Positions 1 through 33,061 of a DNA stretch of 33,061 nucleotides are shown here, one piece after another. The first letter of the stretch is position 1. Each line of letters starts with the position of its first letter. The position numbers and the translations under genes were made by a program. Below the pieces are notes generated by a model that saw nothing but the letters and a program-made list of their open reading frames with translations, had not been told where the DNA came from and searched no databases. This stretch comes from Caviibacter abscessus. GTDB lineage: Bacteria > Fusobacteriota > Fusobacteriia > Fusobacteriales > Leptotrichiaceae. The stretch is taken from positions 1 through 33,061 of the forward strand of contig NZ_LOQG01000002.1 of assembly GCF_001517835.1 (NCBI RefSeq). The letters are read 5' to 3'.

Positions 1-72
1 GGATTAAGATTTGCGATAAGAGAAGGTGGAAGAACGGTAGCTTCTGGAGTTGTTGCAGAAATTAAAAAATAA
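1..72 (+). CDS. tuf: Elongation factor Tu, C-terminal end (partial)
   Basis: The window opens inside this gene. Frame 1 reads GLRFAIREGGRTVASGVV followed by AEIKK and a TAA stop, the classic C-terminal beta-barrel end of EF-Tu (RFAIREGGRTV is nearly invariant). EF-Tu delivers aminoacyl-tRNA to the ribosome. Only the last 23 residues are visible. In many bacteria tuf is followed by rpsJ and the S10 ribosomal operon; here only a stub of rpsJ follows, so this may be a second tuf copy or a rearranged locus. Confidence 0.95.
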   Translation, partial: GLRFAIREGGRTVASGVVAEIKK

Positions 73-115
73 TAAAAAATAAAATACATTTAATAAAATT
101 TGAAAACACTGCTAT

Positions 116-134
116 AAGGGGCTTTATGCCCCTT
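116..134 (+). terminator. Hairpin between tuf and the rpsJ stub
   Basis: AAGGGGC and GCCCCTT form a 7-bp stem closed by a TTTAT loop. No T-run follows on the plus strand, so it is a poor intrinsic terminator. It may be a processing or attenuation hairpin between tuf and rpsJ. Confidence 0.35.
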
Positions 135-160
135 GTAGAAAGAAAATAGGAGGAAAAATT

Positions 161-262
161 TTGGAAAATAAATTAAGTATACATCTTCAATCTTATGACC
201 ACAAATTGTTAGATCAATCTGCTAAAAAAATAGCTGAAGTTATTAAAAAAGCTGGCTCTTAA
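161..262 (+). pseudogene. rpsJ: Ribosomal protein S10, 5' fragment (33 codons)
   Basis: A strong AGGAGG site at 149-154 precedes a TTG start at 161. The frame reads MENKLSIHLQSYDHK, then LLDQSAKKIAEVIKKAGS and stop. This is the N-terminus of S10 (family pattern KLRIRLKAYDHKLLDQSAKKIVE). S10 is about 100 residues; everything after roughly residue 31 is missing. The sequence past about 250 belongs to a different gene, so this is a recombination join rather than a point mutation. An essential intact rpsJ must exist elsewhere. Confidence 0.85.
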
Positions 263-638
263 TATTAAAAGAAATTTACTTGGAGATATATTTGTAAAAA
301 ATAATGTTGCTTATGTATACGTTCTTGAAGATATTGTTGAGTTTATAATGTCAAATTTAAAAAAGATCGGTTTAAATAATTGTTTAATTAGTATTTCAGA
401 TAAAAAAGATTTAGAATTTAAATTTGAATCTCTTTATTTAACTATATCATCAAATAGATTAGATAATTTAATATGTGCTATTACAAATATGTCAAGGAAT
501 GAATCTGTTTTATATATTGAACAAGGATTTTGTAAACTTAATTATGAATTATGTTTACAAAAATCTAAAATTATTGATAGTGGTTCTATTTTATCATTAA
601 AAAAATATGGAAGATTTTTGGTAGGCAGCGAAGTTTGA
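252..638 (+). pseudogene. YlmH-like S4-domain RNA-binding protein, 3' fragment
   Basis: Frame 3 is open from the rpsJ junction to the TGA ending at 638. It reads LALNIKRNLLGDIFVKNN, then AYVYVLEDIVEFIMSNL, matching the mid-region of the YlmH family (LGIKRE-IGDI, then A-VFVAEEIADYI-NL). It ends with IDSGSILSLKKYGRFLV, the usual end of an S4 domain (GD-ISL-GYGRF). YlmH is about 260 residues and acts on stalled ribosomes and cell division in Gram-positive bacteria. The N-terminal half is absent; the first Met (348) is internal and has no ribosome site. Family assignment rests on remembered motif patterns. Confidence 0.6.
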
Positions 639-657
639 AGAACCAAAAAAGATAAAA

Positions 658-685
658 TTGTTATAAATATACAAAAATTTATATA
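658..685 (+). promoter_or_regulatory. Likely promoter of the small lipoprotein gene
   Basis: TTGTTA at 658-663 and TATATA at 680-685 with a 16-bp spacer, 25 bp before the likely start codon. It matches the sigma-70 pattern seen before other genes in this window. Confidence 0.4.
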
Positions 686-709
686 AGAAACCGAAAGGAC
701 GTGTTTGAA

Positions 710-1099
710 TTGAAAAAATTATTGATTATTTTTACTATTATGTTTATGTTTACAAGTTGTGCAAGTATTGTTAGAGGAACCCAACAAAAGATAAAGATTA
801 CTTCTGCAAGCAAAAAAGTAATTTCAATATATGACAAAAATGATTTACCTATTGCTACAGGTATTGGAGTATTAGAAACAAAACTTGCAAAAGGTGATGG
901 AGCTTTCAATGGAGCTACTTATACTATTAAAACAAATGAACAAACAATAAAAATCACTCCAAAAGTAAATGTAGGAGCTTTTGTTGTTGGTAACTTATTT
1001 TTACCAGGTTTCTGGGGATATATAGTTGATGGACTTACTGGAGCTATGTATGACTTAGATGCTAATGGTGCTGAACTTCATAATTTAATGGTTAAATAA
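710..1099 (+). CDS. Small surface lipoprotein (CASIVRGTQQ family)
   Basis: A predicted envelope lipoprotein of about 129 residues. MKKLLIIFTIMFMFTSC is a signal peptide ending in a lipobox with Cys. The mature part begins CASIVRGTQQKIKITS, the pattern of a widespread uncharacterised bacterial lipoprotein family (CASI-NG-TQ-V-I-S). A glycine-rich hydrophobic stretch, VGNLFLPGFWGYIVDGLTG, lies near the C-terminus. I chose TTG at 710 over GTG at 701 because the AAAGGA site (693-698) lies about 11 bp from TTG but only 2 bp from GTG. It is the only intact gene between tuf and 2 kb and sits between two pseudogene zones. Function unknown. Confidence 0.75.
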   Translation: MKKLLIIFTIMFMFTSCASIVRGTQQKIKITSASKKVISIYDKNDLPIATGIGVLETKLAKGDGAFNGATYTIKTNEQTIKITPKVNVGAFVVGNLFLPGFWGYIVDGLTGAMYDLDANGAELHNLMVK

Positions 1100-1108
1100 T
1101 ATTTACAG

Positions 1109-1163
1109 GGTCTGTTGCATAGAGAATCCCCAAAAGGAAGCAAAAATTTAAGCTTCCTTTTTT
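1109..1163 (+). mobile_element. Solo insertion-sequence end with terminator hairpin
   Basis: This stretch closely matches the right end of the IS1182-family element at 24770-24828 read on the other strand: a CTGTTGCA/GTTGTTGCA terminal repeat, then TCCCCAAAA, then the hairpin GGAAGC-N10-GCTTCC and a T-run (1136-1163). No transposase of that family adjoins it, so it is an orphan end. The hairpin plus T-run would also terminate the upstream lipoprotein transcript. Confidence 0.6.
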
Positions 1164-1199
1164 ACAGGTACGTTATCATAGCAAGTACAACACTAATAA

Positions 1200-2030
<831 letters not shown>

Positions 2031-2044
2031 ATATATCAATAACA

Positions 2045-2863
2045 TCAAAATTTGAATCTATATCCAAAACCAAATGTTATAAATTTAGGATATCCTGCAC
2101 CTATTTCAAATTCAAAATTTTTATAATCTACCCCAAAATATCCTCTTGCATGCGGAAGTACATACTTTCTTCTTTCAATTCTATATGTTCCTTCATAACC
2201 AACAGAAGATGTGTTGGATGATATAGCAATACACTTATGTAGTGCTATGTCTACTCCTAAATCTGCTCCTGCATAAACTGAAAAGTCTTGACTTACCATT
2301 TTTTCAATTTCTAGTGTACCAAATATTGTAAAATTGGCATCAATATGTGCTTTTGCTAAATTCACCATACCATCAAGATTTGTAAAATACATACTGTTTG
2401 ATGTCCTTTTTTCGTCTTCTAATTGTTTCAATAAATCTATGTAATATAATAAACTAGCCGAGTCTCCACTTCCCAAATTTGGAAGTTCTGGTTCTTTGAT
2501 ATCCTTGTGATTATTATACTTATTATTATTTTTAAATCCTGTATGTAATGGCTTATCATACTGTATATATATACTTGTTCCTGCCCCTACTTTAATTTTA
2601 ACATTTTCTTTTACTAAAAAGCTCTTTAAAAACTTGGCTTGTAATTCTCCTGACATAGCATATCTTTCAAGTGTTGCTTCCTTATATGTATCATTTGATT
2701 GACGTTTACTGCTATACAAAGCTCCATCTCTAACCAGACCTATACTTGCTCCAAGTTTAATTTCTTTATCTTTTCTAATATCTCCACCCAACGATGTATA
2801 TTTAGCTGATGCAAAAAGTAAATGTGAAAATGCAATTAATATCGTAAATAATATTTTTTTCAT
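2045..2863 (-). CDS. Outer-membrane beta-barrel protein (copy 1, intact)
   Basis: 272 residues. A signal peptide (MKKILFTILIAFSHLLFASA) is followed by alternating beta-strand-like segments and a C-terminus of FGFGYRFKF, whose terminal Phe is the usual barrel-assembly signal of outer-membrane proteins. Mid-protein, YAGADLGVDIALH and HARGYFGVDYKNFEFEIGAGY look like consecutive transmembrane strands; a polar Asn/Lys-rich stretch near residues 108-126 is probably a loop. AGGAG lies just upstream of ATG. A damaged paralogue follows on the same strand side, split by a group II intron. I do not recognise a named family; a small porin or adhesin-like barrel is an inference. Confidence 0.8.
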   Translation of the reverse strand: MKKILFTILIAFSHLLFASAKYTSLGGDIRKDKEIKLGASIGLVRDGALYSSKRQSNDTYKEATLERYAMSGELQAKFLKSFLVKENVKIKVGAGTSIYIQYDKPLHTGFKNNNKYNNHKDIKEPELPNLGSGDSASLLYYIDLLKQLEDEKRTSNSMYFTNLDGMVNLAKAHIDANFTIFGTLEIEKMVSQDFSVYAGADLGVDIALHKCIAISSNTSSVGYEGTYRIERRKYVLPHARGYFGVDYKNFEFEIGAGYPKFITFGFGYRFKF

Positions 2864-2893
2864 TATTTCTCCTCATAATAATTTAACTGTTTT

Positions 2894-2922
2894 ATTATAC
2901 ACCTAAATAATAAAAAAAGCAA
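2894..2922 (-). promoter_or_regulatory. Promoter of outer-membrane protein copy 1
   Basis: On the minus strand TTGCTT (2917-2922), a 17-bp spacer and a perfect TATAAT (2894-2899) lie about 30 bp before the start codon at 2863. Confidence 0.7.
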
Positions 2923-2942
2923 GTGTAAATTTCAATTTTTCT

Positions 2943-3255
2943 TTAAAATTTAAATCTATATTCAAATCCAAGTATAATAAATTTTGAATAACCTGCTCCT
3001 ACTTTAAATTCAAAATTTTTATAATCCACTCCAAAATATCCTATTGCATGTGGAAGTACAAATTTTCTTTTTTCAATAATAAATGTATTTCTAGTTAATA
3101 CCATTAGTTGTTTTAGATATACAATGATGTAGCGATACATCTAGCCCTAAATCAAGTCCTGTATAAACTGATAAATCATATTTTAATATTTTTTTCAATC
3201 TTAACTGTAGCAAATATATTAAAACTTGTATCAATATGTCCTTTTGATAAATTAC
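2943..3255 (-). pseudogene. Outer-membrane protein copy 2, 3' fragment
   Basis: This is a paralogue of the 2045-2863 protein. After the intron the frame reads LSKGHIDTSFNIFATVKIEK, equivalent to AKAHIDANFTIFGTLEIEK of copy 1. A one-base shift near 3180 switches to YDLSVYTGLDLGLDVSLHHC, and a second break leads into KRKFVLPHAIGYFGVDY and the terminal EYRFKF. At least two frameshifts make it non-functional. Compared with copy 1, about 75 codons between the two intron-flanking parts are missing. Confidence 0.8.
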
Positions 3256-5276
3256 TTCACACCGGACGTGAGGGCTTCTCCTCATGCGGCGTTCCGTCAT
3301 CAGCAACTTTTTACTTTTTAACATCGTAAATTATAGTTCCTTATCAAGTGCTTTTATGTCTATTTCCTCTAATCCTGCATTTTTTCTTATGATATTTACT
3401 TTCCGCCTTTGATTACTTTCTAGTTTGTATTTATTTAGAATATACTTGATTTCTTTTCTGTCCAGACTTTTTATCAGTCTTTCCATCTATTTATGCACAA
3501 TAATCAGATTATTATATTTATCATCACCACCACATGATTTTAGCATTTTACAGACACACCGCATATTTCCCAAAATTAAAGTCTGCTTGCAAATTACGCA
3601 TTTTCCTCTTTGTGCCACGAACAGCAAAACGCAGTTACCATTAAATTCTACAGTCTCATTACTGATAGGGTTTTACTCATAAATTCATGCACCCTTTATA
3701 TATCTGCAGTTTCTAATTGTTTGTACATTTCTTTTCTTCCCTCAGTTGTATACTTAATTACTATAGCCTTTTTGTGGAGAAGAACACGATGTTGCACATA
3801 CCCTATTTATACTAGGCACACTATTTATAAATAGCCGTTCTTTACTTTTTCCATATTTTTCTTAAAGATATGGTGTTAATGCTTCGCTAGTTCTGCGTTT
3901 CACTCTTGTCTTTAATCCGATTTTTTATGCTTGTCTTGATTTCATAGGCTAAAGTCTGCATATCTGGATTTACATACTTTACCATGCTGTAATAATTCTG
4001 TACTCCCATGACAAAGCTATCATAATTTCGAATTACATACTCACCAGCTCTGCTTCCATTCGTTTTCTGTATTGCTGTGATCCTCTCTTTTTCGTTTATT
4101 TTTATTTTATTCAAAGCCTTTTCTGAGATATACGATTTTACTACATATTTATCGACTGGTGGTTTACATTTTGTATCATTGCCTTTCCTATGTACTTTTA
4201 TTCTAAAACATAAAAATTTCGAATAATTGTGTTTTAGATTGACAATTTTTTATTTTTCCGGACTAATATCCAGTCTTAACTTTGTTTTGAACCGTTGTTT
4301 TGTGGCTTCAAATATTAAAACCGCGTCTTTGTGTTTACTGCAAAAGATTCTAAAATCATCAGATCCCTTTACGATAAAACGCTCTTTTAATATTCTGTCC
4401 CGCAAAGCCATGTACTTCTTTGATTTTAAATCAGTTCCATTTGCCTTTATTACTTCTTTAATAGGCGCGTCTTGTAGGCATAAGTCCCATTGAGTGTCAA
4501 TCCAACAGTCAAGTTCATTCAACACCACATTCGATAACAATGGTGAGATAATCGAACCTTGAGCTGTGCCTTTCTCTGTAAAAACAATTCCTGAAATTTC
4601 TCCTTTAAACATGTCTGAAATAATACTAATGAGCTTTTTATCCTGCATTCCTATCATCCCACCACCACGATATGCAATTTGTTGTTCTATATCAGTTTTT
4701 CTGCCTGTTCAAGTGCATTTTCCACACCTCTATTTGAATGGATTCCATGCTTCTATCATGAAATTTTGATTCGCATATAGACTCTAACACTTTCAGAATA
4801 CATTGATGTATCAGCCTGTCTTAAATCGAAGCAATCCCAAGCGGTCTTTTCTTTCCATTACCTTTGTCAATCTCCACTCGTCTGATAGCTTTCGGCGTAT
4901 ACAATCCCAGTTTATTACGGACAAGTTAAATGATTTCTTTTTCAGTCATTTTTGCTAAATGCTCTATCATTTTTCCGTCAACCACCCCCCCGGTGTGGTA
5001 CTCCTATCATTCTTTTTCATGTTTCGATAGGCGAGTTTGATATTCTCTTTCATAAAAATCAATTCTATCAAGTTTTTAAATTTCCTGTTTTCTAAACTTT
5101 TCTGGTATAGTTCGCCAAATACCTCCTGAAATCCATAATACTAAATATTTCTTAGAGTCTGATGTTTCAGCACTTTCCTCGACACTGCCAAAGTAGGCTG
5201 AATAAATTCAGCCATCAATTTTAATTCTAATACAGGTTTTATCCCTCATTAGAGTTTATACGATAACAAGTCGCAC
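3256..5276 (-). mobile_element. Group II intron (ORF-containing, degenerate)
   Basis: Read on the minus strand it starts at 5276 with GTGCGAC, the conserved group II 5' end. It carries a reverse-transcriptase/maturase reading frame with an HNH-like end and finishes with a domain V hairpin at about 3259-3296 (TGAGGAGAAGCCCTCA apex, then the CG bulge and TCCGGT). Domain V is damaged: the usual GAAA tetraloop reads GAAG and the AGC triad region reads ACG. No space is left for domain VI before the host gene resumes. It interrupts the second outer-membrane protein gene. Confidence 0.85.
3331..5215 (-). pseudogene. Group II intron-encoded reverse transcriptase/maturase (broken)
   Basis: Fragments in several frames follow the family order: an N-terminal block with EVFGELYQKSLENRKF and ENIKLAYRNMKKN (around 5050-5140), RRVEIDKGNGKKRPLGI (around 4850-4900), the RT core EKGTAQGSIISPLLSNVVLN near 4505-4570 (family GTPQGG-ISPLLAN), the maturase stretch NGSRAGEYVIRNYDSFVMG near 3995-4050, and an HNH-like tail GKCVICKQTL with a degraded second half (DDKYNNLIIVHK) near 3490-3600. 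I do not see the catalytic YADD box intact; the corresponding frame reads VKGSDDFRIFC (4350-4385). Numerous stops; about 628 codons of original length. The start is the ATG at 5215 (MAEFIQPT). Confidence 0.8.
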
Positions 5277-5532
5277 ATATGCTTGATCCTTCCCTTAATT
5301 TAATTTTAATATTTTCTTTTAATGAAAAACTTTTTAAAAATTTTTCTTGTAGTTCTCCTGACATTGTATATCTTTCAAGTGTTGCCTCTTTATATATTAA
5401 CCACTTCACCTTTACTACTACAGCCGAATCTCTAACTAAACCAACATTAGCATTAGCCTTAATTTCTTTGTCATTTACTGCAAAAAGTAAATTTGTTGTC
5501 AGTGTTAATACAATAAATATTTTCTTTTTCAT
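5277..5532 (-). pseudogene. Outer-membrane protein copy 2, 5' fragment
   Basis: Signal peptide MKKKIFIVLTLTTNLLFA, then ANVGLVRDSAVVVKV and YKEATLERYTMSGELQEKF, a clear paralogue of copy 1 (ASIGLVRDGALY, YKEATLERYAMSGELQAKF). Homology stops at GSSI exactly where the intron 5' end GTGCGAC begins. AGGAGA lies just before ATG. Downstream, the frame runs into intron sequence and stops after about 12 codons. Confidence 0.85.
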
Positions 5533-5654
5533 CTTTTCTCCTTATCTATAATTATTAAGCATGCGATAACATAATTCTACTAAACAAATAAAAATTTTTA
5601 AGGAAAATTGACCTTTTAACTACAAGGTTTTCTTTATATTAATTCTATATATTA

Positions 5655-6242
5655 CTATAAGGTTTTCTCTATATCTTCTATACTTTCATACCCCTTTTTC
5701 TTCACTATATCTGTAAAAATTTTTTCAACAAGATTATATTTTAAATCTTTAACAAACTCAAAATAATATAAATTAGTTGTATAAGAATAAGTCATATGTT
5801 CTCCAATAAAATATACTCTTGCATTTGTTAATTGATTTTCACAGTTATTTTCAATAGGTCTGCATAACTTTGAAAATTTTGGATATTTATTTACAACTTC
5901 TTTCTCCCATTCCAAAACTATACTTTCTATTCTTTCAATAACTCTTAATTTCATTATATCTTCTTTAGGTAAGTACATTTTAATTTTTTCATATTCATCA
6001 GGATGAGTTGTTTTCATCATATATGCATACTTTTCAAACATTAAATTTCTACAATATTCAGATGCATTTAATAAATCATTATAATAACTATCTTGAACAT
6101 CTTCACTTAAATTTTCCCATTGGCTGGTACGGTTAATAAAAAACTCTTCTTTATTGTCCTGACAACTTGCACGACCACCAGTATTATTAAGGTTTGTGAA
6201 TAAATCCCACTCCATTTCAACTATTTCTTTAACTATCCCCAT
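5655..6242 (-). CDS. DUF4125 family protein
   Basis: 195 residues, predicted soluble. The N-terminal block EIVEMEWDLFTNLNNTGGR with ASCQDNKEEFFINRTSQW is the hallmark of DUF4125 (EWE-F-VN-GGRASCQDD--TF-IMR-SQ). Also diagnostic are the central NLMFEKYAYMMKTTHPDEY and the C-terminal MTYSYTTNLYYFE. Function is unknown in the family. It is the last gene of a four-gene operon, 3 bp after the DUF4037 gene; its Shine-Dalgarno (GGAGTG) lies inside the end of that gene. DUF4125 and DUF4037 commonly occur next to each other or fused (family knowledge), so the two products probably act together. Confidence 0.85.
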   Translation of the reverse strand: MGIVKEIVEMEWDLFTNLNNTGGRASCQDNKEEFFINRTSQWENLSEDVQDSYYNDLLNASEYCRNLMFEKYAYMMKTTHPDEYEKIKMYLPKEDIMKLRVIERIESIVLEWEKEVVNKYPKFSKLCRPIENNCENQLTNARVYFIGEHMTYSYTTNLYYFEFVKDLKYNLVEKIFTDIVKKKGYESIEDIEKTL

Positions 6243-6245
6243 AAA

Positions 6246-7139
6246 TTAATCACTCCAGCAACCTAAACTTCTAATCTCATCATTTCTTATTTTATTTTGA
6301 ATTATCATGGCACATTCAATTAAATCTATTGAATTTGCTAGTTTTAAATCTTCCATTATTTTATTACTTATTTCATCAATAATATTTATTTTGGCATTAT
6401 ATGTAGTTTCTTGTAATACTAATTTTTTTAATAAATCATATATTTCAGGTTCTATATTTTTTAACATTTTATGTTGCCATTTATAGTAAGGACAATATAT
6501 TTTATTAATCAAACAATACATTTCAATTACACTTGTTATAAATAATCCCAAAGCTTGTGTTGAAGCTACATATTCATTTCTTCTTATACATCTTGTATAG
6601 TTATATAATCCTTCTCTATGTATTTGCATGCATCTAGTTGCCATCATATTAAGTCTTATATCTTCAGGATAATATTTCACTTTATTTCTTATTTCAGTTA
6701 TTATTCCTAATTCATCAACAAATATTTCGCCATTTGTAAATGAAGATAATAAATATTGAGGTATCCTTCTAAAATTCATATCATTTTCAGGACCAGTTAA
6801 ACTACCTAAAAAGCTGTAAATATAGTCATTTATATTTAAAAATCCTCTTCTATTTTCTCCCCATTCACTTTTATTTATAATCTTAAATCCCATATATGTA
6901 TCATCTAAAGTTTCCATAAATTTTTCTATTTTCTCTTTATTTGATACATAATCTTGTTCCTTTATCCAAATACAAGGCATAGGATAAAAATCATGATCTC
7001 TTGAAATTAAATCATCAAATCCATAACATTCAGATCCATAACCAATTAATCCCGCAGATATTGGTATATCAAAATTTTCTTTTATTTTTTTATAAAGTAC
7101 TTCTTCAAAGTATTTTTTTGATAACTCTAAACCAGTCAT
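6246..7139 (-). CDS. DUF4037 nucleotidyltransferase-like protein
   Basis: 297 residues. Near the N-terminus GYGSECYGFDDLISRDHDF (residues 33-51) fits the nucleotidyltransferase-fold motif: a Gly-Ser pair (35-36) followed by an Asp-x-Asp pair (D48, D50) that would bind the metal. The C-terminal two thirds is predicted mostly helical and contains MMATRCMQIHREGLYNYTRC (166-185), typical of DUF4037. The start ATG overlaps the TPR gene stop as ATGA, indicating translational coupling. Substrate unknown; nucleotide transfer to RNA, protein or a small molecule are all possible. The assignment to a nucleotidyltransferase fold is from motif reading, not a structure search. Confidence 0.8.
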   Translation of the reverse strand: MTGLELSKKYFEEVLYKKIKENFDIPISAGLIGYGSECYGFDDLISRDHDFYPMPCIWIKEQDYVSNKEKIEKFMETLDDTYMGFKIINKSEWGENRRGFLNINDYIYSFLGSLTGPENDMNFRRIPQYLLSSFTNGEIFVDELGIITEIRNKVKYYPEDIRLNMMATRCMQIHREGLYNYTRCIRRNEYVASTQALGLFITSVIEMYCLINKIYCPYYKWQHKMLKNIEPEIYDLLKKLVLQETTYNAKINIIDEISNKIMEDLKLANSIDLIECAMIIQNKIRNDEIRSLGCWSD

Positions 7140-7981
7140 TCGTGTTTACCCATTTCCATAGTTTCTTTTACTAAGTTAATATTTTGTTCTAAATTTTTAT
7201 AACTCATACTATCTGTCCCAAAGGAATTTTTACAAATTTCTAAACTATTATTAAAAAGTTCTAGTGACTTTTCAAATTCCCCTTTATAATACATTGCAAT
7301 TGCTAGATTATTTAACGCTGCTGAATACATTGAATGGTTTTTACCTACTTCTTTTTCATATATTTCAAAACATTGCTTTATTAAATCATCGGATTTTTCA
7401 GATTCTCCTAACATTCTATATGCTATTGCCATATTATTTAAAGTTGTTGCAAAAGCAATTTTGCTTTCTTTTTTATCTTTTAATATTTCATAACTTTTTA
7501 AATGATACGATAAAGCTTTATCACTATTTTTAATATCTTGATAAAAAAGTCCTAAATTATTACAAACACCTGCATATTCATATGATTCTTGCATATTATT
7601 TGAATCATATACCCTTATAACTTCTAAATACATGTCTTCTATTTTATCAAGTTCATTTGCAAATCTATAAACTTCTGCTAAATTAAGACATGTTGTTGCA
7701 TATGGAACACAGTCTTTTGAAAATTTTTCTTCTATAATATCTTTTGCTCTTTTTATACTTTCTACTGCTAAATCATATTTACCTATATATTTTGCAGCCC
7801 CACCCAATTCATTTAACATATTAATTGCTTGATTGCTTGTACTTCCGTAAACTTCTTCTGTTACTCTTGTCATTTCAATTAATAAATCAACTTCTTCTAT
7901 ACCTTTACTCTCTTTTTGAAGTATAATTCTTTTTTCTACTGCATTTTTTAAAAATGAAAGTTTTTCACTTATAGTTTTCAT
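7136..7981 (-). CDS. Tetratricopeptide-repeat protein
   Basis: About 281 residues, no signal peptide, so cytoplasmic. At least five TPR/TPR_12-like units can be seen, for example AINMLNELGGAAKYIGKYDL, YATTCLNLAEVYRFANELDK, YAGVCNNLGLFYQDIKNSDK, FATTLNNMAIAYRMLGESEK and YSAALNNLAIAMYYKGEFEK. The NNLA/NNMA pattern is that of kinesin-light-chain-type repeats, a protein-protein interaction scaffold. I prefer ATG at 7981 (MKTISEKL) over GTG at 7993 because GTGGTG lies at Shine-Dalgarno distance. It starts 5 bp after the aminopeptidase gene and overlaps the DUF4037 gene by 4 bp. It may bring the DUF4037/DUF4125 pair to a partner (inference). Confidence 0.85.
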   Translation of the reverse strand: MKTISEKLSFLKNAVEKRIILQKESKGIEEVDLLIEMTRVTEEVYGSTSNQAINMLNELGGAAKYIGKYDLAVESIKRAKDIIEEKFSKDCVPYATTCLNLAEVYRFANELDKIEDMYLEVIRVYDSNNMQESYEYAGVCNNLGLFYQDIKNSDKALSYHLKSYEILKDKKESKIAFATTLNNMAIAYRMLGESEKSDDLIKQCFEIYEKEVGKNHSMYSAALNNLAIAMYYKGEFEKSLELFNNSLEICKNSFGTDSMSYKNLEQNINLVKETMEMGKHE

Positions 7982-7986
7982 ATTAA

Positions 7987-8916
7987 TCACCACTTATCTG
8001 TAAATTCAATTAATTGTGCAGCCATTAGCGGCTCCATTGATGAATGACCACAAGCATCAACAAAAACCAATTCACAATTATTCATATTTTTATATAATTC
8101 ATATGCTCCGCTTGGTCTGCAATCCACATCATATCTTCCATGACATATGTAAGTTCGTATATCTTTTATTCTATCCACGTTATTTAATATATAGTTATCT
8201 TCAGGTAAAAAACTTTTATTAAAAAAATAGTGACATTCCATTCTTGCAATAGCTATATCATAATCTGTAACTTCTTTTGCAAGTTCTCTTGGATAAAGAG
8301 ACACACAACTACTTTCCCAATCATTCCAATATTTTGCATATTTTGCAACTATATTCATATCACTTGAACCCAAGTATTTCATATAGCTTCCAATAATATC
8401 TTTTCTTTCACTATCTGATAATACTGAAATATATTTATCAAATGCTTCAGGGAAAAATTGTGCGGCTCCACCGCAATAAAGCCAATCAACGTCTTCTTGT
8501 CTTGCTAAAAATATACCTCTTAATATCATTCCGCTAACAAATTCTGGATAATTTATTGCATATACAAGGCTTAATGCCGTTCCCCAACTTCCTCCAAATA
8601 ATATCCATTTATCTATATTTAATTTTTTTCTTAGTGTCTCCATATCTGATACTAAATCAAATGTTGTATTTTCTCTTAATTCCACAAAAGGTTTTGATCT
8701 TCCACAGCCTCTTTGATCAAATATTATTATTCTATACTTATTTTTATCAAAAAATTTTCTTGCAAGTTCTCCACTTCCTCCACCAGGACCACCATGTACA
8801 TAAACTATAGGTAAACCATTAGGATTACCGCATTGCTCATAATATATTTCGTGTATATCACTTACTTTTAAATAACCACTTTCATATGGCATAACTTCAT
8901 CGTATAACGCTTCCAT
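7987..8916 (-). CDS. pip: Prolyl aminopeptidase (proline iminopeptidase, S33)
   Basis: 309 residues, alpha/beta hydrolase that removes N-terminal proline from peptides. The oxyanion-hole motif HGGPGGG is at 41-47, the nucleophile elbow GGSWGT places Ser110, and Asp263 (GRYDVDCRP) and His291 (CGHSSMEP) complete the triad; DQRGCGRS at 67-74 is also diagnostic. Length is normal for the bacterial enzyme. The start is ATG 8916 with AAAGGG 8 bp upstream; an upstream in-frame ATG (8973) would lie inside the promoter. First gene of the operon with TPR, DUF4037 and DUF4125 proteins. It is unclear whether peptidase activity is linked to the other three. Confidence 0.92.
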   Translation of the reverse strand: MEALYDEVMPYESGYLKVSDIHEIYYEQCGNPNGLPIVYVHGGPGGGSGELARKFFDKNKYRIIIFDQRGCGRSKPFVELRENTTFDLVSDMETLRKKLNIDKWILFGGSWGTALSLVYAINYPEFVSGMILRGIFLARQEDVDWLYCGGAAQFFPEAFDKYISVLSDSERKDIIGSYMKYLGSSDMNIVAKYAKYWNDWESSCVSLYPRELAKEVTDYDIAIARMECHYFFNKSFLPEDNYILNNVDRIKDIRTYICHGRYDVDCRPSGAYELYKNMNNCELVFVDACGHSSMEPLMAAQLIEFTDKW

Positions 8917-8944
8917 ACTATCACCCTTTATTTCATATATGTAG

Positions 8945-8973
8945 ATTGTATCAATATTGAAAATATAAATCAA
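8945..8973 (-). promoter_or_regulatory. Promoter of the pip-TPR-DUF4037-DUF4125 operon
   Basis: Minus-strand TTGATT (8968-8973), 17-bp spacer, TACAAT (8945-8950). Transcription would start near 8938, about 22 bases before the ATG at 8916, which excludes the longer reading frame. Confidence 0.65.
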
Positions 8974-9132
8974 ATATATTAAAAGTTAATTATATAAAAC
9001 AACTAAATAATTATGTTTCTTATTTAATTATGCTTTTTAGTTTATAAAAAAATAAATTTTTATAAATATATTCTAATGATTTTAGTTTTTTTTAGGTAAA
9101 ATAAAGATATAAATTAAAAGGAGTTTTAACAT

Positions 9133-10365
9133 ATGAAATATATTGATAAAATTTTAAAATTATATAAAAATGAAAATAATTGTATAAAAAGATATGAAAA
9201 TTTATTATATGAATACAAAAAGCAATTTGGAAATACAGATGATTATGAATTATTTTCATCTTCAGGAAGAACCGAAATTATCGGAAACCACACAGATCAT
9301 AATCATGGTAAAGTTGTTTGTGCAAGTATAAATCTTGATACAATAGCAATAGCTTGTAAAAATAACGATAATAAAATAAGAATAAAAAGTCTGGAATATA
9401 ATGAAAATTATGTAATAGATTTAAATAATTTAGATGTTGAAAAAAATAATTCTTGGTCTTGTATTTTAGTAAAAGGAATGTTAAATGCTTTAAAAAAATC
9501 AGGAAATATTGGAGGATTTAATGCTTGTATAACTTCAACTGTTATTTCTTCTGCCGGAGTAAGTTCTTCTGCATCATTTGAAATGCTTATAGGTACTATA
9601 ATAAATTCATTTTATAATAACGACAAACTTGATATAGTAACTCTTGCAAAAGCAGGACAATATTCAGAAAATACAAATTGGAATAAAAAATCAGGATTAC
9701 TTGATCAAATTGCATGTGCTAATGGTGGGCTTGTTTCAATAGATTTTGAGGATATTAAAAATCCAAAAATAACAAAATTAAGTTCAAGTGATATTGAACA
9801 TAAATATGATATAATTATTGTTCCAACAGGTGGTACTCATGCTGATTTATCAGAAGAGTATTCAGCTATACCTAATGAAATGATAAGTATTGCAAATACA
9901 GAACTTAGAAATATTAACAAACAATTCTTATTAGAAAATATAAATGTACTTAGAAAAAAATGTGGAGATCGAGCTATACTTCGTGCAATGCACTTTTTTG
10001 ATGAAAATGAAAGAGTTGATAATTTGATTTTAGCCTTAAATGAAAAAAATTATTCACAATTTTTAAAAATTATTCAAAATTCAGGCTTGTCATCATACAA
10101 ATATCTTCAAAATTGTTATGTTCCAACTAAATCACAAGAACAACCTATACCCATAATTTTAGCACTTACACAAGATTATATTGAAAAATACAATATAAAA
10201 GGTACTTGTCGGGTTCATGGTGGAGGTTTCGCAGGAGTTATAATGACAATTCTTCCAAAAGAAGATTCAAATTCTTACATCAAATATATTTTAAAATATG
10301 TAAATGGCGATGTATATAAGGTAAATATAAGATCTTATGGAGCAATAAATTTAAAAAATATTTAA
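9133..10365 (+). CDS. galK: Galactokinase-family GHMP kinase
   Basis: 410 residues, cytoplasmic; expected to phosphorylate galactose at C1 with ATP (Leloir pathway). The galactokinase signature GRTEIIGNHTDHNHGKV is at about 45-61, the phosphate loop ISSAGVSSSAS at about 138-148, the LLDQ segment holding the catalytic Asp near 188, and motif 3 RVHGGGFAGV near 362-371. The phosphate loop deviates from the usual P-GAGLSSSAS: Pro and the first Gly are replaced by Ser. No galT, galE or galM adjoins it, and it lies divergent to the pip operon. A diverged galactokinase-like paralogue acting on another sugar remains possible. AAAAGGAG lies 9 bp before ATG. Confidence 0.85.
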   Translation: MKYIDKILKLYKNENNCIKRYENLLYEYKKQFGNTDDYELFSSSGRTEIIGNHTDHNHGKVVCASINLDTIAIACKNNDNKIRIKSLEYNENYVIDLNNLDVEKNNSWSCILVKGMLNALKKSGNIGGFNACITSTVISSAGVSSSASFEMLIGTIINSFYNNDKLDIVTLAKAGQYSENTNWNKKSGLLDQIACANGGLVSIDFEDIKNPKITKLSSSDIEHKYDIIIVPTGGTHADLSEEYSAIPNEMISIANTELRNINKQFLLENINVLRKKCGDRAILRAMHFFDENERVDNLILALNEKNYSQFLKIIQNSGLSSYKYLQNCYVPTKSQEQPIPIILALTQDYIEKYNIKGTCRVHGGGFAGVIMTILPKEDSNSYIKYILKYVNGDVYKVNIRSYGAINLKNI

Positions 10366-10373
10366 TCTATTAA

Positions 10374-10401
10374 AAATGGGAGTGTTTTAAAACTCCCATT
10401 T
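10374..10401. terminator. Bidirectional terminator between galK and potD
   Basis: AAATGGGAGT and ACTCCCATTT form a 10-bp stem with an 8-base loop; A-runs on one side and T-runs on the other serve the two converging genes. Confidence 0.85.
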
Positions 10402-10403
10402 TA

Positions 10404-11450
10404 TTATTTAGCTAGTTTTATTTCATCCCATACTTTATTTTGTTTTTCCCTTGTTGCTTCATCAAGTCCTACCGGTAATTTTGCATTTTTTAATATTTCT
10501 TCAACGGTAACTATTGATTTAACAGTAGTTAACTTTTCAACACCTTTAATTACTGGTATTTGTCTGAATTGTTCAAATACTTTAACATAATTTTCAGGTT
10601 TATATAAAAATTCTAAAAATTTATATGCATTTTCAACATGTTTTGCATTTGAAGGTATTGACATATTATCAATATACATCATAGCTCCTTTTGGCAAGAA
10701 ATATGTAAAGTTTTTTTGTTCCTCTTCACTTGTTTCATAAAATACATCAGGGTATCCATGCGATACTACAAATTCTCCGGATGCAAGTCCTTTACCAAAA
10801 GTTGTGCTATCAAATTTTGCTAAATTTTTCTTAAATTTAATAATTAATTGCTTTGCAGCTTCTAATTCTTTATCATTACTTGTATTTGATTCAAATCCTA
10901 GATATTGTAAGGCTAATCCTAATGTTTCACGTCCATCATCTAACATAGTCATTCCTGATTTATATTTTTCATTTTCAAAAAGACTTAAATCCCTTGGAAA
11001 ATCCTTACCTAAAATTGAAGTATTTACATTTACACCTGTTGCAAAATATCCATATGGAATAGAATAATTAAGTCCATTATCATATATTTTTGAAAATTCA
11101 TATAATTTTAGTCTATCCGCATCTAGATTTTCAAATGTATTTTTTAGCTTTGTTTTATCAAGCTTTAATAACATATTATTTTTTATCATTACATCAACAT
11201 AATCAGTTGAAGGAGATACAATATCATATTGATCTGTACCAGTTAAAAGTTTAGCCATCATCGTATCATTATTGTCGTAGTAAGTAATGTTTACTTTTAT
11301 TCCTGTTTCTTTTTCAAATTTTTCAACAACATCATCAGGAATAAAATATATCCAAGTATAAATATTAAGTTCATTTTCATTAGTTGTACTTGAACCGCAA
11401 CTTGTAAGTAATAAAATAGACATAATTAAATATAAAAAAAATTTTTTCAA
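10404..11450 (-). CDS. potD: Spermidine/putrescine ABC transporter substrate-binding protein
   Basis: 348 residues. A lipoprotein signal peptide (MKKFFLYLIMSILLLTSC) is followed by NELNIYTWIYFIPDDVVEKF, the PotD/PotF opening (L-IYNW-YI-P-V--FEKETGI), then VNITYYDNNDTMMAKL and YDIVSPSTDYV, which line the polyamine pocket in this family. It binds polyamine outside the cytoplasmic membrane and delivers it to PotBC-PotA. No potA, B or C gene lies nearby, so the permease must be encoded elsewhere. TTG start with AGAGGTGG upstream. Last gene before the terminator it shares with galK; murE is 48 bp upstream. Confidence 0.9.
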   Translation of the reverse strand: MKKFFLYLIMSILLLTSCGSSTTNENELNIYTWIYFIPDDVVEKFEKETGIKVNITYYDNNDTMMAKLLTGTDQYDIVSPSTDYVDVMIKNNMLLKLDKTKLKNTFENLDADRLKLYEFSKIYDNGLNYSIPYGYFATGVNVNTSILGKDFPRDLSLFENEKYKSGMTMLDDGRETLGLALQYLGFESNTSNDKELEAAKQLIIKFKKNLAKFDSTTFGKGLASGEFVVSHGYPDVFYETSEEEQKNFTYFLPKGAMMYIDNMSIPSNAKHVENAYKFLEFLYKPENYVKVFEQFRQIPVIKGVEKLTTVKSIVTVEEILKNAKLPVGLDEATREKQNKVWDEIKLAK

Positions 11451-11498
11451 TTCAATACCACCTCTTATTTTTTATTAAATATTAACACATAAATATCC

Positions 11499-12917
11499 TT
11501 ATTTCAAACTCTTTTTAACTTCCTCTTTATCAGAAAAATGTAGTATTTCTTTACCTATAATTTGATAAGTTTCATGTCCTTTTCCTGCAATAATTACACT
11601 GTCATTTGGTAAAATCATATTCACTGCATGATTTATTGCACTTGATCTATTTTCTATTATTATATAATTAGTATAATTAATATCTGTAAGACCTTTTTCA
11701 ACATCTGCTAAAATTTGCTTTGGATCTTCTGTTCTTGGATTGTCAGATGTTAATATTATATAATCCGAATATTTTGCCGCTGCTTTTGCCATTAAAGGTC
11801 TTTTTGTTCTATCTCTATCTCCACCTGCACCAAAAACCGTAATAAGTCTATTTTGAGTAATCTTTTTTAGTGTACTTAATACATTAATTAATCCATCAGG
11901 TGTATGTGCATAATCTATAACTATTCTTGCATTTTTGTCATTTTCAATTAATTCAAATCTACCTACTACTGACTCCATTTTAGAAATTTTATCAAGTATA
12001 TACGAAAAATCAATACCTATACTTGTAAGAGAAGCAACTACACCTAAAATATTATGTAAATTGTATTCCCCAACAAGTTTTGTTACTATTTCCTTTATTC
12101 CATATTTTGATGTAATTCTAATTTTCATTCCATTATTAGTATACTCTAATATTTCACCATAAATATCAGCCATTTTATCTTTTGTGCTTATACTTATGCC
12201 ATTTAAAGTTTTTACATATTTATCATCAATATTTACACAAAGTTTTGCATTTGGTTTTAGTAAGTCTATTATTTTACATTTAGCATTAAAATAATCTTCT
12301 ATTGTTTTATGATAATCTAAATGATCTTGAGTTAGATTTGTAAAAATTGCACTATCAAAATTTAACATATCTACTCTTCCCATAGAAAGTGAATGTGAAC
12401 TAACTTCCATAAAGAAATACTCAACACCTAATTTTACACTTTTGTCCATAAGTTTTATTAAATCAAGAGATTCTGGAGTTGTATTTTTAGCATTAAAATT
12501 CTCATTTAATATTCTATAACCAGTTGTTCCTACTCTAGATGAATTTTCCAACACACTTTCTAATATGTATGTACTTGTAGTTTTTCCATTAGTACCTGTA
12601 ACACCAATAACTTTTAACTTATTTTGCGGAAAATCATATAAATTTGATGCTATAATACCAAGATTATGTCTTAAATTTTCTACATAATAAAATGATATAT
12701 TTTCATATTTTGTAATATTTATAGTTTTATCATCAGTTATTACTGCAACTGCACCATTTTCAATAGCTTTTGATATATAATCATTTCCATTTACATTTGT
12801 TCCATGCATGGCAACAAATATATCTCCACTTGTTATCTCTCTTGAATCATAACTTATAGACTTAAATTCAAAATCTAAACCTTTTTGTAATATTTCATAC
12901 TTTACATCTTTAAACAT
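11499..12917 (-). CDS. murE: UDP-MurNAc-L-Ala-D-Glu:diamino acid ligase
   Basis: 472 residues, cytoplasmic peptidoglycan precursor enzyme adding the third stem-peptide residue with ATP. Domain 1 (YDSREITSGDIFVAM, UDP-MurNAc binding), ATP loop GVTGTNGKTT near 105-114, MEVSSHSL and NLTQDHLDYH in the central domain, and GAGGDRDRTKRPLMAKAA then SDNPRTEDP in the C-terminal domain. The DNPR motif is the one associated with diaminopimelate-type (or lanthionine-type) MurE rather than lysine enzymes. It starts 1 bp from the end of nhaC, so the two are co-transcribed. Confidence 0.95.
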   Translation of the reverse strand: MFKDVKYEILQKGLDFEFKSISYDSREITSGDIFVAMHGTNVNGNDYISKAIENGAVAVITDDKTINITKYENISFYYVENLRHNLGIIASNLYDFPQNKLKVIGVTGTNGKTTSTYILESVLENSSRVGTTGYRILNENFNAKNTTPESLDLIKLMDKSVKLGVEYFFMEVSSHSLSMGRVDMLNFDSAIFTNLTQDHLDYHKTIEDYFNAKCKIIDLLKPNAKLCVNIDDKYVKTLNGISISTKDKMADIYGEILEYTNNGMKIRITSKYGIKEIVTKLVGEYNLHNILGVVASLTSIGIDFSYILDKISKMESVVGRFELIENDKNARIVIDYAHTPDGLINVLSTLKKITQNRLITVFGAGGDRDRTKRPLMAKAAAKYSDYIILTSDNPRTEDPKQILADVEKGLTDINYTNYIIIENRSSAINHAVNMILPNDSVIIAGKGHETYQIIGKEILHFSDKEEVKKSLK

Positions 12918-12918
12918 T

Positions 12919-14226
12919 TTATCCTCTTTCTTTTTTGCAAAATTGTATAGTTAATATTGTAAAAAATATTAAAGAAAAAATATAAAAAGAATATTTTAAT
13001 ACCTCTATGGGTGACACATTTGCAAGTCCTGTTACTATTAGCATACCTCCATCATATGGACAAAGAGCTAAAAATGCACAAGCAAATATATCTAATAAAC
13101 TTGCTAATCTTCTCTTTGATATATTATATTTTTCTCCAATTTCTTTTGCTAGAGGAGCTGATATTATTATGGCTATTGTATTATTAACTAATGCTATTGA
13201 AAGTAATCCTGATAAAAATCCTATTCCGTATTCAGCACCTTTTCTATTTTTTATTTTACTAGTTATAGATTCAATTAGCCACTGTGTTCCACCATAAAAT
13301 TTTATTAAACCTATTAATCCAGAAATTAGTATTGCAACTACTGTAATACCCATCACGGATTCCATCCCGTTACCTACTGCTTTTAACCAGTCAAAAAAAC
13401 TTATACTTCTTGTTGCAAATCCTATAATACCTGTAAAGATTATACCTATAAATAATACTGCGGATACATTATATCCAATAATAGCTGTAACTAATACAAT
13501 TATATAAGGTATTGTTTTTATTATACTGTAAGTTCCTGCATTTACTATTTCTCCTTTTGACCCAATGATATAGTATAGGAAAAGTGCCAGTATTGCAGCA
13601 GGTAATGCAATTAAAAAATTCATTTTAAATTTATCTTTCATTTCTGCACCAACACCTTGTGTTGCTGAAATAGTTGTATCTGATATTATAGACAGATTAT
13701 CTCCAAAATACGCTCCACCTATTACAGCAGAACAAGCTATAGCAACATTTATATTTGCAGATTCTGCAACTCCTATTGCTATCGGGGCAACTGCTGCTAT
13801 CGTTCCCATTGATGTGCCTATTGCTGTTGATATTAAACAACTTATTATAAATACACCAGGTATTAAAAATTGTGATGGTATAAATGCTAACCCTAAATTT
13901 ACTACTGAATCTACACCACCAATTGCTTTTGCTCCACCTTGAAATCCACCGACTAATAAATATATTATACCTATTAGTATTACACCTTTATTTCCTGCAT
14001 TTTCACTAAATACATTTATTTTTTCATTTAATTTTACTTTTGGGTTTAACAACATTGCTGTTACAATTCCAAACATTAATGCAACTTGTCTTGGAAAATA
14101 ACTAAACGCTTTTTCATAACCTGCATAAGTAAAATACAAGCCTGAACCTATATAGAGAAATAGGAATACTAATAATGGTATAAATGCTATTGCTCCCAAA
14201 TTATAGTGTTTATTACTTTTTTCCAT
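12919..14226 (-). CDS. nhaC: NhaC-family Na+/H+ antiporter
   Basis: 435 residues and about 11-12 hydrophobic segments: an integral cytoplasmic membrane protein. Family blocks are TAIGTSMGTIAAVAPIAIG, GGAYFGDNLSIISDTTISAT (the NhaC hallmark GD--SP-SDTT) and the C-terminal CPYDGGMLIVTG. Ion specificity cannot be read from sequence; NhaC relatives include Na+/H+ antiporters and malate/lactate or amino-acid exchangers. I chose ATG 14226 (MEKSNKHYN) because AAAGGTG lies 5 bp upstream; the TTG at 14241 has no such site. It lies downstream of the rplT terminator and upstream of murE. Confidence 0.85.
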   Translation of the reverse strand: MEKSNKHYNLGAIAFIPLLVFLFLYIGSGLYFTYAGYEKAFSYFPRQVALMFGIVTAMLLNPKVKLNEKINVFSENAGNKGVILIGIIYLLVGGFQGGAKAIGGVDSVVNLGLAFIPSQFLIPGVFIISCLISTAIGTSMGTIAAVAPIAIGVAESANINVAIACSAVIGGAYFGDNLSIISDTTISATQGVGAEMKDKFKMNFLIALPAAILALFLYYIIGSKGEIVNAGTYSIIKTIPYIIVLVTAIIGYNVSAVLFIGIIFTGIIGFATRSISFFDWLKAVGNGMESVMGITVVAILISGLIGLIKFYGGTQWLIESITSKIKNRKGAEYGIGFLSGLLSIALVNNTIAIIISAPLAKEIGEKYNISKRRLASLLDIFACAFLALCPYDGGMLIVTGLANVSPIEVLKYSFYIFSLIFFTILTIQFCKKERG

Positions 14227-14263
14227 GATTACACCTTTCAAATATTATAGATTAAATTAATAA

Positions 14264-14285
14264 AAAGGGGTTTTAAAAACCCCCT
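14264..14285 (-). terminator. Terminator of the infC-rpmI-rplT operon
   Basis: A GGGG(T)n/(A)nCCCC hairpin followed on the minus strand by TTTTT, 12 bp beyond the rplT stop codon. Confidence 0.75.
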
Positions 14286-14297
14286 ATCTAATATTTA

Positions 14298-14648
14298 TTA
14301 TAGACTTTTTACTTTTTCAACTAAGCTTGCAAATTCTGTTGCGTTATTTACTGCTAAATCAGCTAATACTTTTCTGTCTAACTCTATTTCTAATTTCTTT
14401 AATCCATTCATAAATTTAGAATATGAGATACCATTTAATCTTGCTGCCGCATTAATTCTAATTATCCATAACTCTCTCATTGTTCTTTTCTTTAATTTTC
14501 TATGTTCTGTTGCGAACGCCATAGCTCTTCTTACAGCTTCACTTGCTTTTTTAAAGTTAGTTTTTCTTGTTCCTTTATATCCTTTTGCTTCTTTTAATAT
14601 TTTCTTATGTTTTTTTCTTCTTATTATTCCAGTTTTTACTCTTGACAT
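14298..14648 (-). CDS. rplT: 50S ribosomal protein L20
   Basis: 116 residues, the normal size. [50 protein letters not shown] and [19 protein letters not shown] are nearly universal L20 blocks. It binds 23S rRNA early in 50S assembly. The third gene of the classic infC-rpmI-rplT operon, 14 bp after rpmI. L20 is the autogenous repressor of this operon in several bacteria (established elsewhere). Confidence 0.98.
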
Positions 14649-14662
14649 ATTTTAATCTCCTC

Positions 14663-14869
14663 CTATCTTCCTTTACTTGTAACCAATAATTTTGCAACTT
14701 TTTCTGCTGCTCCACCTGAAATTACATAGTCATCTCCTAAGTGTTTCTTTCTCTTATGAGATTTTTTAGTTAATATATGGCTTTTCCCTGAGTGTCTTAT
14801 AACAAATTTTCCGCTTCCTGTTACTTTTATTCTCTTTTTTGCTCCTTTATGTGTTTTCATCTTAGGCAT
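14663..14869 (-). CDS. rpmI: 50S ribosomal protein L35
   Basis: 68 residues, basic. [20 protein letters not shown] then [14 protein letters not shown] matches L35 throughout. Middle gene of the infC-rpmI-rplT operon, 12 bp after infC. Confidence 0.98.
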
Positions 14870-14881
14870 AAATTTTCCTCC

Positions 14882-15406
14882 TTATTTTTTAGGTGATATT
14901 AATATGAATTTTTGTATTTGTTCTTTTCCATACTTTTTCTCTACAATAGCATTTTCTTCAAATAATTGTGCCATTTCATCTAAGATTTTTATAGCTGTGT
15001 CTATATGTTGTTTTTCTCTACCTGATAATCTTAAACTTACTTTAATTTTATATTCCTTTTCAAGAAATTTATTAATTTGAGTTACTTTTGTTTGCATATC
15101 ATGGTCATCAATATGTGGCTTTATTCTCAATTCTTTTATTACGATATTCTTTTGTTTTTTCTTATTTTCTTTATCTTTTTTAGTTTTTTCATATCTAAAT
15201 TTACCGTAATTCATTATTTTACATACTGGTGGTTCAGCATTTGGTGATATTTCTACCAAATCCAAATTTTGTTCATTAGCCATTTCCAAAGCCTCACTTG
15301 GTGTCATAACACCTAGACTTTCCCCATCTTCTCCAATAACTCTTATTTCTCTGCATCTGATTTTTTCATTTACTCTTACACCATCAGATTTATTAGTTCC
15401 TTTAAT
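14882..15406 (-). CDS. infC: Translation initiation factor IF-3
   Basis: 174 residues, both IF-3 domains present: N-terminal NEKIRCREIRVIGEDGESLG with PPVCKIMNYGKFRYE, and the C-terminal EIRIKPHI-like IKELRIKPHIDDHDM with SLRLSGREKQH. IF-3 prevents 70S assembly and checks the start codon. I place the start at ATT 15406 (ATT AAA GGA ACT, i.e. MKGTNKSDGVRVNEKI): AGGAGGTG lies about 6 bp upstream, and an AUU start followed by AAA GGN is the known infC arrangement that lets IF-3 repress its own synthesis. The GTG at 15415 overlaps the Shine-Dalgarno itself and cannot be used. Confidence 0.96.
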   Translation of the reverse strand: MKGTNKSDGVRVNEKIRCREIRVIGEDGESLGVMTPSEALEMANEQNLDLVEISPNAEPPVCKIMNYGKFRYEKTKKDKENKKKQKNIVIKELRIKPHIDDHDMQTKVTQINKFLEKEYKIKVSLRLSGREKQHIDTAIKILDEMAQLFEENAIVEKKYGKEQIQKFILISPKK

Positions 15407-15437
15407 ACAGAACACCTCCTAAATAATACTAATAAAA

Positions 15438-15459
15438 AAACAAGATATAAATCTTGTTT
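15438..15459 (-). terminator. Attenuator hairpin in the infC leader
   Basis: On the minus strand AAACAAGAT-TTAT-ATCTTGTTT is followed directly by four more T residues, and lies only 25 bp upstream of the infC Shine-Dalgarno. A strong intrinsic terminator in that position implies premature termination control of the operon. Confidence 0.7.
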
Positions 15460-15477
15460 CTCAAATAGCTTAAAAAC

Positions 15478-15505
15478 ATTACAAGAACAAAAAAATTCTT
15501 GTAAT
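15478..15505 (-). promoter_or_regulatory. Second leader hairpin of infC (possible antiterminator arm)
   Basis: ATTACAAGAA and TTCTTGTAAT form a 10-bp stem with an 8-base loop just before the attenuator. Its TTCTTGT and ACAAGAA arms are almost identical to the arms of the attenuator (ACAAGAT, ATCTTGT), so arms can exchange between the two hairpins. Confidence 0.5.
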
Positions 15506-15589
15506 AAATACTACATAACCTAACTCATTCAATTATGGAAAGGTGAGAAAACAATATTTCTTCTTCAACAAATTATTCAATTCTTTCTG

Positions 15590-15618
15590 ATTCTACACTT
15601 TTTTTTAGTATTTGTCAA
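15590..15618 (-). promoter_or_regulatory. Promoter of the infC operon
   Basis: Minus-strand TTGACA (15613-15618), 17-bp spacer and TAGAAT (15590-15595). The transcript would carry a leader of about 175 bases containing the two hairpins. Confidence 0.8.
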
Positions 15619-15656
15619 TATTTTTTATTTATAGCATTTTTTCGTTTAATAAAATT

Positions 15657-15691
15657 GCTGTAAAATAACGAGTATGTCATTATTTTACAGC
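15657..15691. terminator. Terminator downstream of dps
   Basis: GCTGTAAAATAA pairs with TTATTTTACAGC (12 bp) around an 11-base loop, seven bases past the dps stop. It also separates dps from the divergently placed upstream region of infC. Confidence 0.75.
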
Positions 15692-15697
15692 TATTAT

Positions 15698-16123
15698 TTA
15701 TCTGGCTACTCTTAGCATCCAATTTAATTTTTCATATTCCACTATGAAATTATCTATTATTGATGATGTTCCATAATCATTTTTTTCATCAGCTAATACT
15801 TTTATTTCTTTTGCACTTGATATAATATATGATACATCTTCTTTTAATGAATTTAATGCACTATCTATATCTATCTCAGTACTTGTTGCTTCTTTTATAT
15901 TTGCAATTTCTAAATATTCTTTAAGACTAGATAAAGGTCTATTACCTAAAGCTAATATTCTTTCTGCAATAACATCTATTTCTTCATTTAATTGCTCATA
16001 TATTTCATCTAATTTAGCATGAATTGAAAAGAAACCATGCCCCTTTATATTCCAATGATAATTTTGTACTTTTTTAGATAATACTGTTAAGTCTGCTAAA
16101 AATTGATTTAATCTTTTTTCCAT
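15698..16123 (-). CDS. dps: Dps-family ferritin-like protein
   Basis: 141 residues. It matches Dps/miniferritin: LNQFLADLTVLSKKVQNYHWNIKG at the N-terminus and the intersubunit ferroxidase residues His23, His35, Asp50 and Glu54, whose spacing equals that of characterised Dps proteins. It stores iron with H2O2 as oxidant and protects DNA. No Lys/Arg-rich tail is visible at the N-terminus, so DNA binding may be weak or absent. Own promoter and terminator: a single-gene unit. AGGAG before ATG. Confidence 0.93.
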   Translation of the reverse strand: MEKRLNQFLADLTVLSKKVQNYHWNIKGHGFFSIHAKLDEIYEQLNEEIDVIAERILALGNRPLSSLKEYLEIANIKEATSTEIDIDSALNSLKEDVSYIISSAKEIKVLADEKNDYGTSSIIDNFIVEYEKLNWMLRVAR

Positions 16124-16173
16124 ATTTACTCTCCTTTTTTATTCTAGTTTTAAATTTGTATTCATTACAATTT

Positions 16174-16202
16174 ATTATATTATAATTATATTTATATGTC
16201 AA
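16174..16202 (-). promoter_or_regulatory. Promoter of dps
   Basis: Minus-strand TTGACA (16197-16202), 17-bp spacer and TATAAT (16174-16179): a full consensus sigma-70 promoter about 50 bp before the start codon. Confidence 0.8.
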
Positions 16203-16214
16203 TAGCTAAAAATA

Positions 16215-16234
16215 CCCAACACATTAGTATTGGG
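16215..16234 (-). terminator. Terminator of hpf
   Basis: CCCAATAC-TAAT-GTGTTGGG, an 8-bp stem with one G-T pair, followed on the minus strand by TATTTTT; 9 bp past the hpf stop. Confidence 0.7.
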
Positions 16235-16243
16235 CACTTTTAT

Positions 16244-16549
16244 TTATTTTTTCTCTTTCATTTTTTCTTTATATTTTCTAACTTGTCTTTCCATTTTATC
16301 TGCCATACCGTCAATAGCAGCGTATAAGTCTTTATCTTCACTTTCTATTCTAATTTTTTTTCCAGTAGCATATATTGTTGCATCTGCCTTATGAATTGGA
16401 CCTTCAGATTTTGTTTTTTCAACTGTAAGCATTACATGAACCTCTGTAATGTTTTCAAGATATTTTCCTATCTTCTTACATTTTTCCTCAGCATACTCTC
16501 TAATAGGATCTGTTATTTTTAAATGTTGACCACTAATAATGATATTCAT
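16244..16549 (-). CDS. hpf: Ribosome hibernation-promoting factor, short form
   Basis: 101 residues. MNIIISGQHLKITDPIREYAEEK, then KIGKYLENITEVHVML and GKKIRIESEDKDLYAAIDGM match the HPF/RaiA family that docks in the 30S decoding site and stops translation in stationary phase. It lacks the C-terminal dimerisation domain of long HPF and ends in a Lys-rich tail. I chose ATG 16549 because AGGGGAG lies 8 bp upstream; an extension to 16609 would overlap the promoter. Confidence 0.92.
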   Translation of the reverse strand: MNIIISGQHLKITDPIREYAEEKCKKIGKYLENITEVHVMLTVEKTKSEGPIHKADATIYATGKKIRIESEDKDLYAAIDGMADKMERQVRKYKEKMKEKK

Positions 16550-16579
16550 AAGAACACTCCCCTTCATCTTGTATACTAA

Positions 16580-16609
16580 ATTATACCCCCCACAATATAT
16601 GATTGTCAA
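16580..16609 (-). promoter_or_regulatory. Promoter of hpf with a G-run spacer
   Basis: Minus-strand TTGACA (16604-16609), an 18-bp spacer ending in six G residues, and TATAAT (16580-16585). The -35 box overlaps the lolD stop codon, so hpf can be transcribed separately from the long upstream operon. Confidence 0.75.
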
Positions 16610-17280
16610 TTAAATTTAACTAATTTATAGTTCTCAACTTTATATTTAATTTTAGCTATATCTGCTAATTCTTTACTATGAGTAACTATAATAATACTTT
16701 GTTTCTTTTCTTTATTTATTTTTAAGAATAAATCATTTATTTTTTTGCTGTTATATTCATCAAGATTTCCTGTAGGTTCATCTGCAAGTATTATTTGAGG
16801 ATCATTAATTAATGCTCTTGCAATAGCAATTCTTTGTTTTTCACCACCTGATAATTCATTTGGATAGTGTTTTGCTCTATTTTCTAAACCAACTAAATCT
16901 AAAAGTTCCATTGCTTTTTGCTCAATTTCTTTTTTTGTATATTTTCCTCTTTCAAGTGCAGGTAACATTATATTTTCAAGTGCTGTAAATTCAGCAAGTA
17001 AATAATGAAATTGAAAAACAAAACCTATATTTTCGCTTCTAAGTTCTGCTTCATTGATATTTTCAGGTATTTTTTCATTTATATATATTTTACCTTGAAA
17101 ATCACTATCTAAAAGTCCTAAAATATTAAGCAGTGTCGTTTTCCCACTTCCTGATTTACCTTGTATTGAAACTAAATCTCCTTCTTCAATTGCCATGTTT
17201 ATATTATCAAGTATTTTTATTTCTTCTACATTTGTCTTATATATTTTAGTAACATTTTCAAGTCTTAATAATGTTTGCAT
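16606..17280 (-). CDS. lolD: LolD-type lipoprotein-release ABC transporter ATPase
   Basis: 224 residues, cytoplasmic ATPase. Walker A GKSGSGKT at 41-48, a Q-loop in GFVFQFHYLLAEFTALEN (the FQ-H-LL-EFTALEN pattern of LolD), signature LSGGEKQRIAIARAL at about 143-157, Walker B IILADEPTGNLD and the switch His in VTHSKEL. LolCDE extracts lipoproteins from the inner membrane for transfer to LolA. It adjoins the LolC/E permease gene (8 bp), and a LolA-like gene lies in the same run of genes. This supports a diderm host. Confidence 0.9.
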   Translation of the reverse strand: MQTLLRLENVTKIYKTNVEEIKILDNINMAIEEGDLVSIQGKSGSGKTTLLNILGLLDSDFQGKIYINEKIPENINEAELRSENIGFVFQFHYLLAEFTALENIMLPALERGKYTKKEIEQKAMELLDLVGLENRAKHYPNELSGGEKQRIAIARALINDPQIILADEPTGNLDEYNSKKINDLFLKINKEKKQSIIIVTHSKELADIAKIKYKVENYKLVKFN

Positions 17281-17288
17281 TTTTCCTC

Positions 17289-18449
17289 CTATGAATTAAA
17301 CCTTATAGCGTTTGTAGGATCCATTTTTGCAGCTTTTCTTGCAGGTAATATTGAAGCAAGCAGTATTACTATAAGCGACACAGTATATATTAAAACTACT
17401 TCCTTAACACTTATACTTATTGGTAATTTTGAAATATAATAAGTTTTTGTAAGATAACTGTTTGATAAAAGACTTAATATTTTTAATACAATTGGCGTTA
17501 ATATTGCAGATATAATCATACCTGTTACACCAAGTATTACACCTTCTAAAACAAAAATCTTAAGTATAGTTTTATCTTTATATCCACAGGCTTTTAAAAT
17601 TCCAATATCTGTTGTCTTTTCTCTTACAGACATATTTAATATTACAGAAACCCCAAAACTTGCTATAATAAATAACATACTTAATATTACTACAAGTATA
17701 AACTCCTCAAATTCTATTGCACTTAAAAGATTTTTATTTTCATCAGCCCAAGAATATGAAAAAACTTTTTCATCTATCATATTTATTTTATTTATTATTT
17801 TCTTTATACTTTTAATATCGCTAGGATCTTTAACTTTAACTTCAAGAGTTTCAATTACATCTCCTTTTTCAAGTAAAATTTGTCCTATATTTACAGGTAT
17901 TATAACAAAATTTTGATCATATGGTAAAAATCCTGTTTTAAAAATTTTACTAATTTTTAATCTTATTTCTTTACCATCTACTGTTACTACATTTATATAA
18001 TTATCTACATCTACATCATTATTTTGTGCAAATTTTTCACCCACTATTGCATAAGGTTCATTTTTGCTAAGATGTTTTGATGTTTTTATAATATTTAAAT
18101 TTATTTTTTCATCTTCAATACCTGTAATAAGAGGTACTACTACATTATTTTTAGCTTTGACAAATCCTTGAATTGAAACTCTTTTAACTACATCTTTTAT
18201 ATTTTCTTTATCAATTTTTTGTATTTTATCAATTATTTCTTTATATTTACCTTCTTTTTGAGTATCAATCATTACACTAATGTGTGGATTTAAGCTTAAA
18301 ATTGAATTTATTGTATTTCTTTTTAACCCGTTTGAAATACTAAGTGATGTAAAAAAAACAATTAGAGCAAGTGATACCCCAATTATTGAAACTATTGATT
18401 GAAACTTTCTTTCTCTTATATGTCTATATGCAATAAATAAACTTACCAT
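17289..18449 (-). CDS. LolC/LolE-family lipoprotein-release permease
   Basis: 386 residues, MacB/FtsX-type permease with one N-terminal membrane helix (IVSIIGVSLALIVFFTSLSI), a periplasmic domain of about 200 residues and three C-terminal helices. SLFIAYRHIRERKFQSIVSI and the C-terminal ILPARKAAKMDPTNAIRF are family hallmarks. Only one permease gene is present, so the transporter may be a homodimer or use a second permease elsewhere. The cytoplasmic coupling block EKTTDIGILKACGYKD is present. Confidence 0.88.
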   Translation of the reverse strand: MVSLFIAYRHIRERKFQSIVSIIGVSLALIVFFTSLSISNGLKRNTINSILSLNPHISVMIDTQKEGKYKEIIDKIQKIDKENIKDVVKRVSIQGFVKAKNNVVVPLITGIEDEKINLNIIKTSKHLSKNEPYAIVGEKFAQNNDVDVDNYINVVTVDGKEIRLKISKIFKTGFLPYDQNFVIIPVNIGQILLEKGDVIETLEVKVKDPSDIKSIKKIINKINMIDEKVFSYSWADENKNLLSAIEFEEFILVVILSMLFIIASFGVSVILNMSVREKTTDIGILKACGYKDKTILKIFVLEGVILGVTGMIISAILTPIVLKILSLLSNSYLTKTYYISKLPISISVKEVVLIYTVSLIVILLASILPARKAAKMDPTNAIRFNS

Positions 18450-18458
18450 AAAACACTC

Positions 18459-18935
18459 CTATAATGTAACTTCAATGTCTGCAATTTTTGAAATCAAAGC
18501 AACAAAATTATATTTATTTGAAATATCAAGACTAATTATATATCTTTTATTTTCATTAGTTATTATTTCAAGACAATTACGATATACCTTAACTCCAACT
18601 TTAGTAAAAGGCAAAATCTTTAAACTTTTAACTTCTTTTAAATTTATCTTTAAATTTTTTTTTACAATTAACTTATTATCTTTTATACTGATATTATAAC
18701 TAAACAATTCGAAAATATAGTAACATATGTATATTGTAATGATCCCAAATAAAGTTAATGCTAAAATATTTTTTTTGCTCCAATATGAATAAATATTATA
18801 CGTTGAAAGAATTATTATTGATATAATAAAAATAATGGATTTTATAAAATATGAATTTGAAAGTCTAAATTTATATGATTTGGACATATCAACATCACAT
18901 TTTTTTATTTTTTCTAAAAAGTCTTCTAAATTCAA
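18459..18935 (-). CDS. Two-helix membrane protein with PH-like C-terminal domain
   Basis: 158 residues. Two hydrophobic helices (IIFIISIIILSTYNIYSY and IITIYICYYIFELFSY) are followed by a beta-rich segment, NISIKDNKLIVKKNLKINLK, the pattern of bacterial PH-like (YdbT/YcxB-type) domains. No catalytic motif. It lies between the FtsB-like gene and the LolC/E gene with 0-9 bp gaps, so it is co-transcribed. I do not recognise a named family; an envelope role is inferred only from the neighbourhood. Confidence 0.65.
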   Translation of the reverse strand: MNLEDFLEKIKKCDVDMSKSYKFRLSNSYFIKSIIFIISIIILSTYNIYSYWSKKNILALTLFGIITIYICYYIFELFSYNISIKDNKLIVKKNLKINLKEVKSLKILPFTKVGVKVYRNCLEIITNENKRYIISLDISNKYNFVALISKIADIEVTL

Positions 18936-19232
18936 TTACTTTTCCTCCTTATTTTCCTCGTCAATTACTTTATAAATTCTTTCTCCTTCTTTTTTCATAT
19001 TTAATTCTTCTCTTGCTATTTTCTCTACATTTTCATTTTTATTGCTTTGTTCTATTTCTTCTTCTAATTTTTTCTTTTTTATTTTCTCATTTTCTACTAG
19101 TTGTTGTAATTCTTTATGTTTTTTCTTTTCTTCTATTATTTGTTTTTGTTTAGAAAAAATGGGTACAATAAAAACAAAAAACATTAAAATACCAAAAAGA
19201 AAAATAATTAAACTTTTAATTTTTGTTTTCAT
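18936..19232 (-). CDS. FtsB/DivIC-family septum formation protein
   Basis: 98 residues: a short cytoplasmic N-terminus, one membrane helix (SLIIFLFGILMFFVFIVPIF), a Lys/Glu-rich coiled coil of about 45 residues and the family end motif NVEKIAREELNMKKEGERIY (usual form: IE--AR-LGLV-PGE-VY). FtsB/DivIC joins FtsL and FtsQ/DivIB in the divisome. AAGGATG precedes the ATG. It follows nrdR by 12 bp. Confidence 0.75.
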   Translation of the reverse strand: MKTKIKSLIIFLFGILMFFVFIVPIFSKQKQIIEEKKKHKELQQLVENEKIKKKKLEEEIEQSNKNENVEKIAREELNMKKEGERIYKVIDEENKEEK

Positions 19233-19244
19233 ATCATCCTTCTA

Positions 19245-19697
19245 CTATTTATTATTTTTAATATGATTTATTATTTCAATAAAACTATCTAAATTTTCAA
19301 ATTCATTATAAACCGAAGCGAAACGAACATAAGCAACTTCGTCTATATTAAGTAATTCCTTTAAAATCATTTCACCTATTTTTGTAGTTGTTATCGTTCG
19401 ATTATGAACTTCTCTTATTTCGTTTTCAATATTATCAATAATTGTTATTATAATATCCGGATTGTATTGTCTTTTTACAAGTGATCTTTCAATACCTTTG
19501 AATATTTTTTCTCTATCAAAAGGTACTCTGCTATCATCTTTTTTTATAACAGTTATTGGCGGCAATTCAACTCTTTCAAAAGTTGTAAATCTTTTTCCGC
19601 ATTCTTTACATATTCTTCTTCTTTTAACAATATTATTTTCTGCTAATCGTGAATCTAAAACTGCTGTATCATCATTTTTACAAAAAACACATTTCAT
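19245..19697 (-). CDS. nrdR: Transcriptional repressor NrdR
   Basis: 150 residues. The zinc ribbon has Cys3, Cys6, Cys30 and Cys33 (MKCVFC..., RICKECGKRFTTFE), followed by the ATP-cone PPITVIKKDDSRVPFDREKI. NrdR senses ATP/dATP and represses ribonucleotide reductase genes. VAYVRFASVYNEFENLDSF at the C-terminus is diagnostic. The ATG overlaps the stop codon of the upstream ptsN-like gene (TAATG), so translation is coupled. Confidence 0.97.
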   Translation of the reverse strand: MKCVFCKNDDTAVLDSRLAENNIVKRRRICKECGKRFTTFERVELPPITVIKKDDSRVPFDREKIFKGIERSLVKRQYNPDIIITIIDNIENEIREVHNRTITTTKIGEMILKELLNIDEVAYVRFASVYNEFENLDSFIEIINHIKNNK

Positions 19698-20158
19698 TAT
19701 TGTATTTCCTTTGCTTCCAATATTTCAAATATTTCATTAGAAGTCTTAGCATTAAGTAATTGTTTTCTAAATACATCGTCTCTTATAAATCTTGATATTC
19801 TTGCAAGTATTATTAAATACTCTTGAGATAATTCAACAGGAGATAAAAACATAAAAAATATATTTACATCTTCATTATCAATTGAATCATAAGATATAGG
19901 ATTTTTTGATATTCCTAAAGTCATTATTAATTCTTTTACACCTTTTGTTTTAGCATGTGGAACAGCAACTCCTTTTCCTATTCCTGTGCTTCCTAATTTT
20001 TCTCTATCCATTAAATCTTTAAAACATAATTCTTCATCAATTATTTCTTCCGCAGAACTTAATTTACCAAATAATTCTTTTAATACTCCTTTTTTATCGA
20101 TAGACTCTAAATTTAGTTCTACAGCGTTTAATTTTAAATAAGATGCAACTTTTTTCAT
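19697..20158 (-). CDS. ptsN: PTS fructose/nitrogen-type EIIA domain protein
   Basis: 153 residues, a single EIIA(Fru/Ntr) domain. The phosphorylatable His68 lies in GKGVAVPHAKT, the conserved family motif. No EIIB or EIIC gene adjoins it, which favours a regulatory PtsN-like role over sugar transport. It sits between recO and nrdR with gaps of 1 bp or less. Whether a full nitrogen-PTS phosphorelay exists cannot be told from the window. Confidence 0.88.
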   Translation of the reverse strand: MKKVASYLKLNAVELNLESIDKKGVLKELFGKLSSAEEIIDEELCFKDLMDREKLGSTGIGKGVAVPHAKTKGVKELIMTLGISKNPISYDSIDNEDVNIFFMFLSPVELSQEYLIILARISRFIRDDVFRKQLLNAKTSNEIFEILEAKEIQ

Positions 20159-20159
20159 A

Positions 20160-20798
20160 CTACAACTCTCCCATTACAATTTGATTATAATTTATATCAA
20201 TATCCAAGTAATCATTAATATATTTTTCATATTTTCTTAATAACGGATAAAAATTAATTACTTGTATATCTTTATTTTGTATATATTCATTATTAAAATC
20301 TTTTAATTTTTTTGATTCTAATATTTTTTTATCAAAAATACCAAGCTCTATCATCATTCTTCTTAAAAATATAACTAAAATATATGAAACAAAATTTTCT
20401 TTTTTTATTTCTTTGGTATCCAAATCATTAACATAATTTAATATTTCAATTAATTTAATATATATTCCACTTTCAACTATATTATATTCTGTTATTTTAT
20501 TTATAACATAGATGGCATATAAAGAAATTTCTAGCTTTTCTATAGTTTTATATATATTTTTATTTAAATTTTTCATTGAATAATCTTTTATTACATAATC
20601 ATTATTTCTATGTTGTAATGTTATATTTACATTGCTTATTGGATTTAAACTCATTTTTTCTCTTTTATTTGATGCTCTAACTCCATAAATTATTGCGTTT
20701 ATCTTACCATGATTTTTTGTAAGCATAGTAATTACAACATTTGATTCATTTACATTAATTTTTTTTAATATTATTGCTTCATCTTCTAATATTTCCAT
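20160..20798 (-). CDS. recO: DNA repair protein RecO
   Basis: 212 residues, slightly short for RecO. The N-terminal OB-fold reads DEAIILKKINVNESNVVITM, then LTKNHGKINAIIYGVRASNK, the typical RecO opening (EAIVL-----ES--IVTLLT-EHGK). The central helices have the LSLYAIYVI-like stretch ISLYAIYVINKITEYN. The C-terminal zinc-binding cysteines found in some RecO proteins are absent. RecO loads RecA with RecR. The start overlaps the end of the preceding LolA-like gene by 13 bp. Confidence 0.88.
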   Translation of the reverse strand: MEILEDEAIILKKINVNESNVVITMLTKNHGKINAIIYGVRASNKREKMSLNPISNVNITLQHRNNDYVIKDYSMKNLNKNIYKTIEKLEISLYAIYVINKITEYNIVESGIYIKLIEILNYVNDLDTKEIKKENFVSYILVIFLRRMMIELGIFDKKILESKKLKDFNNEYIQNKDIQVINFYPLLRKYEKYINDYLDIDINYNQIVMGEL

Positions 20799-21274
20799 AC
20801 AAATTCAGTATTTCCATTATCACTTTTAACTGTTATTTTTTCAGGCATTTTATCTTTATTATATTTAAATTCAACTTCATAACCTTTACCAACTATTTTT
20901 TGAACATTGTTATCAGATACAAAAAATTGTTTATTATTTATTACTACATTTTTATTTTCTTTTATACTTCTTATTTCTTTCAATATAAATATTATATCCG
21001 AATCTACACTTGTTAATGTTTGTTCCACTGTTTGATCAAGTAATTTATAATATATGTATTTTTTATTTCCAAAGTAAGTATAAATTTCACCTTTATTTAA
21101 ATCAGGCTTTAATACTTCCAATGTTATTTTATCCTGTGTATATTTTATTTTATATTCTTTAACTTTATTTTTAGTTGTTTCCGTTATAACAGCATTAAAA
21201 TTTTTATTCACAAATCCTATTGAAAATACATTAATTTGAAAAAGAAGCATTGCAAGTATAATTTTTGTTTTCAT
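20786..21274 (-). CDS. Periplasmic LolA-like protein
   Basis: 162 residues. A signal peptide (MKTKIILAMLLFQINVFS) is followed by FNAVITETTKNKVKEYKIKY, ITLEVLKPDLNKGEIYTYFG and KKYIYYKLLDQTVEQTL, a pattern of long beta-strands like that of the LolA/LolB fold (a strand-rich half-barrel that carries lipoproteins). It ends with TVKSDNGNTEFVWKY. The LolD and LolC/E genes further along support a lipoprotein-carrier role, but identity is too low by eye for certainty. It begins 1 bp after mreC and overlaps recO. Confidence 0.55.
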   Translation of the reverse strand: MKTKIILAMLLFQINVFSIGFVNKNFNAVITETTKNKVKEYKIKYTQDKITLEVLKPDLNKGEIYTYFGNKKYIYYKLLDQTVEQTLTSVDSDIIFILKEIRSIKENKNVVINNKQFFVSDNNVQKIVGKGYEVEFKYNKDKMPEKITVKSDNGNTEFVWKY

Positions 21275-21275
21275 T

Positions 21276-22118
21276 TTATATCTCTTCCTTTTTAATAAGT
21301 AATACTACTTTTATTTTATTCACATTATATGTAGGTCTAAAAACTAATTCCTTTGTTCTTGAAAAATAACCTTTATCTATTACTTTAAAACTTCCTATAT
21401 TTAAATTTGCAGGTAAAATGTCACTAATCCCTGATGTTTTAATATCAAATATAAGGGCTTCATTATTATCTATATCATTATTATAATTTCTTACAGAAAA
21501 TGTTCCATTTCCATTTCCCCTTATAATTGCCACATCTTTATCATTTAATATAACACTAATTTTTGATTGTGCATTCGTAATAAGCTTAACTTCTGAGTAC
21601 TCTTCGCTTACATTAGAAATTACCCCTATAAAGTTCCCTAAATACATTACAGCCTGATTTAGTTTTATTCCATCTTTGCTACCTTTTGATAAGTATATAA
21701 CATCATCATTTAGCGTTTCAACTAATTTTATTTCCGCTGTTATTGTATTATAATTTTCCTTTTCTTTTAAATCTAACGTTCTTCTAAAATTTTCATTTTC
21801 AATTTTTAGATTTTCAAGTTTTGAAAGTTCTAATTTTTGTTTATTAATGGTTTCAACTAATTTTTTATTATCATCAATATATTTATCAAGTGAAGAAATA
21901 AGTAAAATCTTATCTCTAAATTTTATTGTCTTGTCATATATATTTGATTTATAATCAACCATTTTATAATTTAATTTTACAACTTGATTTTTCAAAAATG
22001 TAAATCCATTAGAAATCGGCTTTTTTATAAAAAAAATCAAAATAACAACTATTAATATTTTTATAATTTTAGCTATTCTCTTTCTCTTGCTATTTCTATT
22101 CATACTCCCTACTTTCAT
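21276..22118 (-). CDS. mreC: Rod shape-determining protein MreC
   Basis: 280 residues (275 if ATG 22103 is used). A basic N-terminus and one membrane helix (IIKILIVVILIFFIKKPIS), a coiled coil from about 75 to 115, then the MreC beta domains: DVIYLSKGSKDGIKLNQAVM, LGNFIGVISNVSEEYSEVKL and NAQSKISVILN. MreC organises the elongasome in the envelope. The first ATG lies only about 11 bases after the predicted transcription start and lacks a Shine-Dalgarno; the second (MNRNSKRKR) has GGGAG almost touching it. Both starts are imperfect, so the choice is open. Confidence 0.92.
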   Translation of the reverse strand: MKVGSMNRNSKRKRIAKIIKILIVVILIFFIKKPISNGFTFLKNQVVKLNYKMVDYKSNIYDKTIKFRDKILLISSLDKYIDDNKKLVETINKQKLELSKLENLKIENENFRRTLDLKEKENYNTITAEIKLVETLNDDVIYLSKGSKDGIKLNQAVMYLGNFIGVISNVSEEYSEVKLITNAQSKISVILNDKDVAIIRGNGNGTFSVRNYNNDIDNNEALIFDIKTSGISDILPANLNIGSFKVIDKGYFSRTKELVFRPTYNVNKIKVVLLIKKEEI

Positions 22119-22136
22119 ATCATGTAAATCATTATA

Positions 22137-22165
22137 ATTATATCATAATAAACTATCTTAATCAA
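22137..22165 (-). promoter_or_regulatory. Promoter of the mreC-hpf gene run
   Basis: Minus-strand TTGATT (22160-22165), 17-bp spacer and TATAAT (22137-22142). It implies a very short mreC leader. Confidence 0.65.
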
Positions 22166-22180
22166 ATTTTATATAAACCA

Positions 22181-22210
22181 TTGACTTTATGATTTCAAAT
22201 ATGTTAATAT
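22181..22210 (+). promoter_or_regulatory. Promoter of rplS
   Basis: TTGACT (22181-22186), 18-bp spacer and TAATAT (22205-22210), back-to-back with the mreC promoter. The rplS leader would be about 65 bases. Confidence 0.6.
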
Positions 22211-22283
22211 TATTCGTAATACCGAAGTGGTCCGCTGCATTATATATGATATGAACACTTTATAATGAAGGGAGTGTATATTT

Positions 22284-22634
22284 TTGAAAGAGAAGTTAAT
22301 TGAAATAGTTGAAAAAGATTATTTTAAAACAGAAATACCTCAATTTAAAGCTGGAGATACTATTGCTGTTCACTACAAAGTAAAAGAAGGAAACAAAGAA
22401 AGAATCCAAGTTTTTGAAGGTATTGTAATAAGAATCTCTGGAGCTACAATAGCTAGAAATTTCACTGTAAGAAAAGTTTCTTCTGGTATAGGAGTTGAAA
22501 GAATAATTCCTATGAATTCTCCTTTAATTGACAAAATTGAAGTTAAGAGAATTGGTAAAGTAAGAAGATCTAAACTTTACTACTTAAGAGAATTATCAGG
22601 AAAAGCAGCTCGTATTAAGGAAATTAGAAAATAA
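22284..22634 (+). CDS. rplS: 50S ribosomal protein L19
   Basis: 116 residues, normal length. [60 protein letters not shown] and the C-terminal [20 protein letters not shown] are L19 throughout. L19 sits at the 30S-50S interface. TTG start with AAGGGAG upstream. Single-gene unit with its own promoter and terminator. Its 3' end is duplicated at 26.4 kb, marking the edge of an island. Confidence 0.98.
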
Positions 22635-22751
22635 AAAATAATAAAATTAAACAAAATGATAAAAGTCCAGTATTTCTGGACTTTTTCTATATACTAATAT
22701 TTTAAAATTATCAGTATTTTTAGTTAAAAAAATAGCTAATATACTTCTATT
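22614..22751 (+). repeat. Left copy of the rplS-tail direct repeat (possible attL)
   Basis: The last seven codons of rplS, the terminator and about 65 bp beyond match 26414-26533 almost base for base. The left copy has an extra segment of about 18 bp after CTTTTTCTATA and a few substitutions. The left copy belongs to intact rplS. Confidence 0.8.
22662..22684 (+). terminator. Terminator of rplS
   Basis: AAAGTCCAG-TATTT-CTGGACTTT, a 9-bp stem followed by TT and a T-rich stretch. Confidence 0.85.
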
Positions 22752-22794
22752 GGTAACTTAATGGTAACACACTGGCAACATAATGGTAACAAAT
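22751..22794 (+). repeat. Four tandem 11-bp repeats (TGGYAAC iterons)
   Basis: TGGTAAC, TGGTAAC, TGGCAAC and TGGTAAC begin at 22751, 22762, 22773 and 22784, exactly 11 bp apart, i.e. about one helical turn, with spacers TTAA, ACAC, ATAA and AAAT. A single further TGGTAAC lies near 26245. They adjoin the left rplS repeat. Such arrays usually bind a dedicated protein such as a recombinase at arm sites, a replication initiator or a repressor. Confidence 0.75.
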
Positions 22795-22877
22795 ACATTC
22801 CAAATGTATAATTGTTTAAAATACTGTTTTATAGTACTTTAAAACTGCTTTTCAAAAAATATATTCTAATTTATTTT

Positions 22878-23150
22878 CTACCAATAATCATTATCTTTAT
22901 ATCTTGTTTCTAGCCATTCTTTATGCTCTTTTTCTACTTTTTTTTCTGCTTTTTTCTTTTTTCTTTTTTTTAAGTTTGATATAACTATTTTTTTTATGAT
23001 AATAAATATGTATACTGGAATCATACATAACAACGGCTTTCCTATATCTACTCCATATTTTATGGAATATATTACACTTCCTATAATGGCGACGTCATCG
23101 ATTAAAAATATTACTAGTAAAAAATATGCTGTCCAAATTGTCCAAAACAT
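22878..23150 (-). CDS. Small membrane protein with Lys-rich tail
   Basis: 90 residues. Two hydrophobic helices (YFLLVIFLIDDVAIIGSVIY and LLCMIPVYIFIIIKKIVI) are followed by a highly basic stretch (LKKRKKKKAEKKVEKEHKE) and the end WLETRYKDNDYW. TAGGTGG precedes the ATG. I do not recognise a family. A diverged copy of its C-terminal coding end is present at 28235-28280, so it belongs to a small family in this accessory zone. Confidence 0.55.
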   Translation of the reverse strand: MFWTIWTAYFLLVIFLIDDVAIIGSVIYSIKYGVDIGKPLLCMIPVYIFIIIKKIVISNLKKRKKKKAEKKVEKEHKEWLETRYKDNDYW

Positions 23151-23239
23151 AGCTTATCCACCTACCACTCTATACATTATATAGACTGGTAAAAAGCACC
23201 ATAAAACAGCACTTTAAAACTCTTCTAAGAAAAAAATAA

Positions 23240-24828
23240 GGAGCTGTTGCAAACATAAAAAATTCAAGTGAATTTTTTTATGTTAAAATGCTTTACCTCA
23301 TCAAAAAAACTCGTAATCATACTATTGGATTGCGAGTTTCTTCTTTTAATAATATTTTTTGCACAAAAAAACTAGAGCATACATCATTTCTTACGCTTCT
23401 TCTTTTAATTTATGCAGTATTATCCCATATCTATTCCTATTTATCTTTTGCATATGTATTTTTAAATTATAGCCCATTAATAGAAAATATATTTCTCTTT
23501 CTACATTCTCTTTTCCTCTAACTTTTAACCTTCTTAACTTTAAACTCTCCTTTATTATTCCAAATGCTCCCTCTACCTGATTCTTTCTTTTTGAATCCTT
23601 TACATATATTAATTCTATACCATCTTTTCTTTTAAGAGTATTATTAAAACTATAATATATTAAATTTTCAGTTCTATTTAAATCATTTTTAAATTTTTTA
23701 CTCTTACTCTTTTCATACAATACAGGCTTTATATATGACACCATATTATTATTATCAATATATTCATAATTTTCAAAACTCTCATAACCTGAATCTGCTA
23801 CTATATTATTTAATTTAACATTATTTGATTTTAAATGTTTTAAAAAGGGTATTAGTGTTTTAACATCTGTTGGATTACTAAATACTTTACAACCAACTAT
23901 TATCTCACTACTTACTCCTATTTGTAAATTATACCCAGGTTTTAATTGACCATTTCTCATAAAGGTTGCATCTTTATCTGTTTTAGAATAACTGTTTCTT
24001 TCTCCACATGTTTTTAAATATTTATCATATTCTATACTCTTTTCTATGAACTGTTTTGACTTTTCTAATATTTTTTGTTCTATTGTTTTTTTATGTCCTT
24101 TTCCAAAAACTTGTTTAATATTTTTACTTGATAAAAAAGATAATATTCCATTAAGTGATTTAAAATTTTTTGAGTAATAACTGTTTGTATAACTTATTAA
24201 ATTATTAATTTTATTACTTAATTTAGTATAATTTTTAATTACTGCTTTCTTCCAAACAAAACTATATCTATTAGCATATGTTTCTATTTTAGTTCCATCA
24301 ATGTAGATAGTATTTGTTGATATACCATTTCTTCTAATTAATTCATTAGTAAACTTAATGAAAATATCTTCTATAATATTACTGCATTTTTTGTTGTATG
24401 GTCTGGAGCTTTACAGTCATCAAGAAAATACATATATTTAATATTTTCTTTACAAAGTCTTTCAATTTCTCTAGTAGAAGTAATTTTATTAGAAAAAGCA
24501 TAGATGATAACAGAGAGAAGCTTAACAGGATGAACTTTAGTTTTGTAGTGAAATACATTATTTAAAGAACTTAAATCTAACGCCTCCAAAATATTTTTAA
24601 GTTGCACTACAGGATCATTGTTAGGGATTTCAAAACGTATCAAAATTGGAAAGTTTAGGTTGAATTATTTCAAAATTTAGTTTAAAATGAGATACGTTTT
24701 TCATGGGTACATTATACCATAAAAGCCTTGATTTCACTAGGTTTTGTTGGGATTTTGTGCCTTTTTTTGTAAAAAAAAGGAAGCTTAAATTTTTGCTTCA
24801 TTTTGGGGACTCACTTTGCAACAACTCC
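23240..24828 (-). mobile_element. IS1182-family insertion sequence (inactive)
   Basis: About 1.6 kb bounded by near-perfect terminal inverted repeats: GGAGCTGTTGCAAA at 23240-23253 and the complement of TTTGCAACAACTCC ending at 24828 (13 of 14 match). Both ends carry a terminator-like hairpin just inside (AATTC-AAGT-GAATT then T7 on the left; GGAAGC/GCTTCC on the right) that would block read-through. It contains one transposase frame with two frameshifts. The element lies inside the rplS-tail island. Confidence 0.85.
23391..24704 (-). pseudogene. IS1182-family transposase, two frameshifts
   Basis: Start ATG 24704: MKNVSHFKLNFEIIQPKLSN then FDTF; one extra T at about 24640 shifts the frame to EIPNNDPVVQLKNILEALDL. 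A second break near 24385, after APDHTT, is probably a deletion of about 16 bp. The frame is then open to the end, with YIDGTKIETYANRYSF, GQLKPGYNLQIGVSSEIIVG, VADSGYES and NQVEGAFGIIKESLKLRRLK. The D (IDGTK), D (ADSGYE) and E (VEGAFG) fit the DDE triad of this family. TATAAT lies just before the start. Not functional as read. Confidence 0.85.
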
Positions 24829-25086
24829 CAAATAAATACTAATTTTTATAATGTATAAACCCTTTTACTGCTTTTTGTACAATACTGTACCCACTAGCAT
24901 TAAAGTCTACCGAAAGGATAAAAAACGGTAATGCATTTTTCGCTAGCCATCTGATATTTCTGACCCCTCAGTTGGACACAGGGATAGGTATGCACGACCC
25001 ATTAGCTCATTTCTAAAATTAGAAATACAACCGTTTATTATATAATTCAAGACTAAATATATCCAAATTGTCCTTGTTCTTTCATT
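24829..25086. other. Gene-free segment with a GC-richer structured block
   Basis: No intact gene. The part at about 24895-25010 is clearly richer in G+C than its surroundings. Read on the minus strand it can form ATCCCT/AGGGGT (with one T-G pair, 11-base loop) and a nested stem GCATT/AATGC plus ACCG/CGGT around a T-rich loop. One minus frame runs RWLAKNALPFFILSVDFNAS then GYSIVQKAVKGF, which could be a gene fragment. I cannot decide between a relic of imported coding sequence and a non-coding RNA. Confidence 0.4.
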
Positions 25087-25103
25087 CACTCTATATAATG
25101 TGG

Positions 25104-25550
25104 CTATCTCCCCTTTTCATTCTCATCTTTAATATTAGGTTTTTTATCTTTTGAATCTATTATTCCATCCATATCAGTGTCATAACTATACGGATTTGTC
25201 CCAAGTATAAGCTCTTCTCTGTTTGGTAAACCGTCTCCATCAAAATTTTTATTTAATTCCTGATTTTTTTCATATGCTAATTCTATTTCAATTCTTCTTT
25301 CTAATTTTTCAATTAATTCATCCATTTTTTGAATAACTTCTTTTAAGAATATAGAATTTTCATTTTCTCCTGAAATTTCAATCTTGTTATTTTTAGAAAT
25401 AGCTTCTCTAATTTTAGTTAATCTTTCAACTGCAACATTTAATATTAGCAACTCTTTTTCTAAACTAAATTCTTCTTTATTTTTATTAAAAATTGTTGAA
25501 AATATTTCTCCTTTCTCTTCTAAATCTGCATTTTCAAAACTTCTATTCAT
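25104..25550 (-). CDS. Coiled-coil protein with calcium-binding (thrombospondin type 3-like) repeats
   Basis: 148 residues, no signal peptide. The first 95 residues are helical and charged (LEKELLILNVAVERLTKIRE, IQKMDELIEKLERRIEIEL). The C-terminal 40 contain DGDGLPNREELILGTNP and DTDMDGIIDSKDKKPN, two acidic D-x-D-x-D-G loops like those of thrombospondin type 3 / EF-hand-like repeats. AGGAGATG precedes ATG, and the start overlaps the end of the TraD-like gene. Such domains are usually extracytoplasmic; absence of a signal peptide is odd. The neighbour suggests a mobilisation-module protein (inference). Confidence 0.7.
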   Translation of the reverse strand: MNRSFENADLEEKGEIFSTIFNKNKEEFSLEKELLILNVAVERLTKIREAISKNNKIEISGENENSIFLKEVIQKMDELIEKLERRIEIELAYEKNQELNKNFDGDGLPNREELILGTNPYSYDTDMDGIIDSKDKKPNIKDENEKGR

Positions 25551-25806
25551 TAAATAACATCTCCTTTCTCTTATTTTTAAATATTGTTGTTTTTAATTTC
25601 AGTTTCTCTTTTTCATCCTCATTTAAATCATAAAAACCTAAAATAATCCCCAAAAGTAAATCTGTGTTTTCCTCTTGTATTGCAGCAAACTCAAATAAAG
25701 TTCCTAATGTTATTAAATGATGTGTTCTTTACTTTCTACTTATTGCAACAAATTTACTTCCTTTTAGTTTTTTATATTCTAGTAATAATTTCTCTAATTT
25801 CTTCAT
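25543..25806 (-). pseudogene. TraD-like conjugal mobilisation protein with in-frame stop
   Basis: 88 codons in one frame from ATG 25806. MKKLEKLLLEYKKLKGSKFV then AISRK, an in-frame TAA at 25729-25731, then RTHHLITLGTLFEFAAIQEE and ILGFYDLNEDEKEKLKL. RTHHLI-LGTLFE matches the R-THRLI--GALFE core of small TraD/MobC-like conjugal proteins that accompany relaxases. A single nonsense codon disrupts it. No relaxase gene is visible nearby. The family call is from motif memory. Confidence 0.6.
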
Positions 25807-25898
25807 AAGTTATAAATTTCTTTCTACTTTTTATATATTTTTTATTTCTACAAAAAAATATTTTACTTATTATTTAATCTGAAAATTTAAAAAAAGTA
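25807..25898. other. Short gene-free spacer
   Basis: AT-rich spacer between the TraD-like start and the promoter of the small RNA. I see no feature in it. Confidence 0.4.
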
Positions 25899-25927
25899 TT
25901 GCTTATTTTTAAAAATAAGTATATAAT
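25899..25927 (+). promoter_or_regulatory. Promoter of the antisense small RNA
   Basis: TTGCTT (25899-25904), 17-bp spacer, perfect TATAAT (25922-25927). No reading frame follows; the transcript would start near 25934. Confidence 0.7.
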
Positions 25928-25933
25928 AAAAGC

Positions 25934-26016
25934 ACAAGAATATCTTGTTAAACATAAAAAAATTTGAATGACATAAATGACATATTAAAAGAGAGATTGC
26001 AGTCTCTCCTTTTTTT
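25934..26016 (+). ncRNA. Candidate antitoxin small RNA (about 80 nt)
   Basis: It follows a clear promoter and ends at a strong terminator. A 5' hairpin (ACAAGA, ATA loop, TCTTGT; 25934-25948) is followed by an unstructured A-rich linker containing ATTTGAATGACATAA (25962-25976). These 15 bases are the exact reverse complement of 26063-26077, which covers the start codon and first codons of the downstream peptide gene. A second ATGACATA lies just after it. The 3' hairpin GAGAGA-N6-TCTCTC (25991-26008) with a T-run ends the RNA. Such an RNA would mask the start codon of the peptide mRNA. No database family recognised. Confidence 0.7.
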
Positions 26017-26022
26017 ATTTTG

Positions 26023-26031
26023 TGGTATAAT
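26023..26031 (+). promoter_or_regulatory. Extended -10 promoter of the toxin-like peptide gene
   Basis: TGGTATAAT fits TGN-TATAAT, an extended -10 that needs no good -35. It begins 7 bp after the T-run of the small RNA terminator. Transcription would start near 26037 and give a 5' leader of about 28 bases. Confidence 0.65.
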
Positions 26032-26064
26032 ACAAGAGTCCATTCCTGAAAGGGGGGTGTAATT

Positions 26065-26136
26065 ATGTCATTCAAATGGATAATTATCATAATTTTAATT
26101 CTGCTTTTATTAGCATTTCCAATAATTTCATATTAA
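26065..26136 (+). CDS. 23-residue hydrophobic peptide, candidate type I toxin
   Basis: ATG at 26065 is preceded by an unusually strong site, AAAGGGGGGTG, about 6 bp away. The peptide begins MSFKW, continues with a run of 14 residues that are almost all Ile/Leu, and ends FPIISY: a single membrane helix with a charged residue only at position 4. The size, composition, strong ribosome site, short mRNA (about 140 nt) with its own terminator and an upstream small RNA complementary to the start codon are the signature of type I toxins (TisB-, Ibs-, TxpA- or Fst-like in style, without visible sequence homology). Toxicity is inferred. Confidence 0.7.
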   Translation: MSFKWIIIIILILLLLAFPIISY

Positions 26137-26152
26137 AATTATAAGCAAAAAA

Positions 26153-26176
26153 GGGCAGCTGCAACTGTCCTTTTTT
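26153..26176 (+). terminator. Terminator of the toxin-like mRNA
   Basis: GGGCAG-CTGCAA-CTGTCC (one G-T pair) followed by TTTTTT. Confidence 0.8.
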
Positions 26177-26413
26177 GTTAGTTATAAAAATATTATTATA
26201 CATGATTTAAAATTTCTTGTTTGTTTTAAATGCAATTCTAACAAATTGGTAACAGCATACAACCAAAAATATTTAATATCTACAACAAATTTATAATATT
26301 AAAATATGATAATATTTTTTAAAATTACCTAATAAACTGCATTATTTTACAAAATTTAATGAAAAGCTGTACTTTATAAGGATTTTGTAATATACCAAAT
26401 AAATTTTCAAGTC
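26177..26413. other. Gene-free AT-rich stretch
   Basis: No frame with a plausible start and ribosome site. The only notable item is a lone TGGTAAC near 26245, the same heptamer as in the four-repeat array at 22751. Confidence 0.4.
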
Positions 26414-26533
26414 TTAAAGAAATTAGAAAATAAAAAATAATAAAATCAAACAAAATGATAAAAGTCCAGTATTTCTGGACTTTTTCTATATTATCAGTAT
26501 TTTTAATAAAAAAATAACTAAAATACTTCTATT
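26414..26533 (+). repeat. Right copy of the rplS-tail direct repeat (possible attR)
   Basis: It reads as LKEIRK and stop (the rplS end), then the same spacer, the same terminator (26461-26483) and about 50 bp of the same downstream sequence as 22614-22751, but without any rplS body before it. The two copies bracket about 3.7 kb of accessory DNA. Confidence 0.8.
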
Positions 26534-26570
26534 AGCAATTTAAAATTTAACAAAAAATCAAATAAAAGAT

Positions 26571-26821
26571 TTATCTTATTGTTCCATATTGATCTGATTT
26601 TTTGCATGCTGCCATTATAATTTGAATTAAAACAATTAATCCTTCTATACTAAAAATTAAAAATCCTATTCCAATTACTGATAATAAAGAACCTAATATT
26701 GTAAAAATAATAAACAATATCCCTTGTAATGGTTTTCCAGCTATAAAGCTATGAATTCCAAATAAACCTAAAAAAATCCAGCTAAAATATAACCTAATTT
26801 GCTGTATCTTTTTTCTTCCAT
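26571..26821 (-). pseudogene. TM2-domain membrane protein, frameshifted at an A/T tract (possibly phase-variable)
   Basis: With one base added at a T7 run (26770-26776) the minus strand encodes MEEKRYSKLGYILAGFFLGL, FGIHSFIAGKPLQGILFII and a C-terminal helix ending ACKKSDQYGTIR: an 83-residue protein of the TM2 family (GYILAGFFLG-FGIH-FYAGK) with about three membrane segments. As read, the T7 run gives LAGFF and stop. Everything after it is conserved in frame, so the break is recent or reversible. AGGAGAG precedes ATG 26821. TM2 proteins are small membrane proteins of unclear role. Confidence 0.75.
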
Positions 26822-26847
26822 ACTAAATCTCTCCTTTTTTGTTAAAT

Positions 26848-26877
26848 AATATAACCCCCCCCCCCAGAAAAAGTCAA
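26848..26877 (-). promoter_or_regulatory. Promoter with an 11-base poly-G spacer (TM2 gene)
   Basis: On the minus strand TTGACT (26872-26877), then TTTTCT plus eleven G residues (26855-26865), then TATATT/TTATAT (26848-26854): the homopolymer fills most of the -35/-10 spacer, now 17-18 bp. The tract is also flanked by the inverted repeat TATAACCC / GGGTTATA. Length changes in such a tract alter promoter spacing, an established mode of phase variation in other bacteria. Confidence 0.7.
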
Positions 26878-26885
26878 GTGAAAAG

Positions 26886-27078
26886 GGTTATATCATTCAT
26901 TAATTTCTATAAAAAAATATAATTATCGTAGGTATAATACCATATTCTTCATCAAAATTTATTTGTTTAAATTCATCTAAAACAAATTCACCATATCTAA
27001 AATTCTATTTTCAGATTTTTTACTTCTTTTTTATTTTATCTTAAATCTTTACTCAGCTCTCTTTTTTCAATTGACTCT
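26886..27078 (-). other. Short coding remnant and spacer
   Basis: One minus-strand frame without a start codon reads RYGEFVLDEFKQINFDEEYG then IIPTIIIFFYRN and stop (roughly 26905-27005). It looks like the 3' end of a lost gene. No ribosome site or promoter is associated; nothing else is seen in this stretch. Confidence 0.3.
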
Positions 27079-27600
27079 TCATATATTATTATAATCTTCA
27101 AATTCTTCTAATCTGATCATAGCTATGAAGAATGCTCCTACAAGTGTTATTATAATTGTTATAATTTCATTAATTATAGGAAATGTTACTAACGGTACTG
27201 GTGTTAATAAAATATTTTTAAAAACTGAATATTTTTCTAAATTCATTCCATACCCAAAAAATGATAAATTTGACATCGCTAGTCCAAGTGTACATCTAAC
27301 TAAAACTAATGATACTAAATAATTAAATAATGTAGAAAGTAACATAATTTTATTATGCAACAATTTTAAACATTTATAATATATTACTAGAATACTTATA
27401 TTTAAAGTTAATAATATTAAATAAAAACCAATATTTGATAAATATTGAATAGGTAAAATTTTATAAATAGTTCTATAAGATAGTATAAATAAAAAAACAA
27501 AATCTCCCCATTTTATAAATAACTTACCAAAATAAAATTGTAATATAAATCCAAATACTAAAGCATAAATAATTATAAAAAAAAATACAACTATTACCAT
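27079..27600 (-). CDS. Hypothetical multi-pass membrane protein
   Basis: 173 residues with about five hydrophobic helices (VIVVFFFIIIYALVFGFIL, IGFYLILLTLNISILVIYY, NYLVSLVLVRCTLGLAMSN, EIITIIITLVGAFFIAMI among them) and a short acidic tail, RLEEFEDYNNI. AGGAGTG lies 5 bp before ATG. No family recognised. It could belong with the small membrane proteins around it, but nothing in the sequence ties it to a pathway. Confidence 0.6.
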   Translation of the reverse strand: MVIVVFFFIIIYALVFGFILQFYFGKLFIKWGDFVFLFILSYRTIYKILPIQYLSNIGFYLILLTLNISILVIYYKCLKLLHNKIMLLSTLFNYLVSLVLVRCTLGLAMSNLSFFGYGMNLEKYSVFKNILLTPVPLVTFPIINEIITIIITLVGAFFIAMIRLEEFEDYNNI

Positions 27601-27674
27601 TTTTCACTCCTAATTTTCATTTTTATATAATTATAAAATACTCTATAAAAAATTGAACTAGATTAATCTAGCCC

Positions 27675-27833
27675 TTATTTTATGAAATTTTTTAATATTT
27701 TTTGAATTATTGGAATACAAACTCCTATAATAATAATTAAACAATAACCTACAAATAATGATGTTTTTTTAAATAAAATTACAGATAAAATTATTCCAAA
27801 TATAACTACTAAACTTATTACTATATTTTTCAT
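27675..27833 (-). CDS. Small two-helix membrane protein (52 aa)
   Basis: MKNIVISLVVIFGIILSVIL, then FKKTSLFVGYCLIIIIGVCI and PIIQKILKNFIK. Two membrane helices joined by a basic turn, with a basic amphipathic end. Its ATG overlaps the stop codon of the preceding fragment (ATGA), a coupled arrangement that suggests it was the last gene of a small operon. No family recognised. Confidence 0.5.
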   Translation of the reverse strand: MKNIVISLVVIFGIILSVILFKKTSLFVGYCLIIIIGVCIPIIQKILKNFIK

Positions 27834-27901
27834 TTATGTTTTTCACTAACCTCTTCAATTATATAATCAAAAACTCCTGCAACTACTCCTATTATAGTAT
27901 C
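27830..27901 (-). pseudogene. Short 3' coding fragment
   Basis: DTIIGVVAGVFDYIIEEVSE then KHK and a TGA overlapping the start of the 52-residue gene. A stop codon lies immediately upstream of the Asp codon, so only this C-terminal end remains. Confidence 0.35.
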
Positions 27902-27969
27902 TTACCAGTTTGTATAAGATTTTAGTGTTAAAAGAATATTATTCCTTAATAAAATTCCCTAGTTTCCGA

Positions 27970-28068
27970 TCATTGAAGGAATTTTTTGTTTTTCTTAATA
28001 TGTTTCTTATGAAAACCAGAAATAAATAATAATGTTAATAACATTAAATTTTTTTTAGTTTTTAACAT
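27970..28068 (-). pseudogene. Signal-peptide-like gene start, truncated (32 codons)
   Basis: AAGGAA precedes ATG 28068. The frame reads MLKTKKNLMLLTLLFISGFH then KKHIKKNKKFLQ and stop. The N-terminus resembles an export signal, but the frame ends within a hairpin (AAAATTCC/GGAATTTT, about 27949-27987), suggesting a gene truncated by a rearrangement that brought in a terminator. It may instead be a short basic peptide gene. Confidence 0.35.
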
Positions 28069-28069
28069 A

Positions 28070-28547
28070 ATATTTTTTCCTTAAAGAATTTATTAAAGTA
28101 ATATTATAGCTTTATTTTTTATAAAGTCAATAACATTAAAATTAAAGATAGTTGGTATTAATAAGTAGAAAACATCATTTTTTCACCGTTTTTTTTATAA
28201 ATCATCATTCTATATAATGTATAGAGTGAAACAATTTTCTACAAATAATAATTATCTTTATATTTTATTTCTAACCATGAATCAAAAAAAATGATTTAAG
28301 TCCACTATTTATTAGTTTTTTGTATATAAAAATCTTCAGTGATAACAAATATAGAGTGACTAAAATAATATATATATACTCTATAATTTTTTAAATATTA
28401 TTGCTTTTCAAATTTACTATTTCATTTTATAAACCACCTAAACTTTTTATCAAAGGTTTAAAAAATACATGTGGCATAAAATCTAATTATTTGGACTTAC
28501 AACAAATATAATTGAAAATTAATTATTGATTTTTTTTCGTATTCACG
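28070..28547. other. Gene-poor stretch with repeat fragments
   Basis: No intact gene. At 28206-28228 lies a 23-bp sequence that is the reverse complement, with one mismatch, of 23166-23188 upstream of the small membrane protein gene; it contains CTATATAATGTATAG, promoter-like and nearly palindromic. At 28235-28280 lies a diverged copy of the 3' end of that same gene (WLEIKYKDN-Y and stop). A shorter copy of the motif is at 25087-25100. Confidence 0.5.
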
Positions 28548-28576
28548 TTGACATTTAACATGCCATATCATAAAAT
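28548..28576 (+). promoter_or_regulatory. Promoter of the outer-membrane protein gene at 28.6 kb
   Basis: TTGACA (28548-28553), 17-bp spacer and TAAAAT (28571-28576), about 38 bp before the chosen start codon. Confidence 0.75.
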
Positions 28577-28613
28577 TTTTGATGAAAAAATAGAAAATAG
28601 GAGGATATATTTT

Positions 28614-29249
28614 ATGAGAAAATTATCAATTTTAGTAATGTTTTTTGCAATATTTAATTCTTTCGCTTTTCAAACAGAAATTGTTTTAAAAGCCGGTATT
28701 GATATTTTTAGAGAAGATTTTTTAAAGACATCTAACAATCACAATGGTATATCTTCTGGAGGATTTGTAGTTGGTGCAGAAGTTTTACCAATAAGTTTAC
28801 TAGATGATGCCATTAGAATAGGTTTGGGATCAGAATACAACTTTGGGTACACAGATTATGCTTTTAAGAAACATGGAGATGGTAATGGTAAAGAAATGTT
28901 TGTACCTGTATATTTAACGTTAAAAGCTTCATTTAGACCTGGAGACAAAACAAAATCAGTGTATGGATTCACAAGATTAGGTTATGGATATGGTAATGAA
29001 ATACAGAATGACAATACTTTTAAAAATCATACACATGGTCTTTATTTTGGAGCAGGAGCAGGTTTTGAAGTTTATAAATTCATATCTGAAATAGTTATTG
29101 GTGGTAAATATGCCCCTAAAACTAATAATAGTTCTAATAATGGACATGAACTAACATCAAAAGTAGGTTTGAGATTAGGATATATAATAGGTGGAGATTT
29201 TGTAGAAGAAATCAAGCCTCAAATTTCGTATAAAGAAAATAAAAATTAA
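28614..29249 (+). CDS. Outer-membrane beta-barrel-like protein
   Basis: 211 residues. A signal peptide (MRKLSILVMFFAIFNSFAF) precedes QTEIVLKAGIDIFREDFLK and then strand-like segments: FVVGAEVLPI, IRIGLGSEYNFGYTDY, MFVPVYLTLKASFRPG, YGFTRLGYGYG, GLYFGAGAGFEVYKFISEIV and TSKVGLRLGYIIGG. The alternation of Gly and aromatic residues fits a small eight-stranded barrel. It does not end in Phe; a polar tail follows the last strand. I chose ATG 28614 because AGGAGG lies 9 bp upstream; an earlier in-frame ATG lies inside the promoter. Family unknown. Confidence 0.75.
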   Translation: MRKLSILVMFFAIFNSFAFQTEIVLKAGIDIFREDFLKTSNNHNGISSGGFVVGAEVLPISLLDDAIRIGLGSEYNFGYTDYAFKKHGDGNGKEMFVPVYLTLKASFRPGDKTKSVYGFTRLGYGYGNEIQNDNTFKNHTHGLYFGAGAGFEVYKFISEIVIGGKYAPKTNNSSNNGHELTSKVGLRLGYIIGGDFVEEIKPQISYKENKN

Positions 29250-29261
29250 ATATAAAACAAA

Positions 29262-29289
29262 GGGAAGTTACAAATTTTGCTAACTTCCC
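29262..29289. terminator. Terminator between the outer-membrane gene and metQ
   Basis: GGGAAGTTA and TAACTTCCC form a 9-bp stem with a 10-base loop, followed by AATTTTTT on the plus strand; it lies between convergent genes and can serve both. Confidence 0.8.
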
Positions 29290-29295
29290 AATTTT

Positions 29296-30087
29296 TTAAA
29301 ATGCTGGTACTATTTCTTTGTTGTATTTTTTATTTATATAATTTTTAACCTTTTCAGATTGTAATGCGCTCATTAATTTTTTTATTTTTTCACTATTTTC
29401 TTGACCTTTTAATACTGCCACTATATTTGCATATGGTGAATCTTTACCTTCAACATAAATAGCTTTTTCTTTTTCAATTTTGCTAGCAAGTGCAATATTT
29501 GTATTTATAACTGCAATATCAACTTCAGAAATTCTTGGACCTATTTGTTCAGCATTTAATGTTGTTATTGATAAATTCTTTTTATTTTCTGCTATATCTT
29601 CAACATTTGAATCTAATTTTTTATTATCCTTTAATGTAATAAGACCTGCATTTTCTAATAATATAAGTGCTCTCCCACGGTTTGTAGGATCATTGGGAAT
29701 TAATACTTGTGCTCCTTGAGCTAATTCATCTATACTTTTTAATTTATCAGAATATATTTTTAACGGTTCCAAATGTATAGCTCCTGCACTTACAAGATCA
29801 ATGTTATTTTCTTTTCCAAAAGATTCCATATAAGGTACATGTTGAAAAAAATTAGCATCTAAACTTTTTTCTTTTAATGCTAAATTAGGTTGTACATAAT
29901 CATTAAATTCAACTATTTCTAAATTAATTCCTTGAGCTTTCAAATCATCTTTTACAAGTTCTACCAATTCTTTATGAGGAACCGGTGATACACCAATAAC
30001 TAATTTGTTTTCAGAATTTTTAGCACCACACGATACTAAAATAACAGTAGCAAAAAATGTTAATAAACCCTTAAAAATTTTTTTCAT
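29296..30087 (-). CDS. metQ: Methionine ABC transporter substrate-binding lipoprotein
   Basis: 263 residues. The lipoprotein signal MKKIFKGLLTFFATVILVSC is followed by the MetQ/NlpA fold: LVIGVSPVPHKELVELVKDD, IVEFNDYVQPNLALKEKSLD, ANFFQHVPYM, IPNDPTNRGRALILLENAGL and VDIAVINTNIAL. These blocks line the methionine pocket. It captures L- or D-methionine for MetNI. Last gene of metN-metI-metQ, 1 bp after metI. Confidence 0.96.
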   Translation of the reverse strand: MKKIFKGLLTFFATVILVSCGAKNSENKLVIGVSPVPHKELVELVKDDLKAQGINLEIVEFNDYVQPNLALKEKSLDANFFQHVPYMESFGKENNIDLVSAGAIHLEPLKIYSDKLKSIDELAQGAQVLIPNDPTNRGRALILLENAGLITLKDNKKLDSNVEDIAENKKNLSITTLNAEQIGPRISEVDIAVINTNIALASKIEKEKAIYVEGKDSPYANIVAVLKGQENSEKIKKLMSALQSEKVKNYINKKYNKEIVPAF

Positions 30088-30088
30088 A

Positions 30089-30730
30089 TTATTTACCTCT
30101 CTTATTTTTAATATTTTTTACGATTTTAGAACCTGAAAATTGTATAATCTGTACTAATATTATAATTATTAATGTTGATTTATACATTATCTCTTTATTT
30201 CCTCTTTGATAACCTTCAATAATTGCAAGATTTCCAAGACCTCCTCCTCCAATAACACCTGCTATTGCTGTATATGCAATAAGTGAAATTAAAGTTAAAG
30301 TAAGACCATTTATAATACTTGGCATAGCTTCAGGAATTAATATTTTAAATACAATATCTTTTGGAGTTGCACCAATAGAAATACCCATTTCAATAAGACC
30401 ATTATCTACTTCATTTAAAGAACTTTCAATTATTCTTGCTATAAAAGGAGCTGTTGCTATTGATAATGGGATTATAAATGCAGTTGTACCATATGATTTA
30501 CCTACAATTAATCTTGATAGTGGTATAAGTAAAACTATTAGAATTATAAATGGAATAGATCTGGTTAAATTAATAATTAATATGTCTATTATTTTATAAT
30601 ACACCTTATTTTCCTTAAGACCATGTTTTTTTGTTAAAACTAAAGATATTCCTATAGGTATACCTATAATGCTTGCAAAAAACATTGATACAAACATCAT
30701 ATACAATGTTTCAAATAAAGATTTAACCAT
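30089..30730 (-). CDS. metI: Methionine ABC transporter permease
   Basis: 213 residues and five membrane helices. LFETLYMMFVSMFFASIIGI, IINLTRSIPFIILIVLLIPL and the coupling EAA-type loop LNEVDNGLIEMGISIGATPK with ILIPEAMPSIINGLTL identify MetI. GGGGLGNLAI is the usual late motif. It overlaps metN by 8 bp. Confidence 0.96.
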   Translation of the reverse strand: MVKSLFETLYMMFVSMFFASIIGIPIGISLVLTKKHGLKENKVYYKIIDILIINLTRSIPFIILIVLLIPLSRLIVGKSYGTTAFIIPLSIATAPFIARIIESSLNEVDNGLIEMGISIGATPKDIVFKILIPEAMPSIINGLTLTLISLIAYTAIAGVIGGGGLGNLAIIEGYQRGNKEIMYKSTLIIIILVQIIQFSGSKIVKNIKNKRGK

Positions 30731-31682
30731 ATAAAACCTCCACTTCTATCATATTTTGTTTAAACCATGATACAATTTCATCAGTATTTTCTGCTTCAAA
30801 TTGAACTTTTAAATAACCTACTTTTTCACCTTTAGATAAAGTGTAAATATTTCCACCAAGTATATTAATATTTATTCCAAAAAGCTTAGATGCTTCTGTT
30901 ATATATGACTTATTAGCATCTGTTCCTAAAAAATGTAATATCCAAGTTTTTTGTATATCATTTTCCTCAGTTAATGAACCTATTAAACTTCTTGTAAATT
31001 CATGCTTTGGCTTTAAAAATATATCTTTTGTTTCTCCGCTTTCTATAATTTCACCATTTTTTAAAACGGCAATTTTATCACACATTTTCTTTATAACTTC
31101 CATTTGATGTGTTATTAAAATTATAGTAATGCCTAATTCCTTATTTATTTTTTTTAATAAATCCAAAATATTTGAAGCAATTATAGGGTCAAGAGATGAT
31201 GTAGACTCATCTGATAAAATTATAGATGGATTGGTAATTAACGCTCTTGCAATTGCAACTCTTTGCTTTTGACCACCACTTAATTTATTTATATAACTAT
31301 CTTTTTTATCATATAGTTCAACTAATTTTAAAACTTCCTCCACTTTTTTATAATCTACTTCCCTGGAAAGTTCTAAAGGTAATAAAACATTTTGCATAAC
31401 TGTTCTTGAAGATAATAAATTAAAGTGTTGAAATATCATTGATGTTTTTTTTCTGTAATTTATAATCTCAGCATTACTAAATTTTAATATATCTTGACCA
31501 TTTACTAAGATTTTACCACTGTCAGGAATTTCAAGTCTATTAATCATTCTAATTAAAGTAGATTTCCCTGCACCAGATAATCCAACTATACCAAAAATTT
31601 CACCTTTTTTTATGTGTAAATTGATATCTTTTAGTACTTCTTTATTTTCATATGATTTTTTTAAGTTTAATATTTCTATCAT
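30723..31682 (-). CDS. metN: Methionine ABC transporter ATPase
   Basis: 319 residues. Walker A GLSGAGKST near 34-42, signature LSGGQKQRVAIARAL near 138-152, Walker B IILSDESTSSLDP (Ser in place of the more common Ala before DE), and switch His in LITHQMEVIK. The last about 75 residues (LHFLGTDANKSYITEASKLF, then NILGGNIYTLSKGEKVGYLK) are the NIL domain that binds methionine and shuts the transporter when cytoplasmic methionine is high. AAAGGA precedes ATG. First structural gene of the operon, behind the attenuator. Confidence 0.96.
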   Translation of the reverse strand: MIEILNLKKSYENKEVLKDINLHIKKGEIFGIVGLSGAGKSTLIRMINRLEIPDSGKILVNGQDILKFSNAEIINYRKKTSMIFQHFNLLSSRTVMQNVLLPLELSREVDYKKVEEVLKLVELYDKKDSYINKLSGGQKQRVAIARALITNPSIILSDESTSSLDPIIASNILDLLKKINKELGITIILITHQMEVIKKMCDKIAVLKNGEIIESGETKDIFLKPKHEFTRSLIGSLTEENDIQKTWILHFLGTDANKSYITEASKLFGININILGGNIYTLSKGEKVGYLKVQFEAENTDEIVSWFKQNMIEVEVLYG

Positions 31683-31706
31683 AAAAAATCCTTTCTATAA
31701 ATAAAA

Positions 31707-31727
31707 ATCAGGCTATGTGTGCCTGAT
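31707..31727 (-). terminator. Attenuator terminator upstream of metN
   Basis: ATCAGGC-ACACATA-GCCTGAT followed by TTTT, 25 bp before the metN start codon. Its 5' arm and loop also contain GGCACAC, which can instead pair with GTGTGCC at 31749-31755. Confidence 0.85.
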
Positions 31728-31796
31728 TGTTTTTTATACAATTACAATGGCACACGCAAATTAGCTCGTACCATCTAGCTTTGATACAAGCTTCAT

Positions 31797-31832
31797 TTAC
31801 ATATGCATCATTAGTGTAATTGCAAATTTCAT
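31797..31832 (-). CDS. Methionine leader peptide (11 aa)
   Basis: ATG at 31832 with GAGG 7 bp upstream encodes MKFAITLMMHM and TAA. Four of the eleven residues are Met, three of them in the last four codons (ATG ATG CAT ATG), just before segment 1 of the attenuator. This is the layout of amino-acid biosynthetic leader peptides such as trpL and hisL, here for methionine. The peptide itself would have no function beyond reporting Met-tRNA supply. Confidence 0.75.
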   Translation of the reverse strand: MKFAITLMMHM

Positions 31833-31863
31833 ATTAATACCTCGTTTTTATTTCAATTAATTC

Positions 31864-31892
31864 ATTTTACAGTATAATAAAATTTTTTTCAA
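31864..31892 (-). promoter_or_regulatory. Promoter of the metNIQ leader
   Basis: Minus-strand TTGAAA (31887-31892), 17-bp spacer and TAAAAT (31864-31869), squeezed between the dinB stop and the leader peptide. Confidence 0.65.
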
Positions 31893-31909
31893 GTAATTTT
31901 AATATAATC

Positions 31910-33004
31910 CTAAAACAATTTCAAATAGTCCATTTTATCTTTATTAAAATTTGTCATAGTAAGACCAACTAAACGTATATCATCTATTTTATCAATTTCA
32001 TTTAATATTTCCAGTGCTAAACTATATATATTTATGTTTTCATCTAATGGATTATCATATGTTTTAGATTTTGTGATTGTTTTAAAATTTGTATATTTTA
32101 TTTTCACAACTAATGTCTTAGGATACAGTTTATATTTCAATATTTTATTATGCAATATATCTGAAATTTCTTTAATATCTTCTAAAATTTCTATTTCTCC
32201 GGCTGCATATTGATAATACGTTTTTTCCTTACCTATTGATGTTTTCTCGTATCTATTTTCAAAACTTTCATATATATACGAAGATTTTCCTCTTATTAAA
32301 TCATAAATTTCATTTCCTCTATTTACACCTAATATTTCAATAAGTTCATTTTTAGATTTATCTAATAAATCGTTAGTTGTATAAATATTTAATCTAGCAA
32401 GTAACTCAATAGTTTTTTTTCCTATTCCAGGAAAAATGCTTAATTTTTTATTAGAAATATACTCAATAAACTCATCAATCGTATCAAAAACATACATACC
32501 GTTTGGTTTATTTATCTCAGTTGCCATTTTTGCCATAACTTTTGTTTCACCAACACCTGCCGATAAATTTAATCCAAATTTTTCTTTTATAATCTTCTTA
32601 AATGAAAGAATAAAACAAATTATCTCATTTTTCATTTCTTTATTTGTATTTAAATGTTTCTTACTAAATCTTTCATATAATACATCAGATATATCAATAA
32701 ATCCTTCATCACAAGAAATAAAAGTAGATTTTGGAAAATATTTTTTTATATATCCCTGTATTTTATGTCCCTCTTCAAAATAATAATGAGTTCTTGAATT
32801 AACAACAATTAATTTAGGACATAATTTTTTAGCATCAGATATAAGCATAGTAGATTTTATCCCATATTTTCTAGCCTCATAACTACAAGTTGTAACAATA
32901 CTCCTACCTATAGCTATTGGCTTATTTCTTAAATTTTCATTATCTCTTTGTTCTATAGATGCAAAAAAAGCGTCCATATCATAATGCAACCAATATTTTC
33001 TCAC
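31910..33004 (-). CDS. dinB: DNA polymerase IV (Y-family)
   Basis: 364 residues, error-prone translesion polymerase. DMDAFFASIEQRDN (9-22) gives the first metal-binding Asp, CSYEARKYGIKSTM binds the incoming nucleotide, and SCDEGFIDIS near 97 supplies the catalytic Asp-Glu (usual form S-DEAYLD). LSAGVGETKVMAKMA and FPGIGKKTIELLARLNIYT (helix-hairpin-helix) follow, then the little-finger domain. It ends MDYLKLF, resembling a sliding-clamp-binding QL-LF motif. GTG start: the alternative upstream ATG is followed at once by TGA. AAGGT lies rather far (about 12 bp) upstream. No recognisable LexA box in the 57 bp available. Confidence 0.93.
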   Translation of the reverse strand: MRKYWLHYDMDAFFASIEQRDNENLRNKPIAIGRSIVTTCSYEARKYGIKSTMLISDAKKLCPKLIVVNSRTHYYFEEGHKIQGYIKKYFPKSTFISCDEGFIDISDVLYERFSKKHLNTNKEMKNEIICFILSFKKIIKEKFGLNLSAGVGETKVMAKMATEINKPNGMYVFDTIDEFIEYISNKKLSIFPGIGKKTIELLARLNIYTTNDLLDKSKNELIEILGVNRGNEIYDLIRGKSSYIYESFENRYEKTSIGKEKTYYQYAAGEIEILEDIKEISDILHNKILKYKLYPKTLVVKIKYTNFKTITKSKTYDNPLDENINIYSLALEILNEIDKIDDIRLVGLTMTNFNKDKMDYLKLF

Positions 33005-33061
33005 AATATTTTCACATACCTTTATAAAATAAAAAAACTATAAAAAAAATGGCGTCCTCGG

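Follow-up and report, generated by a model that had tools for sequence, protein, structure and literature searches.

The window, meaning the whole 33,061-nucleotide stretch of Caviibacter abscessus DNA analysed here, carries a metNIQ operon on its minus strand, and all elements of the leader that we describe lie on that strand too, in the interval from the end of dinB (31910) to the start of metN (31682). In the direction of transcription, the features are as follows.

31864-31892, minus: candidate promoter TTGAAA-17-TAAAAT between dinB and the leader (consensus scan)
31840-31844, minus: Shine-Dalgarno-like CGAGG, 7 nt upstream of the leader ATG; GGAGG or GGAGA in relatives
31797-31832, minus: leader frame MKFAITLMMHM*, ATG at 31832, TAA at 31799-31797 (sequence and conservation)
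31815-31824, minus: P1 5' arm TGCAATTACA (leader codons 3-6), pairing with 31737-31746 (MFE and swap test)
31800-31811, minus: codons ATG ATG CAT ATG, proposed stall site (MMxM kept in nine orthologues)
31795-31806, minus: strand A, GCATATGTAAAT (last Met codons and stop), pairing with B at 31750-31761 (P2, 12 bp; MFE)
31783-31791, minus: segment 1, GCTTGTATC, 5' arm of hairpin P3, 19-20 nt from the MMxM start in nine orthologues
31764-31774, minus: segment 2, ATGGTACGAGC, 3' arm of P3 and alternative partner of B (pairing X, 10/11; masked folding)
31747-31761, minus: B, ATTTGCGTGTGCCAT, segment 3 with a 5' extension, partner of A, segment 2 or C (folding)
31747-31757, minus: segment 3, GCGTGTGCCAT, the core of B
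31737-31746, minus: P1 3' arm in the spacer, part of which extends the antiterminator (31744-31748 with 31726-31730; folding and swap test)
31717-31723, minus: C (segment 4), GGCACAC, antiterminator partner of B and part of the terminator 5' arm (folding)
31706-31728, minus: intrinsic terminator AATCAGGC-ACACATA-GCCTGATT, then TTTATTT (terminator scan; conserved in all leaders)
30723-31682, minus: metN, ABC ATPase with NIL domain, first gene of the operon (PF00005 and PF09383; best NCBIfam model MetN, below cut-off)
30089-30730, minus: metI, permease (PF00528; MetI subfamily model just below cut-off)
29296-30087, minus: metQ, NlpA/MetQ lipoprotein (PF03180; MetQ model below cut-off)

Methionine is the probable substrate of the transporter, an assignment made from family membership and operon make-up, with NCBIfam scores under the curated cut-offs.

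The leader frame reads ATG AAA TTT GCA ATT ACA CTA ATG ATG CAT ATG TAA. A sequence-only reading of this DNA had already proposed the 11-codon frame and its Shine-Dalgarno site but gave no strand; both are found on the minus strand. Three internal Met codons fall within ten codons, for which the local Met frequency gives a probability of 0.00075 (at least three in ten). Since about 0.5 short Shine-Dalgarno frames with at least three Met are expected by chance per window, the evidence of the single sequence is insufficient, and it is conservation that decides. Sites matching the promoter consensus are no more numerous than in shuffled sequence, and similar boxes were recognized in relatives by eye only.

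The leader RNA is strongly structured (folding z = -6.0, with none of 200 shuffles equally good). Segments 1 to 4, their pairings and the competing terminator, all named in the earlier reading, could each be located by coordinates and folding: the 1:2 pairing comprises 9 bp (11 in the MFE), 2:3 pairs at 10 of 11 positions, 3:4 has 7 bp and an inner extension ATTGT/ACAAT, and the terminator shares segment 4 with the 3:4 antiterminator. The largest structure had been missed. The leader frame itself pairs with segment 3 over 12 bp (GCATATGTAAAT:ATTTGCGTGTGC, P2) as well as with the spacer behind segment 3 over 10 bp (TGCAATTACA:TGTAATTGTA, P1), and P1 and P2 together make up the most stable fold, at -49.6 kcal/mol. 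Two terminator-like sites were observed where 0.1 would be expected, both being the same palindrome read on either strand. On the plus strand the palindrome at 31706-31728 is also followed by a T run (GTTTTTTATA), and could act in both directions.

Conservation of the leader and its pairings

We traced the leader by DNA search and MetN search through 96 genomes of the order. The same leader precedes metN in each of the nine genomes available from four Leptotrichiaceae genera, namely C. abscessus (g1), G081 and G082 (g7), G090 and G091 (g10) and G092-G095 (g11), and it is retained in genomes where the upstream gene differs. The nine peptides are MKFAITLMMHM, MQFTTNFMMMYMCLSL, MKKFAKNMMMDM, MINKVVTFKMNMMHM (twice), MINNVVTFEMNMMHM, MINIVVILKKKMMHMY, MNNYALTLMMMYMCR and MKYTTTFMMMHMYT. 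A covariance model of the region from the Met codons to B (R1), searched across the order and the phylum, matched only these nine and one divergent tenth copy outside its training set (G092 contig 322, E 4.5e-6); a further weak match, in G048, lies inside coding sequence and was dismissed as chance. The tenth copy (G092b, peptide MKNLVVVNVMMMHT*) precedes a second metNIQ operon of G092 by 66 nt. A gene that looks from its sequence like an M20 peptidase follows that operon (G092:C322, 201-4042).

Every one of the ten copies retains the frame and its adjacent Met codons. In the nine orthologues the motif is MMxM, in which x varies between His, Tyr and Asp and the Met codons are constant; the paralogue has MMM-His-Thr, with ACG replacing the last ATG and so turning a U-G pair into C-G. 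The residues that precede the Met codons vary widely, peptide length ranges from 11 to 16 residues, and the distance from start codon to Met cluster runs from 21 to 33 nt across the ten leaders, always as a multiple of 3. The distance from Met cluster to P3 is constant at 19-20 nt in the orthologues, where the two adjacent Met codons end 16-17 and 13-14 nt from P3. The cluster is shifted in the paralogue, its three Met codons ending 15, 12 and 9 nt away from P3 and its last codon not being Met. The stop codon falls between 5 nt before P3 and the inside of P3. Loss of the frame or of the Met codons under persisting pairings, which the sequence-only reading had named as the sign of a different mechanism, is seen in none of the ten copies.

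All ten copies fold into P1, P2, P3 and the terminator, although P2, which forms in each, is only about half occupied in G095. The P1 arms are almost wholly changed between genera, yet each matches its own partner. As these arms are too divergent to align, and RNAalifold on a MAFFT alignment was uninformative, P1 was examined by a swap test among seven representatives: cognate arms pair with a mean of -13.5 kcal/mol against -5.3 kcal/mol for crossed arms, and of 5040 permutations the true one ranks first (1/5040). This covariation of P1 is the strongest comparative evidence that we have. The same test gave no covariation signal for P2, P3, X or B:C, which are conserved mainly as sequence; their support is thermodynamic and by conservation. 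Of the comparison that the earlier reading had called for, retention of the Met codons holds in ten of ten copies, and its pairings gave no covariation signal in the swap test.

Beyond these ten copies, no second leader was found in the C. abscessus genome; metE lies inside operons, and no leader of this type occurs upstream of metK. The metN upstream regions sampled from Leptotrichia and others of family f1 contain no equivalent leader, G083 excepted. A MetN-alignment scan of a wider contig set returned matches from Proteobacteria and Firmicutes only, with none from Fusobacteriota; among those 80 metN upstream regions, two have Shine-Dalgarno frames with at least three Met, neither of them leader-like by eye. 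In G083 (C1, about 260-30 nt upstream of metN) there is a different leader, MKRFREAMCMS*, missed by the covariance model. Its RNA combines a strong terminator with two helices, one resembling A:B and one, of 11 bp, resembling P1 (AAAAGATTTAG:CTAAATCTTTT). This leader is possibly a distant relative of the one described here. The genus of G083 retains one SAM-I riboswitch, and if its leader is an older relative, the leader would have arisen before the riboswitch was lost.

The nine leader genomes share a distinctive methionine setting. SAM-I is present in 82 of the 96 genomes of the order and in none of the nine (G056, G062, G063, G085 and G088 also have none), and many Fusobacteriaceae have it shortly before metN, at about 100 nt. 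A T-box search of the nine genomes gave no match. All nine have metK, and none has a MetH-type enzyme; MetE occurs only in C. abscessus, G090 and G091. Without MetE and MetH, g7 and g11 therefore look dependent on imported methionine. In the six leader genomes checked, metK stands directly behind another gene with neither SAM-I nor leader between them; other genera of the family carry SAM-I immediately before metK. The MetN proteins of G090 (L169 6286-7005) and G091 (L173 6794-7516) have only 239-240 amino acids and stop before the C-terminal region that carries the NIL domain in the MetN of the window. The C. abscessus genome comprises 1,219,211 bases, and at 1.22 Mb was reported as the smallest in the Leptotrichiaceae (PMC5093955).

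Proposed control of metNIQ

We consider it very probable that this leader controls the MetNIQ importer by ribosome-mediated transcription attenuation, with charged elongator Met-tRNA as the sensed signal. The frame, its conservation, the pairings, the covariation of P1 and the thermodynamic feasibility of the alternative states form the basis of this proposal, from which we infer that the leader would be translated, that ribosomes would stall on it in response to Met-tRNA, and that transcription would be terminated in vivo. Attenuation of metNIQ by a Met leader peptide, the central claim of the sequence-only reading, is thus supported by conservation in ten copies and by masked folding, with two amendments: the leader codons are themselves the first pairing segment and, as judged from folding, hold segment 3 such that an untranslated leader would also terminate, and the signal is more aptly described as charged elongator Met-tRNA.

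In this model three states would be possible. When the leader is untranslated, or the ribosome has gone, the leader codons would form P2 with B and P1 with the spacer, enclosing P3, and the terminator would form while B is blocked, leaving the operon off. When Met-tRNA is scarce, the ribosome would stall at ATG ATG xAY ATG, covering A and the P1 5' arm; at the adjacent Met codons it would remain at least 13 nt short of P3, so that P3 holds segment 2, B pairs with C, the terminator is prevented and the operon is on. Conversely, when Met-tRNA is plentiful, the ribosome would reach the stop codon, beside or inside P3, and disrupt this hairpin, freeing segment 2 to take B (X) and allowing the terminator to form, which would again leave the operon off.

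Simulation of these states, with masks that are simple truncations and equilibrium folding without kinetics, is broadly consistent with the model. Free RNA forms P1, P2, P3 and the terminator, with B:C absent, in ten of ten copies. Masking everything up to P3 in RNA made as far as C yields between 2.5 and 7.0 expected B:C pairs, so that the antiterminator previously proposed for a stalled ribosome is dominant in eight copies, whereas G081 and G094 give a mixture. With segment 1 masked too, the earlier claim that a ribosome at the stop codon leads to the 2:3 pairing stands for seven of the ten copies (C. abscessus, G081, G094, G095, G092, G091 and G090), where X is the main pairing of B, but not for G082 and G092b, where B:C beats X, and only by about half for G093, where the two share B.

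Several features of the locus might have been explained in other ways. The strong structure of the leader RNA, the high sequence conservation of P3 and B, and a location equal to that of SAM-I in Fusobacteriaceae relatives could all be reconciled with a metabolite-binding riboswitch for methionine or SAM, in which P1, P2 and P3 form the aptamer and the short frame is incidental. We regard this as quite improbable, given that all ten copies retain the frame, Shine-Dalgarno site and Met codons and change in length by multiples of three, that the P1 arms change sequence completely, and that mutually exclusive pairings explain the conserved bases; moreover, Rfam gives no match of any family at gathering level in the window and none to a riboswitch at E<=10 in the leader, and the SAM-I model (RF00162) has no match in the leader or the C. 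abscessus genome. Still less probable is a ligand-dependent arrest of the nascent peptide, as in the TnaC or Erm leaders, with the MMxM peptide stalling as it senses a small molecule. Although a conserved MMxM and a fixed distance from stall to P3 would suit any stall, the residues upstream of the Met codons and x itself vary widely, the peptides have only 11-16 residues, and stalling at high methionine would turn the importer on when it is unneeded.

That the terminator simply belongs to dinB, beside an unrelated short frame and with no regulation, is highly improbable: dinB does precede the leader on this strand, and its transcripts would end at the terminator too, but the leader is kept although the upstream gene differs in other genomes, and neither the competing pairings nor a covarying P1 has a role in a plain terminator. 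Least probable of all is a T-box that reads tRNA-Met directly. tRNA-Met ends in ACCA, several copies have UGGU or GGUAC, and the P3 3' arm resembles the UGGNACC motif in some of them; this idea, raised by the GGUAC motif, was rejected because UGG is not conserved (GGGU in G094, G095 and G092) and is paired in P3, and because the RF00230 model hits neither the leader at E<=10 nor any of the nine genomes.

The Met leader attenuator carries a difficulty of its own. Methionine scarcity should also deplete initiator fMet-tRNA, reduce translation of the leader and push the system toward termination. This conflict is intrinsic to any Met leader, and raises the question of how a leader can report methionine shortage if its own initiation needs methionine. 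Most likely, the switch makes the methionine importer only upon methionine shortage at the ribosome, in place of the SAM riboswitch of relatives.

Relation to known systems

Accounts of methionine regulation in bacteria mostly centre on SAM riboswitches, T-boxes or MetJ. In the clade described here, which has no SAM-I or T-box matches, a predicted switch with strong comparative support would read tRNA charging through translation. SAM-I (RF00162) occupies the equivalent position upstream of metN in many Fusobacteriaceae, but it senses SAM directly, without translation, and is absent from all nine leader genomes. We see an even chance that a reduced-genome branch of the Leptotrichiaceae lost SAM-I control and placed its importer under a three-state Met leader attenuator whose codons double as the arm of a covarying helix.

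The kind of system is known, and the leader has the testable defining features of a leader-peptide attenuator: a short ORF that has a ribosome binding site and many codons for the amino acid under control; an intrinsic terminator between this ORF and the first gene; a regulated gene from the MetN/MetI/MetQ families, which handle the same amino acid; and, on thermodynamic grounds, an antiterminator that is exclusive with the terminator and can be released by ribosome occupancy. The earlier suggestion that a Met leader peptide might be undescribed has to be narrowed, as there are earlier predictions of such peptides for Campylobacter jejuni and Streptomyces lividans; it stands for Fusobacteriota, for which the open-access literature searched yielded no description of leader-peptide attenuation. 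A 2010 survey stated that leader-peptide systems were previously known only in Proteobacteria and Actinobacteria, and reported one in Firmicutes (PMC2965389). Our results would place leader-peptide attenuation in Fusobacteriota, with a conserved RNA to which no family in Rfam 15 corresponds at gathering or permissive thresholds.

C. jejuni MetL is a peptide of 20 amino acids with three Met codons upstream of metBA, for which attenuation was proposed and initiation detected by ribosome profiling (PMC3847290), and whose reported occurrence is limited to C. jejuni, C. coli and C. doylei; CJsORF19, MMYQMR, lies upstream of the Met-transport gene Cj0772c (PMC11955535). Both are Met-codon leader peptides before Met genes with attenuation proposed, a resemblance of kind only; they belong to another phylum, and no alternative pairings are known to be described for them. 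S. lividans metL is a predicted Met leader peptide before the same transporter operon. It has 29 amino acids with two internal Met, on a leaderless transcript and with no typical terminator (PMC8079986), whereas the leaders described here have 11-16 residues, a Shine-Dalgarno-like site and a terminator.

The metN leader shares most of its logic with the his and trp attenuators of enterobacteria. In these, codons for the regulated amino acid are clustered in a short translated leader that is coupled to mutually exclusive hairpins, the position of the ribosome picks terminator or antiterminator, and an untranslated leader terminates. The clustered codons, the exclusive hairpins, the three-state logic and the (here predicted) termination of an untranslated leader all recur in the metN leader. 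It differs from them in that methionine takes the place of histidine or tryptophan, in that it would control an importer and not a biosynthetic operon, in that translation starts with the very amino acid that is sensed, and in its extra covarying helix, P1, which links the first codons of the leader to the spacer that precedes the terminator.
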